A DNA stretch of 48,623 nt, from assembly GCA_028876065.1 (NCBI GenBank), contig JAGWTI010000014.1, positions 1-48,623 on the forward strand, in the 5' to 3' direction. Made by a program: the position numbers and the translations under genes. Below the pieces are notes generated by a model, which saw only the letters and a program-made list of their open reading frames with translations, did not search any database and was not told the DNA's origin. This stretch comes from Nitrospirota bacterium (GTDB lineage: Bacteria; Nitrospirota; Nitrospiria; Nitrospirales; Nitrospiraceae). Positions 1-48,623 of the stretch are shown piece by piece; within the stretch, counting starts at the first letter, position 1; each line of letters opens with the position of its first letter.

Positions 1-1
1 T

Positions 2-361
2 ATGTTCATCGAGGTCGAGAGCAATCCCAACTGCGAACAGTCGGTCTTTGTCCGGTTCAAAGAGGCTGGGCCGGCAAGACGGGTCACGCAGGTCCGGAGC
101 TATGAGCAGAACGCGCAAGGGGATTGGTGTTGGGTCACCGGCTGGACGGATGATCAGACGCACCAGCTTTGCCCGGCCTATGCGCAGCTGGTCGAGGATT
201 CCGGGGCTGGCTTGGCCTATGTGGTCTTTGGAGGCCTCTGGGGCATCAGGCTGAAGCCGGTTTCGTCGGCGGAAGAGTGGAATCTGCAGAGTCCCCGGCA
301 ATGGGGCGAGCCCTATCTGTCCCTGGCGGAGGCCAAAGACCTGCGTTTCGAAGAAGCATAG
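2..361 (+). CDS. hypothetical protein, possibly 5'-truncated by the window edge
   Basis: An open frame of 119 residues begins at an ATG one base inside the window, so the true start may lie upstream. The product is acidic and soluble, with several Trp residues (WCWVTGWTDD near residue 42) and no signal peptide or membrane segment. I do not recognise a family. The stop is 23 bases before the next gene on the same strand, so the two may be co-transcribed. The coding call rests on frame length and codon character. Confidence 0.6.
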   Translation: MFIEVESNPNCEQSVFVRFKEAGPARRVTQVRSYEQNAQGDWCWVTGWTDDQTHQLCPAYAQLVEDSGAGLAYVVFGGLWGIRLKPVSSAEEWNLQSPRQWGEPYLSLAEAKDLRFEEA

Positions 362-384
362 ACGAGATCATTGGCGGGAGGGGC

Positions 385-741
385 ATGGCCTGGAAGCTGG
401 TTGCCGACTTTGTCGTCCTTGTCCATCTCCTCTGGATCGGCTTTATCGCGTGCGGCGCCCTCCTGGTCCGGTGGCGCGACTGGGTGAAATGGCTCCATGG
501 GGGAGCCCTGGTATTCAGTGTCTGCCTGCAACTGTTCCACTGGACCTGTCCCCTGACCTGGCTGGAAGTCTGGCTGCGCCGGCAGCATGACCCGGCCTTG
601 ACGTATACGGGAGACTTCCTCGCCCATTATGCTGAGGAATTGGTCTATCTGCAGGTGCCTCCGCTGACGCTGCTGACCGCCACCCTGAGCGTGGCAGGAT
701 TCTCGGCATGGGTGTACTGGCGCGGCTCGCAACCCGCTTGA
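385..741 (+). CDS. DUF2784-type small integral membrane protein
   Basis: This 118-residue protein has three hydrophobic segments, at about residues 5-27, 35-55 and 90-110. The middle part contains the HWTCPLTWLE stretch, which resembles the conserved CPLT-E motif I associate with DUF2784 proteins. The frame stays open upstream to 169, but that extension overlaps the preceding gene and is not membrane-like, so the ATG at 385 after the purine-rich GGCGGGAGGGGC was chosen. The family has no established function. It probably sits in the inner membrane. Confidence 0.75.
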   Translation: MAWKLVADFVVLVHLLWIGFIACGALLVRWRDWVKWLHGGALVFSVCLQLFHWTCPLTWLEVWLRRQHDPALTYTGDFLAHYAEELVYLQVPPLTLLTATLSVAGFSAWVYWRGSQPA

Positions 742-762
742 TCCTACGGGGCGCGGCGCGGG

Positions 763-1581
763 TCACTCGGCATATTTAGGCAGAGGGATTTTCTTGGTCG
801 GCGGCGGCGGGGGAGTCTGCCGGGAAAACTCCTGGGAGAAAGGGTTCAGAATCGGCTCATGCGTGAGCCGTTGGCGCTGTTTGACCAGTTGAATGCTTTG
901 TGCGCTGATCTCCAGCCGGTCGATGGGGGCCTTGAGGGTGAGGAACTCCGGCAGGCCCTGCAGCGTGAACAGTTGGAATGCCAGGGTCCAGTCGAGCTTG
1001 TCCTTGGCCCGCTCGCGTACGATGAAGCGTGCGGCCGGGGACGGCTGGCCTTTGAACACCAGCACCCAGATGTTGGACCGGAACGCCGGCGCCGTCGGTT
1101 CGACCGGCGGGCGGAACTCGGGCACCAGTGAGGCGATCCGCTCGATCGGCACGGCGGGAGAAAACTCGATATCCACCAGATTCACATAGAGCGGCGGAGC
1201 ATCCGATGTGTCGCTCAGATCCGTGATGTAGCCGAAGGAATAGCGGATATCCACGCCGTCCCGTTTGTAGGTGTAGACGTCTTCGCCGTTCTGCGGGGCG
1301 ACCAGCTTCTTGTAGAACTTTTCCCAGTCCGAGAAGGAATAGTAGTTGAACACCCGCAGGGCGGCTTTCCGGTCACGGACGGCCTGGGGTTGGCCCAGCT
1401 TGGCGCGCAGTTCCGCTTGGGACAGACCCAGATAGCCATCCTCGAAAATGGCGGCGGCGAGAAGCTGGCCCGGGCTGAGCAGACACCAAACGAACCCCAG
1501 CGCGCACAGAGTCAACGAGCGCAAAGCGAACCGCCCAAGAAGTGGAAGAGAGGGGCACGAGGGGTTCCGAGTACGCGCCAT
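763..1581 (-). CDS. exported hypothetical protein with an OmlA/BamE-like N-terminal motif
   Basis: The 272-residue product starts with a basic n-region and a hydrophobic core (LCALGFVWCLLSPGQLLAAA), typical of a Sec signal peptide with cleavage near AAA. The segment after the signal, GLSQAELRAKLGQP, resembles the short helix found in SmpA/OmlA/BamE-type envelope proteins, but the rest matches nothing I recognise. The C-terminus is Pro-rich (TPPPPPTKK). The ATG at 1581 was preferred over a TTG at 1596 because a GAGG lies about 10 bases upstream. It is divergent from metH and probably periplasmic or outer-membrane attached. Confidence 0.65.
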   Translation of the reverse strand: MARTRNPSCPSLPLLGRFALRSLTLCALGFVWCLLSPGQLLAAAIFEDGYLGLSQAELRAKLGQPQAVRDRKAALRVFNYYSFSDWEKFYKKLVAPQNGEDVYTYKRDGVDIRYSFGYITDLSDTSDAPPLYVNLVDIEFSPAVPIERIASLVPEFRPPVEPTAPAFRSNIWVLVFKGQPSPAARFIVRERAKDKLDWTLAFQLFTLQGLPEFLTLKAPIDRLEISAQSIQLVKQRQRLTHEPILNPFSQEFSRQTPPPPPTKKIPLPKYAE

Positions 1582-1709
1582 CAAGGAAATCCTCAATGAA
1601 TGCGCATCCTATCCACGGGTCTACGCAATGTCAAGGTTGCGGCCGCGGACAGGTCGTGGCGCAACTTGTCCATGTCTCGGAAGGCCAGGGCCTCCGAGGG
1701 GGCCGCTCC

Positions 1710-1738
1710 TTGCGCGGTTTAGGGTGTTCCAGTATAGT
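1710..1738 (+). promoter_or_regulatory. candidate sigma70-type promoter for metH
   Basis: TTGCGC (1710-1715) and TATAGT (1733-1738) are separated by 17 bases, about 50 bases before the metH start. The match is 4/6 and 5/6 to consensus. No riboswitch fold was recognised in the 190 bases upstream of metH. Confidence 0.4.
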
Positions 1739-1786
1739 GCCAATTCTCTGTGTTTGCGCCATTCTACGACCATATTCTGAGGAGCG

Positions 1787-5488
<3,702 letters not shown>

Positions 5489-5492
5489 CGTG

Positions 5493-5520
5493 CCGGGGCG
5501 CGCAGGTATGCGCGCCCCGG
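5493..5520. terminator. perfect 11-bp hairpin between convergent genes
   Basis: CCGGGGCGCGC (5493-5503) pairs perfectly with GCGCGCCCCGG (5510-5520) around a 6-base loop, between the stops of metH and the opposite-strand gene. There is no U-tract on either side, so it is either a weak bidirectional terminator or an RNA 3'-end stabiliser. Confidence 0.6.
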
Positions 5521-5533
5521 GAGCAAGCCGCGA

Positions 5534-6031
5534 TCAGGCCGAAACAGCGAGCGCTTCGGTGGCCGGCTGACGGGTGACCGCGGATTTGAGGGCCGACTCA
5601 ATCCAGCCGTACCGCTCCTCGGCCCAGGCATTGAACGCATCGGCGTCGGGGAACACGAGATCCCAGGCCCGCGCGGCGTCCAACAGCAGCAGCTGATGCG
5701 GCCGGTTCTCGCCGGGGAAATAGACGACCAGCACGGCGGAGTTGCCGATGAGGCTGATGTCGGTAAAGACGTGGATCATCGCGGAGGCAGGCAGGTCCAC
5801 CGCTCGGGTTGCGGCCTCCACGATGGGGTTGTACACCCGCTGCAGAAACAACGAAATGGACTCGTACGGGGATTTCGATTCGTGCAGCCGGGGATTGGGA
5901 GCCTCGCCGAACAGATTGTCGGTGAAATAGGCGGCGGCTTCCCAGGAAGGCATCGACCCATTGGACATTTGCGATTCGCAGAGATACCCGAGCCAGTTGC
6001 GGGACGCTTGCGGGGCAACACACGTTGGCAT
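5534..6031 (-). CDS. hypothetical protein
   Basis: The 165-residue product has no signal peptide and no membrane segments. The centre has alternating hydrophobic stretches (ISLIGNSAVLVVYF, HQLLLLDAARAWDLVF) that suggest an alpha/beta fold. I do not recognise a family. GAGGAG precedes the ATG at 6031 with 6-base spacing, which supports the start. It is divergent from the hybrid kinase at 6165 and convergent with metH, so it is probably a single-gene unit. Confidence 0.65.
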   Translation of the reverse strand: MPTCVAPQASRNWLGYLCESQMSNGSMPSWEAAAYFTDNLFGEAPNPRLHESKSPYESISLFLQRVYNPIVEAATRAVDLPASAMIHVFTDISLIGNSAVLVVYFPGENRPHQLLLLDAARAWDLVFPDADAFNAWAEERYGWIESALKSAVTRQPATEALAVSA

Positions 6032-6164
6032 GGCACACTCCTCTGCTCGATGGAGAGCGTTGGTTCGGCGTTGAGTTGGAATAGACCGGATTCAGTGCCT
6101 GGCAGGACGAACCCTGAGGACTCACCGGCGTGATCTCGTGCCAGTATAAAACGAGAAGGGGCGG

Positions 6165-9065
<2,901 letters not shown>

Positions 9066-9071
9066 CCGGCA

Positions 9072-10205
9072 TCAACGGAGGCCGGGACTTCCCTGTGGAG
9101 AACGAGTGTCCCCCGGATCGTTGTGCTGGCGTTTGATCAGCAGCACGTCGTCCATCGAGGCGAGGAACGTATCCAGCAGCGCCGCGTCGAAATGCGTGCC
9201 TCGTTGCTGGCGCATGATGTCCATGGCCTGGTCCGGGGGAAAGGCCGGCTTGTAGACGCGTTTGGTCGTGAGGGCGTCGAACGCATCGGCCACGGCGACG
9301 ATGCGACCTTCAAGGGGGATGGCCTCGCCGACTAATCCTTTCGGGTATCCGCTGCCGTCGAATTTTTCATGGTGGGTAAGGGCGATGGTCGCCGCCAATC
9401 GCAACAGCTCGGAGTCGGACCCCTCGAGAATCCTGTAGCCCATCTCGGTGTGGCGCGTGATGGCGTCGAATTCCTCGGGCGTAAAGAGCCCGGGTTTGAG
9501 GAGGATATGATCCGGCGTGCCGATTTTGCCGATGTCGTGCATCGGGCTGGCGATGCGGATGAGCTCGCACCGTTCCTCCGCCAGCCCATAGCGGCGCGCC
9601 AGCAGGGCGGAGTAGTGGCTCATGCGTCGAATATGCTGGGCGGTGGCGTTGTCGCGGAATTCGGCGGCGATCGCCAGGCGCTGGACCGTTTCTTCTTGGG
9701 ACAGGCGGAGGCTTTGCTCGGCGCCTTGGAGGCGTGTAATGGCCTGGCGCAACTCGGCCGTCCGTTCTCGGACCATTTGTTCAAGGTGTTCCCGGTGGGC
9801 TTGGTTCTCGATTTCGAGTCGCCGCCGGCGCAGCGCGTTGGCGATATTGATGAGGATCTCGTTGGTTTCGAACGGCTTCAGGATGTAGCCGTAGGCGCCG
9901 GACTCCAGGGCCATGTTGGCCAGTTGGGGGTCGTCCAGCCCCGTCACCATCACCGCCGCGGTCTGCGGGTACTCTTTCAGGATTTGCCGAACCAAGTCCA
10001 GACCCGATTCGCCCGGCATATTCACGTCGCACAGAATCAGGGCGAACTCCTGTTTGCCCAGTTGGCGGCGGGCTTCCTGGGCGTCCGCTGCGAGGGTGCA
10101 GGTATAGCCGTAGCCTTCGAGGAGGCGGCCTAACAGGCGTCGCGTCGCGTCTTCGTCTTCGACGATGAGGATGTTGGCGGCTTGGTCTGGTGCGAGTTTC
10201 GGCAT
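9072..10205 (-). CDS. response regulator with HD-GYP cyclic-di-GMP phosphodiesterase output
   Basis: The 377-residue protein has a receiver domain (about 10-125) with phospho-acceptor Asp60 in LILCDVNMPG and conserved Lys110. A coiled-coil linker spans about 130-172 and an HD-GYP domain about 173-360. The metal-binding HD is His223-Asp224 (PMHDIGKIG), HHE follows at 278-280 and the GYP signature is at 286-288, so the domain looks catalytically intact. Enzymes of this type hydrolyse c-di-GMP. The gene is convergent with the hybrid kinase ending at 9065. An intact HD-GYP output next to a hybrid kinase suggests a phosphorelay controlling c-di-GMP, which is an inference from position only. Confidence 0.93.
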   Translation of the reverse strand: MPKLAPDQAANILIVEDEDATRRLLGRLLEGYGYTCTLAADAQEARRQLGKQEFALILCDVNMPGESGLDLVRQILKEYPQTAAVMVTGLDDPQLANMALESGAYGYILKPFETNEILINIANALRRRRLEIENQAHREHLEQMVRERTAELRQAITRLQGAEQSLRLSQEETVQRLAIAAEFRDNATAQHIRRMSHYSALLARRYGLAEERCELIRIASPMHDIGKIGTPDHILLKPGLFTPEEFDAITRHTEMGYRILEGSDSELLRLAATIALTHHEKFDGSGYPKGLVGEAIPLEGRIVAVADAFDALTTKRVYKPAFPPDQAMDIMRQQRGTHFDAALLDTFLASMDDVLLIKRQHNDPGDTRSPQGSPGLR

Positions 10206-10231
10206 AGACGGTTCACGGTCCTCGTCAATGC

Positions 10232-10258
10232 ATTATAGATCAGGAGCCCCCCAGTCAA
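10232..10258 (-). promoter_or_regulatory. candidate promoter for the HD-GYP regulator
   Basis: On the minus strand TTGACT (10258-10253) and a perfect TATAAT (10237-10232) lie 15 bases apart, 27 bases upstream of the ATG at 10205. The spacing is short for sigma70. Confidence 0.45.
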
Positions 10259-10336
10259 CCAGCAAATGCGCAAATGCGGCGGGGCGAGGCGCGCTCGAAG
10301 AGTTGCCAACGATGCGGGATCCGGCTAGGTTGTACC

Positions 10337-10510
10337 GTGCCCTACGTCTTTCCGAATGAAACGTGGTTCGCGCTCGGGGTTGGCCTGCTGATCCTGGGCC
10401 TTCTGGTGGTTCGGATCCGACTGGCCCGACGCCGCCGTTTCCACGGGATGGCCCGTGTCTCCGACGAGCCGTCCCGCTCGGTGTCCGAGGAGCCCGGCTC
10501 ATCGAATTGA
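10337..10510 (+). CDS. small single-pass membrane protein
   Basis: A 57-residue product from a GTG at 10337 has one transmembrane helix (WFALGVGLLILGLLVVRIRL), a following basic stretch (RLARRRRF) that would keep the C-terminus in the cytoplasm, and a Ser/Glu-rich tail. The frame is open back to an ATG at 10274, but that extension has two Cys, is not hydrophobic and lacks a Shine-Dalgarno. No family is recognised. It precedes rph by 57 bases. Confidence 0.45.
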   Translation: MPYVFPNETWFALGVGLLILGLLVVRIRLARRRRFHGMARVSDEPSRSVSEEPGSSN

Positions 10511-10567
10511 GCTTTTCTCCATCCGTGCTTTCCTTTATAATTCGCCGCAGATTCTGAGGAGGGCGTT

Positions 10568-11311
10568 ATGAATCAGGCCGCACGGCTCTTGCGCCAGGAT
10601 GGGCGCCGGAAGGATCAGCTCAGGCCCGTCAAGATTACGCGGGATTTCATCAAGTGGGCCGAAGGCTCCGTGCTGATCGAAATGGGCGCCACCAAGGTCA
10701 TCTGCACGGCCTCGATCGAGGAAAAGGTGCCGCCCTTTCTCCGGGACAAGGGGCGAGGGTGGGTGACGGCCGAATATGCCATGATTCCTCGGGCCACACA
10801 TGAACGAACCCAGCGCGAGGCGGCCAAAGGCAAGCAGGGGGGGCGCACGTTGGAAATCCAGCGGCTGGTCGGGCGCGCGTTGCGGGCGGTGACCGATATG
10901 GAGCAGATGGGCGAACGGTCCATTTGGATCGATTGCGACGTGATTCAGGCGGACGGCGGAACCCGAACGGCGTCCATTACCGGCTCGTTCATCGCGCTGG
11001 CCGATGCGATGGCGGTCCTCAAGACCAAGGGGCTCATCAAGGCGCGTCCGCTGACGGACTATCTGGCCGCGGTGAGCGTCGGCCGCGTGGGCGGCGAGGT
11101 CTTCGTCGATCTGGCGTACGAGGAAGACTCGCGCGCCGAAGTGGATATGAATCTGGTGATGACGGGCAATGGCCGCTTTGTGGAGGTTCAGGGGACTGCC
11201 GAGCGGTTGCCGTTCGCCAAAAAGGACCTGGACGAGTTTTTGACCGTGGGCGGGCATGCGATTCAGGAACTGGTCGCGTTGCAAAAAGAACTGGTGGGGA
11301 ATTTGGCGTAA
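10568..11311 (+). CDS. rph: ribonuclease PH
   Basis: RNase PH is a phosphorolytic 3'-5' exoribonuclease that trims the 3' ends of tRNA precursors, releasing nucleoside diphosphates. The 247-residue length is typical. Recognisable stretches are the N-terminal [49 protein letters not shown] and the phosphate-site region [26 protein letters not shown] Shine-Dalgarno precedes the ATG, and a TATAAT at 10536-10541 lies just upstream without a clear -35 box. It is followed after one base by rdgB, a common bacterial pairing. Confidence 0.97.
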
Positions 11312-11312
11312 C

Positions 11313-11930
11313 ATGCCTGTCAGCACGGAGCTGGTTTTGGCCACGCGGAATCCGCATAAAGGCGTCGAACTGGCCGCGCTCCTGGCCGATCTGGGCATAC
11401 GGATCAGAACGTTGGACGAGTTTCCCGGCGCCCCAGACGTGATCGAGGACGGCGACACCTGCCGGGCCAATGCGATCAAGAAGGCCAAGGCCGTTGCGCG
11501 CTATACAAAGCTGCCTGCGGTGGCCGATGATACGGGCTTGATGGTCGATGCGTTGGACGGACGCCCCGGTGTCTATGCGGCGCGGTATGCGGGAGCGGGC
11601 GCGACGTATACGGACAATTGGCAAAAGTTGCTGCGGGAACTGGCGGGGGTGCCGCCGGAGAGGCGTCGGGCCCGGTTCGTCACGGCGGCGGCGCTTGCCT
11701 GTCCGGAAACGGAGCGGGTTGATGTGGTAGAAGGAGAGCTGGAGGGGCTGATCGCCGAAGCGCCGGCCGGCGATCGAGGATTCGGGTACGACCCGGTGTT
11801 TTGTGTCCCGGAACTCGGGAAGACGCTGGCCCAGCTGACCCCGGAGGAAAAAAATCGCGTCAGCCACAGGGCCAGGGCCTTTGCCAAGGTCAAAGAACTC
11901 TTGAGAAGAAAGCTTCCGAGGAGTAAATAA
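11313..11930 (+). CDS. rdgB: non-canonical purine NTP pyrophosphatase (RdgB/HAM1 family)
   Basis: This enzyme hydrolyses ITP, dITP and XTP to monophosphates and so keeps deaminated purines out of DNA and RNA. The 205-residue product has the family's opening ELVLATRNPHKG, the active-site block ADDTGLMVDALDGRPGVYAA, and FGYDPVF near residue 150. The start at 11313 gives the typical N-terminus; the frame is open upstream but overlaps rph. It is translationally close to rph (one-base gap) and almost certainly in its operon. The C-terminus is basic (RRKLPRSK). Confidence 0.96.
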   Translation: MPVSTELVLATRNPHKGVELAALLADLGIRIRTLDEFPGAPDVIEDGDTCRANAIKKAKAVARYTKLPAVADDTGLMVDALDGRPGVYAARYAGAGATYTDNWQKLLRELAGVPPERRRARFVTAAALACPETERVDVVEGELEGLIAEAPAGDRGFGYDPVFCVPELGKTLAQLTPEEKNRVSHRARAFAKVKELLRRKLPRSK

Positions 11931-11983
11931 AGCGGGCGTCAACCTTTTCCGGCATGAAATCATCGATGCATGATCTAAGGGGG

Positions 11984-12036
11984 AGCGAGCGTCGGTGTTT
12001 CGAACGCCGATGCCTGTATACGAGCTAAGTAACGTC
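11984..12036. repeat. 53-bp direct repeat, copy 1
   Basis: This copy begins AGCGAGCGTCGGTGTTTCGA and ends GAGCTAAGTAACGTC. The second copy starts 109 bases later at 12093; they differ at only a few positions near the centre. Confidence 0.85.
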
Positions 12037-12092
12037 AAATGATGGGCTTCGACCATATTCGGCTTCAAACTGCATTGCCTGTGCTAAGCGTT

Positions 12093-12145
12093 AGCGAGCG
12101 TCGGTGTTTCGATTAGCCGATGCCTGTAAACGAGCTAAGTAACGT

Positions 12146-12146
<1 letters not shown>
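12093..12146. repeat. 53-bp direct repeat, copy 2, abutting tRNA-Pro
   Basis: It is nearly identical to 11984-12036, with an ATTAG/ACG difference and one A/T change. Its last base is the first base of tRNA-Pro, so the repeat forms the immediate 5' flank (leader and possible promoter region) of the tRNA gene. Confidence 0.85.
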
Positions 12147-12224
<78 letters not shown>

Positions 12225-12243
12225 AACGTGGAATGGGCTTTGA

Positions 12244-12372
12244 AGAGGATTTGAAGCCGGCGAGCGCCGACCGAATAGGGAGGAAGAGGCTATGTCGGCC
12301 CGGCAGCGAGCTGGCCGGTCGGAGGCGCAGGCGGAGCCTGACGCTGGAGACCTAATCCTCTCGCCCCGACCA
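12244..12372 (+). other. structured segment ending in a 19-bp copy of the tRNA-Pro 3' end
   Basis: Bases 12354-12372 repeat exactly the last 19 bases of tRNA-Pro (12204-12222), 150 bp away. Just upstream AGAGGATT (12244-12251) can pair with AATCCTCT (12354-12361). Inside, GCCGACCG can pair with CGGTCGG, giving an extended hairpin. This could be an attachment-site scar from a tRNA-targeting element or a structured RNA. No integrase gene is nearby. The rest of the 440-base stretch between the two tRNA genes holds another stem (TCCGCCGGC 12390-12398 with GCCGGCGGA 12424-12432) and no convincing gene. Confidence 0.6.
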
Positions 12373-12661
12373 TACCAAACTTCGTTTGATCCGCCGGCTC
12401 TTCATCGCTTTATCGTAATTGATGCCGGCGGAGAAACCCCTCACCGTAATCCGAGGGGATTAATTGATTTGGCTCGTCGTTTGGCGCGACAGGCGCTCGC
12501 CGACGGCTGGTAATCAGGCAGTGCCGCGCCAGCAAGACTGTGATTCAGTCGTTGCGAAGCAACACCGCTTCCGGTGTGTGCTTGCCACGGTCGAAAGGGA
12601 TATCTGACGCGCCATTGCCCGATACTTCACCGTCGGAGCGCTTCTCTCGCGTCAAGAAATA

Positions 12662-12738
<77 letters not shown>

Positions 12739-12812
12739 GGCTCAGGTTTGGCGGCCAGCGACCGAAGAGGGAAATGTGGGAATGGGCGAGGTTTGGGCGT
12801 AAGGCGACGATC

Positions 12813-13205
12813 ATGGCAAGTACACCGGCAGCCGGCACCGTTCTTCTGGTTGAGGATGAACCGGAAATTAGACGGTTCATCGTCAAAGTCCTTGCGACGC
12901 AAGGGTACGTGGTCTTGGAAGCCCACGACGGGGGGCAGGCCCTTGCGCTGTGCCGGCAACACCCGGGCCCCATCCACCTGCTGCTCACGGATGTGGTGAT
13001 TCCGGATATGAGCGGTCCGAAGCTGGCCGACAATATCCAGATGCTGCGTCCGCAGATTCGGCTCCTTTACATTTCCGCCTTCGACAACGGGTTGGTCCAG
13101 CGGAACTTTGGCATGAATGCGGGGGCGACCTTTCTTCAGAAGCCGTTTGACGCCGAGGACTTGTTGAAAAAGGTTCGCAGCGTTTTCATGGCTGAAGGGC
13201 AGTGA
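12813..13205 (+). CDS. single-domain response regulator (receiver only)
   Basis: The 130-residue protein is a bare CheY-like receiver. It has the acidic pocket VEDEPE (about 13-18), phospho-acceptor Asp60 in HLLLTDVVIP, a Ser/Thr-position Ser near ISAFDN, and the conserved Lys in FLQKPFD (about 110). There is no output domain, so it probably relays phosphate. It resembles the C-terminal receiver of the hybrid kinase at 32675 (shared PIHLLL-D-MSGP pattern). The ATG at 12813 gives the normal receiver N-terminus. Directly downstream is a fragment that looks like the linker of a PAS kinase, suggesting it once had a partner kinase here. Confidence 0.88.
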   Translation: MASTPAAGTVLLVEDEPEIRRFIVKVLATQGYVVLEAHDGGQALALCRQHPGPIHLLLTDVVIPDMSGPKLADNIQMLRPQIRLLYISAFDNGLVQRNFGMNAGATFLQKPFDAEDLLKKVRSVFMAEGQ

Positions 13206-13312
13206 CCGTCCGGGGGCGCCGTTCTTTCTCCGGGGCGGCCGTGCTCCGGGACATTGCGGCGCGCAAACGATCGGAAATGGAGCGGGAGCGGTTGGTGAGG
13301 GACCCGCCAACG
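13202..13312 (+). pseudogene. remnant of a PAS sensor-kinase gene
   Basis: The frame beginning at the GTG at 13202, which overlaps the previous stop, reads AAVLRDIAARKRSEMERERL. This closely resembles the end of a PAS domain and the following linker in S-box sensor kinases (compare SIQDITERKRAEE in the kinase at 32675). No PAS core precedes it and no kinase domain follows; the frame soon becomes nondescript and runs into the 3' end of the opposite-strand gene. I read it as a decayed fragment. Confidence 0.5.
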
Positions 13313-13365
13313 TCGTTTGCCGAAGCCTCAGCGGACTCACGGCATCTTCATCGGGACTCGGCGAG

Positions 13366-13665
13366 TCAGTGCCCGTACCGCAGGCGGGTGCCGTGCAGGA
13401 GCGACAACTCGATTTCCGCTGCGGAGAGTTCGCGAGGGAAGTAGGCCCCGGATACTTTCGCCGCATTGATGCTGGCGCCTTCCATGCGGCAGTTCCTGAA
13501 ATCCACCCCTCGCAGGTCCACGTTCCGAAAGTCGCAGCCCTTCAGGTCCGCTGTATCCCCCGTGGCCTTCTTGGCATTGAATTCTTTGATATTCCCGTCC
13601 CGCAACAACTGGTACATGTTGTCGGCCGGGGTCCTGAGCCCGCCCCTGGTCATAGTCGTAGGCAT
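13366..13665 (-). CDS. small pentapeptide-repeat protein
   Basis: The 99-residue protein contains pentapeptide-like units from about residue 42 to 75, where A(D/N)LXX-type repeats place Leu, Phe or Val every five residues (ADLKG CDFRN VDLRG VDFRN CRMEG ASINA AKVSG). Such repeats fold as a right-handed beta-helix; the function here is unknown. The N-terminal 40 residues are polar, and the tail (LSAAEIELSLLHGTRLRYGH) follows the repeats. GGGAGG lies upstream of the ATG at 13665. It is divergent from mutY. Confidence 0.8.
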   Translation of the reverse strand: MPTTMTRGGLRTPADNMYQLLRDGNIKEFNAKKATGDTADLKGCDFRNVDLRGVDFRNCRMEGASINAAKVSGAYFPRELSAAEIELSLLHGTRLRYGH

Positions 13666-13789
13666 GCGGCCTCCCTGGAAACGCTTCGCCTGAAGAACCT
13701 TTCCTCCTCTTGTCGGCACAGTGCGGCTGATTCTTGAGCGGGTCGGTCCTGGGCCTGGCCGCCCGTTGATTTGGCATCGTGGGCGGAGT

Positions 13790-14542
13790 ATGGTTTGGGC
13801 GAGTATGGGCCTGCAAACGCCTCGGCCGAGACGAACCCAGAAGCGCAAGCGCGCCAAGGACGCGGCGCAATCCGTGCGGGTTGCGCCGGGAGCCAAGCGG
13901 CGCTTTCAGACGCGCCTCCTCAAATGGTACCGGGAACACGGGCGGGACCTGCCGTGGCGGAAGACGTCCGACCCTTACAAGATCCTGGTGTCCGAGGTCA
14001 TGCTCCAACAAACCCAGGTCGACCGGGTGATCCCCAAGTACCACGAATTCCTCGATCGGTACCCGTCGTTCCATGCCCTGGCTCAAGCGCCGGTCGAGGA
14101 GGTGCGAAAGACCTGGTATCCGCTCGGCTACAACATCCGCCCCCATCGTCTGCACGGGATCGCCTGCGAAACGGTGGCCCGGTACGGAGGTGCGTTGCCC
14201 AGCGATCCGGAGGAACTGCTGTCGTTCAAGGGAATCGGCCGCTATACGGCCGGAGCCGTTCGATCCTTCGCCTTCAACGAAGACGCCGCGATTCTGGACA
14301 CGAACGTGATGCGGGTCCTTCACCGGGTCTTTGTCGGGACGGGCGACCCCAAGGCGCAAAAACCCCGGCTCTGGGCCCTCTCCGAGGCGCTGGTTCCCAA
14401 GGGGAAAGGCTATGACTTCAATCAAGCGTTGATGGACTTCGGGGCGCTGCTGTGCACGGCCCGCGCTCCTTATTGTCTGCTCTGTCCGATGAAGTCGTTC
14501 TGCAAGAGCTATCCGTTCGACGGGAAAAAGCGTGATCGGTAA
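13790..14542 (+). CDS. mutY: A/G-specific adenine glycosylase (MutY) lacking the C-terminal Nudix-like domain
   Basis: MutY removes adenine mispaired with 8-oxoguanine. The 250-residue product has the glycosylase core: SEVMLQQTQVDRV with the catalytic Glu, the helix-hairpin-helix LLSFKGIGRYTAGAV, catalytic Asp in ILDTNVMRVLHR, and the iron-sulfur cluster cysteines C-X6-C-X2-C-X5-C at CTARAPYCLLCPMKSFC near the C-terminus. Usual MutY proteins run about 350 residues with a C-terminal domain that recognises 8-oxoG; that domain is absent. A free-standing Nudix protein follows 58 bases later. The start is uncertain between ATGs at 13790 and 13805; the N-terminal 30 residues are basic. Confidence 0.88.
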   Translation: MVWASMGLQTPRPRRTQKRKRAKDAAQSVRVAPGAKRRFQTRLLKWYREHGRDLPWRKTSDPYKILVSEVMLQQTQVDRVIPKYHEFLDRYPSFHALAQAPVEEVRKTWYPLGYNIRPHRLHGIACETVARYGGALPSDPEELLSFKGIGRYTAGAVRSFAFNEDAAILDTNVMRVLHRVFVGTGDPKAQKPRLWALSEALVPKGKGYDFNQALMDFGALLCTARAPYCLLCPMKSFCKSYPFDGKKRDR

Positions 14543-14600
14543 ACAGTCGTCAGTTTTCAGCATGAATATTCAAAGTCCGGAAACTGCCAACTGAGCACTG

Positions 14601-15005
14601 ATGACGGATAACCTTTCCATAGTCGTTCAGGTTGCGGCCGGCCTGATCGTGCAGGACGGCCGGTATCTGATCGCGCGCCGCAAGGCCCACGTCCACCTGG
14701 GCGGCCTCTGGGAATTTCCAGGCGGCAAACGGGAAGCCGGGGAATCGTTGGAGGAGTGCTTGCGCCGGGAGCTGCGCGAGGAGCTGGGCATCGAAATCAC
14801 GCCGCCGATCCGCTTTCGGGTCTTCCGGCATACGTATCCGGAGCAGTCCGTCGAGTTGCATTTTTTTCGATGCGCGATCCACGCCGGCCAGGCGCGTGCG
14901 CTCGACTGCGAAGAGCTCCGTTGGGTGGCCCCCGAAGAATTGGCCCGGTTCGAGTTTCCCGCCGCGGACCGGTCGCTGCTTGAAGAGCTGACGGCTGCGC
15001 GCTGA
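14601..15005 (+). CDS. Nudix hydrolase, MutT-like (8-oxo-dGTP diphosphatase)
   Basis: The 134-residue protein carries a complete Nudix box, GX5EX7REUXEEXGU, in GGKREAGESLEE followed by CLRRELREELGI (about residues 38-61). This is the metal-binding site that hydrolyses nucleoside diphosphates linked to another moiety. The flanking LGGLWEFPGGK is typical of MutT, which sanitises 8-oxo-dGTP. It follows the short MutY and precedes an exonuclease on the same strand, consistent with a small DNA-repair cluster. It may also stand in for the missing MutY C-terminal domain, which has the same fold; that is speculation. Confidence 0.9.
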   Translation: MTDNLSIVVQVAAGLIVQDGRYLIARRKAHVHLGGLWEFPGGKREAGESLEECLRRELREELGIEITPPIRFRVFRHTYPEQSVELHFFRCAIHAGQARALDCEELRWVAPEELARFEFPAADRSLLEELTAAR

Positions 15006-15022
15006 TTGCTGAAGGTTATTCC

Positions 15023-15733
15023 ATGAAAGTCGTGCTCGACATCGAAACGGTGCAGCCGCCGCGAGAGGAGTGGGCGAGGCTGGTGGGGCTGTCCGGTCCT
15101 CCGGCCGGAAACGGGGAGCCGGCCGACGATCTGTTCGCGTCCGCCGAGGCGGACGAGCGGAAGCGGAACGAGGACGAACAATACGAGCGGGCGTCGTTCG
15201 ACGGGACGTTCAGCCGGATCGTTTGCATCGGCCTCATTCAACTGTCCGATACGCTGGAGCCACTGGGGGCCCTGTCCTGGTATGGCGCGAACGAGCAGGA
15301 GTTGCTGCGGCAATTCTGGGCCAAGCTGGGGCAATTGCGCCCGTCTCTGTTCATCACCCACAACGGCCTGGGATTCGACCTGCCGTTCATCAAGAAACGA
15401 TCCGTCATTCACCAGGTGAAGCCCAGTCTGGAGATCAACCTGGCCAAGTTCAGGACCGAGCCGGTCTACGACACGATGGCGGTCTGGTCCAATTGGGACA
15501 ATCGGGGCTGGGTCAAGCTGGACGTGCTGGCGCGGGCGCTGAGCGTCGAGACCAAATCCGGCAGCGGGAAACAGGTCGCGGAGATGTGGGCCAAGGGACA
15601 GGGGAGAGAGATTGCCGAGTACTGCCTGCAAGACACCTACGTGACCTATGCCTGTTATTGCCGGATGAACTTCCGGCCGCTCTTGCCGCGCGAAACGGTC
15701 TTGGCGGCGAAGGAACTGATCGAAACGCGGTGA
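15023..15733 (+). CDS. predicted 3'-5' exonuclease, PolB-like DEDDy family
   Basis: The 236-residue protein has RNase H-like exonuclease motifs: the opening MKVVLDIETV (Asp-X-Glu), a middle block FITHNGLGFDLPF, and a C-terminal YCLQDTYVTY matching the YXXXD motif of DEDDy exonucleases. This resembles the stand-alone PolB exonuclease domain family I know as DNA_pol_B_exo2. A Glu/Asp/Arg-rich insertion at about 38-60 separates motif I from the next strand. It lies 17 bases after the Nudix gene, probably in one operon with mutY, and presumably degrades single-stranded DNA in repair. Confidence 0.85.
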   Translation: MKVVLDIETVQPPREEWARLVGLSGPPAGNGEPADDLFASAEADERKRNEDEQYERASFDGTFSRIVCIGLIQLSDTLEPLGALSWYGANEQELLRQFWAKLGQLRPSLFITHNGLGFDLPFIKKRSVIHQVKPSLEINLAKFRTEPVYDTMAVWSNWDNRGWVKLDVLARALSVETKSGSGKQVAEMWAKGQGREIAEYCLQDTYVTYACYCRMNFRPLLPRETVLAAKELIETR

Positions 15734-15754
15734 GGTCGGTGCGCCTGGCGAGGC

Positions 15755-16807
15755 TCAGGGGATCGGCGGCGGAGGCGTCGCGGGGGTCGGTTTCTTTTTC
15801 TTCTTCAATTTCTGCTTCTCGGCGTCCTGCTCGGCGAGTTGTTTCTTGATCGCGCGGAGTTCCTCCTTCAACTCCTGCATCTCCAGATCCTTCTTGATCA
15901 AGAGATCCTTGACCGATTGGAGTTCGGTGGAGGCGGCGCCTTCCGCTTGGGTCGGCTGAGGTTGGGCCATGGTTTTGGCCGGCGCCGGCATGGCGGCTCC
16001 TTTCGCCGCGCCGGTTTCTTTGGCCGGCAGAGGGCGCGAAGGGGGGGCGGAAGCCTGGGCGATGGGGGCGGTCGGCAGTTTGGCCAGCAACTGGTAATCG
16101 AGCACCACGGTTGTCGTGGCGGAGTCGCCGAAGAATCCGGATGACTTGAAGGAATCGGGCCGTACGGCCGCTTCCGGCGTAAAGACGACTTGCAGCCGGT
16201 CCAGGCCGGTCCGGTCCGGGATATAACGATTCGGCATATTGACTTGATCCGGCTTCGTCGGCCGGTGATGGTATTCCGCCAATGTGAGGTGCAGGGAAAG
16301 CCCGTGTACGTAGAGGCTTCCGGACGTCGTCTCCGGCTCCGGACCGTACGGGGGAGACTCGGAAGAGCCCACGGCGGCCCCTTCCCGCTCCTGGAAGGCG
16401 ATGGGGCTGACGAGATGCGATACGCGGAAGCTCACTTGTTGCGACGGGCCGGCCTGGGCCAGGGCTTTGACCAGAGGCGGGGCGAGGAACTTCACCTCTT
16501 CTTCCGTGAACACCCGGGTTGGCTTGGGCTTGCCGTCGAACAGGCCTGCGACCACGTTCTTATCCCCTACGACCTGAAGCCCGCGCAACGCCTGCGCGAC
16601 GGTGGTCTGGGGAAGCGTGATGGGGTGAGCCGCCTGAAGGGCCTTGTCCGGCAGGGCCTCCAGATAGACGCGTCCCTGATGGCTGTCGTAGACGATGAGT
16701 TCAGGACCGGCTGCCGACGCGCAGCCGACCGAGAGCGCGCTGGTCAGCAGGGCGGCCAGCAGCAATGAGGAGGGCCAAGGAGCGCGGTGTCGGGAGCGTT
16801 GACTCAT
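15755..16807 (-). CDS. probable lipoprotein with C-terminal coiled coil
   Basis: The 350-residue protein starts with a basic n-region and a hydrophobic stretch ending LTSALSVGCAS, a plausible lipobox with Cys near residue 29. The middle (about 40-215) is a globular domain I do not recognise. It is followed by a Pro/Ala-rich linker (about 225-280), a Glu/Lys coiled coil (about 285-335) and the tail KLKKKKKPTPATPPPPIP. That layout suggests an envelope-anchored domain with a charged extension. The ATG at 16807 was chosen because it gives the compact signal peptide. It is divergent from the porin at 17107 and shares its upstream region. Confidence 0.7.
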   Translation of the reverse strand: MSQRSRHRAPWPSSLLLAALLTSALSVGCASAAGPELIVYDSHQGRVYLEALPDKALQAAHPITLPQTTVAQALRGLQVVGDKNVVAGLFDGKPKPTRVFTEEEVKFLAPPLVKALAQAGPSQQVSFRVSHLVSPIAFQEREGAAVGSSESPPYGPEPETTSGSLYVHGLSLHLTLAEYHHRPTKPDQVNMPNRYIPDRTGLDRLQVVFTPEAAVRPDSFKSSGFFGDSATTTVVLDYQLLAKLPTAPIAQASAPPSRPLPAKETGAAKGAAMPAPAKTMAQPQPTQAEGAASTELQSVKDLLIKKDLEMQELKEELRAIKKQLAEQDAEKQKLKKKKKPTPATPPPPIP

Positions 16808-16898
16808 GATCGGACGGCTTGGGTTGCTCCTGCGTAACGACATGCAGTGTATCATAAAGCTTGGGTTGGGCAGAACGAAAGAAACGTAAAACAAATGG

Positions 16899-16927
16899 TT
16901 GACAGGAATCGGACGGCTTGGTATAAA
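16899..16927 (+). promoter_or_regulatory. strong sigma70-type promoter of the porin/urt region
   Basis: A perfect TTGACA (16899-16904) and TATAAA (16922-16927) are spaced by exactly 17 bases. Transcription would start near 16934, leaving a leader of about 170 bases before the porin ATG at 17107. Confidence 0.75.
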
Positions 16928-16955
16928 CACCCCCCGAAAATGTAGGCGTCGCGGC

Positions 16956-17049
16956 AGTGGACAATGTCGTCCACTCTTTCAGCGCCGACACAGGTGAAGG
17001 ACAATGGCGTCCTTTTGGTCCAAGGCGGACCGGAAGGGCGTTTTTTTTT
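16956..17049 (+). promoter_or_regulatory. three-hairpin leader with a T-run upstream of the urea-locus porin
   Basis: Hairpin 1 is AGTGGAC/GTCCACT (16956-16975, loop AATGTC). Hairpin 2 is AAGGAC/GTCCTT (16997-17014, loop AATGGC). Both share GGACAATGKCGTCC, with centres 40 bp apart. Hairpin 3 is GGTCC/GGACC (17017-17031), followed after nine bases by nine T residues (17041-17049). The element could be a tandem operator or an RNA regulator with an imperfect terminator. Confidence 0.55.
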
Positions 17050-17106
17050 GCCTCGCGTCCTCCGGTCTCGCTTCACATTGAATCGGTTGGGGAGACGGAG
17101 GACGTC

Positions 17107-18489
17107 ATGGTGAAAACACTGCGTGTATGGGGCGCCGTAAGCGTGGCGCTGCTGGCCGGCGCGCTCGTGGTGGGCGCAGGGCCGGTCGCGGCGCAAGAAC
17201 AGAAAACGGAAGCACAGAAAGTCGAAGAATTGCCGCCGGAGCAGGTTGAAGGAGCCGGCCAGCTGGTCCGGAAGGAAGAAGCCGGCGTCCACCTTTGCGC
17301 CGGCTGTTTGTCGGCCATCTATACCGAAGGCAGCAAGGGGAGCATCACCCCCTACGGGCGCATCGAACTCGATGCGATTTACAGCAGCCGCAACAACAAC
17401 CCGCTGGACCCGGGCCAGTTCAACGGGTACGCCACGGCGGCCGGCAAAGGCAACAACGCCACCGCCACCCTGAACCCGCGGTACAGCGTGTTCGGCATCC
17501 GGGCGGACCGGACGGATGGGAAGCATACGCTGACCGGCGTGGTCGAAGTGGACTTCTACGGACAGACGGACAATGCCGGCAACCTTCCGCCCCGTCTGCG
17601 TTTGGCCAACGTGAAGTATACGAACGACAAGACCAGTTTGACGGCCGGTATGGACTGGACGCCGATCATGGCCCTGCACCCGGATCTGATCGACTTCTCG
17701 ATCATGGGATACGGCGGGAACCTCTGGCAACGTTTGCCGCAAGTCACCGTGCGGCATCAGTTCAATCAAAACCTCGAGGGCTTGGTGACGGTCATGCGGT
17801 TCGAGCGCGGCCTGTCCGCGTGCTGCGGCAACACGCAAACCAGACCCACGACGGTTCCGTCGGGCCAGGTCGGCGGCGGCGCCACCAACGTCGCGCCCTT
17901 CAACGATCCGGTGCAGAACCCCTACTACGGAGGCCGGTTGGCCTACAGCGGAACCGGCACGATGCAAGGCACGATGCTTGCGGCCAGCGTCGGCTACCGG
18001 TACTATCGCTCCGCGCCGATTACGGGCAATGCGACGTTCCAGTCCGGACGGGACATCAACTCCTACTTGGTCGGAGCCGAATTGGTCCACCCGCTCAGCA
18101 AGAACCTGAAGTTCTCCGGCGAGGTTGCGTATGGTCAGGCGCTGGGCGTGGAGTTTTTCCGTTTCAACCAGGAGCTGAACTTGACGACCGGCCAACCGAT
18201 CCGGACCTTGGTCGGCTGGGGCCAGATGTCGTACGCTCCCTCCGGCTCGCCCAATACCTTCCTGGTCGGCTATGGTTTCGACAACCCCAACAAGAACGAT
18301 CTGAATGGGAGCACGACGGCGGCGAACATCCAATATCTGTCCAACCAGCGGATGTACGCGACGTGGGTCCGGCCGATCTGGGCCGACTTCTACTTCGGTG
18401 CGGAGTTTCAGAACCTCTGGACCCAGTGGACCACCATGGAACGGTTCTCGGGTCAACAATACAACATGTCCGTGTGGTACAACTTTTGA
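17107..18489 (+). CDS. outer-membrane beta-barrel porin of the urea locus
   Basis: The 460-residue product has a Sec signal peptide (cleavage after GPVAA, about residue 29) and then a polar region followed by amphipathic, aromatic-rich strands ending in Phe (MSVWYNF), the usual barrel C-terminus. An N-terminal pair of Cys (HLCAGCLS, about 60-67) is unusual for a porin. Glycine- and asparagine-rich loops (SRNNNPLDPGQFNG) are typical of surface loops. It probably lets urea or other small solutes cross the outer membrane, judging from its position directly before urtA. A GGAGACGGAGG Shine-Dalgarno precedes the ATG. Confidence 0.85.
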   Translation: MVKTLRVWGAVSVALLAGALVVGAGPVAAQEQKTEAQKVEELPPEQVEGAGQLVRKEEAGVHLCAGCLSAIYTEGSKGSITPYGRIELDAIYSSRNNNPLDPGQFNGYATAAGKGNNATATLNPRYSVFGIRADRTDGKHTLTGVVEVDFYGQTDNAGNLPPRLRLANVKYTNDKTSLTAGMDWTPIMALHPDLIDFSIMGYGGNLWQRLPQVTVRHQFNQNLEGLVTVMRFERGLSACCGNTQTRPTTVPSGQVGGGATNVAPFNDPVQNPYYGGRLAYSGTGTMQGTMLAASVGYRYYRSAPITGNATFQSGRDINSYLVGAELVHPLSKNLKFSGEVAYGQALGVEFFRFNQELNLTTGQPIRTLVGWGQMSYAPSGSPNTFLVGYGFDNPNKNDLNGSTTAANIQYLSNQRMYATWVRPIWADFYFGAEFQNLWTQWTTMERFSGQQYNMSVWYNF

Positions 18490-18496
18490 GAGCGGG

Positions 18497-18519
18497 AAGT
18501 GAGTCCTTCAGACTCACTT
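18497..18519 (+). promoter_or_regulatory. perfect 9-bp hairpin between porin and urtA
   Basis: AAGTGAGTC (18497-18505) pairs with GACTCACTT (18511-18519) around loop CTTCA, eight bases after the porin stop and directly before the urtA Shine-Dalgarno AAAGGAG. With no U-tract it is more likely an mRNA stability or processing element than a terminator. Confidence 0.55.
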
Positions 18520-18534
18520 GAAAGGAGCGACAAC

Positions 18535-19902
18535 ATGGCACCGATTTCTGACGACAACAAACAGCCGGTCGAAAGCGGGGACCTGCCCAATGTCGGGGAG
18601 TCCCGGCGCGATTTCCTCGTGAAAAGCACGAGAGTGGCCGCGGGTCTTGGCGTGGCGGCCCTGCTCGGGGATTTGGGCAATTGGGCACTGTCCTATGCGG
18701 CGGACAAGGAACCGATCAAGATCGGGGTGCTGCATTCCTTGAGCGGCACGATGGCGATCAGCGAAGTGTCCCTGCGCGACGTCGTGCTGATGGCGGTGGA
18801 AGAGATCAACGCCAAAGGCGGCGTGATGGGCCGCAAGATCGAGCCGGTGGTCGTGGACCCGGCTTCCAACTGGGACCTCTTTGCGGAGAAGGCCAAGCAA
18901 CTGCTGCTGGTGGACAAGGTGGCGGTGGTCTTCGGCTGTTGGACCTCGGTGAGCCGCAAGTCCGTGCTGCCGGTCTTCGAGAAGAACAACGGGCTGCTCT
19001 TCTACCCGGTGCAGTATGAAGGCGAAGAGTGCTCCCACAACGTGTTCTACACCGGCGCGGCGGTCAACCAGCAGGCGGTGCCGGCCGTGGAATACCTGAT
19101 GAGCAAGGAAGGGGGCGGGTTCAAGAAGTTTTACCTGCTCGGCACCGATTACGTGTACCCCCGCACGACGAACAAGATCCTGCGGGCCATGCTGCTGGCC
19201 AAGAAGGTGCCGGCGGCCAATATCATGGAAGAATACACGCCGTTCCACCACCAGGATTACCAGACCATCGTCGGCAAGGTGAAAAAGTTCGCGGCGGGCG
19301 GCGGGGCCGCGGTCATCAGCACCATCAACGGCGACAGCAACGTGCCGTTCTACAAGGAATTCGCCAACCAGGGCTTGCGGGCCGAGGACGCCCCGATCAT
19401 GGCCTTCAGCGTGGCGGAAGACGAACTGCGCGGCATGGACACGACGGCCCTGGTCGGACACCTCGCGGCCTGGAACTATTACCAGAGCGTGGATACGCCG
19501 CAGAACAAGCAGTTCGTGGCCAACTTCAAGGCCTACTGCAAGAAGCACAATCTGCCGGACGGGGAGAAACGGGTGACGGACGATCCGATCGAGGCGGCCT
19601 ACTTCGGTGTCCATGTCTGGAAGCAGGCGGTCGAGAAGGCCGGCAAGACCGATGTGGATGCGGTGCGCAAGGCCGTCTATGGGCAGAAGTTCCTGGCGCC
19701 GGGCGGCGAGATCAAGATGGACGAGGCCAACCACCATACGCACAAGCCGGTCTTGATCGGCGAGATCCTGAAGGACGGGCAGTTCAAGACGGTCTGGCGG
19801 TCCAAGGGTCTGGTGAAGCCGGAGCCCTGGAGCGAGTACACGAACCCGGACAAGGGGTGCGACTGGATCGGTCACCAGGGCACCTATCAGAAGAAGGCCT
19901 AG
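18535..19902 (+). CDS. urtA: urea ABC transporter, substrate-binding protein (UrtA)
   Basis: UrtA is the periplasmic urea receptor of the UrtABCDE high-affinity importer. The 455-residue protein carries a twin-arginine motif SRRDFLVK (residues 23-30) followed by a hydrophobic stretch, so it is likely exported folded by Tat. The mature part begins IKIGVLHSLSGTMAISE, the classic start of type I branched-chain amino acid/amide binding proteins, and has the urea-family blocks FYPVQYEGEECS and TINGDSNVPFYKE. The ATG at 18535 follows AAAGGAG by seven bases. The gene ends in a duplicated 18-bp segment and a strong terminator. Confidence 0.97.
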   Translation: MAPISDDNKQPVESGDLPNVGESRRDFLVKSTRVAAGLGVAALLGDLGNWALSYAADKEPIKIGVLHSLSGTMAISEVSLRDVVLMAVEEINAKGGVMGRKIEPVVVDPASNWDLFAEKAKQLLLVDKVAVVFGCWTSVSRKSVLPVFEKNNGLLFYPVQYEGEECSHNVFYTGAAVNQQAVPAVEYLMSKEGGGFKKFYLLGTDYVYPRTTNKILRAMLLAKKVPAANIMEEYTPFHHQDYQTIVGKVKKFAAGGGAAVISTINGDSNVPFYKEFANQGLRAEDAPIMAFSVAEDELRGMDTTALVGHLAAWNYYQSVDTPQNKQFVANFKAYCKKHNLPDGEKRVTDDPIEAAYFGVHVWKQAVEKAGKTDVDAVRKAVYGQKFLAPGGEIKMDEANHHTHKPVLIGEILKDGQFKTVWRSKGLVKPEPWSEYTNPDKGCDWIGHQGTYQKKA

Positions 19903-19923
19903 GGCCAGAAGAAGGCCTAGGGG
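19888..19923. repeat. 18-bp tandem duplication over the urtA stop codon
   Basis: CAGAAGAAGGCCTAGGGC (19888-19905) is followed directly by a copy differing only in the last base (19906-19923). Each copy carries an in-frame TAG. Confidence 0.9.
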
Positions 19924-19929
19924 CATCCC

Positions 19930-19972
19930 GGTGTGGCGCGACCGTATCTTGTCGCGCCACACCTCTGTTTTG
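19930..19972 (+). terminator. strong intrinsic terminator/attenuator between urtA and urtB
   Basis: A perfect 13-bp stem, GGTGTGGCGCGAC (19930-19942) with GTCGCGCCACACC (19951-19963), loop CGTATCTT, is followed by TCTGTTTTG. Partial read-through would give much more UrtA than membrane and ATPase subunits. Confidence 0.85.
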
Positions 19973-20114
19973 GGGGCGACAGGGTTGAGGGATGAAGCGG
20001 ACGGGCAGCGGGACGATCGCAGAAGTCAACCGGTGGATTGCTCCAACCTGCCCGTCGAACTCGATGCGGATGTGTGAGCATGGGTTTACCAACCGAGGCA
20101 GGAATAGGATCGTG

Positions 20115-21698
20115 ATGAAATTGCTGCGGATCGCGATGCTGGGGATGCTGGTCCTGGGCGGGACGGTTGTCGCGGGCGCGGCCGAGGAACCGACGACGGC
20201 CCCTTCCGCTCAGGCCGCGCCGGTGTCGCTCGAACAAGCCCTCAAGGATCTGGCCAGCGAGGACGCGGCGGTTCAAGACGCGGCCGTTCAGCTGTTGATT
20301 GCCCGGGGCGACGCCGGCCTCTTGCCGAAGTTGGAGGCCATGCGTGCCGACGGGGATCGCAGCCTGCGGATGGCGATCAAGCCGGTCATGGACCTGCTGA
20401 AGAACAAGACCAAGCTGGCGAGTTCGGAGGCGGAGGACCGGCGTTCCGCGGCAGCCGACATGGCGACGCTCGGGCATCCGATCGTCTTGGTCTGGCTGGA
20501 AGCGGCGCGCCCGATGGAACAGGATCGATGGGTCCGCTATACGATCGAAGAGTCGATCGGGTTGATCAAGCTGGCGAGCGACGATCCCGCCGTCAAGGCG
20601 GCGGCCGCAACCAAGCTGGGCGAGTTGCACAGTCAAAACGCCGTGCCGGCTTTGAAAGAGCTGGCCGGTCCCGCGGCGATCCCCGGGCAGGAACCGGCAA
20701 TCGGTTCCGGAGCGGGGGAACCGTCGCCGGAGCAGGCTCTTGTCGCCAAGGCGGCCAGAGAGGCTATCGAGCGCATTGAAACCTGGGGCAGCTGGACCAG
20801 CGCCATCGAGACCCTGTTCCGCGGCATCAGTTTGAGTTCGGTCTTACTGCTGATGGCGCTGGGGCTGGCGATTATTTTCGGGCTCATGGGCGTGATCAAT
20901 ATGGCCCACGGCGAGTTCATGATGCTGGGGGCCTATGCCACCTTCTTGACGCAGGAAGGGTTCAAAGCGTTGCTGCCTCCCGGCCTCTTCGACTATTATT
21001 TTCTCCTGGCCTTGCCCTGTTCGTTCCTGGCGGCCGGCCTGTTCGGTCTCTTGTTGGAAGCGTCGCTGATCCGGTTTTTGTACGGCCGCCCGTTGGAAAC
21101 CCTGCTGGCGACCTGGGGCGTCAGCTTGATCTTGATCCAGGGGGCTCGCGTCGTCTTCGGGGATTTGACCTCGGTGGTGGCGCCGAGTTGGCTGAGCGGC
21201 GGGATGCAGGTGATGGTGGGCGTGCAGCTCCCTTACAACCGCCTCTTCATCATCGCGCTGGCCTCCGTCTGCGTGCTGGGCATCTATTTCCTGCTGTTCC
21301 GCACCGGTGTGGGGTTGAAGGTTCGGGCGGTGATGCAGAATCGGAACATGAGCGCCTGCCTGGCGATTCCGACCCGCAAAGTGGACGCCTACACGTTTGC
21401 GTTCGGGTCCGGCCTGGCCGGCCTGGCCGGCTGCGCGCTCACGCTCATCGGCAACGTCGAGCCGGGGCTGGGACAGAACTACATCGTGGATTCGTTCATG
21501 GTCGTGGTGACCGGCGGGGTGGGGAAGTTGGCCGGCACGATCGTGGCTTCGTTGGGGATCGGCGGCTTGAACAAACTGCTGGAGCCGAGCTTCGGGGCGG
21601 TGTATGGTAAGGTGTTCATTCTGGTGTTGGTGGTGCTGTTCCTGCAATGGCGGCCGTCCGGGTTGTTCACGATCAAAGGCCGGCACGTCGAGTCGTGA
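20115..21698 (+). CDS. urtB: urea ABC transporter, permease UrtB
   Basis: UrtB is one of two inner-membrane channel subunits. The 527-residue protein has a signal peptide (about 1-22), a periplasmic alpha-helical domain (about 35-225) of the kind seen in UrtB proteins, and then about eight membrane segments from residue 235. The branched-chain-permease motif NMAHGEFMMLGAY sits near residue 262, and VVVTGGVGKLAGT near the end is also typical. The frame is open to 19992, but the ATG at 20115 gives the clean signal peptide. It is separated from urtA by a terminator and so is expressed by read-through or from its own promoter. Confidence 0.96.
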   Translation: MKLLRIAMLGMLVLGGTVVAGAAEEPTTAPSAQAAPVSLEQALKDLASEDAAVQDAAVQLLIARGDAGLLPKLEAMRADGDRSLRMAIKPVMDLLKNKTKLASSEAEDRRSAAADMATLGHPIVLVWLEAARPMEQDRWVRYTIEESIGLIKLASDDPAVKAAAATKLGELHSQNAVPALKELAGPAAIPGQEPAIGSGAGEPSPEQALVAKAAREAIERIETWGSWTSAIETLFRGISLSSVLLLMALGLAIIFGLMGVINMAHGEFMMLGAYATFLTQEGFKALLPPGLFDYYFLLALPCSFLAAGLFGLLLEASLIRFLYGRPLETLLATWGVSLILIQGARVVFGDLTSVVAPSWLSGGMQVMVGVQLPYNRLFIIALASVCVLGIYFLLFRTGVGLKVRAVMQNRNMSACLAIPTRKVDAYTFAFGSGLAGLAGCALTLIGNVEPGLGQNYIVDSFMVVVTGGVGKLAGTIVASLGIGGLNKLLEPSFGAVYGKVFILVLVVLFLQWRPSGLFTIKGRHVES

Positions 21699-21792
21699 AG
21701 CGTGAAGCAAGACGGTCTCTCTCCCAACAACGAGATACGCACGACGAGATACGAGTGATGAACGACGAGTGCCTGTGGCCGAATCAGAGATA

Positions 21793-22926
21793 ATGGAACA
21801 GGGGAGAGAATCAAAGGAAGGCCTGCCCTTCTGGCTGGTCGGCTTTTTCCTGCTGATCGTCCTGCCGCTCTTGAACGTGCTCCCCGGAGCGGAGTCTCCG
21901 CTGCACGTCTCCGACTTTACCTTGAATCTGTTCGGCAAGTTTCTGGCCTTCGCGATTCTCGCGCTGGGGTTGGATCTGATCTGGGGCTATACGGGTATCT
22001 TGAGTCTCGGCCATGGCGTGTTCTTCGGCCTGGGGGCCTATGCGATCGGGATGCACATGATGCTCTCGATCGGGACCGAGAGCGTCTACGGCAGTGCGTT
22101 GCCGGACTTCATGGTCTGGAACCAGGTCAAGGACCTGCCGTTGTTTTGGAAGCCGTTCCACAGCGCCTGGCTGGCGGTGGCCGCGGCCATCCTGGTCCCG
22201 ACGGCCTTCGCCGCGATCTTCGGGTTCCTCGCCTTTCGCAGCCGGATCAAGGGCGTCTACTTCTCGATTATCACCCAGGCCCTGGCCCTCTCGGCCTGGC
22301 TGGTGTTCAACCGAAACGAAACGAACCTGGGCGGCACCAACGGGTTGACCGATTTCAAGACGCTCTTCGGGCTCCGCCTGAGCGAACCGGGTACGCAGCG
22401 GGCCCTCTATGTCGCGACGGTCTTCTGCCTGGGCGCGGCCTATCTCCTCTGTCGTTGGATCATCAAGTCCCGGACGGGCAAAGTCTTGGTGGCCATCCGC
22501 GACAGCGAGCAGCGGGTGCTCTTTTCCGGCTATTCTCCGGCCAACTACAAGCTGTTCGTCTTCGTCGTGTCGGCCGCCTTGGCCGGTCTGGCCGGAGCCT
22601 TGTACGTGCCGCAGGTCGGGATCATCACGCCCGCGCAAATCGGCGTGCTGCCCTCCATCGAGATGGTCATCTGGGTGGCGGTCGGCGGACGGGGAACGTT
22701 GGCCGGCGCGGTGCTGGGCGCGGTCGGCGTGAACCTGGGGCGGAGCATCCTGACCAATCACTTTCCCGAACTGTGGCCCTTCTTCCTGGGCGGGCTCTTT
22801 ATCGCCGTCGTGCTGTTCTTCCCCGACGGCTGCGTCGGGTTGCTGCGGAAATTGGGCGGCGGCTGGCCGTCTCGGAAAGCCGGTAACGGATTGGACAAGC
22901 CGCTGGCCGCGTCGGATCCCCGCTAA
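21793..22926 (+). CDS. urtC: urea ABC transporter, permease UrtC
   Basis: UrtC is the second channel subunit and pairs with UrtB. The 377-residue protein has about ten hydrophobic segments and the family motif GYTGILSLGHGVFFGLGAYA near residue 75. A cytoplasmic coupling region is RWIIKSRTGKVLVAIRDSE near 235, and WVAVGGRGTLAGAVLGAVG lies near 295. The start could be the ATG at 21793 or GTG codons at 21769 or 21775; none has a strong Shine-Dalgarno. The 94-base gap after urtB contains short repeats of CGAGATACG. urtD follows 14 bases downstream. Confidence 0.95.
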   Translation: MEQGRESKEGLPFWLVGFFLLIVLPLLNVLPGAESPLHVSDFTLNLFGKFLAFAILALGLDLIWGYTGILSLGHGVFFGLGAYAIGMHMMLSIGTESVYGSALPDFMVWNQVKDLPLFWKPFHSAWLAVAAAILVPTAFAAIFGFLAFRSRIKGVYFSIITQALALSAWLVFNRNETNLGGTNGLTDFKTLFGLRLSEPGTQRALYVATVFCLGAAYLLCRWIIKSRTGKVLVAIRDSEQRVLFSGYSPANYKLFVFVVSAALAGLAGALYVPQVGIITPAQIGVLPSIEMVIWVAVGGRGTLAGAVLGAVGVNLGRSILTNHFPELWPFFLGGLFIAVVLFFPDGCVGLLRKLGGGWPSRKAGNGLDKPLAASDPR

Positions 22927-22940
22927 CCATCGAATAGGCG

Positions 22941-23762
22941 ATGAACGGAGTCATCCAGGACGACGAACAGGTTCGCGCGACCGCCGAGCGGGGCTCCATC
23001 ATCTACCTCGAAGGGGTCACGGTCGACTTCGACGGGTTCAAGGCCCTCCGCGATCTCAACTTCATCGTCAATTATCACGAACTGCGCGTGGTGATCGGCC
23101 CCAACGGGGCCGGCAAGACCACGTTGCTGGACGTCATCTCCGGCAAGGCCAAACCCCAGTCCGGGCGCGTGATTTTCGGCAGGGATCAGGACCTGCTGCC
23201 CTTGCGGGAGAACCAGATCGCCGCCCTGGGCATCGGGCGCAAGTTCCAGACACCCTCCGTCTACAGCAACCTCTCGGTCTGGGAAAATTTGGAACTCTCG
23301 GTCAAGCGGGCCAGCAAGGGCGTCTTCGCGACGCTCTGGGCCAAGGCCACGCGCGAAGAAACCGAGCGGATCGAATCGGGGCTGGTCACGATCGGGCTCA
23401 AGGACAAGCGGGGCGTCAGGGCCGGGGCCCTTTCCCACGGCGAGAAGCAGTGGCTGGAGATCGGGATGGTGCTGCTGCAGGACCCGGCGCTCCTCTTGGT
23501 GGACGAGCCGGTCGCCGGCATGACGGATCAGGAAACCGAGCAGACGGGGCAGCTGCTCCTGTCGCTGGCGGACAAACATTCCATCATCGTCATCGAACAC
23601 GATATGGAGTTCGTGCGACAGATCGCCCGCACGGTCACGGTGCTGCACGAAGGGACCGTGCTCTGCGAGGGGCCGGTGGAGCAAATCCAGTCGGACCCGC
23701 GGGTGATGGAAATTTACCTGGGCCGGAAGAAGGAAAAGAAAGAGGATGCTGCGGCTCGATAA
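22941..23762 (+). CDS. urtD: urea ABC transporter, ATP-binding protein UrtD
   Basis: UrtD is one of the two ATPases that power urea import. The 273-residue protein has Walker A GPNGAGKTT (53-61), a Q-loop region around GRKFQTPSVYSNLSVWEN, a signature written LSHGEKQW (about 162) instead of LSGGQ, Walker B LLLVDEPVAGM (about 185) and the switch His in IVIEHDMEF. The LSHG variant is normal for LivG/UrtD-type subunits. An extra N-terminal 18 residues precede the core. It overlaps urtE by 17 bases, which implies translational coupling. Confidence 0.96.
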   Translation: MNGVIQDDEQVRATAERGSIIYLEGVTVDFDGFKALRDLNFIVNYHELRVVIGPNGAGKTTLLDVISGKAKPQSGRVIFGRDQDLLPLRENQIAALGIGRKFQTPSVYSNLSVWENLELSVKRASKGVFATLWAKATREETERIESGLVTIGLKDKRGVRAGALSHGEKQWLEIGMVLLQDPALLLVDEPVAGMTDQETEQTGQLLLSLADKHSIIVIEHDMEFVRQIARTVTVLHEGTVLCEGPVEQIQSDPRVMEIYLGRKKEKKEDAAAR

Positions 23763-24456
23763 TCAGAACGTCTATTACGGCGAGAGCCATATCCTGCGGA
23801 ACGTCTCGCTGGAAGTGGGACCGGGACAGGTGGTCTGCCTCATGGGCCGCAACGGGGTCGGCAAGACCACCGTGCTCAAGACGATTATGGGGTTGCTCAA
23901 ATCGAGGACCGGCAAGGTTCGGTTCGGCGACGAAGACATCTCGCAGGACTCTCCGGACCGGCGCGTGCGGCGGGGGATCGCCTACGTGCCGCAGGGGCGG
24001 GAGATCTTTCCGCACCTGACGGTCCGGGAGAATCTCCGGCTGGGCTATGAGGCGGGGCCGGCGGACCCAAACGGCGGCTCCGAGAAGGCAGCCTACGACG
24101 AAGTGTTCTCATTGTTTCCGGTCCTGGCGCAGATGCTGGAGCGGGCCGGCGGGGTCTTGAGCGGCGGGCAACAGCAGCAACTGGCCATCGGCCGAGCCCT
24201 GCTGTCCAAGCCCAAGCTCCTGTTGCTGGACGAGCCGACGGAAGGGATTCAGCCCTCCATCGTCGAACAGATCGAGAACGTGATCGAGAGCTTCAAGACC
24301 GAACGGCGTTTCGCGATCCTGCTGGTCGAACAGTACATGGAGTTCGCGGCCCGGCTGGCCGACACCTACGTCATCATGGCCAAAGGGGCGGTGGTGGCGT
24401 CGGGGCGGGCGGCGGAACTGAGCGAGGAGCAGGTGAAGCAGCATTTGATCGTGTGA
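23746..24456 (+). CDS. urtE: urea ABC transporter, ATP-binding protein UrtE
   Basis: UrtE is the second ATPase of the importer, LivF-like. The 236-residue protein has Walker A GRNGVGKTT (34-42), YVPQGREIFPHLTVRENL (about 86-103, typical of LivF/UrtE), signature LSGGQQQQLAIGRALL (about 139), and Walker B LLLLDEPTEGIQP (about 160). It starts inside the end of urtD and is the last gene of the urtBCDE block. An 80-bp inverted-repeat element begins 15 bases after its stop. Confidence 0.97.
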   Translation: MLRLDNQNVYYGESHILRNVSLEVGPGQVVCLMGRNGVGKTTVLKTIMGLLKSRTGKVRFGDEDISQDSPDRRVRRGIAYVPQGREIFPHLTVRENLRLGYEAGPADPNGGSEKAAYDEVFSLFPVLAQMLERAGGVLSGGQQQQLAIGRALLSKPKLLLLDEPTEGIQPSIVEQIENVIESFKTERRFAILLVEQYMEFAARLADTYVIMAKGAVVASGRAAELSEEQVKQHLIV

Positions 24457-24470
24457 GGGGAGTGGGCGTC

Positions 24471-24550
24471 GCCGGGGTGTCTCCCTGCTCGCGCAACGCG
24501 CGCCCTGGGAAGGGCCTCGTTGGACGCGCGCAATAGGAGACATCCCCGGC
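24471..24550. repeat. 80-bp inverted-repeat element after urtE
   Basis: GCCGGGGTGTCTCC (24471-24484) pairs with GGAGACATCCCCGGC (24536-24550) with one bulged base. The interior holds partly complementary GCGCGC-rich runs. It looks like a mobile-type palindromic repeat and could also end urt transcripts. From here to 25040 the only other feature seen is a frameshifted small gene. Confidence 0.65.
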
Positions 24551-24744
24551 ACCGCTTGAAACCCGCCCCGACATGGGGAGAAGAGAGTGAAGCCGGCTTT
24601 GACGCTAGGCTCGCCTTCGGGCCTACCTCCAGGCCATAGAGGCAGCGCTCGGCCATGACGGGTTACCCCGGCCATGCAAGCGTAAATCGCCGATCATTGC
24701 TGGTCTTTGGAAGAACCGGCGGGTTTGCTGGACGAGGAATAAAA

Positions 24745-24953
24745 ATGGAATACGGAACTAGCAAGTTCAAGGGATACACAGTTGCTTTAAACTCGAGCAA
24801 GATGACAAATGGGCATGCAGGTACTTCATAGATACACCGGTCAAGGTGTATAGAGATTCTGCGGATGGGACATTCGCTTCACAGAAGGAGGCTGAAGACG
24901 CTGCAATACAGAAAGCCAAAAAATGGATCGATGAGACCGGTTTTCTTTATTGA
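24745..24953 (+). pseudogene. frameshifted small gene encoding a protein of about 69 residues
   Basis: An ATG at 24745 with GAGGA about 8 bases upstream opens MEYGTSKFKGYTVA, and the frame then stops at 24835. From about 24787 another frame continues as FKLEQDDKWACRYFIDTPV and on to KKWIDETGFLY with a stop at 24951-24953. One extra T in the TTT at 24786-24788 would join the two halves into one 69-residue protein. This is either a recent pseudogene or a sequencing indel. The joined product is small and charged; I do not know its function. Confidence 0.6.
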
Positions 24954-25040
24954 TTCAAACTGACCTCCTACCCTTCGCCACCCTTCCTTTTCCACCTGAT
25001 CTCAGGCAAGATTCGTCGCATTGAATGAAGGAGCATTCAT

Positions 25041-26303
25041 CTGCGGCGGATCATTGCGTTCTTCTCCATCCTCACGATTGTGTTCGCTTGGCTGGCGCTG
25101 GGACCGGATGGCGAGGTCTGGGCTGTTGAAGAGGCCGGATCGGTCGGCAGCGGCTTACAACTGGGTGGCCTTCTGGAACGGGACAAGGACGGCAAGCGGT
25201 ACGTCTCCAAGTCCCTGGGGGTCACGATCTCCGGGTACTTTGAAGGCTCTTACACCCAGAACTTCAACAATCCCTCCAACGGCATCAACCAGCTACGGAT
25301 TTTCGACGTCAACGCCAACGAGTTCCGGCCGAATGTGGCCAAGTTCGTGCTCGAACGGGAGGCGAACGCGGGCGGGACTGGCTGGGATCGGGCCGGCTTT
25401 CACGTCAAGTTCAACGCGGGCAAGGACTCCCAATTCACCGGCGGCACGAACCTGAATCCCTACGCGGATTTTCAGGAGTTCTACGTCCAATATGTGTTGC
25501 CGGTCGGAACGGGCCTGGATATCAAGGCGGGCCGCATCAATACCCTGATCGGCTATGAGGGCCTGGAGAGCCCGGAGAATCCGAACTATTCACGGTCTTG
25601 GCTCTTCGGGTTGGGGCAGCCCTTCACCACGTTCGGCCTGCGGGCCTCCTACGAGTTCAGCAAGCAGGCTTCCTTCTCGATCGGCGCCATCAACTCGGTC
25701 ACCTCGGCGACCGGCGACTCTACGAACAAGCCCATGGTGGAGTCGGCGCTGGTGCTGAGGCCCACCGAACGGTTCCAGGCGACCTTGTACGGCCTCTTCG
25801 GGCCAAGGCCGGGGCAGCGACCGAGGTCGGAGGGGAATCGTGTCCTCGGCGGAGGGTTCTTGAGCTACCGGCTCACGGAGAAGGCGTCGATGGTCCTGGA
25901 AGCCTATTACGCCAACCAAGAGCGGGCGAGCGATCTGAGCGGGGGAGGGAACGCCCGATGGGATGGCGTGGCCGGCTATTTCATCTACGATGTGACCAAG
26001 CAGTGGGGATTCCGGTTCCGGTCCGAAATCTTCGAGGATGCGGGAGGGTTCGTCTCCTGCAACGGAACCGAATCCATGCCCAAAGCCAACGTCTGTTTCG
26101 GCGCCACGCCTCGCCGGACCTCGCCCGACGTCGCCCAGACTCTGTGGGAAACGACCGGCACCCTCCAGTATCGCCCGCTTCCCTCGCTCCTGACGCGGCT
26201 GGAGTACCGTTACGACAAGTCCGACCGGACGGTCTTCCAACTCGGCAACCGGGCGACCAGCTACCAGCCGACGCTGACGCTCGACGTCGTCTACTTTTTC
26301 TAG
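25041..26303 (+). CDS. outer-membrane porin, putative beta-barrel porin-2 (BBP2) type, non-ATG start
   Basis: The 420-residue barrel protein shows repeated amphipathic strands, the FEGSYTQNFNNPSNGINQL block I associate with BBP2/OmpL-like porins, and the terminal aromatic LDVVYFF. An ATG start is missing. A GTG at 25080 would cut into the signal sequence. A CTG at 25041, seven bases after a perfect AAGGAG (25028-25033), gives RRIIAFFSILTIVFAWLA, an excellent signal peptide cleaved near GEVWA. The preceding in-frame stop is at 25026. Placed between the urt genes and urease, it probably aids solute entry for urea use. Confidence 0.82.
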   Translation: MRRIIAFFSILTIVFAWLALGPDGEVWAVEEAGSVGSGLQLGGLLERDKDGKRYVSKSLGVTISGYFEGSYTQNFNNPSNGINQLRIFDVNANEFRPNVAKFVLEREANAGGTGWDRAGFHVKFNAGKDSQFTGGTNLNPYADFQEFYVQYVLPVGTGLDIKAGRINTLIGYEGLESPENPNYSRSWLFGLGQPFTTFGLRASYEFSKQASFSIGAINSVTSATGDSTNKPMVESALVLRPTERFQATLYGLFGPRPGQRPRSEGNRVLGGGFLSYRLTEKASMVLEAYYANQERASDLSGGGNARWDGVAGYFIYDVTKQWGFRFRSEIFEDAGGFVSCNGTESMPKANVCFGATPRRTSPDVAQTLWETTGTLQYRPLPSLLTRLEYRYDKSDRTVFQLGNRATSYQPTLTLDVVYFF

Positions 26304-27340
26304 CCTTCCCGCCGGCGCGACAGGTTTTCTTCCGGCGTCGTGGCCTCGTCCGGCGCAATCGGCGTGAGCGCCGTGAAACCGCGCGCGGCCAGGAGCATGG
26401 CCCAGGTGACGAATACGAAGGCGGAGGTCAGCACCGGCATGCCGGTCGGTTCCAGGAAGATGCCCATCGAGGCCCAGACCCGGGCCGTGACCAGGATGCC
26501 GAGAACCGTGTAGAGGAAGCCGGGCCAGTTCACGCGCAGGAAGAGGCCGCCGAGCGCCACGGCGGTCAGCGCTGCATTGTAGCCGAACAGCCCGTCGCGG
26601 ATCGCGTCGTCGTGCGCACCGTAGACCACGCCGACCCCGACGGCCAGGGCCGAGCCCAGCAGGGCCATGCCTGCGCCGATCCCGGTGTTGATCGCGATGC
26701 CTACCAGGATGATAACGCCCGAGACCCAGTCGTCCTGGAAGAAAATTTCCGCGATGCCGTTGGTGATTCCGTAGAACCAGGTGCCCCAGGTATAGTCCGG
26801 CCTCGGGCCGGTGAAATCCGCGGGGGATGTCGGCTTGAGGGCCGAGGACACATCGATGGTGGAAAACTGCAGGAGCGCGCCCAGGAACCACCAGCCGGAG
26901 AGGACGAAGGGCATGGTGAGGCCCGGGACTTTGTGCGGTCCCAGTAAAGCGCCGAAGGCAGGGACGAGCACGGAGGTGAACGATGCGCTGATGAGGATGT
27001 AGGACCAGAGGTGCCAGTTGGGCCAGTTGCCGTGGGCAAAATCCCGGCTCGTGAAGGCGACCAAGGCCAGCGCGATCAGGGCTCCGTTGAACCCGAAGAG
27101 ACCGTCTTTGACCATCCCCCGATCGGCCTTGAATCCCATGGCGGTCAGGGTTCCGATGACGGTGCCTAGCAGGCAGACCGTGCCGTAGATCCGGGAATTG
27201 TAAAAGATGGCCGCAAGGATGACGGCCCCGGAGATCGGGTTGTTTTGGAGCACCACTTGGCCGATCCCGCGCAGGACCCAGTCCGCGATTCCCAGGGTCG
27301 GATGGTCTCGGAATCGGTCTTGGAACGGCGCCTGCGACAT
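26300..27340 (-). CDS. urea channel of the UT family (eukaryotic-type urea transporter)
   Basis: UT proteins form trimeric channels that let urea diffuse down its gradient. The 346-residue protein has about ten membrane segments arranged as two homologous halves, each with the urea-signature pattern: GLFGFNGALIALAL (about 84-97) and GLFGYNAALTAVAL (about 245-258). GGAAGGAG lies upstream of the ATG at 27340. The gene faces away from ureA and shares a 172-base divergent region with it. It gives the cell a low-affinity route for abundant urea besides the UrtABCDE pump. Its 3' end overlaps the porin stop by four bases. Confidence 0.93.
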   Translation of the reverse strand: MSQAPFQDRFRDHPTLGIADWVLRGIGQVVLQNNPISGAVILAAIFYNSRIYGTVCLLGTVIGTLTAMGFKADRGMVKDGLFGFNGALIALALVAFTSRDFAHGNWPNWHLWSYILISASFTSVLVPAFGALLGPHKVPGLTMPFVLSGWWFLGALLQFSTIDVSSALKPTSPADFTGPRPDYTWGTWFYGITNGIAEIFFQDDWVSGVIILVGIAINTGIGAGMALLGSALAVGVGVVYGAHDDAIRDGLFGYNAALTAVALGGLFLRVNWPGFLYTVLGILVTARVWASMGIFLEPTGMPVLTSAFVFVTWAMLLAARGFTALTPIAPDEATTPEENLSRRREG

Positions 27341-27432
27341 GACAGCTCCTTCCTGCCCCGACCCTTGCGCGGCAGGGATGGTCACTCTAGGTAATTGGCG
27401 GGGATGGGTCAAGAACTATGGGAGTTCGCAAG

Positions 27433-27461
27433 TTGACTGAGGTGGGCAGAAGTGATAGTTT
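27433..27461 (+). promoter_or_regulatory. possible promoter for the urease operon
   Basis: TTGACT (27433-27438) and TAGTTT (27456-27461) lie 17 bases apart, 52 bases before ureA. The -10 match is poor (3/6), so this is a weak prediction. Confidence 0.3.
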
Positions 27462-27512
27462 TCGCAGGCTGTACGCGGTCGTTCGGCTGTTGGTCGTCGG
27501 AGAAGAACGCCT

Positions 27513-27815
27513 ATGCACTTGACCCCGCGAGAACAGGACAAGCTCTTGATCTATGTGGCGGCCCAGCTGGCCAAGGATCGGAAGGGGCGAGGGCTGAAGC
27601 TCAACCACCCGGAGGCGGTGGCCTATATCACGGCGGCCTTGTTGGAAGGGATTCGCGATGGGCAGACCGTCTCCGAGTTGATGAGTTATGGGGCCACGCT
27701 CCTGACCAGGGCCGACGTGATGCCGGGCGTGCCCGAGATGATTCACGATATTCAGGTCGAAGGCACCTTTCCTGACGGCACGAAGTTAGTCACGGTTCAT
27801 CAACCGATTCGATAG
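27513..27815 (+). CDS. ureA: urease subunit gamma
   Basis: UreA is the smallest structural subunit of nickel urease. The 100-residue length and sequence ([51 protein letters not shown]) match the gamma subunit throughout. It opens the ureABC-FGD cluster, divergent from the UT channel gene. The subunits are separate, as in most bacteria, not fused as in Helicobacter. Confidence 0.98.
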
Positions 27816-27869
27816 AAAACAAAAAGTGATCGTTTAGCTTTCGTGGTCCTTGCTCGACGAGGTCCGAGG

Positions 27870-28346
27870 ATGAAGAAACCAACCAAGAACGTCAAGGTCA
27901 GCGCCAAGTCGCCGGCCAAGGCCGCCAGGCCGGCTCCCTCCTGCAAGGCGCCGCAGCCGACCGATGTGATCCCGGGGGAGATCATCCTGGGGAAGGGGGA
28001 CATCGTGGCGCTGGAAGGGCGGCCGACCGTCGGGCTGACGGTCGCCAACGTGGGGGACCGGCCGATTCAGGTTGGATCTCATTGCCACTTTTTCGAGGCC
28101 AACCGATCGCTCACGTTCGACCGGGAGAAGGCCTATGGTTTCCGGCTCTTGATCCCGGCCGGGACCGCGGTGCGGTTCGAGCCGGGCGAAGAGAAGCGGG
28201 TGACGCTCGTGGCTCTCGGCGGCAACCGGGTGGCCTACGGCATCAACGGGCTGACCCATGGCCGTCTGGACGATCCCCGGGTGAAGACCCAGGCGCTGGC
28301 TCGGGCGGCTGAACGAGGATTTCTTCAGAAGAGGGCGCGCCCATGA
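27870..28346 (+). CDS. ureB: urease subunit beta with a basic N-terminal extension
   Basis: UreB packs between the gamma and alpha subunits. Residues 34-135 carry the full beta core: [38 protein letters not shown], and [20 protein letters not shown]. Unusually, about 33 Lys/Ala/Pro-rich residues precede the core ([20 protein letters not shown]), and about 20 more follow it, giving 158 residues where about 100 is usual. The ATG at 27870 was chosen as the first with a GAGG upstream; an inner start would need a non-ATG codon. Its stop overlaps the ureC start (ATGA). Confidence 0.95.
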
Positions 28347-30067
28347 AAATCCCCCGCCGCCAATATGCAGACCTCTATGGGCCGACTGCCGGCGACCGGA
28401 TTCGCCTGGCCGACACGGAGCTGATCGTCGAAATCGAGAAGGACCTGACGACTCCGGGCGAAGAGGCCAAGTTCGGGGGAGGGAAGGTCATTCGGGACGG
28501 GATGGGCCAATCGTCTTCCGCGACCCGAGCCGGTGGTGCGCTGGACCTCGTGATCACGAACGCGGTGATCCTGGACCATTGGGGGATCGTGAAGGCGGAC
28601 ATCGGCATCAAGTACGGGCGCATCGCCGGCATCGGCAAGGCGGGGAATCCGGACCTGATGGACGGGGTGACGCCGGGTATGGAAGTCGGCGCCTCGACGG
28701 AGGTCCTCTCGGCCGAAGGCAAGATCGTGACCGCCGGCGGCATGGATACGCACATTCATTTTATCTGCCCGCAGATCATCCATGAAGGCTTGTCGGCCGG
28801 GCTGACCTCGCTGATCGGCGGAGGAACGGGACCGGCCACGGGGACGAACGCCACGACTTGCACGCCCGGCGCCTGGAACATCCACCGGATGCTGGAGGCG
28901 GCCGACGGCTTCCCCATCAACCTGGGGTTCCTCGGCAAGGGCAATTCGTCCCTGCCCGAAGGGCTCAACGAACAGATCGAGGCGGGCGCGATCGGGCTCA
29001 AGCTGCATGAAGACTGGGGCACGACGCCGGCCGCGATCTCCACGTGTTTGGATGTAGCCGAGCAGTACGACGTGCAAGTGGCGATTCACACCGACACGCT
29101 GAACGAAGCCGGGTTCGTCGAGGACACGATCAAGGCCTTTGCCGGCCGGACGATCCATTCGTTCCACACGGAGGGGGCCGGCGGGGGCCATGCGCCGGAC
29201 ATCATCAAGGTCTGCGGGGAGCCGAACGTGCTGCCCTCGTCCACGAACCCCACCATGCCCTTCACCGTCAACACGATGGACGAGCATCTGGATATGCTCA
29301 TGGTCTGCCACCATCTCAATCCCCGTGTGCCGGAGGATATCGCCTTCGCCGAGTCCCGCATCCGGCGGGAGACGATCGCGGCCGAGGACATCCTGCACGA
29401 CATGGGCGCGATCAGCATCATGTCGTCGGATTCGCAGGCGATGGGGCGGGTCGGAGAGGTGATCATCCGTACCTGGCAGACGGCGCACAAGATGAAGCTC
29501 CAGCGGGGCCGTCTCAAAGGGCCGGGCGAAGGGGCCGGCGTCACGCACGACAATTTCCGCGCGCGGCGGTATGTGGCCAAGTATACGATCAACCCCGCGA
29601 TCACCCACGGTGTCGCCCATGAGGTCGGCTCGGTCGAAGTCGGCAAGCTGGCCGATCTCGTGCTGTGGAAACCGGCCTTCTTCGGGGTCAAGCCGGAGAT
29701 CGTGGTCAAGGGAGGATTCCCCATGTCCGCGGCGATGGGGGACCCCAACGCCTCGATCCCGACGCCTCAGCCGGTTTTGACGCGTCCTATGTTCGGCAGT
29801 TTCGGGCGGGCTCTGTACAGTACGAGCCTCACGTTCCTCTCCCAGGCGGCGCTGGACCAGGAGGTTCCCAAGACCCTGGGCCTCCAAAAGCGGCTGGCCG
29901 TCGTCAAGAAGTGCCGCGGGATCGGCAAGCGCGACCTCAAGCTGAACGACGCGCTGCCCAGGATCGAAGTGGACCCGGAGACCTACGTGGTCCGCGCCGA
30001 CGGACAGAAGCTCTCCTGCGAGCCGTTGGCCTTGCTCCCGATGGCGCAACGTTACTTTCTTTTCTAG
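28343..30067 (+). CDS. ureC: urease subunit alpha (catalytic)
   Basis: UreC holds the dinuclear nickel site that hydrolyses urea to ammonia and carbamate. The 574-residue protein has the metal-ligand motif [12 protein letters not shown] (about 133-144), the carbamylated lysine in [12 protein letters not shown] (about 218), the mobile-flap region [13 protein letters not shown] with the catalytic His (about 320-332), and [14 protein letters not shown]. All active-site segments look intact. Its start overlaps ureB by four bases. Immediately after the stop a MITE-like repeat separates it from ureF. Confidence 0.99.
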
Positions 30068-30238
30068 CAGGATGCTGAAAAAGGTCCCCAACTTTGTTCT
30101 CGGTCGCTCGAACCTCTCAACGTACCCTCCCCGCATACGCCTCGGGGTTTTCGCTCCCTGCGGCCGAGCCAAGGAAATAGCGTGCGTTTGACGCACGCAG
30201 GGTGGGCGGGTGAGAAGGTGGCCTTTTTGAGCATCCTG
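30068..30238. mobile_element. MITE-like 171-bp element with terminal inverted repeats
   Basis: The left end CAGGATGCTGAAAAAGG (30068-30084) and right end CCTTTTTGAGCATCCTG (30222-30238) are inverted repeats with one mismatch. An internal hairpin, GCGTGCGT/ACGCACGC, lies near 30180-30198. There is no coding capacity. It starts one base after the ureC stop codon and ends 20 bases before ureF. I recall very similar elements dispersed in Nitrospira genomes. Confidence 0.75.
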
Positions 30239-30257
30239 TAAATGGAAGAGGGACAGA

Positions 30258-30941
30258 GTGAAGGCCTTGACACTGTTGCGCGGCCTCCGTTTTGTGGACA
30301 GTTTTTTCCCGGCCGGAGGGTTTGCCTATTCGTCCGGTCTGGAGGCGGCGGTGCAGGGCGGGGCGGTGAAGGATTCCGAAGGCCTCTCGCGCTATGTCGA
30401 GGAACTCTTCACCACCGGACTGGGGACCCGCGAGGCGGTCGCGGTTGCAACAGCGTGGCAAGGGACGAGGGGCGAGGGGAAAAAGGCCCGGGAGGCAGAT
30501 CGGGAATTGGATGCGATGATGATGGGGACGGAGAGCCGTCATGCCAGCCGGCAAATGGGGCGCCAGGTGTTGAGGGGTGCGGTGGCGGACGAAGACGTAT
30601 CCGACGAGCTCCGGGAGTATCTCCAGTCGGTTGAAGCCGGGCATGCGCCGGGGCACCTTGCGGTGGCCGTTGGCTTGGCATTGGGCGCGGCAGGCTGGAC
30701 GAGGGAGCAAGCGATGACGGCGTTCCTCTACCAGCAAGCCGTGGGGTTCGTGTCTGCGTCGCTCAAGCTGCTTCCGATCGGCCAGCGCGAAGGCCAGCGG
30801 TTGCTGGCTGCTTGGGCGCCGATGCTCGGCAACCTGAGCCGCCGTGCCGCAGCCGGCGACATCATGACGGCTTGGACGCCGGTGCACGACATTTACGCCA
30901 TGCGGCACGCCAGGCTTGAGTCGAGGCTCTTCAGGTCTTAG
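30258..30941 (+). CDS. ureF: urease accessory protein UreF
   Basis: UreF joins UreD and UreG in the complex that inserts nickel into apo-urease and gates GTP hydrolysis by UreG. The 227-residue product has the family start LRFVDSFFPAGGFAYSSGLE, the central SRHASRQMGRQVL, and the helix GHLAVAVGLALGAAGW. Residues 70-86 form a charged insertion (GTRGEGKKAREADRELD). The start is a GTG at 30258 with GGAAGAGGGA upstream. The MITE-like repeat between ureC and ureF may alter read-through from the structural genes. Confidence 0.94.
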   Translation: MKALTLLRGLRFVDSFFPAGGFAYSSGLEAAVQGGAVKDSEGLSRYVEELFTTGLGTREAVAVATAWQGTRGEGKKAREADRELDAMMMGTESRHASRQMGRQVLRGAVADEDVSDELREYLQSVEAGHAPGHLAVAVGLALGAAGWTREQAMTAFLYQQAVGFVSASLKLLPIGQREGQRLLAAWAPMLGNLSRRAAAGDIMTAWTPVHDIYAMRHARLESRLFRS

Positions 30942-30943
30942 CG

Positions 30944-31018
30944 AAGAGCCCATGGCTGATGGCGTATAGCAGGAAACGGAAGCGACTTCTCGCCATAAGC
31001 CGTATGCTATAAGCTCTT
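30944..31018. repeat. 75-bp nested inverted repeat before ureG
   Basis: AAGAGC (30944-30949) pairs with GCTCTT (31013-31018), and inside them TATAGCA (30965-30971) pairs with TGCTATA (31005-31011). It fills nearly the whole ureF-ureG gap, and ureG has no visible Shine-Dalgarno. Confidence 0.5.
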
Positions 31019-31028
31019 GTGGTTCATT

Positions 31029-31703
<675 letters not shown>

Positions 31704-31713
31704 AAGGGGAAGC

Positions 31714-32583
31714 ATGGGGCCAGCGGCTGTCCAGGGCGACTCGTTGCGCTCGGTCGGCCGGGTCGGCGCGCTGACCCTCGAGTACGAGCAGCGTAACCGG
31801 GCGACCGTCCTCACCCGCTCGCAGTGCCATACGCCGTGGCATCTCTCGCCTCCCATTCACCTCGATGAGACGGGCTGCGTGTACCAGCCGCTGTTGAACC
31901 CGTCCGGAGGGTTGGTCGGCGGCGACCGGCTGTCGCTCGATGCCACGTTGGGGCCGGACACCCACGTGATCTTCTCGACGCCCTCCGCAAACCGCGTCTA
32001 TCGATCCCCGTCGGAATCTTCCGAGCAATGGGTCAACCTGTCCGTCGGAGACCGGGCGATCCTCGAATGGGTCCCCGACCTTACGATTCCCTTCGCCGGG
32101 TCCCGCTACCGGCAAACCATTCATGTCCGGCTGGCGCCGGGGGCCACGCTCCTGCTCTGGGACGCCCTGGCCTGCGGGCGCATCGCCAGGGGGGAGCGCT
32201 GGGCCTTTGCCAGGCTGGAGAACGAGATATGCATCACCGTCGCCGACGGCCGCCGGCTGATCGAGCGATACGTTCTCGGCGGTGCTCGATCGCCGCTGGG
32301 GGCCGGGTTGGCGCGGGAATGGAACTACGTCGCGTCGTGCTATCTGGTGGGCGACCTGGTGGATGCGGAGCGGTGGAAACATTTGGAGGAGCATTTGGCG
32401 GTCATGTTGGAGGAGCAAGCGGACGAGGTGTTGGGTGGGGTGTCCGGCCCGGCCCTGCCGGGATTGGCGGTGAAACTCGTCGCGCGATCGGCCCAGACCT
32501 TGACCCAGATGTTTGCCGCGCTCTGGGCCGAAGCCAGACGCTGCTTATGGGACGGCCCTGCGGCCGACCTGCGCCGCTATTAG
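31714..32583 (+). CDS. ureD: urease accessory protein UreD (UreH)
   Basis: UreD is the scaffold that binds apo-urease and, with UreF and UreG, passes nickel to the active site. The 289-residue protein matches the family at LSPPIHLDETGCVYQPLLNPSG (within residues 44-66), the GGLVGGDRL block, and WVPDLTIPFAGSRYRQT (about 120). It starts 10 bases after ureG and is the last gene of the urease cluster. The cluster order ureABC-F-G-D without ureE is complete enough for active urease if nickel supply is adequate. Confidence 0.95.
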   Translation: MGPAAVQGDSLRSVGRVGALTLEYEQRNRATVLTRSQCHTPWHLSPPIHLDETGCVYQPLLNPSGGLVGGDRLSLDATLGPDTHVIFSTPSANRVYRSPSESSEQWVNLSVGDRAILEWVPDLTIPFAGSRYRQTIHVRLAPGATLLLWDALACGRIARGERWAFARLENEICITVADGRRLIERYVLGGARSPLGAGLAREWNYVASCYLVGDLVDAERWKHLEEHLAVMLEEQADEVLGGVSGPALPGLAVKLVARSAQTLTQMFAALWAEARRCLWDGPAADLRRY

Positions 32584-32674
32584 GTCCCGTGCTTGAACAC
32601 GATGGCCATCGGGTCGGGTGTCCCCTTGTCCCTCTGATAGGCTATTCGTCGTCGGATCAGAACCGGTAGGTGTC

Positions 32675-35326
32675 ATGGTTGACCTGGACCAGCAGTATCG
32701 CCTCCTCTTCGATAAAAATCCCCAGCCCATGTGGGTCTTCGACATGGAGACGCTGAGGTTTCTCGCCGTGAACGATGCCACGGTGGCCCACTACGGCTAC
32801 TCCAGGGAGGAGTTCCTCGGCATGACGGTCAAGGATGTTCGTCCGCCGGAGGATGTTCCCGCGCTGCTGGAACACTTCTCCAACACTCCCGACGGGTTGG
32901 TCGAAGCGGGGGAGTGGCGGCATCGGAAAAAGGACGGCACGATCATCCATGTGGCGATCACGGCGAGTCGGCTGCCATTGGAAGGCCGGCGGGTGACCGT
33001 CGCTTCGATCCAGGACATCACCGAGCGCAAACGAGCCGAAGAGGTGTTGCGGTTCAGCACGCAGCAATTCACGAGCGCCTTCGAGCATGGCGCGATCGGC
33101 ATGGCGCTCGTGTCGCCGACCGGCCGCTTCCTCCAAGTGAACCGCTCCTTGTGCGACATCACGGGATACTCGGCGGAGGACCTGACGCGGAAGACGTTCC
33201 AGGACATCACGCACCCCGAGGACCTCGATCGCGATCTCGCGTATGTGCGGCAGATGTTGGCGGGAGAGATTCGCTCCTATCAGATGGAGAAGCGCTACCT
33301 GCATAAGGGAGGGGGCATCGTCTGGGTTCTGTTGAGCGTCTCGCTCGTGCGAGACGCCTTCGGACAGCCCGTCCATTTTATCGCCCAGATTCAAGATATC
33401 ACCGGACGAATCCTGATGGAGGAAGCGCTACGGGAAACTCAAAACCGCTACCGGAACATCATCGAGGCCGCCTTTGATGCGATCGCGGTCCATGAAAACG
33501 GAGTGATACTCGAAGTCAACGAAGCCTATGCCAAGATGTTCGGCTATACGGTTCCCGAAGTCATCGGGAAACACGTGCTCGACTTTGTGACGCCCGAATC
33601 GCGACCGCTGGTCGTGGAAAGCGTCCACAAGGGCGTGAACGTTCCGTATGAGGCGGTGAAAGTCCGGAAGGACGGCACCCGCATCGTGTGCGAGGTCGTC
33701 GCCCGGGCCTACACCTATAAAGGCCGAAACGTCCGTCTGGCCGCCATCCGCGATATCACCGCCCGCAAAAAGTCGGAGGAGGAGGCGGGGCATGTGCAGG
33801 CGCTGCTGGGCTCCATCGTCGAGCATAGTCCCAACATGTTTTTCGTCAAGGACGCCAAGGACCTCCGCTTCGTCCTGTTCAACAAGGCGGGCGAGGACTT
33901 GCTGGGCTACCGGCGGGAGGAATTGATCGGCAAGAACGACTATGACTTCTTCCCCAAAGACGAAGCGGATTTCTTCACCGGTAAAGACCGCGAAACCCTG
34001 GCCCGCGGAGGCGTATTGGAGATTCCGGAAGAGCCCATCCAGACCAAGTACAAAGGCTTGCGGTACTTGCGCACGTTGAAGGTTCCGATCTTGGATCGGG
34101 AGGGGCGTCCGCAATATCTGTTGGGCATGTCGGAAGACATCACCGACCGCAAACACCTGGAAGAGCAATTGCGCCAGTCGCAAAAGATGGAAGCGATCGG
34201 GCAGCTTGCCGGGGGGGTGGCCCACGACTTCAACAATCTGCTCATGGCCATCCTCGGGTACAGCGATTTGGTGTTGGGCCGGATCGGCACGCACGATTCG
34301 GTGCGAAGCGATGTGGAAGAGATCAAGAAGTCCGGAGAGCGGGCCGCCTCCTTGACCCGCCAGTTGCTGGCCTTCGGTCGCCGCCAGTTTCTCCAGCCGA
34401 AGGTCATGGACTTGAACCTGGTTGTGGCGGATTTGGACCGCATGCTCCGTCGTTTGATCGGCGAGCACATCGAGCTGGTGACGCGCCTGGGGGACTCAGT
34501 GGGGTTGGTCAGGGTCGATCCGGGGCAGGTGCAGCAGGTTCTTATGAACTTGGTCCTCAATGCGCGGGATGCCATGCCTCAGGGCGGGCGATTGACGATC
34601 GAAACGTCCGGTCTTCCGTCGGACCAGATCGGACCGAATCGGCAGGGCGTCGTACGGCCCGGCTCGTATGCGATGCTGGCGGTCACCGATACGGGTTGCG
34701 GGATGGACGCCGAAACCCTGGCGCGCATCTTCGAGCCGTTCTACACGACCAAGGAGGTGGGGAAGGGGACGGGGTTGGGCCTGTCCACGGTCTATGGAAT
34801 AGTGATGCAAAGCGGCGGCTGTCTGGAGGTGCGCAGCGCACCCGGGCGCGGCACCAGGTTCATGGTCTATGTACCCTGCGTGGAATCGGAAGCCGAGGAT
34901 CGCCTGGGTGTGCAGGCGCCGGCGATGATGGCGGGCGAGGGCACGGTGCTGTTGGTGGAAGATGAGGCGATCGTGAGGGCCATGGTCAGATCGGTCCTCG
35001 AACAGCATGGCTATCGAGTTCTGGATGCCGGCGAAGGACAGGAGGCGATCCGACTGGCCGAGCAACACGCCGGGCCCATTCACCTGTTGCTCTCCGATAT
35101 CGCGATGCCCCACATGAGCGGGCCGGAGGTGGCGCACCGCCTTGTGTCTCTGCGGCCGGATATGAAGATCTTGTTCATGTCCGGCTATGCCGGAGAGGAG
35201 ATGTTGGCCCATGGACTGTCCGTCAAGGGAAGCGCATTTCTGCAGAAGCCGGTCACGCCCTCGGTGCTGCTCAGCAAGGTGCGGGAGATGCTCCTCGCTC
35301 CTCCCGTCGAACCCCGGCCGTCCTGA
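32675..35326 (+). CDS. PAS-domain hybrid histidine kinase (4 PAS, HisKA, HATPase, REC)
   Basis: This 883-residue soluble sensor has four successive PAS domains (about 1-120, 125-250, 258-375, 385-505), most ending in the DIT-R/ERK linker. HisKA follows with phospho-acceptor His517 in GGVAHDFNN, then an HATPase_c domain (NLVLNARDAM; DTGCGMDAE; GTGLGLSTVYG), and a C-terminal receiver with Asp808 in HLLLSDIAMP. No transmembrane segment and no DNA-binding output are present. It starts 91 bases after ureD on the same strand, so it may be co-expressed with urease, but its signal and partner are unknown. The ATG at 32675 gives the normal PAS start. Confidence 0.93.
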   Translation: MVDLDQQYRLLFDKNPQPMWVFDMETLRFLAVNDATVAHYGYSREEFLGMTVKDVRPPEDVPALLEHFSNTPDGLVEAGEWRHRKKDGTIIHVAITASRLPLEGRRVTVASIQDITERKRAEEVLRFSTQQFTSAFEHGAIGMALVSPTGRFLQVNRSLCDITGYSAEDLTRKTFQDITHPEDLDRDLAYVRQMLAGEIRSYQMEKRYLHKGGGIVWVLLSVSLVRDAFGQPVHFIAQIQDITGRILMEEALRETQNRYRNIIEAAFDAIAVHENGVILEVNEAYAKMFGYTVPEVIGKHVLDFVTPESRPLVVESVHKGVNVPYEAVKVRKDGTRIVCEVVARAYTYKGRNVRLAAIRDITARKKSEEEAGHVQALLGSIVEHSPNMFFVKDAKDLRFVLFNKAGEDLLGYRREELIGKNDYDFFPKDEADFFTGKDRETLARGGVLEIPEEPIQTKYKGLRYLRTLKVPILDREGRPQYLLGMSEDITDRKHLEEQLRQSQKMEAIGQLAGGVAHDFNNLLMAILGYSDLVLGRIGTHDSVRSDVEEIKKSGERAASLTRQLLAFGRRQFLQPKVMDLNLVVADLDRMLRRLIGEHIELVTRLGDSVGLVRVDPGQVQQVLMNLVLNARDAMPQGGRLTIETSGLPSDQIGPNRQGVVRPGSYAMLAVTDTGCGMDAETLARIFEPFYTTKEVGKGTGLGLSTVYGIVMQSGGCLEVRSAPGRGTRFMVYVPCVESEAEDRLGVQAPAMMAGEGTVLLVEDEAIVRAMVRSVLEQHGYRVLDAGEGQEAIRLAEQHAGPIHLLLSDIAMPHMSGPEVAHRLVSLRPDMKILFMSGYAGEEMLAHGLSVKGSAFLQKPVTPSVLLSKVREMLLAPPVEPRPS

Positions 35327-35365
35327 CCGGCTAGGGGGGCAGGGGGGCGAGTCGTTCCCTCTCTG

Positions 35366-35449
35366 TTACCAGATGTCCAGTCCCATCAGCACGATGCCGA
35401 CGACCAGCCAGCCCAGCAGCCCGACCGAAATGACCCGTTCCACGCTCAT
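35366..35449 (-). CDS. 27-residue hydrophobic peptide with strong Shine-Dalgarno
   Basis: MSVERVISVGLLGWLVVGIV continues as LMGLDIW and is almost entirely one transmembrane helix. GGCGAGGAG lies five bases before the ATG at 35449 on the minus strand, which supports translation. The frame stays open upstream to 35578, but that part is not membrane-like. It is a candidate single-helix microprotein. The 340-base gap between the kinase and miaB otherwise holds only the miaB terminator. Confidence 0.4.
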   Translation of the reverse strand: MSVERVISVGLLGWLVVGIVLMGLDIW

Positions 35450-35576
35450 GGGATCTCCTCGCCACAGCAGATAGCCGTCGTGTAACAGCAAACGCGATGC
35501 CAGCGTTCGAGCCCTGAGCGCGAACGACAACTCATTGGAATATTCACGGCTTAGGCTTGGCCCGACAACGGGCGTC

Positions 35577-35622
35577 AAAAAGACGGGCCGGCGGCGGGAA
35601 CAAAGTTTGTTCTTTGCCGGCC
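35577..35622 (-). terminator. intrinsic terminator of mtaB-miaB
   Basis: On the minus strand GGCCGGC (35622-35616) pairs with GCCGGCC (35592-35586), with an inner CAAAG/CTTTG stem, and the hairpin is followed by a run of five T (35581-35577). It lies about 45 bases after the miaB stop. Confidence 0.7.
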
Positions 35623-35668
35623 TGAGATTGGCTACGGGATATCCGCGAGGATGGCGCGGGGAGGTGGC

Positions 35669-37012
35669 TCAAATCTCGTAGCCGTAGAGGGTGGTGACGG
35701 AGGCGTGGGTGATGCGGATCTGTGCGAGGTCGCCGAGGCCGGCCTTGGCCCCGTGCTTGTCCCACACGACCGTGACGTTCTGGCCCGTGTGGCCCATCCA
35801 CTGGGTCGAAGATTTTTTCGCGTCGCCTTCGACGAGAACCTCGACGGCGGAGCCGACCAGGTCCCGGTTCTTCTGAAGCGCAATGGGTTTTTGCATGTCC
35901 ACCAGTCTGGTGACGCGGTCGGACTTGACTGCATCGGGAACATCGTCCGGATATTTTCGGCCCGCGATCGTGTTCTTCCGTTCGGAGTACACGAAGCCGA
36001 AGACCTGGTGGTAACCGACCTCCCGCACCGTCCGATAGGTGTCGAGGAACTCTTCCTCCGCCTCGCTGGGAAACCCGCAAATAATGTCCGTGGTCAAGGC
36101 GATGCGTTCGTTCCGGCGGCGGATCTCCTCCACCAGGGCCAGGTATTCCTTGCGGCTGTAGGTCCGGCCCATCAGATTCAGAATACGGTCGTTGCCTGAC
36201 TGCAGCGGCAGGTGAATGTGCTTGCAGATTTTCGGGTGGTCCGCGACGGCGTCCAGCAGGGCCGGGGGAAAGTCTTTCGGGTGGGGGGAGGTGAAGCGGA
36301 CCCTGGCGATCCCCGGCACGTCCGCGACGGCCGTGATCAGGCGTGCGAAGTCCCATCCGTCGTGCCGGTAGGAGTTGACGTTCTGTCCCAGGAGCGTGAC
36401 TTGCTTGTGGCCATGGGCGGCCAGATGTTCGGCTTCGCGGAGAATCCCCTCCGGATCGCGGGAACGTTCCCGCCCTCTGGTATAGGGCACCACGCAGAAC
36501 GTGCAGAAATTGTCGCAGCCCCGCATGATGGCGATCCAGGCGTTGAGGCCCTCGGCCCGTTGCGGCAAGATGTCTTCGTAGGTTTCGTATTCGGAGAGGT
36601 CGACGGCGAGGCCTTTCTCGGTCAAGCCCCGCTCCTGGGCTTGGATGGCCTGGGTGAGCAGGTCCGGCAGTTTGCGGTAGGCATCCGGTCCCACCAGCAC
36701 GTCCACGACGGAAGCTTGGTCCATCAATTCTTGTTTCAGGTTCTGCGCCATGCAGCCGAGCACGCCGACGACGAGGTTCCGCTGCTTCTTGATGGGCCTG
36801 AGCGCCGCCAGGTGTCCGTAGACTCTGTTGTGCGCGTTTTCGCGGATGGCGCAGGTGTTCATCAGGACCACGTCGGCGCGCTCCCGGTCGTCGGTGAAAG
36901 CGAAGCCTCTGGCTATGAGCAGTGAACGGACCAGTTCCGTGTCGTATTCGTTCATCTGGCAGCCGAAAGTCTCGATGTGGACTTGATACGCTGCCGTCCC
37001 GCCGGTGGTCAT
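35669..37012 (-). CDS. miaB: tRNA-2-methylthio-N6-dimethylallyladenosine synthase (MiaB)
   Basis: MiaB is a radical-SAM methylthiotransferase that adds a 2-methylthio group to i6A37 of tRNAs reading UNN codons. The 447-residue protein has the N-terminal UPF0004 domain with cluster cysteines (ETFGCQMNEYD, LMNTCAIREN, GCMAQ). The radical-SAM motif is GCDNFCTFCVVPYTRGRE (about 155-172), followed by HLPLQSGNDRIL and a C-terminal TRAM domain. The ATG at 37012 overlaps the mtaB stop by four bases, so the two paralogues are translationally coupled. Confidence 0.97.
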   Translation of the reverse strand: MTTGGTAAYQVHIETFGCQMNEYDTELVRSLLIARGFAFTDDRERADVVLMNTCAIRENAHNRVYGHLAALRPIKKQRNLVVGVLGCMAQNLKQELMDQASVVDVLVGPDAYRKLPDLLTQAIQAQERGLTEKGLAVDLSEYETYEDILPQRAEGLNAWIAIMRGCDNFCTFCVVPYTRGRERSRDPEGILREAEHLAAHGHKQVTLLGQNVNSYRHDGWDFARLITAVADVPGIARVRFTSPHPKDFPPALLDAVADHPKICKHIHLPLQSGNDRILNLMGRTYSRKEYLALVEEIRRRNERIALTTDIICGFPSEAEEEFLDTYRTVREVGYHQVFGFVYSERKNTIAGRKYPDDVPDAVKSDRVTRLVDMQKPIALQKNRDLVGSAVEVLVEGDAKKSSTQWMGHTGQNVTVVWDKHGAKAGLGDLAQIRITHASVTTLYGYEI

Positions 37013-38370
37013 GCCGGACCTCCGGATCCGCTCACGCGTCCCACGGCCAGCCCGTCCATCACGCCGGTGACGACGACCGGCTCGATCTGTTTTCTCAACG
37101 CCCGGTCGCTTCGCACGCCGACGCGCAGGTAATTGTCCGTCCAACCGGTCCAGAGCCCGTTGGATTCCTTGGCCTCGAACAGCACGGACAGCGTCCGGCC
37201 CGTGAACCGCTGATAAAACGCGAGCCGTTTGGCGCGCGAGAGCGAGGCCAGCGATTGGGCGCGGGCGCTCACGGTGGCCGGTGGGGCGGACTCATGGAGT
37301 TTGGCGGCGGCGGTTCCGGGCCGGGCGGAAAAGTGAAAGATGTGAAAGTACGCCAGCGGCAAGTCGGCGACCAGGCGGTAACTGTCGGCAAAGGCTCGGT
37401 CCGTTTCGCCGGGAAACCCGACCATGAGGTCGGTGCCGAGGCACAGGTCCGGGATGAGCGCCGAGGCCTTCCGCACGAACGAGCCGTACTCGTCGGCGCG
37501 GTACCGCCGATTCATGGCCCGCAGGATGCCGTCGTCGCCGCTCTGCAACGGGACGTGCAAATAGTGGCAGAGTTTCGGCGATGCAGCCATGTGGTCCAGC
37601 AGCGCCGACGGGATCGTGGTCGGTTCGATCGAGGAAATTCTGATCCGCGCCACCCCACCGATCTGCTCCAGCTCCTTGAGCACGTCCAGCAGGGACCGCC
37701 CGTCGTGCCGGTACCGACCGATGTTGACGCCGGTCACAATCAGTTCCCTATGCCCGCGCTCGACCAGCGCCTCCGCTTCACGGATGATGTCGGAGAATTG
37801 CCGGCTCCGTTCATGGCCTCGGGCAAAGGGAATGTTGCAGAACGAGCACATGAAGTTGCAGCCGTCCTGGATCTTCAGGTTGGCTCTCGTTGAGTCGTAG
37901 TCGCCGGCTCCATCCAGGACGAAATCGGTCCGTTCGATGGTTTTGGTGTGCAGCACCAGGGGCGCCGGCTGCTTCGCGAGCGCCGACGGTGCCGGCAGGT
38001 AATCGGGCAACTCCATCTTGTAGCGGCCGCCGACGATCAGATCGATGCCGGGGAGGCGGCGAAGTGCCTCGACGCCGGTTTGCGCGTAGCAGCCGGTGAC
38101 GGCCACAAACGCATGAGGGGAATGGCGCAAGGTCCGGCGAATCTGGTAACGGCAGTCTTTTTCCGCGTCCTCGGTCACGGAGCAGCTGTTCAGGACGAAG
38201 AGATCGGTCGGCTCGCCGCTGGCCACGAGTTGGTAGCCGTCCCGCTTCAGCCGATCCGCGAGCAGGGCGGTCTCCGCCTGGTTGAGCCGGCAGCCGAGCG
38301 TGTGCAGCGAGGCCCTGGGGCGGCCGTGCCGCGGTTCCTGGACTGGTCCGGGCTGTGTCTCGAGGGGCAT
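37009..38370 (-). CDS. mtaB: tRNA t6A37 methylthiotransferase (MtaB-like)
   Basis: MtaB adds a methylthio group to t6A37 in tRNAs reading ANN codons. The 453-residue protein parallels MiaB: cluster cysteines in LHTLGCRLNQAE, VLNSCSVTEDAEKDCRYQ and TGCYAQ; radical-SAM motif GCNFMCSFCNIPFARG; HVPLQSGDDGILRAMNR; and a C-terminal TRAM domain. LGCRLNQ and NSCSVT are the forms I associate with MtaB, as against GCQMN in MiaB. The frame is open to 38571, but the ATG at 38370 starts just before the domain. It lies upstream of and overlaps miaB. Confidence 0.93.
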   Translation of the reverse strand: MPLETQPGPVQEPRHGRPRASLHTLGCRLNQAETALLADRLKRDGYQLVASGEPTDLFVLNSCSVTEDAEKDCRYQIRRTLRHSPHAFVAVTGCYAQTGVEALRRLPGIDLIVGGRYKMELPDYLPAPSALAKQPAPLVLHTKTIERTDFVLDGAGDYDSTRANLKIQDGCNFMCSFCNIPFARGHERSRQFSDIIREAEALVERGHRELIVTGVNIGRYRHDGRSLLDVLKELEQIGGVARIRISSIEPTTIPSALLDHMAASPKLCHYLHVPLQSGDDGILRAMNRRYRADEYGSFVRKASALIPDLCLGTDLMVGFPGETDRAFADSYRLVADLPLAYFHIFHFSARPGTAAAKLHESAPPATVSARAQSLASLSRAKRLAFYQRFTGRTLSVLFEAKESNGLWTGWTDNYLRVGVRSDRALRKQIEPVVVTGVMDGLAVGRVSGSGGPA

Positions 38371-38457
38371 AGACTCGACATTATAGGGGACCGGAGCGAA
38401 GCGGGGCAAGGCGGTCTCTGTTCCGGCGACGGTCTGCGAGAGTGGCCCGGGCGAGCG

Positions 38458-38486
38458 TTGACAGGATCGGTTCGGCTGGGTACTAT
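38458..38486 (+). promoter_or_regulatory. sigma70-type promoter for the exported protein at 38537
   Basis: A perfect TTGACA (38458-38463) and TACTAT (38481-38486) are 17 bases apart, placing transcription start near 38493 and leaving a 44-base leader. Confidence 0.6.
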
Positions 38487-38536
38487 TTGCCAAGCGTTGC
38501 GGCACACGGATATCGCAGGCAACAAGAGGTGCGAGA

Positions 38537-38944
38537 ATGAATGGAATCAGGGCGTGGCTTGCCGTGGGCATCGTCGGGTTGGCTGTATGGTTTCCCTCGT
38601 CCGGTTGGTCGAAGGAGGTCCTGCCCGTCGAACCGGACGAGAATACCCGTGTGGATGAACTCTATGACCATGAAGCCCGTCTGTTCCTGATGCTCTATTC
38701 GCTGAAGGGGAACGGCGAGGTGGATTACATCACCGGCCGGTTGGTGCAGGAAAACACGCGGAGCCACTACGGCAACCCCGTGTATTACACCGAACCGCAT
38801 CCGCTGTTCTATTGGTGGAACCACACGATGTGGAACGACCCGGAGCAGGACGGGGTGAACGGCAACGAGAAAGTCTACCAGGAGAACATCGAATTCGACC
38901 GGTCACGCTTCAAACCCTGCCTCTTCAACGGGCAGCCTTGCTGA
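38537..38944 (+). CDS. small exported hypothetical protein
   Basis: The 135-residue product has a clear Sec signal peptide (AWLAVGIVGLAVWFPSSGWS, cleavage near residue 25). The mature part is rich in aromatics and Asn/Asp (YYTEPHPLFYWWNHTMWNDP, about 93-112), ending with two Cys (KPCLFNGQPC) that could form a disulfide. No family is recognised; the Trp/Tyr-rich centre suggests a compact periplasmic fold or ligand site. It has its own strong promoter and is divergent from mtaB. Confidence 0.75.
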   Translation: MNGIRAWLAVGIVGLAVWFPSSGWSKEVLPVEPDENTRVDELYDHEARLFLMLYSLKGNGEVDYITGRLVQENTRSHYGNPVYYTEPHPLFYWWNHTMWNDPEQDGVNGNEKVYQENIEFDRSRFKPCLFNGQPC

Positions 38945-39020
38945 CGTCCGCGTGGGATAAGGCGGAGAGGCCGTCCGTACCGGCCTCACCCTTTCATGGC
39001 AACCGGTCCGGCTCAACCAG

Positions 39021-40280
39021 GTGAGCCGGTTCTCCTTCCTTGAGACCTTCAGCAACCGCCGCCTCGGGGTCATGTTGCCGCTGGGGTTCGCGTCCGGCCT
39101 GCCCCTGGCCCTGACCGCCGGCACGCTCCAGGCCTGGCTGACCGTCGCCGGGGTGGACTTGCGCACGATCGGCCTCTTCACGCTCGTCGGCATCCCCTAC
39201 ACCGTCAAGTTTCTCTGGGCTCCGCTGATGGACCGCTTCACCTTGCCCTGGTTGGGACGGCGTCGCGGCTGGATGGTGGCGGCCCAAGCGGGGCTGATGG
39301 CTGGGCTGGTCGCCATGGCCTTGTTCGGGCCAGGCGCGCATGGGGGGGCGGCGGACACCTTCTGGTTGATCGGGACCCTGGCCTTGTTGGTGGCCTTCGC
39401 CTCCGCCTCCCAGGATATCGTGTGTGATGCCTACCGGACCGATGTGCTCAGGCCGCCGGAGCGGGGATTCGGCGCGGCCCTCTCGGTGACCGGCTACCGT
39501 CTGGCCATGTTGGTGTCCGGGGCCGGGGCCTTGATTCTCTCCGAACAGGTCGGCTGGAACGACACCTACCTGGTCATGGCGGCCGTGCTGCTGGTCGGCG
39601 TCGCGGCGACGTTCTTCAGCCCGGAACCGGAAGTGCCGGTGGTTGCGCCGCCGAACCTCGGGGAAGCCGTATGGGGGCCGATCAAGGAATTTTTCGAACG
39701 GTCCGCGGCGCCGTCGCTGCTCCTGTTGATCGTGCTCTACAAGATCGGGGACGCCTTTGCCGGCACGCTCACGACCGCATTCCTGATCCGTGGGGTCGGG
39801 TTCTCGCCCACGGAGGTGGGGATTGTGAACAAGGGCCTCGGGCTGGGCGCGACGATTGTCGGGGCCTTGGTCGGCGGGGCCTTGATGGCCAAGCTGGGCC
39901 TGTTCCGCTCGCTCTTGCTCTTCGGCTGTTTGCAGGCCTTCTCCAACCTGTCCTTCATGCTCTTGGCCTGGGTGGGGAAGAGCTATCCGGTGATGGTCTC
40001 GGCCATCGCCTTCGAGAACGTGGCCGGCGGGATGGGCACGGCCTCCTTTGTGGCGTTGCTCATGGCCCTGTGCGACCATCGCTACACGGCCACGCAGTTC
40101 GCCGCCCTGTCGGCCCTGGCCTCGTTGGGGCGTGTCTTCGTGGGGCCTCCGTCCGGCTATCTCGTGGAGTCGGTCGGGTGGGTGACGTTTTTCTTCCTGA
40201 CGTTCCTGGCGGCCCTCCCGGGCCTCTGGCTGGTCTGGAGGCAGAGAGCCAATCTGGCGCTGATCCAGGCGCACCGGTGA
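39021..40280 (+). CDS. MFS transporter, AmpG-like (muropeptide permease family)
   Basis: The 419-residue protein has about 12 membrane segments and the AmpG-type opening [20 protein letters not shown] followed by [20 protein letters not shown] between helices 2 and 3. [16 protein letters not shown] and [14 protein letters not shown] are also typical. AmpG imports anhydro-muropeptides for cell-wall recycling, but relatives may carry other substrates, so the substrate is left open. The start is a GTG at 39021 after CCAGGTGA; an inner ATG would remove the first helix. Confidence 0.87.
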
Positions 40281-40295
40281 AGCGGGCGTGTCGCG

Positions 40296-40589
40296 TTACG
40301 GTTTCATCGGCCGTTGGAGAAACAGCACGAAGGCCATGAGCGTCGGCAAGGGGGCGAACAGAAACGGCGGCAGCCAGAGCCAGACGTTGTGCCCGCGCAC
40401 CCGCGCCTGGTCGATCATCCAGACGAAGACCCAGAGCACCAGCCCCGCATAGTTCAAGGTGATCCAGCGCGTCGTGTGCATTTTGAGCGTGCTGGTGCCG
40501 CCGGACTGGCCCTCGACGACGAACAGGATGAGCAGCAACCCGAACGCAGCCAGCAACCCGATCACAAGACGTTTGCTCCAGACGTACAT
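40296..40589 (-). CDS. small integral membrane protein, function unknown
   Basis: The 97-residue protein has three hydrophobic helices (about 8-26, 44-62, 70-90): LVIGLLAAFGLLLILFVV, ITLNYAGLVLWVFVWMI and LWLPPFLFAPLPTLMAFVLF. The loops are basic. The ATG at 40589 has a GGAGG upstream on the minus strand. It converges with the MFS gene 15 bases away. No known family is recognised. Confidence 0.7.
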   Translation of the reverse strand: MYVWSKRLVIGLLAAFGLLLILFVVEGQSGGTSTLKMHTTRWITLNYAGLVLWVFVWMIDQARVRGHNVWLWLPPFLFAPLPTLMAFVLFLQRPMKP

Positions 40590-40723
40590 GGCAACCTCCG
40601 GGCGGTGTGGGGCGACGACGTGCGCATGAGCGGCAAGTCGGACGGAAGATAGGCGAGCGCCGGGGGATTGTCAAACCGGCCCGATCCGGCGTCGTCGTAC
40701 TGGGCAGGGGTGGGGGAAGGGAC

Positions 40724-41095
40724 ATGAGCAACCGGAGCTTGGGCTTCATCGTGCTGCTGTTGGGCATCACGGTCGGACTGGTGTTGACCAACCCGACGAT
40801 GCAGGACTATGTCGCCTTCCTGGAGCAACGGCTGGTTCTGAAACTGGACCAGAACCGGCAAGGCAAGGCTGGTCTCGTGGGGGCTCTGTTGGCCGCCCAG
40901 GGGCGGGAGGTGATCGAGGCCGTGATTCGGCCGAACACGATGCGTCGCAGCTATGGACTGTACAGCCTCTTTGAAACCAGTCTCCTGGGCGAGCAGGTCC
41001 TCGTGCTCGGGGTCGGAGGCTTTTTCATCCCCTTGCGGGGCCTCGAGCAAGTCACAAAAAAAGTTGAGGGGCTCGGCCTGCCGCCGGCCCGATAG
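40724..41095 (+). CDS. DUF4359-like membrane-anchored protein
   Basis: The 123-residue product has one N-terminal hydrophobic helix (LGFIVLLLGITVGLVLTNP, about 6-24) followed by MQDYVAFLEQRL. This TNP-X-DY-X-F pattern resembles DUF4359 proteins, whose function is unknown. The rest is an amphipathic domain with a hydrophobic LGEQVLVLGVGGFFIPL near residue 95. The ATG at 40724 follows GGGGGAAGGGAC. It is the last gene before the long nrdJ regulatory region. Confidence 0.65.
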   Translation: MSNRSLGFIVLLLGITVGLVLTNPTMQDYVAFLEQRLVLKLDQNRQGKAGLVGALLAAQGREVIEAVIRPNTMRRSYGLYSLFETSLLGEQVLVLGVGGFFIPLRGLEQVTKKVEGLGLPPAR

Positions 41096-41221
41096 GGCTT
41101 CGCAAGGGTGCTTTTGGGCCATAAGATCTGTTGATAAACGAGTCGAAATCCACGCGTTGACCGCATAGGAAGCGGCGATTTTTCTATCCACAGCCTTTCC
41201 CTCAAAATCAACAGGTCCCCA

Positions 41222-41263
41222 CAACATTTAGTATTGACAAACGCTTGGCTTCGCCATATATTG
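41222..41263 (+). promoter_or_regulatory. nrdJ promoter with two candidate NrdR boxes
   Basis: TTGACA (41234-41239) and TATATT (41257-41262) are 17 bases apart. CAACATTTAG (41222-41231) and CCATATATTG (41254-41263) match the NrdR-box core CWATATATWG at 8/10 and 9/10. Their centres are 32 bp apart, about three helical turns, the known arrangement of paired NrdR boxes. The second box covers the -10 element, so NrdR bound there would block RNA polymerase when dATP is high. Confidence 0.65.
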
Positions 41264-41268
41264 CGGTC

Positions 41269-41387
41269 CGTCCGGTTTTTTGAGGGGGCACTGCATGTTG
41301 AATGAGGGCCTCAGATGACGCGATCTGAACCTCCCAGACTCCCCGATCGGCCGGACGAACAGACAAGAGCAGGGGTTTCCTGAACAG
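41269..41387 (+). ncRNA. candidate structured RNA leader of nrdJ
   Basis: From the predicted transcription start, CGTCCGG (41269-41275) pairs with CCGGACG (41351-41357) to enclose a multi-stem region. Within it GAGG/CCTC (41304-41307 with 41330-41333) supports a TCAGAT/ATCTGA hairpin (41311-41316 with 41323-41328, loop GACGCG). A terminator follows at once. I see no cobalamin-riboswitch B12 box. It could be a leader regulator or a small RNA of about 160 bases. Confidence 0.45.
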
Positions 41388-41427
41388 AAGCGAACACGGC
41401 GAACTCCCGGTGTTCGCTTTTCTTTTT
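41388..41427 (+). terminator. intrinsic terminator inside the nrdJ leader
   Basis: AAGCGAACAC (41388-41397) pairs perfectly with GTGTTCGCTT (41410-41419), followed by TTCTTTTT. It lies between the promoter and the nrdJ start, 62 bases before the GTG, so full-length transcripts must read through it. Confidence 0.8.
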
Positions 41428-41488
41428 GGCGCCCAGGGCAGGCAGAACCTGAGTTTGGGTCCCATAACCGGTTAGGGGAGGAGATATT

Positions 41489-44400
41489 GTGAGGATTGAG
41501 CGACGATTTACGCAACGGGGGCAGAGTCCTTACCGGGACATGCCGTTCGCGAAGCGTTCCTCAGAGATCAAGAATCCCGATGGCTCTACGGTCTTTAAGC
41601 TCGACAACATCGACGTGCCCGAGCAATGGACCCAGCTCGCCGTCGATATCCTGGCGCAGAAATATTTCCGGAAGGCCGGAGTGCCCCAGGTCGGTCCGGA
41701 CGGGAAGCCTGTGTTCAACCAGGACGGCAAGCCGGTGCTGGGAGGCGAGCGGGACGCGCGGCAGGTCTTCCACCGGCTGGCCGGCTGCTGGACTCATTGG
41801 GGGAAGAGCCACGGCTATTTCACCAAGGAGGAAGACGCCTCCGCCTTCTACGACGAGATGTGCTACATGCTGGCGCGCCAAATGGCGGCGCCCAACTCGC
41901 CCCAGTGGTTCAACACGGGCCTGCACTATGCCTACGGCCTCTCCGGCCCGTCCCAGGGGCACTATTATGTCGATCCGAAGAGCAAGGAGATGGTCAAGGC
42001 CACGAACGCCTTCGAACATCCTCAGCCGCATGCCTGCTTCATCCAGGCAGTAGATGACGACCTGGTCAACGAGGGCGGGATCATGGACCTTTGGACCAGG
42101 GAGGCGCGGCTGTTCAAGTACGGGTCCGGCACCGGCACGAACTTCTCCAAGCTGCGCGGGGACAACGAGCCCCTCTCGGGCGGCGGGCGCTCCTCCGGCC
42201 TGATGTCCTTCCTCCGGATCGGCGACCGGGCGGCCGGCGCCATCAAGTCCGGCGGGACCACGAGGCGCGCGGCCAAGATGGTCTGCCTGGATTTGGACCA
42301 TCCGGACATCGAAGAGTTCATCGACTGGAAGGTGGTCGAAGAGCAGAAGGTGGCGGCCATGGTCACCGGCTCCAAGATCTGCGCGCAGCGGCTGAACGAG
42401 ATACTCCGCGCCTGCCATGTGCAGGACGGGAACGGGGCCACGCGGGTCGAGATCGATCCGGCGAAGAACGAGACCCTTAAACGGGCCATCAAGGCGGCCC
42501 GCCAGTCGGCCGTGTCGGAGGCGTACATCCAACGGATGTTCTCCTACGCCCAGGAAGGGTTCACCCACTTCGTCTTCCACGAGTACGACACGAACTGGGA
42601 CGGCAAGGCCTATCAGACCGTATCGGGGCAGAATTCCAACAACAGCGTGCGCATTCCCAACGGGTTCTTCGAAGCCCTGGAACAGGACGGGGATTGGGCG
42701 CTCAGACGCCGCACGGACGGCAAGGTCACCAAAACCGTCAAGGCTCGTGAGCTCTGGGACAAGATCGCCTGGGCCGCCTGGATCTGCGCCGATCCCGGCA
42801 CGCAGTACGACACCACGATCAACGAGTGGCACACCTGCCCGGAGGACGGGCCCATCAACGCGTCCAATCCCTGTGTGACCGGCGAGACGCTGGTGGCGAC
42901 CGTCGACGGTTGGCGGAGGATCGATGCGCTGGTCGGCAAGACCGTCCGGATTATCGGCGCGGATGGCCAACCGCACGTGGTCACGAAGGTGTTCCCGACC
43001 GGCCGCAAGCCGATCTTCACGTTGACCACCCGAGCCGGCTATCGTGTGCGCATCACCGGCGACCACCGGGTGCTCACGGTTGGCCGCGGCGATGTGGCGG
43101 TGCGGGACCTCACAGTGGAAGACCGGTTGTTCCTGCAGGGGCCGGGGTTTGGCCGGCGGACGATGCCGTCGGATTTGGCTCTGGGGGTCGGAGTGGCCAT
43201 CGGCGACGGCTGTCTCACGCGGTCGATGATTCGAGGACAGGAAGAAACCATCATCATCTTGTCCATGCATGCCGACGAAGCGACGGTCTTGGCCTCGATC
43301 GCTGAGGCGGTCAATGTCCAAAAGGCGGCCCTCAAAGCGGTCGGATCGATCGGGCGCAACGACGGGGTGAACGTGACGCGGAGCGCCACGGGCGCCAGGC
43401 TTTCGTTCGGTTCCCGTCCTGTGGTGGATCTGTTTCGCGAGCTGGCCATCCTGGACGAAGGCTCGGAGCGGAAGCGGTTCACGCCGGCCGTTTACGAGTT
43501 GGACAAGCAAGCTCTTGCGGCGGTCTTGCGCGGTCTGTTCACCGCGGACGGCACGGTCGCGCATTATGGGGAGAAATCCCAATACGTGGCCCTGGATTCC
43601 ACGTCGCTGGAACTGTTGCGACAGGTGCAACTGCTGCTCTTGTCCTTCGGGATCAAGGCCAAGCTCTATGAAAACCGCCGGGGTGGAAAGACCCAGGCGG
43701 TTCTGCCGGATGGGAAGGGCGGGATGCGATCCTATCCGGTTCGGGAGATGCACTCGCTCCGGATCAGTCGCTCTTCACGGTTCCTCTTCGAGCGGGAAAT
43801 CGGGTTCCATCCGGGCAGCCGCAAGGCCGAGGCTCTTGCGGAACTGAATGCCTCGGTCGGCACGTACCAGGACGAGCTGACGGATGACGTGGCTTCGATT
43901 GAGCCGGAGGGGGAAGCCGATGTGTTCGATTTGACCGAAGAAGCGACCCATCATTTCGTGGCCTCCGGGCTCGTCGTCCACAATTGTTCGGAGTACATGT
44001 TCCTGGACGACACGGCCTGCAATCTGGCCTCGCTGAACCTGGGCGAGTTCTACGAAACGGACGGCCAGTTCCGGCTGGACGATTTCCGGCATGCGGTGCG
44101 GCTCTGGACCATCGCGCTGGAAATCAGCGTGCTCATGGCCTCGTTCCCGAGCAAGGCCATCGCCGAAAAGAGCTTCATCTACCGCACGCTGGGGCTGGGG
44201 TACGCCAATCTGGGCACGGTGCTGATGCGGCAGGGGATTCCCTACGATTCGCCCAAGGCTCTGGCCATTTGCGGGGCGCTCACGGCGATCCTGACCGGCG
44301 AGTCCTATGCGGCTTCGGCGGAAATGGCGGCCGAGCTGGGCCCCTTCGACGGGTATGCGCGGAACCGCGAGCCCATGCTCCGGGTGATCCGCAATCATCG

Positions 44401-46126
44401 GCGGGCCGCCTACCATGCGGTGCCGGAAGAATACGAGGGGCTGACGATCAAGCCGCAGGGCATTCAGCCGGAACATTGCCCGCCGGACCTGTTGATCGGA
44501 GCGCGGCGGGCCTGGGACAAGGCGCTGGAACTGGGCACGGCCTATGGGTTCCGCAACGCGCAGGTCACGTGCATTGCCCCGACCGGTACGATCGGCCTGG
44601 TCATGGACTGCGATACGACCGGGATCGAGCCGGACTTCGCCCTGGTCAAATTCAAGAAGCTGGCCGGCGGCGGCTACTTCAAGATCATCAACCAGAGCCT
44701 CCCGCCGGCGCTGGCCACGCTCGGGTACAACGAGGCGCAGATCCAGGAGATCGTCACCTTTTGCACCGGCCGCCGGACCTTGAAGGGGGCGCCGTTCATC
44801 AACCACGAGACCCTGCAGGCCAAAGGCTTCGACGGGGCGGCGCTGGACCGGCTGGAAGCGGGCCTGGGCCAAGCCTTCGAAATCCAGTTCGCGTTCAACA
44901 AGTGGACCTTGGGCGAGGAATTTTGCCGCGAGAAGCTGGGCCTGACCGACGCGCAGCTCAACGAGCCGAATTTCAACATGCTCAAGGCGCTGGGGTTCGC
45001 CCAGGAGCAGATCGTGGTGGCCAACGACTATTGTTGCGGCACGATGACGATCGAGGGGGCGCCGCACCTGAAGGCGGAGCATCTCCCGGTCTTCGATTGC
45101 GCCAATCGCTGCGGCCGTACGGGCCAGCGGTTCATCGCCGTGGACGCCCACATTCGGATGATGGCGGCGGCGCAGCCCTTCATCAGCGGGGCGATCAGCA
45201 AGACCATCAATATGCCGGCGGACGCGACGGTGGAAGACGTGAAAGCCTCCTACCTGTTGTCCTGGCACTCGATGGTCAAGGCGGTGGCCTTGTACCGGGA
45301 CGGCTCCAAGCTCAGCCAGCCGCTCAATGCCGCGTCGGACTCGGGCGAATTGGCCGAGGCCGTGGCCGGCGGGGACGTGTTGCAGGCGGCGGAAAAGATC
45401 ACCGAACGGGTGCTCGTCCGGTACCTGGCCAGGCGGAGGCGGATGCCGGAGCGGCGGAAGGGGTATACGCAGAAGGCCATCGTGGGCGGCCATAAGATCT
45501 ATCTGCGGACCGGCGAGTACAGCGACGGGACCGTGGGCGAGATCTTCCTGGACATGCACAAGGAAGGGGCGGCCTTCCGCAGCCTCATGAACTGCTTCGC
45601 GATCGCCATCTCCCTGGGGCTCCAGCACGGGGTGCCGCTGGAAGAGTTCGTCGAGGCGTTCGTGTTCACCCGGTTCGAGCCCAACGGGCCGGTCAAGCTC
45701 AACGACCGGATCAAGATGTCCACGTCGATCATCGACTACATCTTCCGCGAGCTGGCCATCACCTATCTGGGCCGTCACGATCTGGCGCAAGTGGTGCCGG
45801 AAGACTTGCGCATGGACTCGGTCAAGAAGGACGCCCAGGACCCGGCCACGATGGAAGGGGAGGAGGCGGACCCGCAAGCCCTGGCCTCGTCGTCGATCAG
45901 CACGGACATGTTCCCCGCCAGGCGCGAGAACGGCAACGGCGGCAACGGGGCCCTGGCGCACAAGCTGGAGTTGAAGCGCGAGACCCTGACCTATACGACC
46001 GTCGAACTGGCCCGCTTGAAAGGTTACGAAGGGGATCCCTGTCAGAACTGCAAAGAGTTCACGCTGGTGCGCAACGGCACATGCCTCAAGTGCATGAACT
46101 GCGGCGCCACGAGCGGTTGCTCCTGA
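41489..46126 (+). CDS. nrdJ: adenosylcobalamin-dependent ribonucleotide reductase (class II) with intein
   Basis: NrdJ reduces ribonucleotides to deoxyribonucleotides with a B12-generated thiyl radical, independent of oxygen. The 1545-residue precursor contains a 371-residue intein, leaving a 1174-residue enzyme. Extein landmarks: [14 protein letters not shown] (about 135), [27 protein letters not shown], the catalytic triad N-P-C-S-E formed on splicing (Asn460, Cys833, Glu835 in the precursor), [20 protein letters not shown], and a C-terminal Cys tail ([20 protein letters not shown]). AGGGGAGGAG precedes the GTG start. It is followed by a small PD-(D/E)XK-like protein. Confidence 0.97.
42872..43984 (+). 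other. intein with LAGLIDADG homing endonuclease inside NrdJ
   Basis: Codons 462-832 form an in-frame intein. Block A is [17 protein letters not shown], with Cys1 as splice nucleophile. Block B is [11 protein letters not shown]. The C-terminal blocks are [14 protein letters not shown], ending in the required His-Asn, and the +1 residue is Cys. Two dodecapeptide motifs, [12 protein letters not shown] and LRGLFTADG, mark a DOD-type homing endonuclease. All splicing residues appear intact. It interrupts the NPCSEY motif of the reductase. Confidence 0.95.
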
Positions 46127-46138
46127 TGGAGGATGACC

Positions 46139-46528
46139 ATGAATACCATGACCGGCGATGTCGCAATCCAATCGCTCCACGATCAGGTCGTCAGCCTGGT
46201 GGCGCAACGCTGGGCCAAGTCCTTTCAGTGCAAGGTCACCATCAACCCAGGGTCGGAAACCAACGAGCCTGATGTGTTCGGCTGGCAGTTCATCCCAGGG
46301 GGCGGCAACAAGGTCGAGTGGATCGCCGAGGTCGAAACCGAGGACTCCCTGACCGAGCTGGACCGGTACAAGCGGTGGCAAGCGCTGGCCGACAAGAGCG
46401 TGCCCTTCTACTTGTTCGTGCCCAAAGGGTACCGGTCGAAGGTGCGGCAATTGGCGGTGATGGCCGGTGTGGACCTGAACGGGATCTACGAGTATGCGTT
46501 TCTGAACGAGACGTTCCAGCTCGCATAG
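46139..46528 (+). CDS. hypothetical protein with possible PD-(D/E)XK nuclease-like core
   Basis: The 129-residue protein has NEPDVFGWQF (about 40-49) and EWIAEVETEDSLTE (about 59-72). An Asp on one strand followed by a Glu-X-Glu on the next resembles the restriction-endonuclease-like fold, with Glu in place of the final Lys. This is a weak pattern match and no enzyme activity is claimed. GGAGG at 46128-46132 best fits the ATG at 46139. It begins 12 bases after the nrdJ stop and is probably co-transcribed. Confidence 0.7.
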   Translation: MNTMTGDVAIQSLHDQVVSLVAQRWAKSFQCKVTINPGSETNEPDVFGWQFIPGGGNKVEWIAEVETEDSLTELDRYKRWQALADKSVPFYLFVPKGYRSKVRQLAVMAGVDLNGIYEYAFLNETFQLA

Positions 46529-46563
46529 AGGGCCCGGTCGAAGCATTAACAGGAGGGAATTGC

Positions 46564-46725
46564 ATGGCGCGCCATCGGGCTATGAGGTCGAGACGGGCTT
46601 GCGATGTGGTGTGGATGGATCGGGCGTCCGGGCAGGCGCAGGATCGAGACCAGAATCGGGCCGGCCGCTCCGTCAGGGCGCGGACAAGGGTCAGCCGAAG
46701 GAAATGGAGATGCCCTCAACCGTAG
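46564..46725 (+). CDS. short ORF with a strong Shine-Dalgarno, frame uncertain
   Basis: AGGAGG lies seven bases before an ATG at 46564 that opens a 53-residue, very Arg-rich frame (MARHRAMRSRRACDVV). An alternative frame from the TTG at 46560 reads GYEVETGLRCGVDGSGVRAG and continues to QPKEMEMPSTVGESH with its stop at about 46737; that frame looks more protein-like. A single-base indel near 46576 would join the good start to that frame. I cannot decide between the two. Confidence 0.35.
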   Translation: MARHRAMRSRRACDVVWMDRASGQAQDRDQNRAGRSVRARTRVSRRKWRCPQP

Positions 46726-46766
46726 GCGAGTCGCACTGATCTCCGATCATTACTTGTGCGGTCCAG

Positions 46767-46798
46767 GAGGGGATGCTGGCTACTTGCCGCATCCCCTC
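46767..46798 (+). terminator. hairpin ending the nrdJ cluster
   Basis: GAGGGGATGC (46767-46776) pairs perfectly with GCATCCCCTC (46789-46798) around a 12-base loop. Only a weak T-rich stretch follows. It separates the GC-rich nrdJ cluster from the lower-GC restriction-modification genes. Confidence 0.5.
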
Positions 46799-46902
46799 TG
46801 TGCTTTCGATAATTTCAAGACCGGTTGAAGCCTTGGAGCTTGAACGGATTCTACGTTAGGATCAACGTGCCCAAAGTAAGATTGGCTATACCGCCAGCAA
46901 CG

Positions 46903-47892
46903 ATGACTCGTTGGCCAAACACCGATTTTTCCCCCTACGTTCCTCGCCAAGTAGGAAAGCTGGAAAACCATCAAACCGATCTTCCGCGGATTGCAAAAGA
47001 TCCAAAGCTGACCGCATTGATCGAATCTGCTCTCCGCAATATTCCTACGGCGCACGATCTGTACCTCCACGATGCTCGCAACCTTTCTCTGATCGAGGAT
47101 GGGAGTGCTCATTTGGTCTTGACCTCGCCTCCATACTGGACGCTCAAGGAGTATCGTCGTTCGAAAGGCCAAATGGGATTTATTGCTGATTATGATGAAT
47201 TTATAGAAGAGTTGGATAAAGTGTGGCGGCATTGCTTCCGTATTCTTGTGCCAGGAGGGCGATTGATTTGCGTCGTTGGCGATGTGTGCCTTTCGCGACG
47301 CAAAAACGAAGGGCGGCATACAGTGGTGCCGCTTCATTCTTCGATTCAGGAGCATTGCCGAGCGATAGGGTATGACAATTTAGCGCCAATTATCTGGCAC
47401 AAAATAGCGAATGCTTCGTATGAAGTGGAAAATGGTTCCAGTTTTATGGGAAAGCCCTATGAACCCAATGCTGTTATCAAAAACGATATCGAGTTCATAC
47501 TGATGGAACGAAAACCAGGCGGCTATAGGAGCCCGTCTGTTGCTACTCGTATATTAAGTGTAATTTCGACAGAAAATCACAAAAAATGGTTTCAGCAGAT
47601 ATGGTCGGGTGTCACTGGTGCCTCCACCAAGGCGCATCCGGCGCCGTTCCCATTAGAACTCGCAGAGCGGCTTATTCGTATGTTTAGTTTTGTTGGCGAT
47701 ACGGTTCTGGATCCTTTCATGGGGACGGGTACGACAAGCCTTGCGGCATCTCGGTGGGGGAGGAATAGTATTGGCGTGGAGGTAGATCCACATTATTTCG
47801 ATCTTGCGAGCCACCGTCTTGCAGCGGCTACGGGAGACCTCTTTGCTAACGTGAATGTCAACGTCATACGACCGGAGGGCCGTACTGCATGA
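46903..47892 (+). CDS. type II DNA methyltransferase (N4-cytosine/N6-adenine, SPPY class)
   Basis: The 329-residue enzyme has the catalytic motif LTSPPYW (73-79) ahead of the SAM-binding motif VLDPFMGTGTTSLAASRWGR (within about 270-292), the order of beta-class amino-methyltransferases. TSPPY is most often seen in N4-cytosine enzymes. PGGRLICVVGD is the next conserved strand. It presumably protects the target of the adjoining endonuclease. AT-rich third positions differ sharply from the neighbours, which suggests horizontal transfer. The start is uncertain: an ATG at 46903 is chosen, and the frame is open to a TTG at 46825. It overlaps the endonuclease start (ATGA). Confidence 0.9.
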   Translation: MTRWPNTDFSPYVPRQVGKLENHQTDLPRIAKDPKLTALIESALRNIPTAHDLYLHDARNLSLIEDGSAHLVLTSPPYWTLKEYRRSKGQMGFIADYDEFIEELDKVWRHCFRILVPGGRLICVVGDVCLSRRKNEGRHTVVPLHSSIQEHCRAIGYDNLAPIIWHKIANASYEVENGSSFMGKPYEPNAVIKNDIEFILMERKPGGYRSPSVATRILSVISTENHKKWFQQIWSGVTGASTKAHPAPFPLELAERLIRMFSFVGDTVLDPFMGTGTTSLAASRWGRNSIGVEVDPHYFDLASHRLAAATGDLFANVNVNVIRPEGRTA

Positions 47893-48500
47893 ACAATCTT
47901 CGTGGAATGGTTGGAGCGGCTGTTCGTCAGTTTTGGAGGATACGCCAGAGGCAAGAAAGAAGGCAGGGTAAAGCCACTGGAAAGCGAGACCAGGGAAGCC
48001 GAAGCGCTGTAACCGGTGGCGCTCAAATGGATGGGTTTGTCCAGCTTGTTAGTGAATTGCTGGTGGAAAGCGGAATCCCCGACGACACGATTTATCGAAA
48101 ACGGAATGTTGAAATTCCAGGATTTTTCCGTCCGACAAAAGAATGGGATCTTCTCGTTGTTATTGATGGCCACCTTCTGGCGTCGATCGAATTCAAATCT
48201 CAGGTCGGCCCCTCCTTCGGAAACAATTACAATAACCGAACCGAGGAGGCCTTGGGCAGCGCTACAGATGTGTGGGCCGCTTACCGTGAAGGAGCTTTTC
48301 GGGATTCTCCCAAGCCGTGGCTTGGCTACCTCATGCTATTAGAAGAGGCGCCTCGCTCGACCAGTCCTGTGGCTGTTACTGAACCGCACTTTGCGGTGTT
48401 CGAAGAGTTTCGCGGGGCATCCTATGCCAAACGCTATGAGCTATTCTGTCTGAAGCTTGCTCGTGAACGGCTCTACGATGCATCTTGTTTTCTAATTTAG
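47889..48500 (+). CDS. XhoI/PaeR7I-like type II restriction endonuclease, C-terminally truncated
   Basis: The 203-residue protein strongly resembles PaeR7I/XhoI enzymes, which as I recall cut CTCGAG. Shared blocks include GFFRPTKEWDLLVV (about 75-88), SIEFKSQVGPSFGNNYNNRT with the Asp and Glu-X-Lys of the PD-(D/E)XK site (about 96-115), WAAYREGAF, and FRGASYAKRYELFCLKL. The known enzymes are about 245 residues; the alignment is collinear from the N-terminus, so about 40 C-terminal residues are missing. The stop TAG sits at the edge of an IS200-like element. Activity is therefore doubtful. Codon use is AT-richer than the genome. Confidence 0.88.
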   Translation: MNNLRGMVGAAVRQFWRIRQRQERRQGKATGKRDQGSRSAVTGGAQMDGFVQLVSELLVESGIPDDTIYRKRNVEIPGFFRPTKEWDLLVVIDGHLLASIEFKSQVGPSFGNNYNNRTEEALGSATDVWAAYREGAFRDSPKPWLGYLMLLEEAPRSTSPVAVTEPHFAVFEEFRGASYAKRYELFCLKLARERLYDASCFLI

Positions 48501-48623
48501 CGGGAGTTCCCCACCTGTCAGGGTGGGGGTGAGAGCTGGGAGCCGTCTGTTGCTCGCCCTGGTGCTATGATGGGCGCCAATGAAGCTCCATCGACAGGCC
48601 CATGTCGTCTACAAGACGCAGTA
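48501..48623 (+). mobile_element. left end of an IS200/IS605-family element (continues beyond the window)
   Basis: A hairpin, CCCCACC (48509-48515) with GGTGGGG (48522-48528), resembles the subterminal palindrome of IS200/IS605 elements. It lies just after the endonuclease stop, and a transposase-like start follows at 48580. The right end is outside the window. Confidence 0.55.
48580..48623 (+). CDS. tnpA: IS200-like transposase TnpA, 5' fragment
   Basis: The first 14 codons read MKLHRQAHVVYKTQ, and the next codon begins TA, probably Tyr. The AH-VVYKTQY pattern is how many IS200/IS605 Y1 transposases begin, normally followed by HIVWVTKYR. Only 44 bases are visible, so the call depends on this match and on the hairpin upstream. 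These transposases move single-stranded DNA using a single catalytic tyrosine. Confidence 0.55.
   Translation, partial: MKLHRQAHVVYKTQ

Follow-up and report, generated by a model that had tools for sequence, protein, structure and literature searches.

The nrdJ locus

The window, by which we mean the whole 48,623-nucleotide stretch of DNA analyzed here, carries a class II ribonucleotide reductase (RNR) gene, nrdJ, behind a predicted promoter, a pair of predicted NrdR boxes, two predicted DnaA boxes, and a leader with a small open reading frame (ORF) and a terminator-like hairpin. From 5' to 3', the features are as follows.

41129-41137, minus strand: predicted DnaA box TTATCAACA, 8/9 to consensus, 93 bp upstream of NrdR box 1
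41184-41192, plus strand: predicted DnaA box CTATCCACA, 8/9 to consensus, 38 bp upstream of NrdR box 1
41222-41231, plus strand: NrdR box 1 core CAACATTTAG, 8/10 to CWATATATWG, kept at the same place in relatives (16-bp box, 41219-41234)
41234-41239, plus strand: -35 element TTGACA from the promoter scan; the same hexamer lies beside box 1 in most relatives
41254-41263, plus strand: NrdR box 2 core CCATATATTG, over the -10 element, 9/10 to CWATATATWG, kept in relatives (16-bp box, 41251-41266)
41257-41262, plus strand: -10 element TATATT from the promoter scan
41304-41333, plus strand: hairpin GAGG..CAGAT..ATCTG..CCTC in the leader, spanning the small ORF's start codon (leader fold and alignment)
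41315-41383, plus strand: small leader ORF of 22 codons, MTRSEPPRLPDRPDEQTRAGVS, with the same length and frame in all four genomes of the genus
41387-41430, plus strand: intrinsic-terminator-like hairpin with a T tract, 68 nt from stem end to nrdJ, with compensatory stem changes
41489-46126, plus strand: nrdJ, class II (B12-dependent) RNR of 1545 amino acids with an intein; NF005736, 1923 bits (cut-off 1737); Pfam domains including LAGLIDADG_3 and Intein_splicing

A sequence-only reading of the window had described two NrdR cores, matching at 8/10 and 9/10 with 32 bp between centers, one of them over the -10 box of a promoter with a perfect -35 and 17-bp spacing. Both descriptions hold. The centers fall at 41226.5 and 41258.5, and the promoter, TTGACA-17-TATATT (11/12), is the sole promoter-like site that the scan found in 40700-41700. 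The outer C and G are present in both cores. The parts of PMC12051234 used here report that NrdR binding is best with box centers separated by whole helical turns, usually three but also four, and that spacers of 14-17 or 24-27 bp are tolerated in binding experiments. The 16-bp spacer between the boxes in the window fits this rule.

Could the pair simply be two AT-rich palindromes that lie together by chance? Single cores at two mismatches are no less frequent in the window than chance predicts (10 versus 7.9 expected), which is what such an explanation would lean on, and the 8/10 score of box 1 is a point against the explanation we prefer. However, when up to three mismatches are allowed, the window has one pair at 32 bp, and 100 shuffles gave none. 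Across the 3.41-Mb genome the same paired pattern is found at two places and a reversed control pattern at none. Together with the conservation of the pair across the order and the whole-turn changes in its spacing described below, this makes a chance pair scarcely credible.

A second NrdR-like pair (17/20, 32 bp apart) lies in the same genome at L089:3151-3192 (contig 14:7650-7691), between genes that by eye resemble type VI secretion tssJ and tssK. It is also present in two of the three other genomes of the genus, and in the comparison with G052 all differences fall in the spacer. In another genome of the genus, at L201:2195-2236 (contig 19), the nrdJ-type promoter and its box pair recur with no RNR gene behind them; they precede a small protein with several CxxC-like pairs and then an HNH-like gene.

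nrdR and RNR genes in this genome

The genome was checked for nrdR, and it has one match, on contig 54 (TIGR00244, 202.6 bits versus a cut-off of 124.65). It encodes a full protein with both the Zn-ribbon and the ATP-cone domain. The gene is not adjacent to nrdJ and sits after a glyA-like gene on another contig. A PF02867 search found two RNR large-subunit genes, nrdJ itself and, on contig 121, another one of class II, and searches of the genome for class III (PF13597) and the class I small subunit (PF00268) gave no match. As only class II genes were found among the RNR families searched, the cell would need B12 to make dNTPs and would rely mostly on the nrdJ locus. The suggested search for paired boxes before other nrd genes came out negative for the second class II gene. 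At the threshold applied, no box pair precedes that gene or nrdR, which leaves nrdJ as the only RNR target observed.

Both class II genes (41489-46126 and L003:988-3927) carry an intein with a LAGLIDADG domain, at what by eye is a similar NPC site. Downstream of nrdJ, at 46825-48500, a DNA methyltransferase gene is followed by an XhoI-type restriction endonuclease gene, forming a restriction-modification pair.

The NrdR box pair across Nitrospirales

We searched 118 genomes, found an nrdJ match in 104, and compiled the upstream DNA for 101; G142, G157, and G167 were left out because their upstream DNA was short or not compiled, and second nrdJ matches in G070, G092, G120, and G146 were left out, as was L191. 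The genomes are mostly metagenome-assembled and related to each other, so the counts given here and below are not independent. In 87 of the 101 Nitrospirales genomes, versus 0 of 303 shuffles, nrdJ is preceded by a box pair of 16/20 or better, spaced 31-32 bp, and the pair score is 14 or 15 in the other 14. For g14 and g20, two genera with wider spacing, the highest-scoring pair anchored on the promoter (18/20) has its boxes 41-42 bp apart, with box 2 still on the -10 element. In g5, g16, and one g22 genome, the pair is shifted 10 bp upstream as a unit. The predicted boxes vary among relatives, in spacing and in position, by whole helical turns. The order gives a natural spacing series, of three and four turns, for the NrdR phase rule.

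The regulator and the boxes do not always go together. Of 50 genomes of relatives that were tested (drawn from 80 loci), 45 gave an nrdR match; the five with L008, L035, L061, L066, and L086 gave none, and four of these five show a box pair of at least 15/20. Conversely, L060 (a Nitrospirales genome), L068, L069, and L075 belong to nrdR-positive genomes and yet have no good pair in the 500 bp before nrdJ. L035 is a chromosome titled Candidatus Parvibacillus calidus that bears a Nitrospira-type nrdJ with the promoter at the record edge, and is perhaps a misassembled join.

The sequence-only reading had predicted repression of nrdJ by NrdR and named the lack of an nrdR gene, or loss of the boxes in close relatives, as grounds for rejecting it. 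Neither was observed: the boxes are kept, and with nrdR present in the genome they support predicted NrdR control of nrdJ. NrdR controls class II genes in other bacteria (PMC4409342, PMC9110341, each drawn on in part), and in Pseudomonas aeruginosa it represses nrdJ in air (PMC4409342, in part). We regard NrdR control of nrdJ here as a safe prediction, ordinary in kind. The boxes are the best-supported element of the region, and the simplest view of the locus would stop there, with NrdR alone setting nrdJ transcription and with the DnaA-like sites, leader ORF, and terminator all incidental. However, this view must account for what flanks the boxes on either side.

Conserved DnaA boxes upstream

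Using the 9-mer consensus TTATCCACA with one mismatch allowed, we found a DnaA box at most 98 bp upstream of NrdR box 1 in 82 of the 101 genomes, versus 1.9 expected from dinucleotide shuffles. Specificity was assessed in several ways. In a control stretch 200-300 bp upstream the 9-mer was present in 1 of 100 genomes, and 60 anagrams of the 9-mer were found in a mean of 2.4 genomes and a maximum of 13. The 9-mer occurs in at least half of the genomes in 26 of the 31 genera, and 5 of 27 loci outside Nitrospirota have a match, in a wider stretch. Within 150 bp, the count rises to 98 of 101 (4.0 expected), and to 100 of 101 once two g10 genomes are anchored on the correct pair, leaving G147 as the sole miss.

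The positions of the boxes are also ordered. Plus-strand boxes cluster at -17/18, -26/28, and -36/38 and minus-strand boxes at -82/83, -91/93, and -100/104, in both cases about 10 bases apart, although Rayleigh values for this phasing overstate its significance because the genomes are related. The conservation shows predicted DnaA sites upstream of the NrdR boxes, and phased sites in 100 of 101 genomes are hard to reconcile with an operator that answers to NrdR alone. A DnaA-like sequence, TTGTCCACA, also lies upstream of the L089-type pair in all three genomes that have it.

A leader ORF that ends at a terminator

In the window, about 220 nt separate the promoter from nrdJ. Such a long leader is found in 18 genomes, which represent the window's genus and eleven other genera of its family. 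A terminator score of -18 or below was obtained for 12 of the 18 long leaders, versus 8.6% of shuffled leaders; it was reached by 0 of 48 short-leader relatives and by 3 of 35 genomes from the order's other families. Five alignment pairs in which both sides have changed with pairing kept were seen among nine aligned leaders, all of them in the terminator stem. The hairpin around the start codon follows one pattern in four genera, and this pattern occurs once each in 8 of 175 Nitrospiraceae genomes, always within the nrdJ leader.

The placement of the small ORF is also regular. We marked the terminator stems of 14 leaders by hand ahead of counting (that of G059 is weak and was chosen by eye; G063, G070, G079, and G083, the long leaders outside the 14, have no clear terminator) and then counted ORFs that start with ATG, have at least 18 codons, and stop no more than 8 nt from the stem. 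The stop codon abuts the terminator, lying 0-5 nt before the hairpin, in 13 of the 14 leaders, which cover all nine genera concerned. The number expected is 0.77 when the part before the stem is shuffled and 2.18 when its last 12 nt are kept. This abutment and the compensatory changes in the stem count, with the phased DnaA boxes, against the view that NrdR alone sets nrdJ transcription, which we consider quite improbable.

The peptide itself does not appear to be conserved. In the protein-level comparison, frame 0 scored 20.6 versus 19.9 and 16.9 in the other frames; codon-position differences within the genus (9, 20, and 20) show no third-position bias; and one g8 leader (G078) is frameshifted relative to G087. 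What is conserved in the leader, as judged from these alignments, is the arrangement of open frame, stop codon, and terminator.

Folding gave less. The whole leader is predicted to be only marginally more stable when folded than its shuffles (z = -1.5), and a search for antiterminator pairing or pairing that sequesters the Shine-Dalgarno sequence found none that was significant against shuffles in most leaders. As no alternative antiterminator structure was found, we do not class the leader as a trp-type attenuator. Two specific pairings were considered and rejected, in each case on duplex energies mostly no better than those of shuffles: a long-range helix between the 5' end of the leader and the middle of the small ORF (p = 0.01-0.04 in 3 of 14 leaders), and a pairing of CCTC with the nrdJ Shine-Dalgarno sequence that RNAalifold had suggested. 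A cobalamin or other riboswitch was likewise rejected, as the leader has no Rfam match over the gathering score; the best match at E values up to 5 was 13.6 bits versus 50, which is chance level.

How should such a leader be read? The main rival to a leader attenuator is an ordinary short gene whose terminator leaks. The NrdR promoter would then make a small RNA or a protein of 22-31 amino acids that ends at its own terminator, and nrdJ would be reached by constant read-through, with the terminator unregulated. The stop codon and terminator are indeed placed as at an ordinary gene end, and the failure to find an antiterminator suits this explanation. However, the lack of amino acid conservation speaks against a protein with a function of its own, no Rfam family was matched, and, as the scan picked up no further promoter-like site ahead of nrdJ, the main RNR would have to rely on leakage. 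We consider a separate short gene unlikely, though it deserves more weight than an NrdR operator with incidental neighbors. A leader ORF and terminator behind an NrdR promoter probably make up an attenuator, and the arrangement would suit a device in which translating up to the stop codon, and not the peptide made, decides whether the terminator forms.

Proposed control of nrdJ

Taking these elements together, we put at about 70% the probability that the nrdJ control region joins three inputs: NrdR, DnaA, and a leader attenuator. The degree of confidence differs among the three. The predicted NrdR step is strongly supported, by the sequence and by established NrdR biochemistry. In the second, DnaA would bind one or two upstream boxes that are helically phased with the NrdR boxes and so tie nrdJ transcription to the replication state; we infer the direction of this effect. 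For the third, we see the architecture in the aligned leaders and infer the mechanism. In the long-leader genera, transcripts would cross an ORF of 22-31 codons whose stop adjoins the intrinsic terminator, and part of transcription would end there, ahead of nrdJ. A ribosome located at or close to the leader stop codon would mask the terminator's 5' arm and so allow transcription to go on.

It is tempting to go further and propose that a group of Nitrospiraceae genera sets its main RNR, a class II enzyme, by DnaA (replication state), by NrdR (dATP), and by an attenuator that depends on translation, with the ribosome that completes the 22-31 codon ORF physically blocking the abutting terminator. 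This fuller model is tentative, and we would give it somewhat less than even odds. If it is true, RNR synthesis would also sense the translation state, and an attenuator on an RNR gene would add a third, RNA-level control.

The open-access literature searched did not describe control of Nitrospira nrdJ by NrdR, DnaA, or attenuation, nor an RNR leader ORF or attenuator of this sort. Two things at nrdJ go beyond the sequence-only reading: DnaA boxes that are conserved and, in one part of the family, a leader ORF with its terminator, on a class II RNR promoter in an order that includes nitrite oxidizers.

Comparison with known systems

In trp-type leader-peptide attenuators, a promoter, a short ORF, and an intrinsic terminator come before the structural gene, and the same elements precede nrdJ in the same order. 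However, the nrdJ leader showed no regulatory codon run, antiterminator, or conserved peptide, and here the stop codon itself abuts the terminator. RNA elements in the 5' leaders of RNR genes have a precedent in Propionibacterium acnes, where cobalamin riboswitches lie before nrdAB and nrdDG (PMC3848588, in part); the nrdJ leader differs in having no Rfam match at the gathering score.

Among NrdR-controlled promoters, the closest parallel is nrdRJ of Streptomyces coelicolor, where the two boxes at a class II RNR promoter are separated by about three helical turns. The nrdRJ promoter was used in cryo-electron microscopy work on S. coelicolor NrdR, whose binding requires dATP plus ATP or ADP, as the relevant part of PMC9110341 describes. 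Unlike in S. coelicolor, nrdR lies apart from nrdJ here, and DnaA boxes and a leader with a terminator are added.

In Escherichia coli, DnaA has a double binding box ahead of nrdA and a further site before nrdD (PMC11317965, in part), and the class Ia nrdAB promoter is bound by both DnaA and NrdR (PMC11317965 and PMC12176259, in part). The nrdJ promoter is alike in having sites for both proteins, though here these are predicted. The boxes resemble the E. coli nrdA type in role only: the E. coli double box is closely spaced, and no double box of that type is present in the window, where the two boxes lie 55 bp apart in opposite orientation before a gene for a class II enzyme. Joint control by DnaA and NrdR, known from the E. 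coli class Ia operon, appears here, in predicted form, on another enzyme class and across a whole order.

What the first reader, a model, noticed from the sequence alone, without database searches (positions are those of the whole stretch)
41269..41427. Structured RNA leader ending in a terminator ahead of nrdJ
The stretch from the predicted transcription start to the leader terminator is about 160 bases, with a closing stem, an internal hairpin and a strong terminator 62 bases before the start codon. This fits a termination-controlled leader or an independent small RNA. I recall a reported candidate 'nrdJ RNA motif' upstream of such genes, but cannot confirm a match. A ligand such as adenosylcobalamin or a nucleotide is plausible but unproven.
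Basis: partly seen in the sequence, partly recalled or inferred. Interest (0 to 1): 0.7.

Follow-up and report, generated by a model that had tools for sequence, protein, structure and literature searches.

The report
Translated leader attenuator before nrdJ
In Nitrospira-like bacteria the gene for the only DNA-building-block enzyme is preceded by a tiny coding sequence that ends right against a transcription stop signal, which suggests that active protein synthesis is needed to let the gene be read.

Summary

Its stop codon sits 2 nt before the terminator hairpin. Upstream of nrdJ in nine Nitrospiraceae genera (one to four genomes each) an ORF of 22-31 codons ends 0-4 nt before an intrinsic terminator. 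In shuffled leaders this occurs at p 0.06-0.28 each; 10 of 11 leaders show it (P about 1e-8; relatedness ignored). Ordinary gene-end terminators there lie 25-94 nt away (n=9).

The peptide itself is only weakly conserved, so translation, not the product, probably matters. Ribosomes near a stop codon repress terminators this close in E. coli (PMC4824070).

Best explanation: an NrdR-controlled promoter followed by a ribosome-coupled attenuator of the pyrBI kind, on the genome's only detected RNR. Not shown: transcription, uORF translation, and regulation. The physiological signal is unknown.

The parts
41219..41234 (+). NrdR-box-like palindrome 1 (CCACAACATTTAGTAT)
   Evidence: 12/16 to the published NrdR-box consensus; pair spacing 32 bp; pair score not reached in 2000 shuffles; 112/124 relatives have their best pair at 31-32 bp
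41251..41266 (+). NrdR-box-like palindrome 2, overlapping the -10 (TCGCCATATATTGCGG)
   Evidence: 11/16 to consensus; NrdR gene present in the genome
41234..41262 (+). sigma-70-type promoter TTGACA-17-TATATT
   Evidence: conserved in relatives
41269..41357 (+). long-range closing stem P1 (41269-41275 with 41351-41357), pairing the RNA 5' end with codons 13-15 of the leader ORF
   Evidence: MFE; no covariation inside the genus; similar long-range pairing with different sequence in several other genera, combined support modest
41304..41308 (+). Shine-Dalgarno GAGGG of the leader ORF, pairing with CCTC 41330-41333
   Evidence: anti-SD dG -6.1; pairing in MFE
41311..41328 (+). hairpin P2 TCAGAT/ATCTGA around the leader start codon
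   Evidence: pattern kept in g1, g12, g20, g22, not in g2, g3, g7, g13, g19, g21
41315..41383 (+). leader ORF, 22 codons, MTRSEPPRLPDRPDEQTRAGVS*
   Evidence: stop codon 2 nt before the terminator hairpin
41386..41427 (+). intrinsic terminator (attenuator)
   Evidence: z -4.38, 0/200 shuffles; arms invariant in 4 genus members
41489..46126 (+). nrdJ, adenosylcobalamin-dependent class II RNR, with intein
   Evidence: NF005736, TIGR02504

Best explanation
A translation-coupled transcription attenuator under an NrdR-controlled promoter. RNA polymerase starts near 41269, at a promoter overlapped by two NrdR boxes, and transcribes a short leader ORF. If a ribosome loads on the leader ORF and follows the polymerase, it reaches the stop codon 2 nt before the terminator and its footprint keeps the hairpin from folding, so transcription runs into nrdJ. 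If the ORF is not translated in time, the terminator forms and transcription ends. The 5'-end stem P1 and the hairpin that pairs the SD (GAGG with CCTC) would limit ribosome loading and set the threshold. Shown by sequence: promoter, boxes, ORF, stop abutting terminator, recurrence in nine genera. Inferred: transcription, translation, antitermination, and the signal (probably translational capacity or growth rate).
For: Stop codon 0-4 nt before an intrinsic-terminator hairpin upstream of nrdJ in nine genera: g1 (4 genomes), g2, g3, g7, g12, g13, g20, g21, g22. Against dinucleotide shuffles that keep the terminator-proximal 8 nt: 10/11 leaders, P about 1.2e-8; with SD required 7/11, P about 1.2e-5. 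All 9 ORFs are open in their own frame, against 5 and 1 in the other two frames. Background: 9 gene-end terminators in about 848 kb of related genomes, 25-94 nt from the stop, none within 20 nt. Peptide sequence drifts freely, as expected if only translation matters. In E. coli, terminators several bp from a stop codon are almost fully repressed; moving the stop from 28 to 5 bp cut termination efficiency from about 90% to under 10%, and abolishing translation restored termination (PMC4824070). pyrBI works by such coupling (PMC5021804). No promoter-like site between terminator and nrdJ. NrdR gene present.
Against: No expression data. In G167 the frame is broken and the ORF runs past the terminator. 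In G002 the SD-led ORF stops 17 nt short. The starts in G001, G016 and G173 lack a clear SD. The lineages share ancestry, so the P value is too small. The attenuator is absent from Nitrospira proper. It is not known whether transcription and translation are coupled in these bacteria.
Confidence: 0.55

Rival explanations
1. A small-protein gene with its own terminator: the 22-31 aa peptide acts in trans, and nrdJ is fed by leaky readthrough of the same promoter.
For: Recurring N-terminal MxxSEP and a QxD motif in five genera; SD-led ORF in several genera.
Against: Mostly nonsynonymous differences within the genus (1 synonymous against 6-8 nonsynonymous codons); C-terminal half and length not conserved. 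Stops directly against terminators are not seen at ordinary genes here.
Confidence: 0.2
2. A metabolite-binding riboswitch (nucleotide or adenosylcobalamin) that controls the terminator directly.
For: Predicted long-range stem and hairpin; nrdJ needs adenosylcobalamin.
Against: No Rfam match, although four cobalamin riboswitches are found elsewhere in the genome. No compensatory changes in the genus. The hairpin is absent from half of the genera with the layout. Cobalamin repression of the only detected RNR would make little sense.
Confidence: 0.12
3. An independent terminated small RNA that shares the promoter of nrdJ.
For: Promoter and terminator bound a unit of about 160 nt.
Against: No conserved single-stranded core: the leader finds full-length DNA relatives only in the same genus. 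It does not explain the in-frame stop at the terminator in nine genera.
Confidence: 0.08

Closest known systems
pyrBI (pyrL) attenuator of E. coli
   Same: Translated leader ORF, intrinsic terminator, ribosome close behind the polymerase prevents termination; also a nucleotide-metabolism gene (PMC5021804, PMC4824070).
   Different: pyrBI relies on UTP-sensitive pausing sites; no such sites are identified here. As I recall, the pyrL ORF runs through its terminator, whereas here the ORF ends just before it. No sequence relation; NrdR boxes here.
E. coli ampC growth-rate attenuator (from memory; no open paper found that describes it)
   Same: Ribosome loading on a minimal ORF next to a leader terminator would give readthrough at high growth rate.
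   Different: The ampC mini-ORF is essentially start-stop, as I recall; here it has 22-31 codons and a predicted SD-sequestering hairpin.
Amino-acid biosynthesis leader-peptide attenuators (trp, his type)
   Same: Leader peptide followed by a terminator.
   Different: Those keep the terminator more than 20 bp from the leader stop (PMC4824070); here 0-4 nt. No run of one regulatory codon.
nrdJ RNA motif (Rfam; reported in Streptomyces, PMC8388888)
   Same: Named for the same gene.
   Different: No match by covariance model up to E = 10.
NrdR regulon
   Same: Two NrdR boxes about three helical turns apart at an RNR promoter.
   Different: None; an ordinary member. The leader attenuator is the addition.

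Membership tests
Translation-coupled (pyrBI-type) transcription attenuator | Intrinsic terminator between promoter and structural gene | tested here: met
Translation-coupled (pyrBI-type) transcription attenuator | Leader ORF placed so that a ribosome at its end overlaps the terminator | tested here: met
   stop 0-4 nt from the hairpin in nine genera
Translation-coupled (pyrBI-type) transcription attenuator | Leader ORF is translated, and its translation reduces termination | not testable with these tools
   needs reporter or ribosome profiling data
Amino-acid leader-peptide attenuator | Enriched regulatory codons for one amino acid | tested here: not met
   peptides read by eye; no shared run of one residue
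nrdJ RNA motif (Rfam) | Match to the covariance model | tested here: not met
   gathering threshold, E up to 10; that Rfam holds the model is inferred from PMC8388888
Cobalamin riboswitch (RF00174) | Match to the covariance model | tested here: not met
   no hit at nrdJ; four hits elsewhere in the genome
NrdR regulon | Pair of NrdR boxes an integral number of helical turns apart at the promoter, NrdR in the genome | tested here: met
   consensus and pairing rule from PMC4009431
Riboswitch in general | Conserved, covarying aptamer fold | tested here: not met
   0 compensatory pairs in four genus members, a small sample; hairpin lost in half of the genera

The most novel reading that the evidence does not exclude
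The SD-sequestering leader fold is itself a sensor (for a nucleotide, AdoCbl or a protein) that gates translation of the leader ORF, and ORF translation in turn gates the terminator: a riboswitch acting through a leader ORF on the genome's only detected ribonucleotide reductase.
Probability: 0.08. Interest if true: 0.85.

Novelty: new member of a known kind. Interest (0 to 1): 0.52.

Why it matters
I found no report of a leader-peptide attenuator on a ribonucleotide reductase gene in the searchable library. If true, it would couple supply of DNA precursors to translational capacity, on top of NrdR's dNTP feedback, in slow-growing bacteria that depend on a single B12-dependent RNR. It also gives a sequence signature (ORF stop abutting a leader terminator) that can be searched for at other genes.

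Tried and rejected
Rfam scan of the leader: nothing relevant. Within-genus covariation of P1, P2 and terminator: no informative changes. Peptide under purifying selection: weak; mean BLOSUM62 1.85 in frame against 1.25 and 0.63 in the other frames, but mostly nonsynonymous differences. Long-range 5'-end pairing by shuffled duplex: individually p 0.01-0.6 among the leaders with a terminator; my own Fisher combination, done by hand, is about 0.01. A DNA operator reading of TCAGAT-N6-ATCTGA was rejected because the flanking GAGG/CCTC are asymmetrically spaced. Anti-terminator pairing: by eye only G016 shows a 9-bp match between the RNA 5' end and the terminator arm; not general. First attempt at a background of stop-terminator distances was spoiled by spurious ORFs and loose hairpins and was replaced by a stricter scan. 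The viral-contig scan gave only one distant nrdJ.

Full report
WHAT WAS CLAIMED.

The stems and terminator are at the stated coordinates. The promoter TTGACA-17-TATATT at 41234-41262 is the only promoter-like match in 41000-41600. The terminator is well beyond chance (-17.9 kcal/mol, z -4.38, 0/200 shuffles). The rest of the leader is only mildly more stable than shuffles (z -1.55, 18/200). The downstream gene is nrdJ, a B12-dependent class II RNR interrupted by an intein. In this genome it is the only RNR found: no class I beta subunit and no class III enzyme, in a genome rated 100% complete.

THE PROMOTER IS NRDR-TYPE. Two NrdR-box-like palindromes lie 32 bp apart, at 41219-41234 and 41251-41266, the second over the -10. 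The best pair is spaced 31-32 bp in 112 of 124 distinct nrdJ upstream regions of Nitrospirales. The genome encodes NrdR. This part is ordinary; the NrdR-box consensus and pairing rule come from PMC4009431.

NOT A KNOWN RNA FAMILY. Rfam at gathering threshold and down to E = 10 on 41000-41700 gave nothing relevant. PMC8388888 reports Rfam hits for the nrdJ RNA motif in Streptomyces, from which I infer that the library holds it. Four cobalamin riboswitches exist elsewhere in this genome, none at nrdJ.

COVARIATION. Full-length DNA relatives of the leader exist only in three genomes of the same genus (83-87% identity). In their alignment no pair of any helix shows a change on both sides, and the closing stem has two broken pairs in G171. 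Across genera, the RNA 5' end pairs with the middle of the leader ORF in most predicted folds, with unrelated sequence (for example CCGGctaCTGGCTCTC/GAGAGCCAGCCGG in G174), but the support is modest.

Inside the leader is an ORF, 41315-41383: SD GAGGG, 6-nt spacer, ATG, 22 codons (MTRSEPPRLPDRPDEQTRAGVS), TGA. The stop is 2 nt before the terminator hairpin. I collected nrdJ upstream regions from all 175 genomes of the family plus order members. Terminators in the leader occur in 14 of the distinct leaders examined, from nine genera. In these an ORF of 22-31 codons ends 0-4 nt before the terminator: own genus (4 genomes), g2 (G001), g3 (G005), g7 (G009), g12 (G014), g13 (G016), g20 (G169), g21 (G173), g22 (G174). 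Exceptions: G167 (frame broken) and G002 (its SD-led ORF stops 17 nt before).

IS THAT CHANCE? I shuffled each leader with dinucleotide content kept and the last 8 nt before the hairpin fixed, so any stop triplet there stays. An ATG-led ORF of at least 18 codons ending within 5 nt of the hairpin arises in 6-28% of shuffles per leader; it is observed in 10 of 11 (P about 1e-8). With an SD required, 7 of 11 (P about 1e-5). Relatedness makes these values too small, and the starts in G001, G016 and G173 lack a clear SD. The nine ORFs are open in their own frame, against five and one in the other two frames. As background, a stricter scan of about 848 kb from six sources (the window and five relatives) found 9 intrinsic terminators near gene ends, 25-94 nt from the stop and none within 20 nt. 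The sample is small, but abutting stops are not the habit of these genomes.

WHAT IS SELECTED. Within the genus, codon differences in the ORF are mostly nonsynonymous. Between genera a short N-terminal motif MxxSEP and a QxD motif recur, but the rest drifts and length varies. MxxSEP coincides with the hairpin and with the CCTC that pairs with the SD, so RNA constraint may explain part of it. The constant features are the presence of an ORF and the position of its stop.

MECHANISM. In E. coli, a terminator several bp after a stop codon is almost fully repressed by the translating ribosome. Moving a stop from 28 to 5 bp before the terminator cut termination from about 90% to under 10%, and uncoupling translation abolished the effect. 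Classical amino-acid attenuators keep their terminators more than 20 bp away (PMC4824070). The pyrBI leader uses such coupling (PMC5021804). The nrdJ leaders, at 0-4 nt, fall in the repressed range. I therefore propose that translation of the leader ORF allows readthrough into nrdJ and its failure ends transcription. Pairing of the SD with CCTC would set the threshold. Anatomy and recurrence are shown; expression, coupling in these bacteria and the physiological signal are not.

DISTRIBUTION. On a NrdJ tree the attenuator leaders sit among the lineages outside Nitrospira proper; a single origin is not excluded, and Nitrospira proper lacks it (support values are mostly weak).

NOVELTY. No paper found in the library describes leader-peptide attenuation of a ribonucleotide reductase gene. 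The kind of mechanism is known; the gene and this family of leaders appear new.

Noticed in passing
41050-41220 and nrdJ upstream regions of relatives: DnaA-box-like 9-mers (TTWTNCACA) lie within 420 nt upstream of nrdJ in 110 of 123 Nitrospirales regions (stricter set 106, about 1.3 expected from shuffles); the window itself has only near matches at 41129 and 41185.
   Followed up: partly
41489-46126: nrdJ carries an intein (about residues 462-830). Several relatives (for example G174) have their nrdJ match split within the first 437 residues; in G174 an intein-like insert is visible there.
   Followed up: no
28489-28784 (-): Rfam match to 5_ureB_sRNA (RF02514), 74.5 bits, above gathering score.
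   Followed up: no
L015 (G016): The RNA 5' end GGCCCGCTA is exactly complementary (9 bp) to the 5' arm of the leader terminator TAGCGGGCC, a possible anti-terminator seen by eye in this genome only.
   Followed up: partly
L117 (G110), -113..-67: A hairpin plus T-run also lies in the nrdJ leader of one Nitrospira-like genome (g16) without an obvious abutting leader ORF.
   Followed up: no
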